The position numbers and the translations under genes are program-made. Below the pieces are notes generated by a model. The model was not told the DNA's origin and did no database searches. It was given only the letters and a program-made list of their open reading frames with translations. Positions 1 to 41,678 of a stretch of 41,678 nt of DNA are shown here, piece by piece; the stretch's first letter is position 1; each line of letters starts with the position of its first letter. Source of the stretch: Candidatus Methanoflorens crillii (GTDB lineage: Archaea > Halobacteriota > Bog-38 > Methanoflorentales > Methanoflorentaceae); contig PMMR01000051.1 in the NCBI GenBank assembly GCA_003162175.1, forward strand, positions 1-41,678. The letters run 5' to 3'.

Positions 1-131
1 ACCTCACGAAGAGCAATCGCTGTCGAAGGTGTTGCGCCCGGCGCGATTGTCCTCTGGAGCGTTGTTTGAACATCGGTTGCAATCGGGTAGCCTTTGGGTT
101 GAATTTGATTTAAACGACGCATTTTGTACAT
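1..131 (-). CDS. Partial hypothetical protein (N-terminal end only)
   Basis: An open frame starts with ATG at 131 (reading leftward) and runs off the window edge without a stop, giving about 43 residues that begin MYKMRRLNQIQPKGYP. A second in-frame ATG lies three codons in. A weak GGATG-like purine stretch precedes the start. I do not recognise the family; there is no signal peptide or membrane segment in the visible part. The remainder outside the window would decide whether this is a real gene. Confidence 0.4.
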   Translation of the reverse strand, partial: MYKMRRLNQIQPKGYPIATDVQTTLQRTIAPGATPSTAIALRE

Positions 132-263
132 CCTGATCTACAGGAAATCAGCGGGCCCGTTAAAAAGACTAAACACAACTTTTTGTATTCATAAGATCGA
201 TTCATAAAACTCTCTCCTAATATAGATTAAAAAATTTGATGCTTACGGGTCGCTTTTTCTTTG

Positions 264-646
264 TCAGGTTCCCACGGCTACGACAGTATTAGAGGAACTT
301 GAATGACGATAATTGACGTTGATCTGATCTTTGTTACTGATCTGACCTTCCATGAAACCATCTTCGTCGGCGTAGTAGAAGCTTTTTGTTGTCCTCGGCA
401 ATTACGGAGACGAATTTTTCCGTGGCTCTGGCGATTGTTTCGATAGCAAGTAATTCGGGTTTGTCTTTCACCTAAACCAAAAACAGATGGGCCTTCGCGG
501 CGTTCTCGCGCTTTTCTCGCCATGTCTCTTACTCGCTGCATTTGCTCAAGGCCGTCGTCGTAGCGGTTGTAGGCTGCGCCGTAAGTCCGTTTCGTATATC
601 GCTTTGCTAGGTAGTAGACAGCGAGGAGATCTAGCGGTTCCGCCAT
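264..646 (-). pseudogene. Frameshifted hypothetical protein
   Basis: Coding-like sequence continues through three frames. Frame 1 starts at ATG 646 (MAEPLDLLAVYYLAKRY) with a helical, Arg/Lys-rich segment to about residue 59. Near 469-478 the coding character moves to a second frame (KDKPELLAIETIARATEKF, helical). At the A5 run near 383-387 it moves to a third frame (YYADEDGFMEGQISN) that ends at a TGA at 264. Removing one base at each site would give one protein of about 127 residues. The family is not recognised. Either the gene is decaying or the sequence has two small indel errors; the reading of one original gene is inference from composition. Confidence 0.45.
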
Positions 647-832
647 TTGACTCGCCTCTCCACTTCAATCCTTTGCGCGCAAGGCTAGGTGTGATAACGT
701 ACTGAACAAGACGGCCTTCGCAAATCGGCTGACGCGCTCACGTGTTTGTTGGCGACCTACTTTGCCTCGTTTTGTTTTTCTTGCGACTAGCAGCAAACTC
801 TCTCTTTGACTCTCGACCTTTTTTTGAGCGCT

Positions 833-1192
833 CTAAACAACCGTAATCGTTCCTTTCATGTACGTGTGGATGGAACAGTGGTAGGGATACGTCCCGGTGC
901 TGTTAAACTGAAATGTGTATGTGTCGCCAGTGTTGAGGAGTGGCGATGAGAATGCCGGTGAATCGGAAACAACCGTATGTTGGACCGAATCATCATTTTT
1001 CCACGTCACATTCGCCCCTTTTTGAATCGTGAGCGTCGACGGGCTAAAGGCGTAATTCTGAATCGAAACGTTATTTTGACTTGCGGTGCTCGTAACCGGG
1101 GCCGGGTTCGTATTGGAGGACGAGGTGCATCCGGCGACCATTACCATTACACCCGCCAGAGCAACGAGCGCCAATATGTTGTATTTTTTCAT
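833..1192 (-). CDS. Cupredoxin-domain (blue copper) lipoprotein
   Basis: A 119-residue protein with an N-terminal Lys-Lys, a hydrophobic stretch and a lipobox-like AGC (Cys22), followed by a Ser/Thr/Asn-rich linker and a plastocyanin/azurin-type domain. Copper ligands are visible: His72 (QHTVV) and the C-terminal cluster Cys106, His109 and Met112 (HCSIHTYM). It should be anchored outside the membrane as a small electron carrier or copper binder. The ATG at 1192 is chosen over upstream in-frame codons because it is preceded by a GGAGAAGG ribosome site and starts the signal sequence. It is divergent from the membrane gene at 1418, which may be functionally linked. Redox partners are not evident in the window. 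Confidence 0.85.
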   Translation of the reverse strand: MKKYNILALVALAGVMVMVAGCTSSSNTNPAPVTSTASQNNVSIQNYAFSPSTLTIQKGANVTWKNDDSVQHTVVSDSPAFSSPLLNTGDTYTFQFNSTGTYPYHCSIHTYMKGTITVV

Positions 1193-1417
1193 TTTTCCTT
1201 CTCCAGCAGAGGTTTTTTTAGGGTAAACAAGAGCTCTGATATGAATTGCTCGTTTTATCAAGTTTGCCCGCGGAATCATTATTAGTCCACACTAGCCGCT
1301 CTTAATTTCAATTCAGAGGCGAGATAGCTTTTTTAAGTGGAGTTTGCCTCGCAGGCGAGACAAGATGTCGAAACGCAACGCTTTCATAGGGGGGAGACAA
1401 GAAAATAAAGGGGCTAT

Positions 1418-1831
1418 ATGGCGATTGATATACGAACGCTGGCCACAGCAAATCTTGTTGTTCAGCTTGTGCTTATCGCGCTCGTCCTAGCTGCTGTTTA
1501 TTTTGCGGGCAGGGGAAAGGTAATACGACACTGCACTATCGTTCGAGGAACCGTTGTCGTCCAAATCATTACGATATTCGCGATAATGCTGCCCTCGCTC
1601 CTCGGCTACGTCGAAAATGTTCCGCCAATTCCGTTCCTGTACCCTGAGCTCATTATCCATCACATTTTGGGGCTTGTGCTGATCGCGATCTTCATCTACG
1701 TCAACCTCGAAGTCGGACGCATCATCCGGCCCGTCGTGAAACGCAAAAACGCCATGCGTGCTGCTCTTGGCGTATGGCTGATCGCCATCGTTCTCGGCAT
1801 TAACATTTATCTCACAGTCTACTACGCGTGA
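1418..1831 (+). CDS. Four-helix integral membrane protein, DUF420-like
   Basis: A 137-residue protein with four strongly hydrophobic segments at about residues 11-30, 43-62, 76-97 and 112-134. Short basic loops separate them, and His residues lie at the ends of helix 2 (RHC) and helix 3 (IIHHILG). Size, helix count and His placement resemble the DUF420 family, but I assign this from pattern only. The start ATG has a GGGG ribosome site 5-8 nt upstream. The gene is divergent from the cupredoxin lipoprotein; a 225-bp gap between them holds an inverted repeat (CTCG..CGAG, near 1347-1358). A membrane redox or haem-type role together with the cupredoxin is a guess. Confidence 0.6.
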   Translation: MAIDIRTLATANLVVQLVLIALVLAAVYFAGRGKVIRHCTIVRGTVVVQIITIFAIMLPSLLGYVENVPPIPFLYPELIIHHILGLVLIAIFIYVNLEVGRIIRPVVKRKNAMRAALGVWLIAIVLGINIYLTVYYA

Positions 1832-2110
1832 CGCGGATCGTGACCAGACGGCAGAATCCAAGCTCAAACCTAGCGCTTGACCACGAGGATTCAACGTACT
1901 GGACGACGATATGACTTTTTTGAGCTAAAAGAGCTGATCGATGTGGGGGGCGAGCCGTTCGACATTAATAGAACTCGTTTTAAAGAAAGTTGAGAACTGG
2001 CTGACGCACTTTGGGCACATCCTTATACACAAATCCACGTATCCGGACACCTGAACTACGACGAGATACGAGACGTGGTCGAGACCGTCAATAAAAAAAC
2101 GTCGAATCGC

Positions 2111-2157
2111 CCGTCTTGAAATGACGTAGGTCGCCGGTTCGAATCCGCCCCCCACTG
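2111..2157 (+). other. tRNA 3'-half-like sequence (possible att remnant)
   Basis: The stretch reads like the anticodon arm through acceptor end of a tRNA. It has a stem CGTC/GACG around loop TTGAAAT (anticodon position GAA), a 5-nt variable region, a T-arm GCCGG-TTCGAAT-CCGCC with one C-C mismatch, and CCCCACT as the acceptor strand. No D-arm or 5' acceptor strand is adjacent. A 10-bp inverted match to the end (GTGGGGGGCG) lies 190 nt upstream at 1943-1952. The gap 1832-2183 contains nothing else I can support. Truncated tRNA ends often mark integration sites, and a phage-like small gene lies directly beside it. It could also be chance resemblance. Confidence 0.3.
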
Positions 2158-2183
2158 TCTTGGGTTCCTTTTTCTTAGCTGTG

Positions 2184-2315
2184 CTATTTTTCGCTAAACA
2201 CGGCAAAACCCGCATCAACGAGTGTTGTTGCTTCCTTTTCCTCAAGCTGCAACCCGTCGCCAGCTTTATGGCGTCCGAAGGTCTTGACTAACGTTATTTT
2301 CTTAATATTCGTCAC
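2184..2315 (-). CDS. Small 43-residue protein, phage-head-gene-like
   Basis: A GTG start at 2315 is preceded by AGGAGGT with good spacing, and a TATA-like TTTTAATATGG lies about 60 nt upstream. The product begins MTNIKKITLVKTFGRHKAGD and ends DAGFAVFSEK. The pattern G-(R/K)-(H/Y)-K-x-G-D, an acidic helix, then LVDAGFA resembles the short accessory proteins found among virus head/tail genes, which I know only by pattern. There are no membrane segments. It lies beside a tRNA-like end, so an integrated-element origin is plausible. Coding status is well supported by the ribosome site; function is not known. Confidence 0.55.
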   Translation of the reverse strand: MTNIKKITLVKTFGRHKAGDGLQLEEKEATTLVDAGFAVFSEK

Positions 2316-2513
2316 GTTTTTCAACCTCCTCTTTGTTTTCAGTTTTTCTTTTGCACATAGGACGTTACCATATTAAAACCTGACTTGAGGCGCCACACGT
2401 AACCGCACTGAATAATGACAAGCCTAGGGACGTTGCTAAATCGTCAAAGGTCCCTCTAGTCATGGCGCCATAACTGACGGGTTCGCTCTCGCTCCTCCTC
2501 AGTTCATAGACGC

Positions 2514-2708
2514 TTAATTTTGTATGAGGTTCTGCGCTTCCTTCACGTCCTTGGCTATCCTCACGCTCCCACTTTCAAACGCTGCCACTATCATGCTAAC
2601 AAGTTGCTATTTTGATATGTTGCTGCCGTCATAGTCCACGGTGCTGCTGAGGCCACCGGTGAGATAGACGGGTACGACGGTAGCAATTAAGCCCAGAAAG
2701 ACCGACAT
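2514..2708 (-). pseudogene. Two short coding remnants (possible decayed gene)
   Basis: Two adjacent minus-strand open stretches look coding but are too short to be a known protein. The first, 2607-2708, starts MSVFLGLIATVVPVYLTGG (one hydrophobic helix) and stops at TAG. The second, 2514-2594, reads MIVAAFESGSVRIAKDVKEA and ends at TAA. They may be two micro-genes or the remains of one membrane protein. Neither has a clear ribosome site. The rest of 2316-2966 holds a promoter for the 2184-2315 gene, a small open frame at 2845-2949 and a 6-bp GCCTCC/GGAGGC hairpin at 2811-2827. Confidence 0.25.
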
Positions 2709-2844
2709 CGTTGTCCAGCTCGTGTCATTGGTGTAGGCGCCCCACCGGTCCGGTGTTCAGGGGGGCATGACTCCTGCCGGGCAAACCCGAAATCGATGGA
2801 AGTGGGGGCAGCCTCCTCTTGGGAGGCCGCTCTTCCCGCTTATT

Positions 2845-2949
2845 TCATTTCCGTGCTTTAACGTCTGGGAAGTCAAGGGAGGTCCATTCCAGAAGGTGTG
2901 GAAGTGTCCCTTTAAGTCTGGTAATGTCTAAGTCTTCAGGAACACCCAT
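2845..2949 (-). CDS. Possible 34-residue protein downstream of F390 synthetase
   Basis: An ATG at 2949 opens a frame reading MGVPEDLDITRLKGTLPHLL and then EWTSLDFPDVKARK, ending at TGA 2845. Composition is that of a folded, soluble coding sequence. It lies 17 nt beyond the stop of the F390 synthetase coding region on the same strand. No clear ribosome site is seen. It may be a genuine micro-gene or the remnant of a longer downstream gene; the family is not recognised. Confidence 0.3.
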   Translation of the reverse strand: MGVPEDLDITRLKGTLPHLLEWTSLDFPDVKARK

Positions 2950-2966
2950 TCGCTTTTTATTTACTC

Positions 2967-4306
2967 TCAGCGACGGTCCACCAAACGCTTTGGCCGGCCC
3001 TTGATCCGGTAAAGTTCCAGGCCGCCTGGTTCACTAAAGTTGAAGAGGATATTAAAGCTCCCATCTTGGTGAGCTTCAGTCAGGAGTGGCCGGTACCGCA
3101 GGAAACTTTTGAGGAAATTCTCTTTAACTAGCTCCTTTTCACAGGCACTAGTATCCAAACATTCCATACTGACCCGGAGAGTGGTTTCCTCAGCATCGCC
3201 ATAAAGAGAAGCCCCATACTCCCCCGTTAGGTAGTCCATGTTTTCCCGCTGGAATACGCCCCTTTCCACATCTACCCGGTTAAAGGGTGAACCTGCCACC
3301 CACACCGTTTCGGCTTCCCTTTCAGGGAGCATGATCCGGAGGTGGGTGCGGCCACAGGGACACTGATCCCGGGATACCACCGCGGTGGTATCTTCCGTAT
3401 CGTAATTCAATAGTAGTGTCCCCGTCTTGCCCCCGGGGGTAACAGAGTCGTTAAAACTATCCTACCACATTCTCCGTCTTCCACAAAGTTGTTGACAGCA
3501 GGGTCGTAAACGTCCAGGTGCACCAGGTCCTCGGGCACGTGTAAACCCACCTTCTCATGACACTCCCCGCACATGGTCCCCTCGGTGCTGCCATACGTGT
3601 TATAAACCGGCACACGCCAGACTTCTTCTAGGAACGCCCGTGATTCGTCAGCAAAGCTCTCTCCACCAGCTAGCAGACGTTTAATACTGGATTCCTGTGG
3701 GTCCAATCCCTCTGATTCCATCCTTCTAGCCAAACGAAGCAGCTTAAAGACGCTACCCACAATCCCGGTTGGATGATACTTGGTTATTATGTTTACCGGG
3801 AAGGTGCAGTGCCCCACGGGAATGATGGTCATGTCTATCTTCTGGGCGGCCAAGGTCATGGTGTTAGCACCCACATTCATGCCGTAAGAGGCGCAGACCA
3901 CCACCCGGTCCCCGGACGTGAAGTTTTGAGAGACAAATGCTCGGGCATACTTCTCTGCATAACGGTTCCAGTCCTCCCAGGTCAAAAAGAACGATTTGGG
4001 GTTGCCGCTGGTGCCGCTGGTTTCGTGGACAGTGAACACCTCCGGCCAGTCTACGCACTTGAACTCAAATTCCTTTGTATCTGGGGGCTGTCTCTCTCTG
4101 ACGTCTTTACCAGATATGACCGGTAAATCGCGCAGGTCTTCGTGTTCCCTAATGGTTGTGGGGTCAATCTTGTTTGTACGGAACCATTTGCGATAAAAGG
4201 GAGAATTTTCCGCAGCGAACTGCACGGTGTAACGTATGCGCTCATCAACCAGGGCGTCCAGTTCACCCCGATCCATGGTTTCGATTTCTTGAGAAAAGAA
4301 ACTCAT
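2967..4306 (-). pseudogene. Coenzyme F390 synthetase (phenylacetate-CoA ligase family), frameshifted
   Basis: F390 synthetase adenylylates or guanylylates coenzyme F420 under oxidising conditions. The first reading frame (ATG 4306, MSFFSQEIETMDRGEL) contains the AMP-binding-fold motifs HETSGTSGNPK and NTYGSTEGTMCGE and ends prematurely as LLPPGARRGHYY. The second frame resumes at once with NYDTEDTT, continues through CPCGRTHLRIM and SPFNRVDVERG, and ends GRPKRLVDRR, the usual family C-terminus. The break lies in a C5G5 run at 3430-3439: one extra G would restore a continuous protein of about 445 residues. Both halves are otherwise well conserved, so the lesion is recent, a sequencing error, or a programmed slip. 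A GTG start three codons upstream (4315) is possible; a TATA-like TATAAAC lies near 4350. Confidence 0.85.
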
Positions 4307-4376
4307 AATCACCACAACTACTTGATGAATCTGTAATTCTTAACTATAACAGTTTATACGGCCCTTTTGAAAATAG

Positions 4377-4505
4377 TTAGGTTGAGGCAACGCGCAGCAT
4401 TTCCCCTAGGGCTGTCCCGGCATTGGCCCTGAGCATGCGTTTTTTTACGGTTTTTGTGGCCTCCGCATATGCTCGGTCATATATTGTTGACTGCTGCTTA
4501 GTCAC
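4377..4505 (-). CDS. Possible 42-residue helical protein
   Basis: A GTG start at 4505 opens a frame reading MTKQQSTIYDRAYAEATKTV, followed by a basic helix (KKRMLRANAGTALGEML) and a TAA stop. It is on the same strand as, and upstream of, the F390 synthetase, in a 300-bp gap. The composition is coding-like but there is no convincing ribosome site and I do not recognise it. It may be a remnant of a longer gene, since the frame stays open for about 20 more codons upstream. Confidence 0.3.
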   Translation of the reverse strand: MTKQQSTIYDRAYAEATKTVKKRMLRANAGTALGEMLRVAST

Positions 4506-4624
4506 CTCAGGCGCGGTCGCAGGGCTTCGAAATCCTGTTAAGTAGCTGCTCGTCTTGGTTTAAATCCCAGTCCAGGAGTACAACCTTTTAGAAAAAAGTT
4601 CCATCCAGACTTTTATTTACAGCG

Positions 4625-5437
4625 CTATACTATTTCTCCATTTATGGAAATCGTGTAATCCCTAATTATTATGTTTTTTTGGGCTTTTTCCAGTGCCCTT
4701 TGGACTATAATCTCGATACCTGAGCAGCAGGGAACTTCCATATGCACAACGGAAATAGATTTTATATCCTGTTTCTGGAAGATTTCAGATAATTTGTCCA
4801 CGTATTCCTCTATGGTTTTATCAAGTTTGGGACAGAAAATTATCAAAACCTTATGATTTAAGAATCGTCGATGGAAATTGGCATAGGCAAATGGAGCGCA
4901 ATCGGCCGCCACCAAAAGGTCAGCATTTTTCAGGTACGGTGCATTGGGGTTTAAAAGCTGTAACTGTATGGGCCAACTTCCGAGTTCTGAAGATAAGGTC
5001 ACCGGCTCATGCGTATGATTGCCCGATTTACGTAAATCCCGCGGCATTGAACCGGGACAACCGTCGACCAATGGTAACGCTTCGTAATCAGGAATTTCAA
5101 TGTTATTTTCCTTTAAAAAGTCAATAGCTTCCTTTACAAGATCCTCCTGGCCGTGTTCCTGAAGATGCTGCAGGTGGGCTTTTATGACATTAGGTCCTGC
5201 TTTTTCGATATTTTCCATAACCTTGCGTTCATCATACGGTTCGCCTTCTCGTGTTTCAATTTCTATAGCACCTTCCGGGCAATCCCCAATGCAGGCCCCT
5301 AAGCCATCACAGAATAAATCACTTATAAGTCTGGCCTTCTCGTCAATTACCTGCAAGGCACCTTCAGGACATCCAGTAACGCAACTGCCACAACCAGTGC
5401 ATTTTTCTTCATTGATTCGGATAATATCTCTTTTCAC
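4625..5437 (-). CDS. 4Fe-4S ferredoxin-domain protein with C-terminal unknown domain
   Basis: A 270-residue soluble protein. The N-terminal 65 residues carry a ferredoxin module: a full CTGCGSCVTGCP cluster motif, then the divergent FCDGLGACIGDCPEGA motif typical of this family. The C-terminal domain (about residues 120-260) has conserved Cys positions (VDGCPGSM, AADCAPFA, IIFCPKLD, VPCCSGIE) that could bind another metal centre. Proteins of this layout occur in clostridia and in Methanosarcina-type archaea and probably act as small electron-transfer or metal-handling proteins. Start GTG 5437 follows a GGAG site. Its A/T-rich codon choice differs from the neighbouring genes, consistent with transfer. 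Confidence 0.75.
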   Translation of the reverse strand: MKRDIIRINEEKCTGCGSCVTGCPEGALQVIDEKARLISDLFCDGLGACIGDCPEGAIEIETREGEPYDERKVMENIEKAGPNVIKAHLQHLQEHGQEDLVKEAIDFLKENNIEIPDYEALPLVDGCPGSMPRDLRKSGNHTHEPVTLSSELGSWPIQLQLLNPNAPYLKNADLLVAADCAPFAYANFHRRFLNHKVLIIFCPKLDKTIEEYVDKLSEIFQKQDIKSISVVHMEVPCCSGIEIIVQRALEKAQKNIIIRDYTISINGEIV

Positions 5438-5486
5438 GCATCATCTCTCCTTTCTATAGGATCAGGGCTTTTTCACCTCTAAATAA

Positions 5487-5785
5487 TCAACAGATGTTAT
5501 AGACCTCGATCGTTGAGGGTGGTTTGGGGGCAATGTCATGAGTGACGCTGACAATGCCGGGCACTTTGCGCTATAATCTCCCCGGCGACCTTTTCGAGGA
5601 TTTCAAGGGGAAGTCGGGTTGATGTCGCAGCTCGCGCATCGATGCTGTCCCAGCAGCGAACCTTGATCTGCTGGCCGCAGTCACGTTTGCCGTCGCGTAT
5701 GCCCGTAACACGGTTTCGTGAAGGGTCGCCATATACTGGACGACAGAGCAACCTCAACTGAAACGAGCGGCACATTACTTCTCAC
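5487..5785 (-). pseudogene. Remnant resembling the GMP synthase C-terminal domain
   Basis: Coding-like sequence passes through three frames. From about 5785 comes NVPLVSVEVAL. From about 5750 to 5560 comes VYGDPSRNRVTGIRDG, then IKVRCWDSIDARAA and LPLEILEKVAGEII. In a third frame ending at TGA 5487 comes VPGIVSVTHDIAPKPPSTIE. The last segment matches the GuaA C-terminal pattern V-x-x-D-I-x-x-K-P-P-x-T-I-E, and the preceding segment matches the dimerisation domain (S-x-D-x-x-x-A-x-x-x-x-LP). The rest of the gene, including the ATP-pyrophosphatase domain, is absent here. The identification is by pattern only. Confidence 0.45.
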
Positions 5786-5908
5786 TCCATAACTCGTATA
5801 TTTGCAGGCAATCGACCTCGACGGCTGAATAGTACAGCGGCTCCGCGCCCAACGCCGCGCTGCCATTCGTTTCCGACGAAAATATTTTTCTTGCCAAGAC
5901 TTCGTATA

Positions 5909-5960
5909 GTTACTATTGTCACAACCTTAGTAACGTTTATATATCGTGCTACCGTTACTA
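5909..5960 (+). promoter_or_regulatory. TATA box flanked by three GTTACTA-type operator repeats
   Basis: A TATA element (TTTATATA, about 5937-5944) lies 54 nt before the ATG at 5998. The 7-mer GTTACTA occurs at 5909-5915, inverted (TAGTAAC) at 5928-5934, and direct again at 5954-5960. The first two form an inverted repeat just upstream of the TATA box; the third lies near the expected transcription start. This is the layout of a repressor binding around a promoter, and autoregulation by the antitoxin-like product of the second gene would fit. Function is inferred. Confidence 0.55.
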
Positions 5961-5997
5961 CGCGTGACTGAAAACTGGGGTGTAGGGGGGTAGCGAA

Positions 5998-6366
5998 ATG
6001 ACTGCGGATAGCGAATATCGTGTTCACTTCGTAAAACAGGAAAACGGCCCACAAAGGCGGATCCGGCACGGCGCAGTCACGTTGCGCGCGGTGATAGAGA
6101 AGCGGACACCAAACGGACGCGTACTCGATAAAATGCGGCTCGGCTCCATTGACGTGGACGCGCTCGAATACGATGTCGTAAGCGACAGGAAAGAATTTTG
6201 GCGCGTCACTGATTTGTACCTCGACCTATTTGATATGCCGAACGATGCCGCCGACGTGGTTTGCGCGTATCTATCCCAGGTAGTGAAGCCGGTTACGGAG
6301 TGCGAAGCATCGGCAGATAACGATTGCGGCGGTCGGTTGCGCGAAACGATGCGCCCCGATTCGTAA
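5998..6366 (+). CDS. Hypothetical protein, first gene of a toxin-antitoxin-like pair
   Basis: A 122-residue soluble protein, acidic in the second half, with no membrane segment or recognised motif. The region DALEYDVVSDRKEFWRVTDL looks like a folded core, and the Cys-containing tail (CEASADNDCGG) may be disordered. The gene begins at an ATG behind a TATA box flanked by repeated operator-like 7-mers and ends 5 nt before an antitoxin-like gene, so the two are surely co-transcribed. A toxin role is an inference from position only; it could equally be an unrelated accessory protein. Confidence 0.6.
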   Translation: MTADSEYRVHFVKQENGPQRRIRHGAVTLRAVIEKRTPNGRVLDKMRLGSIDVDALEYDVVSDRKEFWRVTDLYLDLFDMPNDAADVVCAYLSQVVKPVTECEASADNDCGGRLRETMRPDS

Positions 6367-6371
6367 AAAAT

Positions 6372-6515
6372 ATGAAACGTGAAGATCGCGCGACGATATC
6401 GGTACACGTCAAGACAAAAGCCGAGATAGATGCTATGGGCAAACGCGGCGAGACGTTTGACGATATCATCAAGCGGTTGCTTGCGTGCTATCGCGAACGT
6501 TGCGCGGGCAAATAA
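6372..6515 (+). CDS. VapB-like small antitoxin-family protein
   Basis: A 47-residue protein reading MKREDRATISVHVKTKAEID followed by MGKRGETFDDIIKRLL. The pattern basic beta strand (TISVHVKTKAEIDAM), then GKRGETFDDIIKRLL, is that of the many short archaeal VapB-like antitoxins (often labelled DUF7557 or ribbon-helix-helix-related). The ATG at 6372 is chosen over the in-frame ATG at 6324 because the latter lies inside the upstream gene. Spacing of 5 nt from the upstream stop implies translational coupling. No PIN-domain toxin follows; the only partner is the unknown protein upstream, an inverted order compared with vapBC. Confidence 0.6.
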   Translation: MKREDRATISVHVKTKAEIDAMGKRGETFDDIIKRLLACYRERCAGK

Positions 6516-7002
6516 CGATTTGGCTGGCCTGGTACCACGGAACTGTCAGTATGCCAAGCGGCGCGGACGGCGAACTATTCACAATAAGTAACGCGCTTAT
6601 TGTCGCCCCCGCGTTTACAACCGTTATACTTCTCGCACCCTCGACAGCCCGTCATTAACGGGTAAATCAAATCACTCCCGTACAGTTGATACCTACGTCC
6701 AGGGAACAACTAATGATAGTCACGATTGCCGATGCCGAGACCGAAATAACCAGGGCACAGCATCGCTTGAAAGAAAGAGAACGTAGTGAGCTCCTAAGGC
6801 AAAAATAGGTATATCTGCTGTGCGCTGTCGAATTGTCAAGAGGAACGCGTGTGCCGTGCTCGATACCCCCCCGCCGACGTTACCACCTCATTAACGACGA
6901 GCCGGCCTTTATTGCTCATCGTCGGGCATAAGTGAACCCTCCGAGTTTTCCGCGACGAAAGTTTATTGGCTGCGCACTGTAATCCTGACACGAGGTTATG
7001 AC
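6516..7002 (+). other. 487-bp gap with a possible micro-gene at 6713-6808
   Basis: The gap holds two small open frames. The one at 6713-6808 (ATG to TAG, 31 residues, MIVTIADAETEITRAQHRLK then a charged helix) has coding-like composition. The one at 6551-6658 (35 residues, hydrophobic C-terminal half) is less convincing. No clear ribosome sites or RNA structures are seen. Confidence 0.25.
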
Positions 7003-7314
7003 ATGCGTTTTATGGTTAGATGTACAATACCGGCCGAAATCGCCAACCCACTGATAAAGAGTGGAACGTTATTCAAACAACTAATGAAGTATGTCGACGA
7101 CGTGAAGCCAGAGGAGCTGTACTTTACGCCCTCTCACGGACAGCGAACAATATATTTCGTGCTGGATATGCCGAGCATTGACAAAATGGCCTTAGTGACC
7201 GAGCCGCCGTGGCTCGATTGGGAGGCTGATGTTGAGATGACGCCGGTGATGACGCTTGCCGACTTGGAAAAGTCGGGACCGGACATGGAGAAAATAGTTG
7301 GCGACAGGAGGTAG
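7003..7314 (+). CDS. Conserved small protein, DUF3303/dimeric alpha-beta barrel-like
   Basis: A 103-residue protein starting MRFMVRCTIPAEIANPLIKSG with a central FTPSHGQRTIYFVLDMP segment and a C-terminal PVMTLADLEKSGPDMEK. The order beta strand, long helix, GQRT-strand, then VMTxxDLxKxGP is that of small DUF3303-type alpha-beta barrel proteins, whose biochemical role is not settled. There is no signal peptide or Cys. The ATG follows a weak GAGGTTATGAC site. It is followed after 149 nt by an iron-sulfur flavoprotein on the same strand. The family is assigned from pattern. Confidence 0.6.
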   Translation: MRFMVRCTIPAEIANPLIKSGTLFKQLMKYVDDVKPEELYFTPSHGQRTIYFVLDMPSIDKMALVTEPPWLDWEADVEMTPVMTLADLEKSGPDMEKIVGDRR

Positions 7315-7463
7315 CTCCGACCTAAAATAATAGACTAGTAAGCCCCTCAATTACGTTGTCGGACTGTAATAGTCGGTACACATGGCGTATGAGTTTGAGT
7401 CAATGTGCAGATACGTGTTCGTATGAACAAAAGGTCAAATCGATACAAGGGAGATGCAATCTT

Positions 7464-8114
7464 ATGAAAGTATTAGCAATAAACGGAAGTCCGCGAACCA
7501 AATGCAACACCGCAACCCTATTAAATAATGCGCTTGAAGGAGCAGCTTCACAGCGGGCAGAGACTGAACTTGTCCATCTTTATAAACTCAATTTTAAAGG
7601 CTGCATAAGCTGTTTTGCCTGCAAATTGAAAAATGGCGAGAGCTATGGTAGGTGTGCCGTAAAGGATGATTTGACACCAATTCTCAAAAAAGCTGAGGGG
7701 GCCGATGCCATTATCTTGGGTTCTCCTATCTACCTTGGAACAGCTACCGGCGAGATGAGATCCTTCATGGAACGGCTGATATTTCCGTACTTGGTGTATG
7801 ATGCAAACCACTCAACGCTTTTTACGAAAAAGATCAAGACGGGTTTAATTTACACTATGGGTGCGAAAGAAGACCAGATGAAACTAATGGGCTATGGCCA
7901 GTCTCTCGCTATTGTTGAAATGGTAATGACGAGGATCTTCGGGGAATCGGAATCGCTGTTAGTTACCGATACCTATCAATTTGACGATTATTCCAAGTAT
8001 GAGTCAACATCATTTAACGTTGCAGAGAAAGCAAAAAGACGAAAAGAAGAGTTTCCAAAAGACTGTCAAAAAGCATTTGACATGGGAGTTCGCTTTGCCC
8101 AAATTCAAGGGTAG
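7464..8114 (+). CDS. Iron-sulfur flavoprotein / NADPH-dependent FMN reductase family
   Basis: A 216-residue flavodoxin-fold protein. The N-terminus MKVLAINGSPRTKCNTATLL is the FMN phosphate-binding loop. The compact Cys motif C47-x2-C50-x2-C53-x10-C64 (GCISCFACK..GRC) is that of the [4Fe-4S] site in iron-sulfur flavoproteins of anaerobic archaea. ADAIILGSPIYLGTATGEM is the second flavin-binding segment. Such proteins move electrons between ferredoxin and acceptors such as O2 or H2O2. The ATG at 7464 is chosen over in-frame starts from 7356 because of a GGGAG site and the family start. The C-terminal lid (about residues 120-216) is longer than in plain FMN reductases. Confidence 0.85.
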   Translation: MKVLAINGSPRTKCNTATLLNNALEGAASQRAETELVHLYKLNFKGCISCFACKLKNGESYGRCAVKDDLTPILKKAEGADAIILGSPIYLGTATGEMRSFMERLIFPYLVYDANHSTLFTKKIKTGLIYTMGAKEDQMKLMGYGQSLAIVEMVMTRIFGESESLLVTDTYQFDDYSKYESTSFNVAEKAKRRKEEFPKDCQKAFDMGVRFAQIQG

Positions 8115-8269
8115 CCATTTAGCAGCAAAACACGACATCTTCGAATATACCGACGTTTTCTACGCGTTTCAGGCGATATTCAGCAACCTGTCTGAAACAC
8201 CTGGAAACTTCTCTCGCGCAAGCGGGAATCTGCGAAGTGGGGCTTGAGCGCCGAAACATCCTGCGGGCG

Positions 8270-8533
8270 TCACTTTCCATCCGCGCGACCTTGCCTATCG
8301 ATAAGCGTGCCGAGAACAAGGCGCTTGCTTAGGAGGTGATGATACGCGAGATGTCCTTCTTTCTCCTGTCCTTCTCTCTCCGCATTTCTGAAACACGAAA
8401 CGAGTGCGTCTAGCGCTTGGGTATCGTCCAATCTAGCCTCGGACTCCTCATAGAGTTTTGTTTTCACTTCCGCAAGCGCACGGCTCAATAACTCCGCGTC
8501 GCTGCCTGTTAAGACCACCCCTTTCTCAATCAT
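8270..8533 (-). CDS. Hypothetical 87-residue helical protein
   Basis: The product starts MIEKGVVLTGSDAELLSRAL and consists of two predicted helices rich in Glu, Lys and Leu, followed by a basic C-terminal tail (LIDRQGRADGK). The ATG at 8533 has a GGGGG site 5 nt upstream and overlaps the stop of the preceding small gene in the ATGA arrangement, which supports a translated two-gene operon. No family recognised. The in-frame ATG at 8575 lies inside the upstream gene and is less likely. Confidence 0.5.
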   Translation of the reverse strand: MIEKGVVLTGSDAELLSRALAEVKTKLYEESEARLDDTQALDALVSCFRNAEREGQEKEGHLAYHHLLSKRLVLGTLIDRQGRADGK

Positions 8534-8672
8534 ACTTGCCCCCGTCGTATTGGTCGATGCTACCAGCACACGCATCTAGGTCGTCATTGAGGTCAGAAGC
8601 GTGGCGCCTACCGGAGCGGCTCCAAGGGTCAAGCTCGGGTTTTTCAAGAATTTTTTGGTCTGTTTCGTTCAT
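8526..8672 (-). CDS. Hypothetical 48-residue acidic protein
   Basis: The product begins MNETDQKILEKPELDPWSRS and ends with an Asp-rich tail (DLNDDLDACAGSIDQYDGGK). The ATG at 8672 follows GAGGCGAG, a good ribosome site. A TATA-like TTTAAA lies near 8727-8732, about 56 nt upstream, between two copies of a CAACAAA-type repeat. Its stop overlaps the start of the next minus-strand gene. Not recognised; the pairing of a small acidic protein with a small basic-tailed partner recalls toxin-antitoxin units, but there is no motif to prove it. Confidence 0.45.
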   Translation of the reverse strand: MNETDQKILEKPELDPWSRSGRRHASDLNDDLDACAGSIDQYDGGKYD

Positions 8673-8706
8673 TCTCGCCTCCGAAGAACGAGCGACGGCA
8701 AAAAAA

Positions 8707-8759
8707 CAACAAAGGAATCCCAAGCTTTAAATCGGGAGACAGTCAACAAACCTTTGTTG
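8707..8759 (-). promoter_or_regulatory. Promoter with CAACAAA palindrome (operator-like)
   Basis: A perfect inverted repeat CAACAAACCTTTGTTG spans 8744-8759, and another CAACAAAGG lies at 8707-8715. The TATA-like TTTAAA (minus strand, about 8727-8732) sits between them and points at the start of the 8526-8672 gene. Repeated half-sites on both sides of a TATA box suggest a repressor site. Function is inferred from layout. Confidence 0.45.
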
Positions 8760-8870
8760 AGAATCTGCACGGGTCGGGGTTGTTTGCTTTGGCCGGCACG
8801 CCCCGTCTCGTTCTCTCTCACTTTCTTGTTTTTTTACATGAACCACGCTACATAATAGCTTGATCGGTTT

Positions 8871-8912
8871 TTTCTGACGTCAGAAATAGCGTCAAAACGG
8901 TCGTTATTTCTG
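8871..8912 (+). promoter_or_regulatory. 16-bp perfect palindrome plus half-site upstream of a flavoprotein gene
   Basis: TTTCTGACGTCAGAAA (8871-8886) is a perfect palindrome. A further TATTTCTG (8905-8912) matches its right arm CAGAAATA in inverted form. A TATA element (ATATTTATG, about 8970-8978) follows, 40 nt before the GTG at 9014. The site could be an operator for that gene or for the divergent pair on the left. Confidence 0.5.
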
Positions 8913-9013
8913 GTGGTAGGACTCCTGTGCAATTTCTTTGAACCAAGTGATGCGTTGCCACTCAGGCAATATTTATGTATGGTCAACGAACTCTTTGCGA
9001 TTAGGTGAAAACC

Positions 9014-9424
9014 GTGGTTAAAATACCTGATGAAGTACTCAACGCGATCAACAACGAGAAAAACCCGAAGATCTTGGCAACCGTCGGTGCGGACGGGGCT
9101 CCGCACGCAATCCAGGCGGGAAGCATCGGGGCACCATCGAACGAGATGATGATTGTCGGCGCCATCTTGATGAAGAAGACCGGAAAGAACCTGGAAGCGA
9201 TGAAGAGGGACAACAAGCTGGCCTCGATCCTGGTCCTCGACGGCATTAAGTCCTACGAGGTAAAATGCAAGGTGGGGGACTTAGTCACCTCTGGACCGTT
9301 GTTCGACAAGATGTCCGAGAAGATCAAGCAGAGTGGTCTGACTCTTCAGGGCGTCTGGACCTTCACACCGGTCGAGGTCTTCAACCAGAGCGCCTCCTAC
9401 GACGCCGGCACGAAGATGGCTTAG
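9014..9424 (+). CDS. Pyridoxamine 5'-phosphate oxidase-fold flavoprotein
   Basis: A 136-residue split-barrel protein starting MVKIPDEVLNAINNEKNPKI, followed by LATVGADGAPHAIQAGS, the typical first two strands of the FMN-binding PPOX-like family. These small proteins bind FMN, F420 or haem as homodimers; the exact cofactor cannot be read here. The GTG at 9014 is preferred to the GTG three codons earlier because AGGTGA lies 5 nt before it and because the family begins V-K-I-P. A TATA box and a perfect palindrome lie upstream. A run of nine T follows at 9577-9585, a possible terminator. Confidence 0.8.
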   Translation: MVKIPDEVLNAINNEKNPKILATVGADGAPHAIQAGSIGAPSNEMMIVGAILMKKTGKNLEAMKRDNKLASILVLDGIKSYEVKCKVGDLVTSGPLFDKMSEKIKQSGLTLQGVWTFTPVEVFNQSASYDAGTKMA

Positions 9425-9601
9425 ATCAACATCTCTGCAGGACGTTGGCTCCTGCTAGCTTGAGTGTCACAGCTCTAATCAAGCTTATTGTTGGTTCGCC
9501 GCCACCAAGTATTCATCAGAGGATTTCAATTAGCCTGTATCGGGGGGTAGCACTTCACCGTTAGCCGATGCCGCACTTTTTTTTTGCGAACGGCGTGCTA
9601 T

Positions 9602-9838
9602 CTAACGTTTGCGTGTAGCTTTTGCGTTCGGCACGAGCGCATTCGCAGAGCCGGAGGCACAGGGGTCCCGAATCCGTGTCTGCACGTAGCTTCCCTCTTT
9701 CCACATCGTTGTCGCCTTCCAAGTCTCTTTAGCTTTGGCCGGGTCGCGCCTGATTGAGCGGACCGTGGCCCTCCTCTGATCAACGTTGATACCATCTACT
9801 ACGCGCGCTATTTCCCAAACCTCCTTTGCTGAATACAT
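9602..9838 (-). CDS. Hypothetical 78-residue basic protein
   Basis: The product begins MYSAKEVWEIARVVDGINVD and ends with a Lys/Arg-rich tail (PNAKATRKR). It has a helix-then-basic composition and coding-like codon use. No strong ribosome site precedes the ATG at 9838, but a TATA-like ACTATTAAA lies about 60 nt upstream. It converges on the flavoprotein gene at 9014. Unknown family; a DNA- or RNA-binding role is only suggested by charge. Confidence 0.4.
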   Translation of the reverse strand: MYSAKEVWEIARVVDGINVDQRRATVRSIRRDPAKAKETWKATTMWKEGSYVQTRIRDPCASGSANALVPNAKATRKR

Positions 9839-9995
9839 TATCTACAAAATGGTGTGACTTGCTGCTTCTGGCGTTCACTTTGTTCCCGTTTAATAGTATT
9901 CCACTATTTCGGCGCGTTTCACGGTCGCAATACCCGTGGCCGCAAAAAGGCAAGTATCATGACAGAACAATAGCGTGAAAAGGATGTGATTGTTT

Positions 9996-11018
9996 ATGTC
10001 ATCAATGAGGGCCGTTCAAATTAGCAAGCCAGGTGCTGATTTCGAATTGGTGCAAAAGGAAATCCCAGAGCCCAAGGAGAATGAAGTACGCGTCAAAGTC
10101 CAAGCCTGCGGCGTTTGCCACGGAGAAGCCGTAGTAAAAGAGGGGACCTTTCCTGATATCAAATATCCCCGAGTCCCAGGACACGAAGTTATCGGGACAA
10201 TTGACAAACTCGGTTCGAATGTTTCTTACTGGGAGATTGGTCAGCGAGTGGGAGTGGGGTGGTACGGAGGGCCATGTCTCGAGTGTGAAGCGTGCCGAAT
10301 GGGGGACCCCAGTGCGTGTACGAGCTTCTTAACCACAGGGGTCTCATTTGATGGCGGCTTTGCAGAATACATGGTCGTACCAATACAAGCATTGTCAATG
10401 ATACCCCCCGAGCTCAATTCACTAGAAGCGGCGCCTCTAATGTGTGCCGGTAGGACAAGTTTTAGTGCCTTGCGTTACAGCGGTGCGAAGGCCGGCGATC
10501 TGGTCGCGATACTAGGCCTCGGAGGCCTTGGCCATTTGGCGGTTCAGTTCGCTCGAAAGCTTGGTTTTAAAACGGTAGCACTATCGCGCGGCACGGAAAA
10601 ACAAGAGTTGGCCTATACGCTCGGTGCCCACGTCTATATTGATACTGAGTCTTCAAATCCGGCGATGGAGCTCCAAAAACTTGGCGGCGCACGAGTTATT
10701 CTGGCTACCGCGCCCAACGGTAAAGTGATCTCGGACGCCGTAAATGGGCTTGGTTTTGAGGGTGAGTTGATATTAGTCGCCTATCCTAGCGAACCGATAC
10801 AAGCCTTTGCCTGGCAGTTGTTGGGCGAACGGCGTTCGATCAAAGGATGGACCGTCAGACCGGCAAAATATTTGTCAGAAGACGTGTTGAATTTTAGTGT
10901 TATTTCCGGGGCTCTGCCGATGATAGAAGTTTTTCCGTTAGAGCAAGCGGGATTGGCATACGAGAAGATGATGACCGCCAAAGTACATTTTAGGGCGGTG
11001 TTAAGAATGGGTGACTGA
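9996..11018 (+). CDS. Zinc-dependent alcohol dehydrogenase (MDR family)
   Basis: A 340-residue medium-chain dehydrogenase. The GroES-like catalytic domain has zinc ligands Cys41 (GVCHGE) and His63-Glu64 (GHE). The structural zinc lobe is C94-x2-C97-x2-C100-x7-C108. The Rossmann domain contains GLGGLGHLAVQFARKLG near residue 175. It should oxidise alcohols or reduce aldehydes with NAD(P). The ATG at 9996 is chosen because AGGATGTGA precedes it at suitable distance; a TTG two codons earlier is possible. It is followed after 10-13 nt by a nitroreductase gene, so the two form an operon of soluble oxidoreductases. Confidence 0.9.
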   Translation: MSSMRAVQISKPGADFELVQKEIPEPKENEVRVKVQACGVCHGEAVVKEGTFPDIKYPRVPGHEVIGTIDKLGSNVSYWEIGQRVGVGWYGGPCLECEACRMGDPSACTSFLTTGVSFDGGFAEYMVVPIQALSMIPPELNSLEAAPLMCAGRTSFSALRYSGAKAGDLVAILGLGGLGHLAVQFARKLGFKTVALSRGTEKQELAYTLGAHVYIDTESSNPAMELQKLGGARVILATAPNGKVISDAVNGLGFEGELILVAYPSEPIQAFAWQLLGERRSIKGWTVRPAKYLSEDVLNFSVISGALPMIEVFPLEQAGLAYEKMMTAKVHFRAVLRMGD

Positions 11019-11030
11019 CGGGAGGCCATG

Positions 11031-11738
11031 ATGCAAGACGTCTTAAAACTTATTCAGGAAAGGCACTCAGCAAGGGCTCCCTTCGATCCGCAACGCCCCG
11101 TAGAGGAGCAGGATCTGAGGCAGATTTTGGAGGCAGCGCGATGGTCGCCTACCGCCCACAACATGCAGAACTTTGAAATACTCGTCGTCGATGATACGAA
11201 GCTTCTGGAAACGTTGGGTAAGATTGAATCTCATATCTCCGAGGAGTTCATTCAGGAGAACTATCAGCAGCTCTCGTTTTCGGAAGAGGAGTTACGTCAA
11301 AAGAAGGTCGGAATCATCGGCACCATGTTTCCGCCGACCTGGACGGATCCTGCTAAGGTGGACGAGGCCGTTCGCGAGATTTCGTCCCTGAACCGGACCA
11401 TTCGAGGTAGTCCGATGCTTCTGATCGTGATCTACGATCCAAAGAAAAGAGCTCCTGCTTCCGAGGGTGATGTGTTGGGCATTATGAGCCTCGGCTGTGT
11501 TATGGAGAACATGTGGCTTATGGCGCAGTCCTTAGGGATCGGCTTTATGATAATGAGTGTCTTCAGCGCAGACTCAATAGAGAATGAGGTAAAGCGAGTT
11601 CTCAACATTCCCAAAAACGCGAAGATTGCCTACGCCTGTCGCCTGGGGTACCCTGTCTCTGCTCCAGCCAAATATCTAAGGGTGCGCCGCGACGTCGAGG
11701 ATCTCACCCACTATAACCGATTTGGTAATAAGGCGTAA
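11031..11738 (+). CDS. Nitroreductase family FMN protein
   Basis: A 235-residue protein of the nitroreductase/FMN reductase superfamily. N-terminal RHSARAPFDPQRPVEEQDL and ILEAARWSPTAHNMQNFEIL carry the FMN-binding Arg-x-Ser-x-Arg and Ser/Asn pattern. LGCVMENMWLMAQSLGIGF is the conserved dimer-interface helix, and C-terminal RLGYP is the usual closing motif. Substrate unknown. Two ATGs occur in tandem (11028, 11031); the second is chosen because GGAGG is 5 nt away from it. Same operon as the alcohol dehydrogenase. The 307-bp gap beyond it holds only a possible micro-gene at 11833. Confidence 0.85.
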   Translation: MQDVLKLIQERHSARAPFDPQRPVEEQDLRQILEAARWSPTAHNMQNFEILVVDDTKLLETLGKIESHISEEFIQENYQQLSFSEEELRQKKVGIIGTMFPPTWTDPAKVDEAVREISSLNRTIRGSPMLLIVIYDPKKRAPASEGDVLGIMSLGCVMENMWLMAQSLGIGFMIMSVFSADSIENEVKRVLNIPKNAKIAYACRLGYPVSAPAKYLRVRRDVEDLTHYNRFGNKA

Positions 11739-11832
11739 GACTACGCGGCCATACGCCCCTTTTCGGCTGCACGCTCGTCTCGCACAAGAGGCACATAAGG
11801 GATTCGATCGTCAAAATGAATAAACTCCTGAA

Positions 11833-11967
11833 GTGAAGATAGCCAGTTTGCCACGGAAAAAGAAAAGGCAAAGAAATAGCGAAGTGAGCGTAAGCGAATT
11901 TGTGGACTTAAAAAACACTCTCATGGATCTGGCAAAGCGTACGGAAGCTGCGGGAAAAGCGCTTTAG
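11833..11967 (+). CDS. Possible 44-residue protein with polybasic N-terminus
   Basis: A GTG start opens MKIASLPRKKKRQRNSEVSV followed by a helix (SEFVDLKNTLMDLAKRTEAA) and a TAG stop. The basic head and amphipathic helix are coding-like, but there is no ribosome site and no recognised family. It stands alone in the gap between the nitroreductase gene and the convergent zinc-ribbon gene. Confidence 0.3.
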   Translation: MKIASLPRKKKRQRNSEVSVSEFVDLKNTLMDLAKRTEAAGKAL

Positions 11968-12045
11968 AACTTCAGTGAGGACGTTCTTACGTTCGGCTGG
12001 TATTTGATGTCGCAGTTCCTCGACACGGTGGCGATCTACTTACTG

Positions 12046-12891
12046 CTAAACCGTAGCAGTCATTACCAAGGTTATCGGTGTGTCAATTTGCGAGGTTGGT
12101 AGTGCTGAAACGCCGACAAGAGTTTGTCCGGAAAGACCGTACCACAAATTTAGACTAGCATCGGCGGTCCCGGGGGTATACGCGGTGTACCCTTGCGATG
12201 TGTAGCCGCTTATCAGCTGGTTCTTGAAGGCAAGCGCCTCTGAATAAGAGTTCATGGGATAAACTTGCGCGTTATACGTCTTTCCGTTCTCCGTGAGCGT
12301 ACCCACGTAGGCTTGCCTACCATTTGCCGTGGTGCGCTCAAATGGTGAAACCGTGGTAAGTCCTGCACCTAGACCAGCGGTATTCAATCTGCTCGTGTAA
12401 TCGGGTAGGCTCGAAGACGCTGGCTGCGTCGTGGGTGACGCACTTGGTGCCACTGTCGCTGCTACGGAAGCTGACGCTTGCGGGATCGGCGTGGTCGCGG
12501 CGACCGACGCTTGAGTGGACGGGGAAGCTACGGATCGGTTCGCTATTTGTTGAGACGCAGATATCGCGCCCGCTACGAGAGAAAACAATAAAAGGACTAG
12601 CACGCCGTAAAGGATGTAACGCTTCCTAAACCCCCGAGATGGTTCCTTGGGCGGAGAGGGGTACGATCGCTGGCCCAAAGGCTCTTCCCGCTGAGGTGGG
12701 GGAGCTGCACCACTCAATCCCGCGTACTTGCCCCTCCCCTCATCGCCCAAAGGCTCTTCCGGCTGAGGTGGGGCAGGTGGCTCGGGCGCTGACGTTGCAG
12801 GGGGGATGAACGACTCGCCGCAATCTGCGCAAAATGCGGCGTATGGTTGATTTCTCGCGCCACAGTTCTTGCAGAACTTTACATTATCCAT
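12046..12891 (-). CDS. Zinc-ribbon, single-pass membrane protein of unknown function
   Basis: A 281-residue protein. The N-terminal zinc ribbon has Cys7-x2-Cys10 and Cys21-x2-Cys24. A Pro/Glu-rich linker (residues 30-85) contains two PPQxEEPLG units. One transmembrane helix lies at about 91-112 (YILYGVLVLLLFSLVAGAIS). An outside Ser/Thr/Ala-rich stalk (about 115-165) leads to a C-terminal globular domain with an AQVYPMNSYSEALAFKNQL segment. The layout, cytosolic ribbon plus exported domain, is common in methanogens but without known function. The exported domain resembles that of the lipoprotein at 14426-14989 in composition. The start ATG is the obvious one before the ribbon. Confidence 0.75.
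   Translation of the reverse strand: MDNVKFCKNCGARNQPYAAFCADCGESFIPPATSAPEPPAPPQPEEPLGDEGRGKYAGLSGAAPPPQREEPLGQRSYPSPPKEPSRGFRKRYILYGVLVLLLFSLVAGAISASQQIANRSVASPSTQASVAATTPIPQASASVAATVAPSASPTTQPASSSLPDYTSRLNTAGLGAGLTTVSPFERTTANGRQAYVGTLTENGKTYNAQVYPMNSYSEALAFKNQLISGYTSQGYTAYTPGTADASLNLWYGLSGQTLVGVSALPTSQIDTPITLVMTATV
12673..12772 (+). repeat. 28-bp direct repeat inside the zinc-ribbon gene
   Basis: Two 28-bp copies begin at 12673 and 12745 (GCCCAAAGGCTCTTCC start) and differ at one base. They lie 72 bp (24 codons) apart and encode the two PPQxEEPLG units of the linker. The near identity indicates a recent in-frame duplication. Confidence 0.8.
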
Positions 12892-13063
12892 AACGCGCTC
12901 GTATAAGTAAATCGGCTCGACAATAGAGCAAAGGCCGGCGTATCCTCAGTGTTATTACAGTTGTTGGCTTACACACACGATTTAAAGATACCGATTTGTG
13001 CCCGTGTTTTGGGTGGTAATGTGCCGGTTCATAGAACCGTGTTTGCGGTTGAGACAGACCGAA

Positions 13064-13282
13064 TCAGCCGAAGCTTGACATGACGTTCTCGACAAGACTG
13101 TAGGGAATGTCCCTCTTGCTACCCAATGCAAACAGTACGATATCCCTGCAAGCGAGTAGCTTCTCAAAATCCTGAGCAGACAGTACGACGCGCTCATCGC
13201 CTTGACTCACCGCCACTATGTTTAACGGCTCGTACGAGTCTGCGATGAAGCGCTCTTTTCTGTTTATGTCGCGGTTTGCCAT
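13064..13282 (-). CDS. Hypothetical 72-residue protein
   Basis: The product starts MANRDINRKERFIADSYEPL and continues NIVAVSQGDERVVLSAQDFE, ending KRDIPYSLVENVMSSFG. It has a good ribosome site (GGGTGATG, 2-9 nt before the ATG) and balanced composition, so I consider it a real gene. No family recognised and no membrane segment. It stands between the zinc-ribbon gene and the MFS remnant on the same strand. Confidence 0.5.
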   Translation of the reverse strand: MANRDINRKERFIADSYEPLNIVAVSQGDERVVLSAQDFEKLLACRDIVLFALGSKRDIPYSLVENVMSSFG

Positions 13283-13380
13283 TTCATCACCCTTTCTTGA
13301 TCATCGTACGAGGTGCGTCAATAGCTTTGCCCTCGCCGTGGCAAAGAAGGAACGCCCACGTACAAGACCTCCTTTGTAAT

Positions 13381-13908
13381 TCAATAGTTTCGCTTAAAAA
13401 AGAGCCAGAATATAACTCCAGACAGAACGATGAAAAGTGAAGCGACGTAGATCGGGGCCTGGGCGACAATCTGCGCCGCGAGATACCCGGCAACAACTGG
13501 CGGAATGGCCTGCGCCACCGCGGTCACGCTCGCGTTTATGCCGAGGATCTCACTCTGAACCGATTCGCCTGCAGAGCGGCTCTCAATCGTCGTAAGAAAT
13601 GCTTGTGAGAGCCTGTTCTTAACGGAAAAAAACGGAGCCACGAACCGCAACTGCCACGATGCATTGGGGAGGAAGACGCGAGGACGAGAAATCCTGTTCG
13701 GTCAGCGTGACACGAAGAACTTTGTAATCGGATACTTCAAGAGTCTCCGGAGAATGAAGGCTTGGGCAATTACGATCCACACACCCACGTACGCCAGGGT
13801 CGATAGGCGCGCCGGAGTAGGCGCAAGGCTGTGTGGGTCGACGATTGTTGTCATAAGATGGTTGCGCCGCAGCGCAAGCGGCCAGCCGATGCTACCGCTC
13901 GTCAGCAC
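13381..13908 (-). pseudogene. Remnant of a major facilitator (MFS) transporter
   Basis: Two fragments of the C-terminal half of an MFS protein remain. The upstream piece (about 13702-13830) reads STLAYVGVWIVIAQAFILRR, a helix plus basic loop. The downstream piece (13381-13650) reads NRLSQAFLTTIESRSAGESV then QSEILGINASVTAVAQAIPP, VVAGYLAAQ and a last helix IYVASLFIVLSGVIFW. These are the typical helices 10-12 region (ExQGExLGxxxSxxxxxxxxxPxxxG). The two pieces are in different frames, one to two helices between them are missing or scrambled, and the N-terminal half is absent. Clearly not functional. Confidence 0.7.
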
Positions 13909-14020
13909 AATTTGAAGCGTGCATGGCGTCGATCTTATTACCTATCGTTGCAAAACCGTTGGCCACAACGATTGTGGGTGCGGATCTACCCTATTCGTGG
14001 GTCTGCGCCGAGGTCGAAAA

Positions 14021-14326
14021 ATGGAAACGATGGTCATCCGCATATTTGAGCAGCATCTCGACTTCCTGTCAGCAGATGCGGTGATGCAACTTGCTCAGCA
14101 ATTTGCGGACCAGTTCGGGAACCTATATTCCCGTCCGAGCCTCGAAGATGTACCCCCCGAGGAATTAAGCAAAGCGCACAAATTTCTTTTTCAGGAGATA
14201 AAACAGCTTGTCCGACGCGATAGTCGCTTGGATCTGCGTTATCCTGATGAGGCAATAAGCAACGCTGTGTTAATGTTGCTCGACAGCTTGGTGCGAGTCG
14301 TTTCGCCCCCATCGAACGATGTGTGA
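14021..14326 (+). CDS. Hypothetical 101-residue protein
   Basis: The product begins METMVIRIFEQHLDFLSADA, followed by long amphipathic helices (VMQLAQQFADQFGNLY, ELSKAHKFLFQEIKQLV) and a C-terminal hydrophobic helix (AISNAVLMLLDSLVRVV). It is soluble and largely helical. The ATG at 14021 is favoured by a GAGG site about 8 nt upstream; the in-frame sequence before it is Cys-rich and not coding-like. It is not recognised and lies between the MFS remnant and a convergent lipoprotein gene. Confidence 0.45.
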   Translation: METMVIRIFEQHLDFLSADAVMQLAQQFADQFGNLYSRPSLEDVPPEELSKAHKFLFQEIKQLVRRDSRLDLRYPDEAISNAVLMLLDSLVRVVSPPSNDV

Positions 14327-14425
14327 AACGACTATCGCCTGTGTGCCGACGCATTTCGCAAGTGCCCCGTCTAACGTGAGCGCTGAGCTGCTCTGCTGCA
14401 TCGTGAGCGAAGCGTCTTTCAGCGG

Positions 14426-14989
14426 TCAAATGACTTGTTGAAGTGTCCCATTAAACGTTATCACGACGTCGCTAACTTGGATGATGTAACTTGCAGGAGA
14501 CGTCGGCTGGCTGCCCTGCATTTTTATATACGAGGTGGTGCTGGGCAGGCTGTTTGCAACACTTAGATAGCTCTGATGTGTATTAGTTGAGCTTGCAGTT
14601 GTCAGAGCTGGGAAATTAACAAGCTCCGCAGCAGTTGTGGCGTTATATCCTTGATCGATGGAGTTGACATAATTACTTGCATCAGACGCGGAGGCAAACT
14701 TCGTGTACTGTGCTGTGTACGTGAGGCTTTCATTCGGATTGCTTACTCTGTAGGTCACCATAGCGGTCGTGGCATTGACCCATTGGGTTGATTGGTTCAA
14801 CGTTCGAACCCAGCTGGCGTTGTTATACGCTTGCAGATCATCGTTAATGACGGCTTGGAGCACTGGATCGTGGGTTGTGCCGCTAGCAGGTTGCGAGGTA
14901 CTTTGATTCTGCGTGCTGGACGTGCAGCCGGCAGCTAGAACACTTGCGATTATCGCTGCAGCAATGAGGATAGCGACTCTTGATCTCAT
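14426..14989 (-). CDS. Hypothetical surface lipoprotein
   Basis: A 187-residue protein with a short basic N-terminus (MRSRVAIL), a hydrophobic core and the lipobox LAAGC, then a Ser/Thr/Gln linker and an Asn/Thr/Ser-rich exported domain of about 145 residues. It should be anchored to the outer face of the membrane. No catalytic motif is visible. The ATG at 14989 is preferred over one 18 codons earlier because it begins the signal sequence. TYTAQYTKFASASDASNYVN recalls a segment of the exported domain of the protein at 12046-12891, suggesting a shared family within this genome. Confidence 0.65.
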   Translation of the reverse strand: MRSRVAILIAAAIIASVLAAGCTSSTQNQSTSQPASGTTHDPVLQAVINDDLQAYNNASWVRTLNQSTQWVNATTAMVTYRVSNPNESLTYTAQYTKFASASDASNYVNSIDQGYNATTAAELVNFPALTTASSTNTHQSYLSVANSLPSTTSYIKMQGSQPTSPASYIIQVSDVVITFNGTLQQVI

Positions 14990-15213
14990 AAAGTAAATAA
15001 GCGCCGATTCCACAATTAATAGTTTTCTATTCGCGAAAAGCAAAGCTGCTAGGCTCTTCTTTTTTAAAAAAAGGTTTCATGGGACTTCTTTTAACATTTT
15101 TTCAGCTTGAAAGCGCTTAAATGGGGAATAAGCGGCACCAGCTGCTTTCCCGGTGCTGGTCGAGGAAACTTGCAGACAAAGCTGGTCCTATGGCGTTAGA
15201 GTCACTGACATCG

Positions 15214-15990
15214 TCAGTCTTTCTTTTGCTTTCCAAACACGCTGAGGATTTCTATCGGAACGGGAAGCACGATGATGGTGTTGTTCTCTTCACCGATTTG
15301 GACCATCGCCTGATAGAGCCGAAGCTGCAAAGCGGCAGGTGACTTTTCGATCGTCTGAGCAGCTTCCAATAGACGATCTGCTGCCATCGCTTCACCTTCT
15401 GCAAGCGTGATACGCGCGCGTCTGTCGCGTTCTGCTTCAGCTTGGGCGGCCATCGATCGCTTCATTTCCTCAGCGAGCTCCACATCCTTCAGCTCGACTG
15501 ATAATACGTGAATCCCCCACGGCATGGTAAACTCGTCGACAAACTTGCGGATTGTTTCGCCGAGCTCGTCACGTCGAGCGAGGACTGTGTCAAGCTCAGA
15601 GGTTCCTACGACGTCCCGCAGACTCGACTGTGCGAGTTGGTTTATCGCGTACCCGTAGTTGTTTATCTCGATGACCGCCTTATCTGCCTGGACGACTTTG
15701 TAGAAGATCACCGCGTTGATCTTGCACGAGACATTGTCTTTCGTAATGACTTCCTGCCGCGGAATGTCTAAGGTGTTCACGCGCAAGTCCACTTTCTTGA
15801 GCGATTGAAACGCTGGGAATACGTAGCGCAATCCAGGGGAGTAGACGGTTCTGAACGATCCGAAGGTGAACTTCACCCCTCGTTCGTATTGGTAGATCAC
15901 GCGAAGCCCAGTGAGCAGATAAATGGCGACCACCACGACGACAAAAATCGCCAGTGCAATAATAGGACTAATATCTATTTGAGCAAACAT
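15214..15990 (-). CDS. Stomatin/prohibitin-like SPFH (band 7) protein
   Basis: A 258-residue protein with one N-terminal membrane helix (about residues 8-28, IIALAIFVVVVVAIYLLTGL) followed by the band-7 domain. GLRVIYQYERGVKFTFGSFR, SPGLRYVFP and DIPRQEVITKDNV are hallmark segments, and SLRDVVGTSELDTVLARRDEL is the conserved core. A charged coiled-coil (AAQAEAERDRRARITLAEGE) supports oligomers. Such proteins form membrane scaffolds that control proteases and channels. The usual NfeD partner gene is not adjacent. ATG at 15990 is chosen; a GTG three codons earlier is possible. Confidence 0.9.
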   Translation of the reverse strand: MFAQIDISPIIALAIFVVVVVAIYLLTGLRVIYQYERGVKFTFGSFRTVYSPGLRYVFPAFQSLKKVDLRVNTLDIPRQEVITKDNVSCKINAVIFYKVVQADKAVIEINNYGYAINQLAQSSLRDVVGTSELDTVLARRDELGETIRKFVDEFTMPWGIHVLSVELKDVELAEEMKRSMAAQAEAERDRRARITLAEGEAMAADRLLEAAQTIEKSPAALQLRLYQAMVQIGEENNTIIVLPVPIEILSVFGKQKKD

Positions 15991-16185
15991 GGACGACACC
16001 GCTCACACAAATGATGCGCGGAGTGATTAACTTTTCTAGCAAAAAAAGTTCCGCTCCGCAGGCTTTAAAAAAGAAAACGGGTACGAATCCCTGTTTCGCT
16101 ACTAGCCGTCACCGAGGCATCGAAGAAGTTCTTGATACCTTGCTCACGTCTTGCTGATACTTGTGCTGTAGTCTTCAGAAAAGTG

Positions 16186-17079
16186 TCACTGTATTTCGTA
16201 CAGGCAGGACTGAACATCCTCTCCGAGTTTGCCGATTGCATCTGCCCGGCACCGCTTGCAATGGCGCATCTGTCGTATGTATTTCGTACACTCGTCCTGC
16301 ATCTTGCGCTTCATCTCCATTGTTGGCGGCGTAATATTCGCAAACTTGTATTGTGCAATGAGAGGGATAACGTTGAATGTATACACACCCATTTCGGCTA
16401 CCTTTTTCGCAATCTCTGGAATATGTTGGTCGTTGATGCCCGGAATATAGACCGTATTAATTTTAACGATCATATGCCGCTTTACCGCCTCTTCAATGCC
16501 CTTTAACTGCTGGGAGAGGAGGATTTTTGCACCTTCGATCCCCGTATAGCGTTTGCCCTTGTAATTAACAAACTGGTAGATCTTTGCGCCGATCTCCGGG
16601 TCAATGGCGTTAAGGGTGACGGTGATATTACCCACATCATATTTCTGGAGCAGGTCGATCTTATCGGGGAGCAACAGTCCGTTCGTACTGAGGCACTTGA
16701 TAACATTGGGGTACTGCTCGTCAAGGCGGCGAAGCGTTTCAAAAGTCTCTTCATTTGCGAGCGGCTCGCCCGGCCCGGCGATCCCTATGACTTTAATATA
16801 CTCATATTTGTCAAGAGCTTCTTTAACCAATTCCATAGCTTCATCAGGATTGAGTACTCTTGTTGTGACACCGGGGCGGCTCTCGTTCACACAGTCAAAG
16901 TCACGAATACAGTAATTACACTGGATATTGCATTTGGGTGCTACCGGAACGTGACACCGCCCGAATGTGTGGCACGCTTTTTCGGAAAAGCATGGGTGTT
17001 CCTGGATCTTGCGCATCTGTGACGGATCCCAAAGGACTTTACTACCTGCTACTTCTGCAGTTCTCATTTCATCGGACAT
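16186..17079 (-). CDS. nifB: Nitrogenase cofactor biosynthesis protein NifB (radical SAM)
   Basis: A 297-residue radical SAM protein. The SAM-binding [4Fe-4S] motif is C50-x3-C54-x2-C57 (CNIQCNYC), followed by GIAGPGEPLA and STNGLL, both characteristic of NifB. C-terminal HCKRCRADAIGKLGED carries the extra Cys ligands for the K-clusters. It lacks the C-terminal NifX domain, as in methanogens. NifB makes the Fe8S9C precursor of nitrogenase cofactor, yet no nifHDK genes are in the window; stand-alone nifB genes are known in methanogens that lack nitrogenase. ATG 17079 is chosen over a GTG four codons upstream. A TATA-like CTTTATTTG lies about 35-45 nt before it. Confidence 0.9.
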   Translation of the reverse strand: MSDEMRTAEVAGSKVLWDPSQMRKIQEHPCFSEKACHTFGRCHVPVAPKCNIQCNYCIRDFDCVNESRPGVTTRVLNPDEAMELVKEALDKYEYIKVIGIAGPGEPLANEETFETLRRLDEQYPNVIKCLSTNGLLLPDKIDLLQKYDVGNITVTLNAIDPEIGAKIYQFVNYKGKRYTGIEGAKILLSQQLKGIEEAVKRHMIVKINTVYIPGINDQHIPEIAKKVAEMGVYTFNVIPLIAQYKFANITPPTMEMKRKMQDECTKYIRQMRHCKRCRADAIGKLGEDVQSCLYEIQ

Positions 17080-17562
17080 AGTCAACACCACTACGTGCGT
17101 TATGAATGTTCAAATAAAGTTCAGTCGTGGTAGAGTCATCCACTTTACCCGTAACGACTCTGTTTTCCCATTTGTTAAAGGTTGTCGGTTTCATTATTGA
17201 TAAAAAAGGGATTATCCTTCTCTCTCAGGCAATTCTCTCCGTAAAATCGACCGTGGGTAAGCTCAGAACCCCCACTGCTCTAAAGGTTTTTTCATGAGTC
17301 GTGCTTTTGTCACTCTCCTCAGTCATCGACCGGATAAATTGTAGCAAGCGCTTTGCGCTGCCTTGTGATGTGGTCCGCGTAGTTTCGCTCGTTTGTTCAG
17401 AAACCCCAAAAAAGCGGCTGGACGCTTCGCAAAGCATCCCAAAAAGACTTGCGTATATTATTATGAAAACATTAATATTAAAATGTTTGCTTGATGTGTC
17501 CCCATCGAACGCGCACACCAAGCATCAAGGTATTTACTTGGAAGCTCGCGGCGTTACCGGAT
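17080..17562 (-). other. 483-bp non-coding gap between nifB and the AhpD-like gene
   Basis: The gap contains the presumed nifB promoter, a GAGTC...GACTC inverted pair near 17130-17160, and a small hairpin AGCGC-TTT-GCGCT at about 17347-17359. Two overlapping open frames cover part of it (minus 17225-17521, plus 17301-17609), but both have poor composition and no ribosome site. I see no gene here. Confidence 0.4.
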
Positions 17563-17940
17563 TTATTCTCCGCCCCAATCTTCTTCAGGAAGTTCGCAGC
17601 ATTTCCTAAGCGCTTCACGGGCTGTCGCGACAGCTGGCATGCCTGCCGTGACCACGAGGACCCCCAGCGTGTCGAGGACCTCTTCACGCGAAGCGCCCAT
17701 GTTCATTGCGGCCCGCATCTGCGCGGTTGCACAGGCTTCACAGCCCATTGAGGAAACCACTGCGAGGGCGATTAGTCTCTTTGTTTTTGCCGAAATCGCT
17801 CCATCGCTGAGAAGCGTTTTGTCCATCTCATATATGATGTCAAACATCTTCGGATGCGACTCATAAATGAGCTTCAGAAGCGCGGGTGAGAATCCCATGT
17901 CTTTCCTAAGTTCTTTAAGTTCTACATCTCCAATAGGCAT
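17563..17940 (-). CDS. Carboxymuconolactone decarboxylase/AhpD-like protein
   Basis: A 125-residue helical protein of the CMD/AhpD fold. The signature KTKRLIALAVVSSMGCEACATAQMRAA contains the redox Cys pair C-x2-C, and the later GASREEVLDTLGVLVVTAGMPA helix is typical. Members with the Cys pair act as alkylhydroperoxidase-like thiol proteins; the true substrate is unknown. The ATG at 17940 follows AGAGG at good spacing, and a TATA box (TTTATATTATA) lies about 35 nt further upstream, so it is likely a single-gene unit. Confidence 0.85.
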   Translation of the reverse strand: MPIGDVELKELRKDMGFSPALLKLIYESHPKMFDIIYEMDKTLLSDGAISAKTKRLIALAVVSSMGCEACATAQMRAAMNMGASREEVLDTLGVLVVTAGMPAVATAREALRKCCELPEEDWGGE

Positions 17941-18114
17941 AATTTAAACCTCTAAATACTCATAAATGTTATAATATAAATCAATAGTTGAATTGGTGAA
18001 AGCGAACTCATACGGCTGTGGCAGCATCAGAAACGAGGCTGGCGCCTAAATCAAGGCACTGCTCGGGGTGGCCGCCTGAGGTGTTGCTTAACGACGGCTA
18101 TCATCACACGAAAA

Positions 18115-18432
18115 ATGAAAAACGCCGAGGAAGAAGAGTTTTCTGAGGACCGCAAGAAACGCGAGCGGTTGAAAGAGCCTGAGGGCTTGCCGAAAGGCGA
18201 AGAGTGTCCCCATTATCCCTGTCATTTCAAAGGACAAGTGTGCGTATTTTGTTATTGCCCGAAGTACCCGTGTGAGGACTCTCAGCTCGGTAAGTGGATA
18301 CTGAGTTCTCGAGGCGACGTTATCTGGACGTGTATCGCTTGCAGACTAATCCACAAGCACAGAATAGCGGAATATCTGCGCGGCCATCCTAACGCAACTA
18401 TCGACGAATTGAAGCGCATTGACGCCGAGTAG
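18115..18432 (+). CDS. Cysteine-rich small domain protein
   Basis: A 105-residue protein with a highly charged N-terminal 28 residues (EEEEFSEDRKKRERLKEPEG). It is followed by a Cys-rich domain with the pattern CPHYPCHFKGQVCVFCYCPKYPC, then WTCIACRLIHK. This is the cysteine-rich small domain family (PF04071-like), probably zinc binding. C-terminal AEYLRGHPNATIDELKRI is a helix. The start ATG is the first after a stop; no strong ribosome site is seen. Function is not established; in some methanogens the domain is linked to cobalamin-related genes, but nothing of that kind is nearby. Confidence 0.75.
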   Translation: MKNAEEEEFSEDRKKRERLKEPEGLPKGEECPHYPCHFKGQVCVFCYCPKYPCEDSQLGKWILSSRGDVIWTCIACRLIHKHRIAEYLRGHPNATIDELKRIDAE

Positions 18433-18527
18433 TCGTGCGCGCGATACCAAAGTGCAGAATCCTTTTTTACACAGCCGGGCAGCTGAGCACTGGTAATATC
18501 CCGGTGGACGTGCAGCTTGCCATCAAT

Positions 18528-18580
18528 TTTATATAGAACTGTACGCAATGTAATCACGTCATTTCACGTTTACAGGAGGA
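18528..18580 (+). promoter_or_regulatory. Thermosome promoter and ribosome site
   Basis: A TATA box TTTATATA lies at 18528-18535, predicting a transcript start near 18560. A strong AGGAGGA at 18574-18580 precedes the ATG at 18586 by 5 nt. This decides the start against an upstream in-frame ATG at 18517, which lies before the TATA box. Confidence 0.7.
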
Positions 18581-18585
18581 AGAAT

Positions 18586-20211
18586 ATGGCAGGACGATCC
18601 ACAGGACAACTTGTTAATGCCGGCGGACAGCCGATTTTGATTCTCAAAGAGGGTGCCACTCGGACGCGAGGCGAGGAAGCCCAAAGCATGAATATCGAAG
18701 CTGCGCGCGCCGTAGCAAATGCAGTACGTACGACTCTTGGCCCTAAGGGGATGGACAAAATGCTCGTCGATAGTATCGGCGATGTTGTCATCACCAACGA
18801 CGGAGCAACCATCCTAAAAGAGATGGATATTGAACATCCCGCTGCAAAGATGGTAGTTGAGGTCGCCAAGGCCCAGGACGACGAAGTCGGCGACGGGACC
18901 ACAACCGCAGTTGTGCTCGTTGGTGAACTTTTGCGAGAAGCAGAGGAGCTTTTGAGTGAAGATGTCCACCCTACGATAATCGCTGCGGGGTTCAACTTGG
19001 CCGCGCGCAAGGCGACAGACGTCCTTACTCAAATGGCTTTTGAAGGCGATGATGCGACGCTTAAACACGTTGCGATGACGGCCATAACGGGAAAGGGCGC
19101 TGAGATGATGCTCGGCGAGATAGCTGATATTGTTGTCGAAGCGGTGCAGCTCGTCGCTGAGGGCGTCGACGGCAAGAAAACCGTCGACCCCGACGACATC
19201 AGTGTGGTGCGCCGCTATGGTGCATCGGTCGATGATTCAAAACTCGTGCACGGCCTCATCATCGACAAAGAAAAAGTGCACCCGCTTATGCCCACGACGG
19301 TGAAAGATGCCAAGATAGCACTTCTTAACGTTGGCTTGGAGATCGAAAAGACGGAGATCGACGCGAAGATTGAGATCAACGATCCAGCACAGATGCAGTC
19401 GTTCTGGGATGAAGAAGAGCGGAGGCTTGAATCGATCGCCGACAAGGTGATTGCAAGCGGGGCAAACGTCGTTTTTTGCCAGAAAGGGATTGACGATCTC
19501 GTCCAGCATTATCTTGCGAAAGCGGGCATCTTGGCGGGACGACGGGTCAAGAAAAGCGATATGAAACGCCTCGAAAAGGCGACTGGGGGCAAGATCACCG
19601 ACACGCTGGAGGATATTGGCCAACTCGGCTATGCCGGTTTAGTGCAAGAACGAAAAGTCGGCGACAATGAGATGATTTTTGTCGAAAAAACCCAAAACCC
19701 CAAAGCGGTATCTATTTTGCTCCGCGGTAGCATCGAACACGTTGTCGACGAGATGGATCGGGCGGTAAACGACGCCCTGAAAGTCGTCTCATTGACCCTT
19801 GAGAAGAACCAAGTACTAGCAGGCGGTGGCGCTCCAGAGATTGAACTTGCAATGACTCTGCGCGACTACGCGACGACTTTTGGCGGGCGTGAACAACTGT
19901 CCGTCCGCGCCTTTGCGAATGCGATGGAGATCATTCCAAAAACGCTCATTGAAAATGCCGGTGGAGATCCACTAGACAAGATTGTGGAGCTTCGCAGTGC
20001 CCACGAATCGGGCGATCGAAATGCCGGTATATCACTGGACGGTGAGGTGAGGGACATGCTAGCTCTCAATGTTGTTGATCCGCTCCGCGTAAAACTAAAC
20101 GCGGTCGAATCTGCGATGGAGACTGCCAACATGATTTTGAGGATTGACGATGTCATCGCTGCGAGTACAGAACAGCCTGAACTTGGCGGCGGAAGTCCAG
20201 AGATGTACTGA
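18586..20211 (+). CDS. ths: Thermosome subunit (group II chaperonin)
   Basis: A 541-residue ATP-driven protein-folding subunit that forms double rings. Hallmarks visible: [39 protein letters not shown], the ATPase [10 protein letters not shown] motif, the apical-domain segment, and C-terminal [11 protein letters not shown]. The usual Gly-Met-rich C-terminal tail is replaced by a short GGGSPEMY ending. It begins behind its own promoter and strong ribosome site and ends before a hairpin plus T-run, so it is a single-gene transcript. Only one subunit gene is in the window, so whether the ring is homo- or hetero-oligomeric cannot be told. Confidence 0.97.
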
Positions 20212-20235
20212 GAAGTGGAACTGTGATTGACCGCT

Positions 20236-20269
20236 GACTGTGCTTGGCAGTCATCGTTCTCCTTTTTTT
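20236..20269 (+). terminator. Terminator after the thermosome gene
   Basis: A 5-bp hairpin (GACTG/CAGTC, 20236-20252) is followed by a run of seven T at 20263-20269, 25-60 nt past the stop codon. T-runs are the main archaeal termination signal. Confidence 0.6.
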
Positions 20270-20434
20270 GAGGCCACGAATCGCGAATGCGGATCCGGCC
20301 TCCGATCTACGACGCAAAGGCTGCTCGGCCAGCTAACGCAACTTATAAATAGTCAAGAATTGCTCATTTGAGTGGTTTTCAGGCGAAGGTCGGCAGGCGG
20401 AAGTTTGCACCACGACACAGTGAGTCGTGAGCTT

Positions 20435-21094
20435 ATGCGGCAACAAGGGATTCTTGCGGTTTTGATTGTTGCGATAATGCTGTCTTCGTGTGGTTGTTTA
20501 GGGGGTGGGCAGAGCAATGATACTAACACGGCACCTCTCGCCAACTCTTTACTAGTCGTCAGATCGGTTGAGGTAATGGTGGGCTACAACACCTCGCTTT
20601 CCTGCGTGTTGAACATAACGAACGGGCAGGGCCTTGACAATCAGGTCGTTTACTGGTATCTCGACGGCCAGCCTCTTGGGCAAAGCTCCACCTACTTTGG
20701 TTTTGCAACGTACAACCTGTCTGTCAGCGACGTCTCGGGACTTGCGCTGGGAGAACACCAAATTCTCGCAGAATACAAAGGCAACGCCGATTATGCGGGC
20801 TCACAAGCGGAAGGCGTGTTGCTCGTTATCGCGGCACCAACGCCAACACCAACCCCAACGCCAAGACCAACCGCAACGCCACGACCAACAGCAACACCAA
20901 CCCCAACGCCAAGACCAACCGCAACGCCACGACCAACCGCAACACCAACCCCAACGCCAAGACCAACCGCAACACCAACCCCACAACCATCGTCGTCGCC
21001 AGCCCGGACGCTCAGACCTACACCAAGTCCGTCACAAACACCCACAGCAAGTTCTTCGCCGACCCCGTCGAGGCGAACGCGATCGGTTACCTAA
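20435..21094 (+). CDS. Lipoprotein with Ig-like domain and Pro-Thr-rich stalk
   Basis: A 219-residue protein. A hydrophobic signal ([17 protein letters not shown]) with a lipobox-like Cys leads into an exported domain of about 95 residues with the pattern of a bacterial/archaeal Ig-like repeat ([50 protein letters not shown]). After it come about 45 residues of TPTPRPTA-type repeats and a Ser/Pro/Thr-rich tail with no wall anchor. In-frame starts before ATG 20435 precede the signal and are unlikely. A cell-surface display or adhesion role is plausible. The TATA-like ACTTATAAATAG at about 20340-20351 is the likely promoter. Confidence 0.7.
20848..20985 (+). repeat. 48-bp tandem repeat encoding a Pro-Thr stalk
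   Basis: The unit starts ACCAACCCCAACGCC and repeats at 20848, 20896 and 20944 (third copy partial); copies differ at about one base. Each unit is itself built of 6-bp steps and encodes 16 residues of alternating Thr-Pro, Arg-Pro and Ala. Copy number probably varies between strains by slippage. Confidence 0.85.
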
Positions 21095-21257
21095 GGTGCG
21101 AGGACGTGTCGTCGCGGCGCGATCGGCGGCCGATGCGGTCGTGACTTTTCACACTTCTCAGGTAGGCAAGGGGCGATCCATGCGAGAATTATGCGCAGAC
21201 ATGCTACGATGGAGCTTGAGAAGCGTGCCGCAGACTTGAAGCGTGGCGGTGATCGCG

Positions 21258-21659
21258 TCACTTACGTAGGGCATGTGATTTGAGCCAATCAGCAATCGCC
21301 GGTAGCTCAAGTTCGTTTCGCGCAATAGCTAACACGAAACTCTTTATCGGTGCTTTGGCATCTATATAGTAACCATTTTGCTCTAGGAAGAGATCGCACG
21401 CTAGGAAACCGGTTCTTTTCGTGCCCTTAATCAATGCATGCGTACTGATGATACATTCGATCAGGGAAGCTGCTTTCAAGAATGTGCTGGGGTAAGGCGT
21501 GTAGCCGTGAATTTGCGTTCGAGGACGATCAAGGCAGCTTGAAATTAGATTATCGCGAATGCCGGGGTGAAGACAAGCGTAGCGCTCGCCTTCAATCACC
21601 TCAATCATCTCGTGGTGTATGCTTCGAATCTGCTGCACCGTCAAGTACACCACCACCAC
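21258..21659 (-). CDS. doc: Doc-type (Fic fold) toxin-like protein
   Basis: A 133-residue protein with the death-on-curing layout: YLTVQQIRSIHHEMIEVIEG at the N-terminus, RDNLISSCLDRP in the middle, TFLKAASLIECIISTHALIKGTKRTGFLACDLFLEQNGY as the active-site region, and a C-terminal helix. The Fic motif reads H74-ALIKGTKRT in place of HxFx(D/N/A)GNKR, so the Phe, the acidic/Asn residue and the Asn are changed while His and Lys-Arg remain. Doc phosphorylates EF-Tu; whether this variant is active is uncertain. The GTG start at 21659 overlaps by one base the stop of the small upstream gene. Confidence 0.75.
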   Translation of the reverse strand: MVVVYLTVQQIRSIHHEMIEVIEGERYACLHPGIRDNLISSCLDRPRTQIHGYTPYPSTFLKAASLIECIISTHALIKGTKRTGFLACDLFLEQNGYYIDAKAPIKSFVLAIARNELELPAIADWLKSHALRK

Positions 21660-21802
21660 TAAAACTCCGCAAGCTCTTCTAGCACGCTCCGGTATCGCTC
21701 TATGGCGTCACTGAGCAACTGCTTAAAGTCCTCTTCGTGCTGAAAAGGTTCGTCAGTAGTGCCTGACTTGCCTGTGTCTGCCTCTCCTTTAATCTTTGAC
21801 AA
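21659..21802 (-). CDS. Small acidic partner of the Doc-like toxin (probable antitoxin)
   Basis: An open frame encodes about 47 residues ending [20 protein letters not shown], an amphipathic helix, with an acidic, Gly/Thr-rich front ([20 protein letters not shown]). It ends one base into the Doc-like start (TAGTG), a clear sign of translational coupling. The only plausible start is a TTG at 21802, 14 nt inside the 3' end of argG; the AGGAGAGG just after the argG stop has no start codon behind it. The short helical C-terminus could fill the Doc active-site groove as Phd does. It lacks a recognisable DNA-binding domain. Confidence 0.5.
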
Positions 21803-22967
21803 ACTTGTTGTATGCGCGGCTTTGAAAACCGTGGTATTTAGAGTATCCCTCAGCGTCGCGCTGATCTAGCGACTTGTCGTTAAATGAAACGAGTGCCTCC
21901 GAATATAGCGCCTTGGGCGAACTTCGAGCGACGGCGGTTGCAGTCCCATTATGCAGTAGCAGCGTGGCCGACCCGGTGACCCGCTCTTGCGTTTTGTTGA
22001 TGAACGCGTCTAGTGCGGCGGTCAGCGGTTCGTCAAGCAAGCCTTGATAGATCAGCTCAGCCCACGCCGCTTCAACGTGCGCCTTGAACTTGCGTTCCTG
22101 CCGAGTCAGGACCAGTGCTTCCAACTCTTCGTGAGCCGTCAGAATAACTGTCGCAGCTGGATGTTCGTAGATCTCTCGCGCTTTGAGGCCAAGAACACGG
22201 TCCTCTATGAGGTCGGTTCGACCGACACCGAATTTCCCCGCCACTTCGTTGAGCTTTCTGATGAGCTGGAGTCCGCTCACTTGTGCGCCGTCTAATGCGA
22301 CTGGGATGCCTTTTGCGAAATCGAGGCTCAACAGGAGCTTCCCTCGCGTTTTCGTCGGCGCCGTTGTCCACTTATAGATGTCCTCCGGCGGGATACGTGA
22401 GGGATCTTCGAGACGTCCCCCCTCGATGGAACGCGACCATAGGTTTTCATCTACGCTGTACGGCTTCTCAAAAGTAATCTGGACGTCAAGATTGTGTTCG
22501 AGCGCATATTCGATCTCCTCGGAACGCGTGAGATTGAGCTCACGCATTGGCGCGTGAATTTTGTATTTTGATGCTCGGAACACCGCTTCGAATCGAAGTT
22601 GGTCATTGCCCTTTCCGGTGCAGCCGTGTGCGATCGCTGAGACGTGCTCTCTCTCAGCGATTTCGAGCACTTTCTTTGCGATGAGTGGTCGGGCAATGGC
22701 CTGTCCCAGGGTATATCCTTCGTAGTTGCCGTTTGCCTTGATCAGCGGAAACAAGTAGTTCTCTACGAACTCGTTCTTCGCGTCGACGGTGTAGTGCTTG
22801 TCGCTCAGCTTTCCAGCCCGCGCTTCTGCTTTTCTCAGGTCGCTCTCGGGTTGGCCGACGTCAACCGTAACCGTTACTATCTCATCATATTGGTACTGCT
22901 CTCTCAAGATCGGAATGCAGACAGAAGTGTCAAGACCTCCAGAATATGAAAGCACGACTTTACTCAT
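21789..22967 (-). CDS. argG: Argininosuccinate synthase
   Basis: A 392-residue enzyme that joins citrulline and aspartate using ATP in arginine synthesis. The PP-loop [10 protein letters not shown] is at the N-terminus; [13 protein letters not shown] is the citrulline/aspartate site, followed by [11 protein letters not shown] and PVALDG. Length is normal. The ATG at 22967 has AGGTGA 5 nt upstream; a GTG three codons earlier is the alternative. It lies on the same strand as the RDD gene and the carBA pair, whose carbamoyl phosphate feeds the same pathway. A TATA-like GATTAAAAAC near 23010-23020 suggests its own promoter. Its 3' end overlaps the toxin partner gene. Confidence 0.97.
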
Positions 22968-23030
22968 CTTAGTCACCTTGATGAACTGGCAAGGGTTTTA
23001 CAGGTGCACGCGTGTTTTTAATCGGCTCCC

Positions 23031-23513
23031 TCAAGCGCGCGCGTGTATTACGGCGGTGTTGGCGACCGTATCTGAGAACCGCTGTCTCGGGTCACCTTGA
23101 GTCGCGAAGCCAACGATCAGATCGAGTGCGAATAGGAGCGCGAAAGCCGGAAGCCAGGCTTTGGTGAAACTTCTCACAAAAGCCTTTGTATAGCTCATGC
23201 TGCCCGCAAGTGACCTCACTTTTACGTCCATAAAGCGCTTACCGATTGTCGCGCCTGTTGATCCTTCGAGTGCGACATAGTAGCCCCACACGATGATGAG
23301 ACCAAATATGGCTGAAAATCCCGAAAATAATCCGCCATAAGCGTTCACGTTCAATACTAATAAAGGCAAAAACAAAACAAGTGCTAGCACGGCGCTTAAC
23401 ACCACGAATACAACGAGCAAAATTAACGAGTCGATGACGAATGCTATTGCCCGTCGCGTCCATAGATTTTGGAGTGCGCTGTTGGCTCGTACGACTTCAA
23501 ACCTTCGCTGCAT
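23031..23513 (-). CDS. RDD-family membrane protein
   Basis: A 160-residue protein with three membrane helices (about 21-50, 56-80 and 118-138). It shows the RDD hallmarks: WTRRAIAFVIDSLIL near the N-terminus and GSTGATIGKRFMDVKV after helix 2. Function of RDD proteins is uncertain; some exchange ions. A TATA box (CTTTTAAGC, minus strand, about 23541-23549) lies 30-35 nt before the ATG, so the transcript has almost no leader. It sits between argG and carB on the same strand. Confidence 0.85.
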   Translation of the reverse strand: MQRRFEVVRANSALQNLWTRRAIAFVIDSLILLVVFVVLSAVLALVLFLPLLVLNVNAYGGLFSGFSAIFGLIIVWGYYVALEGSTGATIGKRFMDVKVRSLAGSMSYTKAFVRSFTKAWLPAFALLFALDLIVGFATQGDPRQRFSDTVANTAVIHARA

Positions 23514-23776
23514 AGTGTCGCTCCACAGTTACACGCGCGAGCTTAAAAGCGTTTTTGTCGACGCTGCACCTTGTGATCTCTCTCGTTTCCGCCACGCTTG
23601 ATATTGCGGTCCTCTAACGCGAAGCAATGTGCGGGACAGTTCGCTGCTTTCGTGGCTATTGCTCTCGCGCATGAGCGGCTAGGTACAAAAAACAGCACGC
23701 ACGCTGCTCAAGGAACGGCGGCTTTAAACACACGCGACCCGGGTCAACCACTGCGAGCGGCGCGTCGTGCACGTAA

Positions 23777-26700
23777 TTAGCTTTCCGGCCATAAATCGTT
23801 AATATAACTATTCAAAGGCCTGATCGTAAGGTTCTGAGCTCGTGGCTTATCGCAATGCTCGAGCATCGTGTGGATGGCATCCGCAGAAGCTCGGGCTCCC
23901 TGGACACTTGTTATGTACGGCACATTGTGATCTACGGCTGCGCGCCGCAGCACCTCTCCATCAAGCCTGGACTGCTTCCACGTAGGGGTGTTGATTATTA
24001 GTTGTATCCCCCCGCTGCGCATCATGTCAAGCAGTTCGGGGCTGTCGGTGAGTTTGGGCACCCTAGTTACTGGCACGTCGCCATCTCTAAGGAAGTTTGC
24101 TGTCCCGACCGTTGCCAGCAGCCTGAATCCGACTTTGTGTAGTGATTTTGCAATGCCGCATAATTCAGGCTTGTCCTCGTCTCGTACCGAGATGAACACC
24201 GTCCCCGAAAGTGGTAGTTCATTCTCGCTCGCAAGGGCTGCCTTGTAAAATGCTCTTCCGAAGTCATAGTCTATGCCCATGACCTCTCCCGTACTTTTCA
24301 TTTCGGGGCCTAATATCGGATCTACTCCGGGGAGTTTGTCAAACGGGAGCACCACTTCTTTCACGGCAACGTGCCCGATCGTGGGCTCTGTCGGATAAAG
24401 GTCGCGCAACCGCTGTCCCATAATCACTTTGGCGGCGATCTTTGCCAATGGCACGCCTGTGGCTTTTGAGACATAGGGAATCGTTCTGCTTGAGCGTGGA
24501 TTTGCTTCTAGGACGTAAACCGTCCCGTCTTTTATCGCCAGTTGAAGGTTGATGAGCCCAACGACGTTCAGCGCACGGGCAATCCTCCTCACATAGTTCT
24601 TGATGATTTCCTGCGTCTCAGCGTCAATTGATTGAGCTGGGATGACGACCGCCGAGTCGCCGGAGTGAATCCCTGCCTCTTCGATATGTTCCATTATTGC
24701 GGGCACGAGGACCTGGTCTCCGTCACTAACCGCGTCGACGTCGATCTCAACTGCGTGCTGCAAGAACCTGTCGATCAGTACCGGGTGTTGTCTGGATACC
24801 TTCACCGCTTCGTCAATATAACGGCCCAGCTCAGATTCGTCGTAGACGATCTCCATGGCGCGGCCCCCGAGCACGTATGAAGGTCGTACGAGAAGCGGAT
24901 AACCTATCTCGCGCGCGATTTTCGTTGCTCCCTCGCGCGAGGTCGCGGAACCGCTTTCCGGTTGCGGAATGGCGAGCTGTTGCAACAGTCTGGAAAACCG
25001 ATCTCGATCTTCTGCAATGTCGATAGAATCGGGGGACGTGCCGAGGATCTTCGTTGAAAGTCCCCTTCGCTTGATCTCGCTTTCAAGAGGGATTGCGAGG
25101 TTTACCGATGTTTGGCCCCCGAATTGCACAAGAACGCCATACGGTTCTTCTTTTTCAATAATATTCATCACATCTTCCAGCGTTAGAGGTTCAAAGAAGA
25201 GCTTGTCTGACGTGTCATAGTCGGTCGAAACCGTCTCGGGATTGTTGTTTATGATATGCGCTTCTATGTGTTCCTCTCGTAGCGAGAGCACCGCATGGAC
25301 CGTACAGTAATCGAATTCAATCCCTTGTCCTATTCTGATGGGGCCTGCCCCTATGATGAGCACTTTCGTTCGGTCTGTAGGGACAACCTCGTTCTGCACT
25401 TCGTAAGTGGAATAGTAGTATGGCGTTTGCGCTCGAAACTCAGCGGCGCACGTATCGACCATCTTGTACGTCGCCGTTACGTTGTGCGTTTTGTGATGTC
25501 TGAGGTCTGTGACCTTCGTTCGTTCAAAACCGGTTAGGTCAGCAATCTGCTGGTCGGTGAATCCGAGGCGCTTTGCTCGTCGCAGATCTTCAGCGCTCAT
25601 CTGCTTAGCGTGTCCGTTCAGGTACTTCCCTTCGAGGTGAGCCTCAAAGTCAACGATATTCTTAATCTTACGTATGAAAAATGGGTCAATATCCGTGCGT
25701 TGCGCTATTTCGGCGATAGCGTGCCCTTTCTTTAGGGCGCTGTGGATCTGAAATAGTCGCTTGTCCGTGGGGGTGGACAGCAAATCAATGGGATCTTCGG
25801 CGATGGAAACCGCGACATCCAAATCGAGCGATCGGATCGCTTTCTGGAGCGACTCCTCGAGCGTTCGACCAATCGCCATGACTTCGCCCGTGCTTTTCAT
25901 GGCCGTTCCTAGGGTGTTATCTGCGCGCGTGAACTTGTCAAACGGCCATCTCGGTATTTTGACGACCGTATAATCTATGGCTGGCTCAAACGAGGCGGGC
26001 GTTTCGTTGGTAACTCGGTTGGGGATTTCGTATAGTTGCATCCCGATTGCGATCTTTGCTGAGACGCGCGCGATGGGATACCCCGTCGCTTTTGATGCAA
26101 GCGCGGATGAACGTGACACCCGCGGATTTACCTCGATAACGCGGTACTCTCCGTTCTTCAGGGCGAACTGTATGTTGCACCCGCCCTCGATCCGCAGGGC
26201 ACGAATAATTCGTATCGAAGCGCTTCGCAGCATCTGGTGTTCAACATCGGAAAGGGTTTGCGACGGCGTCACGACGATCGATTCGCCCGTGTGCACGCCC
26301 ATAGGGTCGATGTTTTCCATGTTGCAGATGGTGATGCAGGTATCTCCGGAATCGCGCATCACCTCGTATTCGAATTCCTTCCATCCGAGAACGCTTTCTT
26401 CTACCAAGACTTGGCCAATGCGCGACTTTTTTATCCCGTTCTCGATGATGGCCTTCAATTGCTCCTCATTTCTGGCTATGCCGCTGCCACCCCCCCCGAG
26501 GGTGTACGCGGATCGGACGATTGCGGGCAAGCCGAGTTCCGCTGCGAGCCATTGGCAGTCATTCGAGTCATAGACGGCGTGGCTTTTGGGGACTCTCTCT
26601 CCGATGCCTTCCATCGTCGTCCGGAACCGTTCCCGGTCCTCGGCCATATAAATGGTCTCGAGTGGCGTTCCTAGAGGTTTGACGTTATAGTCTGCCAAGA

Positions 26701-27019
26701 CGCCCATCTCTGCCAGTTCGGCAGTGATATTGAGGCCCGTTTGACCCCCAAGACCCGCGATTATTCCATCAGGCCGTTCCTTTCGCACGATTGCAGCTAC
26801 GATGTCGGGCTTCAGCGGTTCAATGTACACCGCGTCCGCCATGTTCGGGTCGGTCATTATCGTTGCGGGGTTCGAGTTCACCAGGGTGACCGTTACCCCC
26901 TCCTCTCGTAAAGAGGTGCAGGCTTGGCTGCCGCTGAAGTCGAACTCGGCCGCTTGCCCGATCACAATAGGACCGGAGCCGATGAGTAACACCTTCTCTA
27001 TGTCTGCTCTTTTTGGCAT
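23777..27019 (-). CDS. carB: Carbamoyl-phosphate synthase large subunit
   Basis: A full-length 1080-residue synthetase that makes carbamoyl phosphate from bicarbonate, ammonia and two ATP for arginine and pyrimidines. Two homologous halves are visible, each with an ATP-grasp domain: LLIGSGPIVIGQAAEFDFSG opens the first and LIIGAGPIRIGQGIEFDYCT (about residue 556) the second. SAYTLGGGGSGIA and PSYVLGGRAMEIV are the ATP-binding loops. The C-terminal 140 residues form the MGS-like regulatory domain (LLATVGTANFL). No frameshifts occur. It follows carA on the same strand with a 33-nt gap, so carAB is one operon. Confidence 0.98.
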   Translation of the reverse strand: MPKRADIEKVLLIGSGPIVIGQAAEFDFSGSQACTSLREEGVTVTLVNSNPATIMTDPNMADAVYIEPLKPDIVAAIVRKERPDGIIAGLGGQTGLNITAELAEMGVLADYNVKPLGTPLETIYMAEDRERFRTTMEGIGERVPKSHAVYDSNDCQWLAAELGLPAIVRSAYTLGGGGSGIARNEEQLKAIIENGIKKSRIGQVLVEESVLGWKEFEYEVMRDSGDTCITICNMENIDPMGVHTGESIVVTPSQTLSDVEHQMLRSASIRIIRALRIEGGCNIQFALKNGEYRVIEVNPRVSRSSALASKATGYPIARVSAKIAIGMQLYEIPNRVTNETPASFEPAIDYTVVKIPRWPFDKFTRADNTLGTAMKSTGEVMAIGRTLEESLQKAIRSLDLDVAVSIAEDPIDLLSTPTDKRLFQIHSALKKGHAIAEIAQRTDIDPFFIRKIKNIVDFEAHLEGKYLNGHAKQMSAEDLRRAKRLGFTDQQIADLTGFERTKVTDLRHHKTHNVTATYKMVDTCAAEFRAQTPYYYSTYEVQNEVVPTDRTKVLIIGAGPIRIGQGIEFDYCTVHAVLSLREEHIEAHIINNNPETVSTDYDTSDKLFFEPLTLEDVMNIIEKEEPYGVLVQFGGQTSVNLAIPLESEIKRRGLSTKILGTSPDSIDIAEDRDRFSRLLQQLAIPQPESGSATSREGATKIAREIGYPLLVRPSYVLGGRAMEIVYDESELGRYIDEAVKVSRQHPVLIDRFLQHAVEIDVDAVSDGDQVLVPAIMEHIEEAGIHSGDSAVVIPAQSIDAETQEIIKNYVRRIARALNVVGLINLQLAIKDGTVYVLEANPRSSRTIPYVSKATGVPLAKIAAKVIMGQRLRDLYPTEPTIGHVAVKEVVLPFDKLPGVDPILGPEMKSTGEVMGIDYDFGRAFYKAALASENELPLSGTVFISVRDEDKPELCGIAKSLHKVGFRLLATVGTANFLRDGDVPVTRVPKLTDSPELLDMMRSGGIQLIINTPTWKQSRLDGEVLRRAAVDHNVPYITSVQGARASADAIHTMLEHCDKPRAQNLTIRPLNSYINDLWPES

Positions 27020-27052
27020 ACTTCTTGGCGGTACACTACGGTGATGATGCCG

Positions 27053-28129
27053 TCACATGTTGTGACCCGCGACATCGGTAATCTGGTCGAAAAACGATTT
27101 CTCAAGGTCGTGGGGACCCGGGGATGCTTCAGGGTGATACTGCACGCTCATTATATGCAGGTAGTCGTTTGCAATGCCTTCGACGGTGTTATCGTTGGCG
27201 TTTACCTGTGTTACGGTCATTTTATCGCGTTGGTCGTAGCGAACCGCGTACCCGTGATTTTGTGCCGTGATGTATACGCGCTTCGTGCGAAGGTCCAAAA
27301 CGGGTTGGTTCGCGCCTCGATGTCCAAATTTGAGTTTATACGTCTCTCCATCAAGTGCAAGGGCGATCAGCTGATGTCCGAGACATATCCCGAAGATGGG
27401 TAGTCGTCCTGCAAGCTCGCGGACAACGCGAATCCCGTTCTTGGCTTGTGCGGGATCCCCCGGGCCATTGGAAAGCAGTATCGCGTCAGGTTCGTAGTCT
27501 GCTATCCTTTTTCCCGGCGTGTCTGAAGGCACGACGACGAGGTCGATGTCGCGATATCGCAGATTCTTAATTGTGTTTTGCTTGACGCCAAAATCCATGA
27601 GAACGAAACGCTTGCCCTTGCCGGGAATACGGTAGGCATTTGCGCAGGTAACCTCTGATACTAGGTCAATGTTGGCGATGTCTGGAGCGCGGCGTGCAAG
27701 GTCAATAGCCTTGCGAATGTCGGCGCGCGACCCTTTCGCGCTTGGCACGAGGCTTGCCCGCATTGCGCCTTCGTCACGGATCATGATGGTGATCATCCGA
27801 GTGTCAATGTCCCATATGCCGGGAATTTCGTAAGCGTTTAGGAATGCATCGAGTGTCTGGTCGTTAGTGGGGTGTTCACACAGCTCTCTGATGACGAATC
27901 CTTCGGCCTGTATGCGTGCTGACTGGCAGTCATCATAGTTTACGCCGTAATTTCCGACCAAAGGATAGGTGAACAGCAAGATTTGGCCGTTGTATGAGGG
28001 ATCGGTCAGTGCCTCCACGTAGCCCGTGTACGGGGTGGCGAAAACGAGCTCGCCCGTCGTGGCGCGCTTCGTTCCAAACTGTTTTCCCACCACTGCGACG
28101 CCATTTTCAAATGCGAGAATCGCTTTCAT
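27053..28129 (-). CDS. carA: Carbamoyl-phosphate synthase small subunit (glutamine amidotransferase)
   Basis: A 358-residue subunit supplying ammonia from glutamine. The N-terminal domain has TGYVEALTDPSYNGQI and YPLVGNYGVN; the class I amidotransferase domain has the nucleophile in IFGICLGHQ (about Cys249), ITAQNHGYAV, and the His-Glu pair in QYHPEASPGPHD. Length and motifs are normal. The ATG at 28129 is the first in frame. A TATA-like GCATAAAAG (minus strand, about 28176-28184) lies 45-55 nt upstream. First gene of the carAB operon. Confidence 0.98.
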   Translation of the reverse strand: MKAILAFENGVAVVGKQFGTKRATTGELVFATPYTGYVEALTDPSYNGQILLFTYPLVGNYGVNYDDCQSARIQAEGFVIRELCEHPTNDQTLDAFLNAYEIPGIWDIDTRMITIMIRDEGAMRASLVPSAKGSRADIRKAIDLARRAPDIANIDLVSEVTCANAYRIPGKGKRFVLMDFGVKQNTIKNLRYRDIDLVVVPSDTPGKRIADYEPDAILLSNGPGDPAQAKNGIRVVRELAGRLPIFGICLGHQLIALALDGETYKLKFGHRGANQPVLDLRTKRVYITAQNHGYAVRYDQRDKMTVTQVNANDNTVEGIANDYLHIMSVQYHPEASPGPHDLEKSFFDQITDVAGHNM

Positions 28130-28329
28130 GATCGTTTTACGGGAAGACGTGGGTTCTAGCTTGACGGTCGTGCATCTTTTATGCTAATCACGAGTATCTG
28201 GTAAATAAGTTATTGCGTTCCCTGTGGCCATAGGCACGACGACATGAGCTGTTTAACATAACCAACATTGGCGGGCGAAAGCCGCAAGCGAGGAGCAGTT
28301 ATTGAGACAGCCCCCATAAACGGCTGAAA

Positions 28330-28338
28330 GCTTTAAAT
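28330..28338 (+). promoter_or_regulatory. TATA box of leaderless truA
   Basis: CTTTAAATT lies about 30 nt before the ATG at 28367. The implied transcript start is within a few bases of that ATG, and there is no ribosome site, so translation of truA is probably leaderless. This decides the ATG over the upstream TTG at 28355. The 237-bp region back to carA is divergent. Confidence 0.55.
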
Positions 28339-28366
28339 TGCGATTGCCATAAGATTGACGCTACCC

Positions 28367-29188
28367 ATGGAAAAACCAAGAGTTGCCTTGCGGCTTGCGT
28401 ATGTGGGAACTGAGTACGCAGGTTTTCAGGCACAACCAGGCCGCGCGACCGTACAAGCGGCGGTTGTCGAAGCTTTGCGCCGTGCGCGACTCTTTGACGA
28501 ACCTCGTGCCGCTCATTTCACGGCCTCTGGCAGAACAGATAAAGGAGTTCACGCTCTCGATGCGGTGGTAGCGTTTGAAACTGATGCTCGTGAGTTGGCC
28601 CTCCCTCGTCATATCAATACTTATCTACCGGTAGGGGTATGGACGTGGGCGCGCGCGGATGTGCCCCTTACGTTCGATGCCCGACGGGATGCTCGTATGC
28701 GCGAATACCAATACATTTTGTGCAATGGGCAGTTCGATGTTCACGCTATGCGTGAGGCCGCGGATCTTTTGCACGGCGTGCACGATTTTCACAATTTCAG
28801 TCTCGAGAAACGGCGGCCGACCGTGCGGAACGTCTTTTCTTCGCGCGTGCGCAGGTCGGGCAACTTTATCGTTGTTGAAATCGCCGCCAATAGTTTCGTG
28901 TGGAACATGATGAGAAAACTCGTTACCGGGCTGGCTCTTGTGGGGAACGGACAGCAAAGCGTTGCGTGGTTTAGTAACATGTTGGAGGGAAGCCACGTCG
29001 AAGGGATTCGGTCAGCGCCCGCTTCGGGGCTCATACTTACGCGGGTCGAATACGACGGCATCGACTTCGTCGAGGATGCGTACGCGAAGAAGCGTGCACA
29101 GCACCGCATAAAGGAAGCACTCGTGCATAACGGTGTTATGGTGCAAATTCTGAAGCGATTTAACGAACGAATGACGCCTACGCCTTAA
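28367..29188 (+). CDS. truA: tRNA pseudouridine(38-40) synthase
   Basis: A 273-residue enzyme that isomerises uridines in the tRNA anticodon arm. The catalytic Asp58 is in SGRTDKGVHA; VALRLAYVGTEYAGFQAQPG is the N-terminal signature and FVWNMMRKLVTGLALVG the C-terminal domain. A basic tail (KKRAQHRIKEAL, RFNERMTPTP) extends slightly beyond many homologues. It is convergent with rfcL, whose stop lies 10 nt away on the other strand. Confidence 0.96.
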   Translation: MEKPRVALRLAYVGTEYAGFQAQPGRATVQAAVVEALRRARLFDEPRAAHFTASGRTDKGVHALDAVVAFETDARELALPRHINTYLPVGVWTWARADVPLTFDARRDARMREYQYILCNGQFDVHAMREAADLLHGVHDFHNFSLEKRRPTVRNVFSSRVRRSGNFIVVEIAANSFVWNMMRKLVTGLALVGNGQQSVAWFSNMLEGSHVEGIRSAPASGLILTRVEYDGIDFVEDAYAKKRAQHRIKEALVHNGVMVQILKRFNERMTPTP

Positions 29189-29198
29189 AACGAGTAGC

Positions 29199-30962
29199 TT
29201 AGTACTCGTCGAGGTATTTTTGCTCGCGACGTGAGTCCGGTTTGCGTGTGTTGTCATGCTTGTCCACGCGTTGCTCACCGTCGCGCTTAACGTGCACTTG
29301 CGCTGGTGAATCACCCTGATCTTCAGATGGAGAACGAGGCGCGTCGAAACTAACCGGCACCTTGTGCTCTGAAATCGGGTGACGTACGGGCGTCTTTTCA
29401 CTGCTTAATCGTTGTGCTTTTTGTAACGCGGTTTTTACCGCTGAAGCATCCTTTTTGACGTTCATCAGGAACGCAAGCTCGTCAGCAGTGAGAATCAGTG
29501 CTGCCGCTATACCTGCCGGGTCTCTCTCTGTCAGCGCTTTGTAGAGTGGAATAGCGTCTTGCCGCGCTTTGCTCACTGAGATGTGGTTTGCGGTGCCGAT
29601 TTTAGTTGCCACCGCGTCTCTTAAAGCGCGTTTAGACCGTGTCTGCCCGAGGCGCATCCAATTCGTCGGGGGGGAATATTTGCCCGCGGCATGGCGTCGT
29701 CCCCGGTTTTGGCGGCTCACGACGTTTATTCCCGAGGTCATCAGTTCGGCGGCGTATCTCCATAGGCCGTAGTTTTGTCTCTTTCGCGTTCGTCCGAGGT
29801 AAACATCAGCTCTACGCAGTACCTGAAATGCGCGCGCGAGGGCGCCATCTTTCAAAGAACGCGGCAGGTTTTCGTCTACCCAGTGGATAAGATCTTCAGG
29901 CGTCTCATCGACCCCGTACGAGATAATAAGGGGCTTGATTGCGTCGGGGTCGCTAAAAATGCTTCTCATTAGGTCAAATGGGGTGTGGGCGCGATCGCGA
30001 GATGCGGTTTCCATCTGCGTCCCTCCGAAGTATGCTTGAAAGTCGGTTATCGCCGACCTCAGATCTCCTCTCGCGTTCTTCACGATCTGTTGAATGGAGA
30101 CCATGTCGACGGCACTCAGCGATCGGTCAATGTCCGTGAGCGTCTCCCCTAGCGTCTCTAGCTCGAGTTCCGAATCTGTGAGAACGGCTAGATCGGCGCT
30201 GATCGCCTCCAGGTCTGCCGCATCTCGTGAAGCCCGCTCAGGCTGCTCGAGCCGGGTCATCAAGTCAGCAACGGCTTCCTGAGCTTCGTAAATCGTTGGC
30301 TTATCGAGGTCAAAGCCGAGTTGTGTGAGAATCTCAAGATCGGCGCTGATCGCCTCCAGGTCTGCCGCATCTCGTGAAGCCCGCTCAGGCTGCTCGAGCC
30401 GGGTCATCAAGTCAGCAACGGCTTCGTGGGCGCGTAAAACATCTCTCTTCTCGTTGTGCCAGATATCCACCAGCGCCTTTTGTGCACTTTCCTCCTTGAT
30501 GGCAAAAAAAGCGACGAGTTTGCAGTGTCCGCGTAGCGTCGAGGAGACTCCGTACAGGTCGTTGGCCGTCAGAATCACCGGTTCGCGCGTTTTTTTTACG
30601 AGCTCTGTTACTGCTTTTGCCCCGCCGCGATCAGAATTGCCGTGTAGGTTGTCAATTTCGTCAAGCAGTATTAGCTTCTGAGCATTTTGAAGTGACGCGT
30701 TTCGAGACGCCGCTCCTGCCGTCACGTTAATAGCTCCTTGAGTTCGCTTGTCACTGGCATTAAGCTCGAGCACCTGCCACCCCATGTCATTAGCCAACGC
30801 GACTGCAGAGGACGTTTTGCCGATGCCGGGCTTACCGTATAACAAGGCTGCCGTTTTCTCCGCGGGCCAGTTAAGCGCCCATTTGCGGAGCTCTTCGACG
30901 GCTTTGTGGTTGCCTCTCACTTCTGAGAGAGTCCGCGGGCGGTATTTTTCAACGAGGTCCAT
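29199..30962 (-). CDS. rfcL: Replication factor C large subunit, with repeated insertion
   Basis: A 587-residue clamp-loader subunit that opens PCNA rings with RfcS. It starts MDLVEKYRPRTLSEVRGN, carries Walker A GKPGIGKTS, Walker B LILLDEID and sensor 1 VILTANDLYG. The C-terminal third is a charged tail ending in many Asp/Glu/Lys/Arg. Between KALVDIWHNEKRDV and DMVSIQQIVKNARGDLRSAI, where the lid helices normally follow each other closely, about 100 extra residues contain two copies of a 30-residue acidic helical unit (residues 180-209 and 229-258). ATG 30962 matches the family start; a TTG seven codons upstream is less likely. No PIP-box is obvious at the very C-terminus. Confidence 0.95.
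   Translation of the reverse strand: MDLVEKYRPRTLSEVRGNHKAVEELRKWALNWPAEKTAALLYGKPGIGKTSSAVALANDMGWQVLELNASDKRTQGAINVTAGAASRNASLQNAQKLILLDEIDNLHGNSDRGGAKAVTELVKKTREPVILTANDLYGVSSTLRGHCKLVAFFAIKEESAQKALVDIWHNEKRDVLRAHEAVADLMTRLEQPERASRDAADLEAISADLEILTQLGFDLDKPTIYEAQEAVADLMTRLEQPERASRDAADLEAISADLAVLTDSELELETLGETLTDIDRSLSAVDMVSIQQIVKNARGDLRSAITDFQAYFGGTQMETASRDRAHTPFDLMRSIFSDPDAIKPLIISYGVDETPEDLIHWVDENLPRSLKDGALARAFQVLRRADVYLGRTRKRQNYGLWRYAAELMTSGINVVSRQNRGRRHAAGKYSPPTNWMRLGQTRSKRALRDAVATKIGTANHISVSKARQDAIPLYKALTERDPAGIAAALILTADELAFLMNVKKDASAVKTALQKAQRLSSEKTPVRHPISEHKVPVSFDAPRSPSEDQGDSPAQVHVKRDGEQRVDKHDNTRKPDSRREQKYLDEY
30190..30425 (+). repeat. In-frame direct repeat (89 bp identical, 147-bp period) in rfcL
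   Basis: An identical 89-bp segment occurs at 30190-30278 and 30337-30425. The period of 147 bp equals 49 codons, so the frame is kept. The 58 bp between the copies are not repeated. The encoded unit starts EAVADLMTRLEQPERASRDA. Perfect identity including third codon positions means a recent duplication or gene conversion. Confidence 0.95.
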
Positions 30963-30994
30963 AGAATCAAGCGCAGAAATCAAGAGATAGGGGC

Positions 30995-31010
30995 GGTATA
31001 AGGATATAAG
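30995..31010. promoter_or_regulatory. Overlapping divergent promoters of rfcL and the marker-2 gene
   Basis: On the minus strand CCTTATACC (30995-31003) lies 33-40 nt before the rfcL ATG. On the plus strand GATATAAG (31003-31010) lies about 26-33 nt before the GTG at 31036. The two TATA boxes abut, and neither gene has a ribosome site, so both transcripts are probably nearly leaderless and may compete. Confidence 0.5.
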
Positions 31011-31035
31011 AACCCCCTATGCCTATTAATGTTTT

Positions 31036-32016
31036 GTGAACGACATGAAACTGGACGAATTGGCTCAGTCGCTTCGTGACTTTGAAGGCATCACACGGAA
31101 GCGCTCGATCGGTTCGCTTGTGAAGTGGTTTGACGAGGACCTCAGCACAGGAAACTTTGGGGAGGATGCCGCGGTAATCGAGCGAGGCGACGAGTCCCTG
31201 CTTATAGCCGCTGATGGCATCTGGTCCAAGCTCATGGACGCGGACCCTGAGTGGGCGGGGTACTGTGCAGTCCTCGTAAATATTCACGACATTTTAGCTA
31301 TGGGGGGCACGCCGCTGGCGATGGTCGACGTATTCTCGGCGAGTTCGGCTGAAGTTTGCAACCGCGTCTTGGCGGGCATGAGCGAAGCCACAAAAAAATT
31401 CGACGTGCCGGTCGTCGGTGGGCACGTGCACCCCGACACTACTTATAACGCGCTCGACGTGGCCATCATTGGCACCGCAAAGACTGACTCAATCATTTAC
31501 AGCTGCAAGGCCCAAGAAGGACAGGACGTCCTCGCTGCCGTCGACTTAGACGGGAGGGTTCACCCATCGTGCAGTCTCTGTTGGGACACGACGACGATGA
31601 AGCATCCCGAGATGCTCCGCAGACAGCTGCAGACCATGCCTCGCCTCGGGCAACAACACCTAGTGTCGGCGGGAAAAGACATCAGCAATCCAGGTTTGCT
31701 CGGCACACTCGGTATGTTGCTCGAAGTTTCTGAAGCGGGCGCTGTAGTAGAACTGGATCGGATTCCGATCCCCGATGGCATGGACATGCATCTATGGCTG
31801 CGCATGTATCCAGGAATGGGGTTCGTGTTAACCGTTCAACCACAGAACGTGCAAGAGGTCGTAAGCATCTTCGAAGCGGCCGGCATGGAAGCGGCTAAAA
31901 TAGGCGAAATTACCGGAACGAGAAAGCTTGAGATTACAAATAACTCGGAGAAGGTCGTGGTGTGGGATTTTGCTCAGGATACCATCATGGGTATAGGTGC
32001 CGTAGCTTGCCGATAG
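31036..32016 (+). CDS. Methanogenesis marker protein 2 (AIR synthase-related)
   Basis: A 326-residue protein of the PurM/ThiL/HypE-type ATP-binding fold. GNFGEDAAVIERGDESLLIA is the N-terminal ATP/metal loop, YCAVLVNIHDILAMGGTPLAM the hallmark dimer segment, and VVGGHVHPDTTY the second glycine loop. It matches the methanogenesis marker protein 2 group found almost only in methanogens and relatives; the substrate is unknown. The GTG at 31036 or the ATG at 31045 may be the start; the former is nearly leaderless. It is divergent from rfcL and convergent with mvhA, separated by a hairpin terminator. Confidence 0.85.
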   Translation: MNDMKLDELAQSLRDFEGITRKRSIGSLVKWFDEDLSTGNFGEDAAVIERGDESLLIAADGIWSKLMDADPEWAGYCAVLVNIHDILAMGGTPLAMVDVFSASSAEVCNRVLAGMSEATKKFDVPVVGGHVHPDTTYNALDVAIIGTAKTDSIIYSCKAQEGQDVLAAVDLDGRVHPSCSLCWDTTTMKHPEMLRRQLQTMPRLGQQHLVSAGKDISNPGLLGTLGMLLEVSEAGAVVELDRIPIPDGMDMHLWLRMYPGMGFVLTVQPQNVQEVVSIFEAAGMEAAKIGEITGTRKLEITNNSEKVVVWDFAQDTIMGIGAVACR

Positions 32017-32070
32017 TGTTGACACAGCAAAATCCAAGAGAAATTAAAAAAAATCAAAAAAGAAGTGGGA

Positions 32071-32092
32071 GATAAGGCAAAAATGCCTTATC
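32071..32092 (-). terminator. Strong hairpin terminator between marker-2 gene and mvhA
   Basis: A perfect 9-bp stem GATAAGGCA/TGCCTTATC with a 4-nt A loop. On the minus strand it is followed by TCTTTTTTG and an eight-T run, a convincing terminator for mvhGA. On the plus strand it lies 55 nt past the marker-2 stop and is followed by a weaker ATTTTAT, so it may serve both convergent genes. Confidence 0.7.
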
Positions 32093-32106
32093 GGTTCTAA
32101 TTTTAT

Positions 32107-33522
32107 CTAGTAGTTGGTGTACGTTCTGGTCCTTCCGTCGGGTCCCACAAGTTGAAGTTTGACTGGCCAACGTCCGTCAATCGTGTGGGTTGCACACGAG
32201 AAGCACGGGTCGTAAGCACGGATGACCATTTCAAGCCGATTGAGTAATCCTTCCTGTGGTTCGCCGTCCTTTATCAGGAGTTTCGCAGCCTCGCGAACCC
32301 CTAAATCCATCGCTCCTTGGTTGTGACCGGTCGAAACGATCATGTTGGCCTTCGTTATGAAGCCCTCATCGTTTGTAGTGTACTCGTGGATGAGCGTCCC
32401 TCTCGGCGCTTCGAGAACACCAACGCCAGTCGCCGCGCGTACTTCGGGCTTTGCCCAAACGTCGGTGCTGGTTATGTCTGGATCGTTTAGGAGTTCAACA
32501 GCATGTTCGCTAGCGTACATCAGCTCAATAAGCCTTGCGTAGTGATAGAGTAACGTCTGCTGTGGCATCCTCCCAAAAGCGGCTCTGAAGTCCGTGAGCA
32601 TATCGTTGGCTAGCGGTGTTGAAATCTGGTCACACACGTTTATACGGGCCAGGGGCGCAACACGATAGATGCCATCAGGCCAGCCCTTCTCCTTCCAATA
32701 CGGGAATTTCAGGTACGACCATTCTTGGTAATTCTCCTGAATGTAGTCCGCGTACTTGGTGGGGTCAAACTCCTTAATGATAGAGCCGTCTGCATCCATC
32801 ATGCGAAGCGTTCCGTCGTACATCTCGAGGTTTCCGTCCTTGACTAAGCCCATCATCGGGGTATTGACGACTCCGAGAATTTTTATGACATCCAGATACT
32901 GCTCAAATAGTGGAGCAGCCACTTCTAAACCAAGTTTTGTGAATTCAATCGAGTCCTGGGCGTCCTTGAGCATCTTCTGACGTTGCTCCTCAGTAATCCC
33001 CTTGGTGAGCCCGCCAGGCTTTGCGGTGATAGGTGCGGCTCTTCCACCAATAGCCCGTATCATCTCCTGGCCTCGTTTTCTGTTGAGGACTGCTTGTGTT
33101 GCAAGCTCAGGATTTGCTTCAATCACTCCAAAGACGTTCCGCTTCTTTGGATCGCCATCGGGCGTGAATATAAGGTCCGGCGCCGCAAGGTAGAAGAAAT
33201 GGAGCGTGTGGCTGTGTATCATCTGTCCCATGTGCATAAGCTCCCGGAGTAGCGCAGCGGGACGTGGAATCTCAACGCCAAATGTGTTGTCAGCTGCTTT
33301 CGCTGAGGCGAGGTGGTGGCTGACTGGACAGATGCCACAGATGGCCGTCACGATTCTCTGGGCGTCTTCTATAGGTCTCCCTTGTAGGAGTTTTTCAAAG
33401 CCACGCATCTCGACAACGTGTACGTGCGCATCGTCGACCTGTCCTGCATCGTTGAGATTGACAGTAACTTTTGCGTGACCCTCAACTCTCGATACAGGTT
33501 CAACTGTGATCGTCTTCCCCAT
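32107..33522 (-). CDS. mvhA: F420-non-reducing [NiFe] hydrogenase large subunit
   Basis: A 471-residue subunit carrying the Ni-Fe active site that splits H2. The four Cys ligands are visible: Cys62/Cys65 in ICGICPVSHH and Cys440/Cys443 in DPCFSCATH. A 25-residue extension follows the ATH site where maturation proteases cut. It belongs to group 3c, cytoplasmic, feeding MvhD and HdrABC. ATG 33522 is preceded by GAGGTAATACAT. It is 5 nt downstream of mvhG, so the two are one transcript. The mvhD partner is not here but in the divergent operon. Confidence 0.96.
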   Translation of the reverse strand: MGKTITVEPVSRVEGHAKVTVNLNDAGQVDDAHVHVVEMRGFEKLLQGRPIEDAQRIVTAICGICPVSHHLASAKAADNTFGVEIPRPAALLRELMHMGQMIHSHTLHFFYLAAPDLIFTPDGDPKKRNVFGVIEANPELATQAVLNRKRGQEMIRAIGGRAAPITAKPGGLTKGITEEQRQKMLKDAQDSIEFTKLGLEVAAPLFEQYLDVIKILGVVNTPMMGLVKDGNLEMYDGTLRMMDADGSIIKEFDPTKYADYIQENYQEWSYLKFPYWKEKGWPDGIYRVAPLARINVCDQISTPLANDMLTDFRAAFGRMPQQTLLYHYARLIELMYASEHAVELLNDPDITSTDVWAKPEVRAATGVGVLEAPRGTLIHEYTTNDEGFITKANMIVSTGHNQGAMDLGVREAAKLLIKDGEPQEGLLNRLEMVIRAYDPCFSCATHTIDGRWPVKLQLVGPDGRTRTYTNY

Positions 33523-33527
33523 ATGTA

Positions 33528-34439
33528 TTACCTCTTGTTTTCAGTGACCTTTGCCTTAATCATTGATACAGGCAGTGTATAGCGATAGAAGGTGCCTACT
33601 GGATCATAGACGTCCTTTACCATCTCGTCTAAGTCGACTGAGGAGTCCTCATCTAAACCGTATGCTGATGCGACCACATTGAGCATCGCCGCACCTTGTT
33701 CATACGAAGCGTCTGTTGGGCCGTAGCACCCTGTGCACGTCGCATTGACCTGCGGGCATTGCGCGCCGCATCCGCTGCGCGTCGCGGGCCCCATGCACAT
33801 AAATCCTTGGTTAAGCAGACACTCAGTGGGTGTTCCATTTGCTTCAATTGGTCTCTTTATGTCCTCTATCCTCTTCTCCTTCCTCTCTCGGGGACAGTCC
33901 TCACAAACGTTTTTATTGCTTAATTGAGGTTCTTCGCCCTTTAGAAGTGCGGTAAGAACCTCCGCGATGAGGAAAGCATCTGGCGGACATCCGGGGATGA
34001 AATAGTCAACTTTGATAACGTCCGAGACAGGTCTAAGCGTCTCAAAGAGCTTTGGCAGTTCCTTTGATGTCGGGATCTCTTGATCAGGAGCTGTGGACGT
34101 CGACGTTTTAACTGCTTGTTTGATGTCTGACATCGCGTTGATGTTGTTCAAACCTGGTACGCCACCGAACGCCGCGCAACTGCCGAGCGCAACTATGATG
34201 TCTGAGGTCTCTCGGACTTTCTGTGCGACGTGCAAGTTGTCTTCATTGCGAATGCCACCAGTCAGTATGCCGACTGTAGTGTGTTGATCAAAGTCCTTAA
34301 TGTCCATCAAAACTGGTATGCGAACAAACTCTATTGCTTGTAGTACGTCTAGAAGCGCTTCGTGCAGGTCGAGAACGGCTATCTCGCAACCAGAACAAAC
34401 GGCTAGCCAGTCCTCTTGGACCTTTACCTTATCTCCCAT
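33528..34439 (-). CDS. mvhG: F420-non-reducing hydrogenase small (electron-transfer) subunit
   Basis: A 303-residue iron-sulfur subunit. The proximal cluster site begins CSGCEIAVLDLHEALLD near residue 14. GSCAAFGGVPG and YFIPGCPPDAFLIAEVLTAL carry further ligands of the proximal cluster. CxxCPRERKEK, GFMCMGPATRSGCGAQCP and CTGCYGP ligate the medial and distal clusters. There is no twin-arginine signal, so it is cytoplasmic. ATG 34439 follows GAGGTGACTCATAA. A TATA-like TGATATATTT (minus strand, about 34498-34507) lies 60 nt upstream. First gene of mvhGA. Confidence 0.96.
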   Translation of the reverse strand: MGDKVKVQEDWLAVCSGCEIAVLDLHEALLDVLQAIEFVRIPVLMDIKDFDQHTTVGILTGGIRNEDNLHVAQKVRETSDIIVALGSCAAFGGVPGLNNINAMSDIKQAVKTSTSTAPDQEIPTSKELPKLFETLRPVSDVIKVDYFIPGCPPDAFLIAEVLTALLKGEEPQLSNKNVCEDCPRERKEKRIEDIKRPIEANGTPTECLLNQGFMCMGPATRSGCGAQCPQVNATCTGCYGPTDASYEQGAAMLNVVASAYGLDEDSSVDLDEMVKDVYDPVGTFYRYTLPVSMIKAKVTENKR

Positions 34440-34569
34440 TTATGAGTCACCTCGTGTCTGAATTCCGGAAAAGCAGTGAGAGTCAATGATGAGGTCAAAT
34501 ATATCATGACCTCTCGGAGAAATGCAAAATTGCCTCACACTCTTGACCCATTTGTATTTCGGCTTCCTC

Positions 34570-35149
34570 TATATAAAATATTTTGAGTGAAGTTACTAAT
34601 GAAGTTCAATTCAAAAATATTCCCTACAGAGGCGCAGAAACTGCTATCACTTTTAACTAGTACTTTATATGAAATTACTAATATATAAACTTGTTATGAT
34701 CGATTTGAGGGACGTGGGGAGATATCTCCTCTATCGACTCCTCGAGTCCGACCGACGTTCCGCTTCGTTGTACGTTCGTGCGCACGCGGTGCCGGCTTAG
34801 ACCGCTCAGAAGCTCCTTGGCGCAATGTCTACTGACGCGGCGGGCCTTGCAGCAACTTTATCATCTACGAGAGAGATATATATAATTGTATATAATTTAG
34901 AGAATATTTTGTGAATATTACGCAGAGAGAATTGGGTGAACGCGTTTGTTTGGCATTCGCCCAAAAATGAATTTGTTTTATTAAAGTAAATAATATATAA
35001 TCATACTAAATAATATATCAATGCTGGTGCACGAGGAACGGCTGGCGCTGTTTGCGTGCGCCAAAAGAAGTAATGGGTAGGTTTGAAGAACAACCAAATG
35101 GCTTCAATAGTTGAACTAAATAATAAGCCTTTTATATCAAATATTTTGA
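34570..35149 (+). promoter_or_regulatory. 17-bp TATA-containing repeat at both ends of the control region
   Basis: TATATAAAATATTTTGA at 34570-34586 recurs as TATATCAAATATTTTGA at 35133-35149, 16 of 17 bases identical and in the same orientation. The second overlaps the fwdG TATA box about 50-65 nt before its start. The core AAATATTT is palindromic. A regulator binding both could coordinate mvhGA with fwd-hdr; in so AT-rich a region chance cannot be excluded. Confidence 0.35.
34709..34861 (+). ncRNA. Candidate structured RNA (GC-rich island)
   Basis: A GC-rich stretch of about 150 nt stands in strongly AT-rich surroundings. A TATA box (ATATATAAAC, about 34681-34690) lies 20-28 nt before it. 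The start GGGACGT (34709-34715) pairs with ACGTTCC (34755-34761, one G-U). That stem encloses two hairpins, GGAGA-TA-TCTCC (34718-34729) and GACTC-CTC-GAGTC (34736-34748). Further self-complementary sequence follows (CGTGCGCACG near 34778-34787). No open reading frame of coding quality fits. It does not match tRNA, 5S, RNase P or SRP RNA as I know them. Existence as an RNA is inferred. Confidence 0.4.
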
Positions 35150-35200
35150 ACCTACTTGCGAATAGCTGACTTGTTAGTTGACATGAGGCTGGTGAAATAA

Positions 35201-35428
35201 GTGACATTTGCGTTACATATAGAAAAAACTTGCACTGGCTGCAACAACTGCGTCGTGGCGTGTCCTGTTAACGCGCTTGAACTTGTCGTTGATGAGCCTG
35301 CGACGGCCAAGAAGACGTACAAAGTGCAGGGTGGCAAATCGATAACCCTAGACGAGGATGTCTGCGAAGCGTGTGGCGTTTGCCTTCAGGCTTGTCCACG
35401 AGACTGCATCCTGCTAACACAGGGATAA
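35201..35428 (+). CDS. fwdG: Formylmethanofuran dehydrogenase subunit G (2[4Fe-4S] ferredoxin)
   Basis: A 75-residue dicluster ferredoxin. Cluster motifs are CTGCNNCVVACP and CEACGVCLQACP, separated by a 40-residue spacer rather than a short one. Its position directly before the polyferredoxin FwdF and the presence of fwdA in the same operon make it FwdG. It would pass electrons into the CO2-reducing formylmethanofuran dehydrogenase. The start is GTG at 35201 with GAGGCTGGTGA upstream and a TATA box about 65 nt before it. First gene of the operon. It could in principle serve the Hdr complex instead. Confidence 0.8.
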   Translation: MTFALHIEKTCTGCNNCVVACPVNALELVVDEPATAKKTYKVQGGKSITLDEDVCEACGVCLQACPRDCILLTQG

Positions 35429-35444
35429 AAGGAGGGAATGAGCT

Positions 35445-36557
35445 TTGGCTTTGTTTCCGATATACTCTAAGAGAACGGAAGGACGAAAATCGATCATAGA
35501 ACAAAAGACGCTGGTACAGGCCCTCAACCTCGCCCTTGATATGGAGCGATGTACTGGCTGCGGCATTTGTAAAGAGGTATGCCCAGAAGAGGCGATTGAG
35601 AAAGGTCCAGTCGGAGCCGTGGGATTTAAAGAGATGGAAGTCCCCGAGATGGTCTTCGACCAGAAAAAGTGTTCATACTGCGGCGTATGCGTGGAGTTGT
35701 GTCCATTTACTGCGCTAAAGCTCACCGAAAATGGTGAGCCGAAGACCGATCTCATTGACCAGCAGGGCTTCCCACACTACGTGAAAGTAGCCGAAATAAA
35801 CCTCGACACGTGCGTGAGATGCAAGGTATGCGAAGAGATGTGTCCGCGCGACAACGCCATAGAGCGAAACGTGCCGGAGGTCACTGAGCGACAGCAAGCC
35901 ATCACGTACACCGCCGATATGCAACTCGACGAGGACCCGGGAAGCGAGAACAAGTGCACCTACTGCGGCCTTTGCGGTGAGATCTGTGATGCGCTGACAG
36001 TGGAGCACAAAGAGGCGACTCCGCTCAACGTCGAAGCGAGTGGAGAAGTGAAGTTTGAATCTTCAAAGTGCGACGGGTGCAAGATTTGCGAAGAGATCTG
36101 CCCGACAGATTCAATCAAGGTCGATCGGACGATCACTGAGGCGAAGCTCCTAGGCGAGGTCACAATCAACAAAGATGAGTGCATGTACTGCACGTGGTGT
36201 GCAAAGACGTGCCCCATCGAGAACACGATTGACATCAAGAAGATCTTTGAAGGGTCTATTAATATAAAGACGGAAAACTGCCCGTCAGGATGTTCAGCGT
36301 GTGTGGAGATCTGTCCGTGCAACGCACTCTATTTGCCGCCTCAAAAAGAGCCCGGAGAGATAGCAACAAAGCTTGAAGTGAATGATGATTTCTGCACGCT
36401 CTGCGGTGCCTGCGTGAACGTTTGTCCGGTTGCCAACACGATCGAGGTCAAGCGTGACGTGATACACATCGAAGGCACGGAGACGGAGCTTTACAAGAAG
36501 ACGGCTGGCAAGATGATGGAGCTCAAGACTCCGACGATCGAAAAGATGGGGACATAA
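35445..36557 (+). CDS. fwdF: Formylmethanofuran dehydrogenase polyferredoxin subunit F
   Basis: A 370-residue polyferredoxin with eight [4Fe-4S] motifs in series: CTGCGICKEVCP, CSYCGVCVELCP, CVRCKVCEEMCP, CTYCGLCGEICD (Asp replaces the usual Pro), CDGCKICEEICP, CMYCTWCAKTCP, CPSGCSACVEICP (one extra residue) and CTLCGACVNVCP. This number and order are those of FwdF, the electron wire between Hdr and the Fwd catalytic core. The start must be TTG at 35445: AGGAGGG lies 9 nt before it, and the ATG just upstream is in a frame that stops after ten codons. It follows fwdG by 16 nt and precedes hdrC by 3 nt. Confidence 0.92.
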   Translation: MALFPIYSKRTEGRKSIIEQKTLVQALNLALDMERCTGCGICKEVCPEEAIEKGPVGAVGFKEMEVPEMVFDQKKCSYCGVCVELCPFTALKLTENGEPKTDLIDQQGFPHYVKVAEINLDTCVRCKVCEEMCPRDNAIERNVPEVTERQQAITYTADMQLDEDPGSENKCTYCGLCGEICDALTVEHKEATPLNVEASGEVKFESSKCDGCKICEEICPTDSIKVDRTITEAKLLGEVTINKDECMYCTWCAKTCPIENTIDIKKIFEGSINIKTENCPSGCSACVEICPCNALYLPPQKEPGEIATKLEVNDDFCTLCGACVNVCPVANTIEVKRDVIHIEGTETELYKKTAGKMMELKTPTIEKMGT

Positions 36558-36560
36558 AAC

Positions 36561-37118
36561 ATGGCTAGCGAAGGTATGAGAGATCCAAAGCACTATCAGC
36601 TTGGAAAAACTCAATTTGACCCCGATCTCATCAAAGAGGTCATAGCCCTTGGCGGCAAGAACGCACAAATGTGCTATCAGTGCGGAACGTGCACTGCAAG
36701 CTGTCCGATGGGCCAGAGAAGCGGGCTTCGGGTAAGAACCGTAATGAGAAAGGCCAATCTCGGCATGAGGGACGTCCTCGACGATCCAGACCTGTGGCTG
36801 TGCACGACGTGTTACACGTGCTCCGACCGCTGTCCGCGGAGAATAATGGCGACGGATGCCATCATCGCGCTCCGCAATATCGCGACACGGGAGAAGAAAG
36901 TGCCGATGAGCATGATAAAGATCATGGGCGCGATCAGCAAGACGGGTCACGGAGTGCCGAACAATGAGGCCAATATGAAAAATCGCGTCAAAGTGGGACT
37001 GCCCGAGAACCCCCCAACGACACACACGTACCCGGAGTACATTAAAGACATTAATAAGATACTCGAGGTTACAGGACTGCTTAAAATCAGAGAGGAGATG
37101 GAGGCGGAAAGTCAATGA
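36561..37118 (+). CDS. hdrC: CoB-CoM heterodisulfide reductase subunit C
   Basis: A 185-residue iron-sulfur subunit with two [4Fe-4S] sites: Cys38/41/44/48 (CYQCGTCTASCP) and Cys81/84/87/91 (CTTCYTCSDRCP). It carries electrons from HdrA to the heterodisulfide site in HdrB. ATG 36561 lies 3 nt after the fwdF stop, and the stop overlaps the hdrB start (ATGA), so translation is coupled. The C-terminal region NPPTTHTYPEYIKDINKILE is as in cytoplasmic HdrC. No membrane subunit is fused. Confidence 0.96.
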   Translation: MASEGMRDPKHYQLGKTQFDPDLIKEVIALGGKNAQMCYQCGTCTASCPMGQRSGLRVRTVMRKANLGMRDVLDDPDLWLCTTCYTCSDRCPRRIMATDAIIALRNIATREKKVPMSMIKIMGAISKTGHGVPNNEANMKNRVKVGLPENPPTTHTYPEYIKDINKILEVTGLLKIREEMEAESQ

Positions 37119-37999
37119 AGGAGTACAATTTCTTCTTAGGCTGCATCGCTCCTAACCGATATCCCGGCATTGAAGCATCAGCAGTGAAGACTTCAAGGAA
37201 GTTCGATATTGAACTACGCGATTTCAAGGGAGCGTCGTGCTGCCCCGCGCCCGGTGCATTCGGGTCGATGGATGTGAATGCGTGGCTTGCGCTCGGAGCG
37301 CGAAACATTTGTCTATCCGAAAAGGAAGGCAAAGATATTGCCCTCATATGTAACGGCTGTTACAAGTCGCTTTTTGAGGCGAATCACCGGCTCAAATCCG
37401 ATCCTGTGATGAGGGAAAAGGTCAACTCAATTCTTGCAAACATTGACTACGAGTTTCAAGGGTCAGTAGAGGTACGACACCTTATCGACATCTTGTACAA
37501 CGATGTCGGACCGGAGAAAGTGAAAGAGTCCGTTGAAGTGCCACTGACTGGAGTGAATGTGGCCATTCACTACGGATGTCACTTGCTTAAGCCAAAGTTC
37601 GACAGAACGTTTGGCTCGAGTGAGCGACCGCGCTTCTTCGACGAGTTGGTTGAGGCGCTAGGCGCCACGTCGATCGATTATAAGGAAAAGATGATGTGCT
37701 GTGGGGCTGGAGGAGGAGTTCGATCGTACAAGATGGACCTCGCACTTGATATCGCAAACGAAAAGCTCTACAACATGACTCAAGCAAATGCAGACGTCAT
37801 AGTGGATGTCTGCCCGTTCTGTCACCTTCAGTTAGATCGTGGGCAGGTCGAGATTAAGGAGAAGTTTGGAGACGTGTACGACCTACCGGTTCTCCACTAC
37901 AACCAGCTTCTCGGATTGGCACAGGGCATGAACCCTGACGAGCTGGGCCTTGATGCCCACGAGATAAGTGTTGAGCCACTGCTCGCAAAGATACTGTGA
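37115..37999 (+). CDS. hdrB: CoB-CoM heterodisulfide reductase subunit B (catalytic)
   Basis: A 294-residue subunit that reduces CoM-S-S-CoB on two non-cubane [4Fe-4S] clusters. It has two CCG domains: Cys10 with SCCPAPGAFGS (Cys42-43) and ICNGCYKS in the first; HYGCHLLKP, MMCCGAGGGVRSY and CPFCHLQLD in the second. The N-terminus MKEYNFFLGCIAPNRYPGIE is typical. Start overlaps the hdrC stop by four bases. Length and motifs are normal. Confidence 0.97.
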   Translation: MKEYNFFLGCIAPNRYPGIEASAVKTSRKFDIELRDFKGASCCPAPGAFGSMDVNAWLALGARNICLSEKEGKDIALICNGCYKSLFEANHRLKSDPVMREKVNSILANIDYEFQGSVEVRHLIDILYNDVGPEKVKESVEVPLTGVNVAIHYGCHLLKPKFDRTFGSSERPRFFDELVEALGATSIDYKEKMMCCGAGGGVRSYKMDLALDIANEKLYNMTQANADVIVDVCPFCHLQLDRGQVEIKEKFGDVYDLPVLHYNQLLGLAQGMNPDELGLDAHEISVEPLLAKIL

Positions 38000-38015
38000 G
38001 GAAGGAGGCACAAAA

Positions 38016-39995
38016 ATGGACGAAGAGAAGAGAATTGGCGTATTCATATGTCACTGTGGTACTAACATCGCGGGCGTCATAGACGTTAAGGAACTAGCCG
38101 AGTACGCGAAGACCCTGCCGAACGTCGCACACGCCGAGGATTATACGTACATGTGTTCAACGCCCGGCCAAGCCATGATTAGAGACAGTATAAAGGAGAA
38201 CAATCTCAACGGGACTGTCGTGGCGGCGTGCTCACCAAGGCTGCACGAGCCTACGTTTAGGAAAGCGACCGAAGAGGGCGGGGTGAACTCATTCCTGTTT
38301 TCGATGGCGAACATCCGGGAGCAGGACACGTGGGTACACATGGAAGAGCCGGAAAAGGCAATGCAGAAGGCAAAAGATGTGGTCAGAATGGAGGTCGCGC
38401 GGGCATCAATGCTGGAGCCCCTCACTCCAAAGACTGTTCCGGTTGAAAAGGCCGCACTCGTTATCGGCGCAGGAATCGCCGGCATCCAAGCCTCACTGGA
38501 GCTTGGCGATGCGGGAATAAAGACGTATTTAGTGGAGAAGGAGCCGTCCATCGGCGGCAATATGTCCCGTCTTGACAAGACGTTCCCGACACTCGACTGC
38601 TCGCAGTGTATCCTTACACCCAAAATGGTCGACGTTGAGCGTAATCCAAATATTGAGCTGATGACCTATTCGGAGGTCGAAGACGTAAGCGGTTACATCG
38701 GAAACTTCGACGTTACCATTCGCCAGAAGTCGCGATATGTGTATGAAGACAAGTGTAACGGCTGTGGCAAATGCCAAGAGGTATGTCCTGTTTCACGGCC
38801 AAACGAGTTTGAACTGGGCTTAATGCCTCGAAAGGCGGCCTATGTGCCGTTCCCACAGGCAGTGCCGCTCAAGTTCACCATTGATATGGACAGCTGTATC
38901 AAGTGTGACCTCTGCAAAGGCGAGGAAGCGTGCGGTGATCTCGAGGCAATCGACTTCGACAAGCCCGACGAGCTCGTAACGGTCAAGGTGGGCTCAATTA
39001 TCGTCGCCACCGGGTTCGACATGTACGACGTTGAGCGCAAGGAAGAATGGGGTTACAAGGTCTTCGACAACGTTGTGACTGGGATTGAGATGGAACGGTT
39101 GATCAGCGCATCTGGTCCGACAGGTGGTAACATCGTTAGACCTTCTGACGGACAGAAGCCTAAGAGCGTTGGCTTCGTGCTCTGCGCAGGCTCGCGTGAT
39201 CAGGATGAAGAGGACGGTGCGAAGCCGTACTGCTCGCGTGTGTGCTGCATGTACAGCTTAAAGCACGCTCACCAGTTGATCGAGAAGATCCCTGGCTGCG
39301 TGCCATACCTGTTCTACATGGACATACGATCCTTCGGAAAGGCGTACGAGGAGTTCTACTACCGCATTCAGAACGAAGGCGGCAAGTTCATTCGGGGTCG
39401 CGTCGCGAGGATCACCGAAGATCCTGTCACGAAGAACCTTACAGTCACGGCTGAGGACACGCTCCTAGGCACACCCGTCGAGATGGAGGTTGACCTGGTA
39501 GTGTTGGCAAATGCCGTGGTGCCCGCTGAGAGCACACAGAAGCTAAAGACGCTTCTGACGCTTTCAAACAGTCCCGACGGCTGGCTGCTTGAGGCGCACC
39601 CGAAGCTCAACCCCATGTCAACGACAACTGATGGGGTGTTCTTAGCCGGGATGTGTCAAGGACCTCGAGATATTCCTGACGTCGTTGCTCACGCAGCGGC
39701 AGCAGCGGCAGCAGCATCAATCCCGATCCACAGAGGGTCAGTCACCCTTGAACCGATCTACGCCATTGTAGACCAGGAACACTGCGGAGGCTGCGCCACG
39801 TGCATCGGTGTGTGCCCGTACGGTGCAACGGAGCTCAACGAAGTTGATGGCAAGCTTCTTGCGAACGTCAATGAGGCGAAGTGCAAGGGTTGCGGAACGT
39901 GCGGCTCAGCATGTCCGAGCGGCGCCATAAAGATGCAACACTTCACGAATGAGCAGATTATGAGCGAAATAGAAGCGTTTGCTCAGGGGTGGTGA
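38016..39995 (+). CDS. hdrA: CoB-CoM heterodisulfide reductase subunit A (flavin-bifurcating)
   Basis: A 659-residue flavoprotein, the site of electron bifurcation. The N-terminal domain has [17 protein letters not shown]. The FAD domain has [20 protein letters not shown] and [22 protein letters not shown]. An inserted ferredoxin domain carries [12 protein letters not shown] and [23 protein letters not shown] and [14 protein letters not shown] follow, and the C-terminal ferredoxin domain has [12 protein letters not shown] and [12 protein letters not shown]. Cys replaces selenocysteine where some methanogens use it. The ATG at 38016 has GGAAGGAGG 8 nt upstream and is chosen over an in-frame start inside hdrB. 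Confidence 0.97.
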
Positions 39996-40000
39996 GAGTC

Positions 40001-40459
40001 ATGGCCGAAGAATTTGAACCAAACATCTTAGGTATACTCTGTAACTGGTGCACCTACGCCGGGGCTGACCTTGCCGGTACCTCGAGAACGCAGTACCCGA
40101 CGAACGTGCGAGTCATACGTATTATGTGTACGGGCAGACTCGATCCCGCATTCGTGCTGAAGGCCCTGAGCGTCGGAGCAGATGGCGTGCTTGTGTCTGG
40201 TTGCCACGTCGGTGACTGTCACTACCTTGCTGGCAACTTCAAGTCGCGACGTCGTGTTGCGCTGCTGAGAAAGCTTATCGAAGAGTACGGTTACGACCGT
40301 GAGCGCCTGCGCATGACCTTTATATCCGCTTCAGAAGGCGCCATTTGGGCTGAAGTGGTGCAGGACATGGTCAACACCATCAAGAAACTTGGACCAAATC
40401 CGTTGAAGCAGGTCGGTGAAGCTGGGCAGGTAGGTGTCGTGGCGGATGACGAGTTCTGA
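40001..40459 (+). CDS. mvhD: F420-non-reducing hydrogenase iron-sulfur subunit D
   Basis: A 152-residue [2Fe-2S] protein linking MvhAG to HdrA. The conserved Cys are in [25 protein letters not shown] and [15 protein letters not shown]. Length matches MvhD. ATG 40001 lies 5 nt after the hdrA stop and is preferred to a GTG overlapping hdrA. In many methanogens mvhD precedes mvhG; here it is split from mvhGA and placed after hdrA, as in organisms where HdrA and MvhD are made together or fused. Confidence 0.95.
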
Positions 40460-40494
40460 TCCCGCCCCAGCGGCTGGAAGGAGTGTGAGAGAAC

Positions 40495-41678
40495 TTGAGT
40501 GAAATATTAGTCAAAAACGGATACGTCTACGATCCTAAAAATGGCGTGAACGGCGATGTCATGGACATTGCCATTCGCGACGACAAGATAGTGGACAAAG
40601 TTTCTCCTGAAGCCAAAGTCATCGATGCTCGCGGCAAAGTGGTGATGGCAGGCGGGATAGACATACATGCCCATGTCGCCGGTCCCAAAATAAACGTTGG
40701 CCGTATAATGAGGCCCGAGGACAAGCTGTTCCACACGAAGAAGCTAACCAAAATGACGCGATCGGGTGGCGGATTCTCGGTACCGTCTACGTTTGAGACC
40801 GGCTACGTGTATTCCCGCATGGGCTACACCCAAGTGAACGAAGCGGCAATGCCACCGCTTATGGCTCGGCACACGCACGAAGAGATGTCAGACACGCCGC
40901 TGATCGATCAGTCGGCTTACACGCTACTCGGCAACAACTGGCTCGTGATGGAGTACATCAAACGAGGTGAGCAGGACAAACTCAACGCCTTCGTTGCCTG
41001 GATGCTCAAAGCGACGAAAGGATATTGCATCAAGCTTGTGAATCCCGGTGGCTCAGAGGCGTGGGGATGGGGCATGAACTGTGTTAACGTCGCTGATCCC
41101 GTCCCGTATTTCGATGTGATGCCATCTGAGATCATCACCGGGCTTGCCGAAGCGAATGAGGCTTTGAACCTACCGACGTCGATTCACCTCCACTGTAATA
41201 ACCTAGGACATCCCGGCAACTACACGACCACTCTTGATTCGATCAAGCTCCTTGAGGGAGTCCTGCCAAAGAACGCACAAACCCGAGACCAAGTAATCAA
41301 CTTTGCCCACATGCAGTTCCACGCGTATGGGGGCACCACGTGGAAAGACTTTGAAACAGAGGCCCAAAAGGTCGCTGACCGCATAAACAAGAACAAGAAT
41401 ATGACGGTCGACGTGGGTTTCGTCACGCTTGACGAGACGACCACGATGACGGCTGATGGTCCAATGGAGTTCTACCTCCACAACACGAACCATCTCAAAT
41501 GGTGTAACGACGACATCGAACTCGAAACCGCAGCGGGCGTTGTGCCCTATGTCTACAGCCCGAAGATTCACGTGTGTGGCATCCAGTGGGCGATTGGGCT
41601 CGAGCTGGCGCTGCTGATCGACGACCCAATGCAGGCGTTCATTACGACCGATCACCCCAATGCAGGACCTTTCAGGCG
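40495..41678 (+). CDS. fwdA: Formylmethanofuran dehydrogenase subunit A (partial, runs off the window)
   Basis: About 394 codons of an amidohydrolase-fold subunit that attaches formate to methanofuran. Metal-binding H58-x-H60 (GIDIHAHVAG), MRPEDKLFHTKKLTKMTRSG, FVTLDETTTMTADGP and the ITTDHPNAGPF segment are as in FwdA. The start is TTG at 40495, 35 nt after mvhD, with GGAAGGAG about 12 nt upstream; no ATG or GTG fits. The frame is open to the last base of the window, so the C-terminus and probably further fwd genes lie beyond it. Confidence 0.95.
   Translation, partial: MSEILVKNGYVYDPKNGVNGDVMDIAIRDDKIVDKVSPEAKVIDARGKVVMAGGIDIHAHVAGPKINVGRIMRPEDKLFHTKKLTKMTRSGGGFSVPSTFETGYVYSRMGYTQVNEAAMPPLMARHTHEEMSDTPLIDQSAYTLLGNNWLVMEYIKRGEQDKLNAFVAWMLKATKGYCIKLVNPGGSEAWGWGMNCVNVADPVPYFDVMPSEIITGLAEANEALNLPTSIHLHCNNLGHPGNYTTTLDSIKLLEGVLPKNAQTRDQVINFAHMQFHAYGGTTWKDFETEAQKVADRINKNKNMTVDVGFVTLDETTTMTADGPMEFYLHNTNHLKWCNDDIELETAAGVVPYVYSPKIHVCGIQWAIGLELALLIDDPMQAFITTDHPNAGPFR

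Follow-up and report, generated by a model that had tools for sequence, protein, structure and literature searches.

An insertion with two repeat copies in the lid of an archaeal replication factor C large subunit, and the concerted evolution of the copies

The large subunit of replication factor C (RfcL) encoded in the 41.7-kb window (the whole stretch of 41,678 nucleotides analysed here) is best read, with a probability of roughly 0.78, as an otherwise ordinary archaeal RfcL whose lid carries an old, two-copy and probably helical insert that has been homogenised by recombination. The insertion, its site and its restriction to one genus among the genomes searched were established by alignment and sequence searches, and the two copies were found to evolve in concert in three genomes of that genus. 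The features concerned are the following.

29199..30962, minus strand: rfcL, replication factor C large subunit (NCBIfam RfcL equivalog models; AAA domain PF00004; start common to genus relatives)
30108..30440, minus strand: genus-specific ~111-aa insertion that separates lid helix 1 (...ALVDIWHNEKRD) from lid helix 2 (DMVSIQQIVKNA...) and is absent from 25 aligned RfcL of other genera
30337..30425, minus strand: repeat copy 1, the more N-terminal of the two in the protein, with an exact core of 89 bp, EAVADLMTRLEQPERASRDAADLEAISADL
30279..30336, minus strand: tail of copy 1 and linker (EILTQLGFDLDKPTIYEAQ), with orthologues in each of the five genomes that have two copies
30190..30278, minus strand: repeat copy 2, 89-bp core identical to that of copy 1, period of 147 bp
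30108..30189, minus strand: rest of the insert (AVLTDSELELETLGETLTDIDRSLSAV), predicted helical, without significant similarity to the repeat unit

The insertion in the lid of RfcL

The rfcL product has 587 aa when counted from the ATG at 30962; the list of open reading frames gives a longer frame, from an upstream TTG at 30983, and the MDLVEKYRP start is also found in the genus relatives G002 and G003. The best RfcL model is NF003231 (431 bits, slightly below its cut-off of 442 bits), NF003229 (RfcL) scores 294 bits, over its cut-off of 280, and the RfcS model reaches 81 bits only. The RfcL models match strongly on either side of the insert, that is, in two pieces. The AAA domain (PF00004, E=1e-13) is intact, the alignments contain Walker A (GKPGIGKT), Walker B (LLDE) and sensor 1 (ILTAND), and both the lid with its GDLRSA motif and the C-terminal region are present. 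The C-terminus, QKYLDEY, is PIP-like in that it is compatible with the PCNA-interacting pattern Qxx(L)xx(aromatic), and it is kept in the genus, but it differs from the QKTLFDF end of many relatives. In Walker A and B, sensor 1, the GDLRSA lid and the C-terminal region the protein is like other archaeal RfcL (NCBIfam PRK04195 models, e.g. NF003229 and NF003231). The loop that joins the first two lid helices is usually short in these proteins, a common rather than a defining trait, and is here ~111 residues longer. This lengthening is a variation on the RfcL family, and a modest one on a well-known protein, which gives no reason to exclude the protein from it. A distinct RfcS-like gene, RfcS by its sequence, is present in the same genome as a 329-aa frame on contig 30 of the assembly.

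Within the genus, the C-terminal tail of RfcL (29199-29600) evolves much faster than the core, except for the conserved end QKYLDEY; its dN/dS is 0.13-0.64, the near-identical pair G004/G006 being excluded.

The distance between two conserved anchors on either side of the insertion is 179 residues in this RfcL, as against 68-72 in the 25 RfcL from outside the genus, so that the "about 100" extra residues of an earlier note on this DNA are real and somewhat more numerous, at ~111. The additional 110-111 residues are flanked by ...VDIWHNEKRD and DMVSIQQ...; they follow the first helix after the sensor-1/SRC part and precede the helix that leads to GDLRSA. The insert therefore belongs to the lid itself, where it separates helix 1 from helix 2, and is not at the junction of the sensor part with the lid.

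All six RfcL recovered from the genus carry the insert, five with two copies of the unit and one (G004) with a single unit, and it is missing from all 25 RfcL compared from outside. A search with the insert alone covered 136 genera of the phylum and matched these six genomes but not one of the remaining 387, in agreement with the earlier view that such an insertion is unusual for RfcL. The genus sample comprises seven genomes and is the sole genus of its class among the genomes searched; the seventh genome, G005, is 61% complete and rfcL was not found there. Genome contigs scanned by protein yielded one distant RfcL, in which the insert is absent. That the insert is homologous to a known domain, or belongs to a helical-repeat or coiled-coil family, was considered and rejected, there being no Pfam match over the cut-off, no significant relative among PDB sequences and no confident fold. 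A literature search of limited extent returned no report of an RfcL insertion of this kind.

At the 147-bp period the longest exact repeat measures 89 bp (30190-30278 against 30337-30425), a match far above chance expectation, and it extends without gaps to 108 nt at 94% identity (30177-30284 and 30324-30431). It is in frame within rfcL on the minus strand, just as first described in position, identity, period and frame. Only two families of long direct repeats occur in the window, the second being a low-complexity tract that codes for Pro and Thr. Since the repeat DNA has no further copy elsewhere in the genome assembly, a mobile or dispersed repeat was ruled out. A shuffling test gave no support (P 0.06-0.72) for a third, partial repeat in the final portion of the insert.

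Age and homogenisation of the two copies

Both copies and the linker between them (LTQLGFDLD..AQ) occur in the same order and at the same site in five genomes of the genus, among which the identity of RfcL to this protein falls to 63%. The duplication is therefore older than the sampled genus, whose ancestry was two-copy. The copies have diverged from each other to 70% DNA identity in G003 and to 44% in G002, the most distant member, in which they are still related (P=0.001).

This dating runs against the earlier proposal that one unit was copied lately in this lineage as part of a growing array. A recent duplication would account directly for 89 bp of 100% identity, but it is very improbable in view of the five genomes that share two copies and an orthologous linker, the diverged G003 and G002 among them, and of an insert that keeps a nearly constant length of 110-111 aa wherever two copies are present. 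Moreover, duplication anew from a single copy would have to rebuild the same linker every time, and G004, with its single unit, lacks the linker. A recent duplication here is thus excluded, unless the older copies were lost first and the same linker was then recreated.

The 100% identity of the copies is instead explained by recent homogenisation, because the two copies differ together from genome to genome and a vertical tree of the copies is rejected. Within the 89-bp core, the copies of a genome show no difference in the genome studied here (G000), a single one in G006 and one differing codon in G001, whereas G006 differs from G000 at about eight core positions, each of them changed in both copies. 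Among the 108 aligned positions of six copies, eight sites group the copies according to genome, and the three that group them according to copy are confined to the edges (positions 2, 105 and 107 of 108). AU tests, which drew on an alignment of 90 bases from six to eleven copies, rejected the tree in which copy 1 and copy 2 descend vertically, both for eleven copies (p=0.0009) and for the six copies of G000, G001 and G006 (p=0.005). Concerted evolution of the copies, by gene conversion or by unequal crossing-over, therefore holds for G000, G001 and G006, but not for G002. Both processes are compatible with the data, the second by way of a three-copy intermediate. The tail of copy 2 reads CTAGCCGTTCTCAC in G000 and G001 and CTTGAGATTCTCAC in G006, the latter as in copy 1 everywhere, which is consistent with a conversion tract from copy 1 in the G006 lineage.

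The copies are alike within a genome at silent sites too, with third positions such as those of GAG/GAA and GAT/GAC changing together, whereas in the rest of the gene 37 of the 172 fourfold-degenerate sites differ between G000 and G006. Consequently, although a dN/dS below 1 in the insert could be taken to favour selection on the amino-acid sequence as what keeps the copies similar without recombination, selection at the protein level alone does not explain the pattern, and we regard it as highly implausible. It is equally hard to believe that the exact second copy is a short-read misassembly, the artefact that the earlier note had named as a possible refutation: the genomes of the genus are all draft assemblies of 30-250 contigs and 89-bp repeats can trouble short-read assemblers, but five genomes, each with an assembly of its own, show the same arrangement, and in them the substitutions are specific to the genome and the edges to the copy.

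In G004, where one copy is missing, an artefact is the more plausible. This genome has one unit and its close sister G006 two, so that copy number appears to vary, as had been anticipated. The two genes are 98.8% identical outside the repeat, and exactly 147 bp are missing from G004, with the break at the repeat. The remaining unit begins like copy 1 (CGCGAG) and finishes like copy 2 (CACGGAT), a junction of the kind that recombination between the copies leaves and that short-read collapse yields as the same sequence. The one-unit state could thus mean either that a unit was truly lost or that the assembly collapsed the repeat.

Structure, constraint and possible role of the insert

A single-sequence model of the fragment that contains the insert places helices at residues 13-45, 54-70, 78-94, 103-119 and 121-140, at a mean pLDDT of 45.5. 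At this low confidence, helix 13-45 corresponds to lid helix 1 continuing into the first repeat helix, and helices 54-70, 78-94 and 103-119 alternate with loops. A full-length model (mean pLDDT 43.6) agrees for the first three helices (157-188, 199-214 and 221-237). Since both models are of low confidence, they provide a hint of secondary structure only, and not of an arm or of its direction. The in-frame unit of 49 residues is probably helical, as the earlier note had it, and probably a helix-loop-helix.

The insert is acidic (28 D/E against 9 K/R), which speaks against direct DNA binding. Its dN/dS is 0.15-0.62, compared with 0.03-0.21 for the core, where measurable and with the near-identical G004/G006 pair excluded, indicating that the insert is under purifying selection that is weaker than in the core. 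Such relaxed constraint also fits an insert that is merely tolerated.

Putting these results together, we propose that a lineage-specific, acidic and probably all-helical segment was inserted into the loop that links lid helices 1 and 2, that it came to consist mostly of two copies of the 49-residue unit through a duplication that preceded the divergence of the sampled genus members, and that the copies were later homogenised within genomes by recombination, at least in the group of G000, G001 and G006. The recombination may have acted as gene conversion, or as unequal crossing-over through one- and three-copy intermediates. As 147 bp make whole codons and the unit is predicted to be a complete helix pair, gain or loss of a unit would disturb neither the reading frame nor the chain's up-down direction, and this would account for the tolerance of such changes.

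As to its role, the insert may form a helical arm that projects from the large-subunit lid close to the gate where DNA enters, and that could serve as a spacer or as a binding or docking surface away from the ATP site. This acidic arm is suggested by analogy with known clamp loaders. In eukaryotic RFC, the large-subunit lid lies beside the A-gate and its fold changes on gate opening (PMC8893722), and in the eukaryotic clamp-unloader ATAD5 extra elements hold the lid (PMC11563871). The additions of ATAD5 are likewise lineage-specific, belong to the large subunit and contact the lid near the gate to its neighbour; they consist of a locking loop at the N-terminus and, in the collar, of a plug and an insertion of 110 residues, none of which lies between lid helices 1 and 2 (PMC11563871). 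The likeness concerns architecture and implies no relation in sequence.

A tolerated insert without a role, that is, a near-neutral lengthening of a surface loop in which recombination between the repeats is incidental, is almost as likely as an arm with a function, and we give it a little under an even chance. The dN/dS above that of the core, the identity to G002 of 42% in the insert-only search against 63% over the whole protein, and the apparent loss of a unit in G004 would all fit this possibility, but a constant length has been kept in five diverged genomes, together with the open reading frame, the helical character and a dN/dS below 1. It is unlikely, though conceivable, that the insert is a lineage-specific gate module whose number of units changes between close relatives and tunes clamp opening, DNA entry or partner binding, with recombination keeping the units identical as an equivalent pair.

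Clamp loaders are strongly conserved, and the lid insertion adjoins the moving element through which ATP binding is coupled to clamp opening; an insertion common to a whole lineage is a natural test of how far that element can change. It also provides a compact case in which two repeats within an essential archaeal gene have been homogenised, and in which a conversion tract, its direction and the apparent loss of a unit can be read. For internal protein repeats, Persi, Wolf and Koonin (2016, PMC5120217) describe, in outline, copies that first diverge at an accelerated rate and are then each conserved; the duplication is intragenic here as well, but within genomes the copies have become alike again. 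The case further cautions that a repeat identity of 100% need not imply a recent duplication.

Genomic context of rfcL

The neighbours of rfcL are truA and the gene for methanogenesis marker 2. The mcrA gene is found in this genome and in four relatives, and the organism is therefore a methanogen or a close relation of one. The kind of relatives, and a class sampled through this genus alone, would fit Candidatus Methanoflorens, a name equivalent to Bog-38 of GTDB (PMC10805028). In the genome studied here the mcrA match (G000:C10:2782-4284) spans positions 1-500 of 548 and contains one in-frame TGA, whereas the four relatives match fully; this anomaly could be a frameshift, a contig end or an assembly error.

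Hydrogenase genes adjoin at 32107-34439 of the window. In the 471-aa large subunit, residues 2-418 match the VhuA model and residues 424-449 the VhuU model, with scores below the curated cut-offs, and because both matches fall in one protein this subunit looks like an unsplit form; the gene next to it matches VhuG, also below the curated cut-off. Finally, tandem repeats of 18/30/48 bp at 20836-20983 encode a Pro/Thr-rich tract near the C-terminus of the product of ORF 20372-21094 (plus strand), a predicted secreted protein or lipoprotein.
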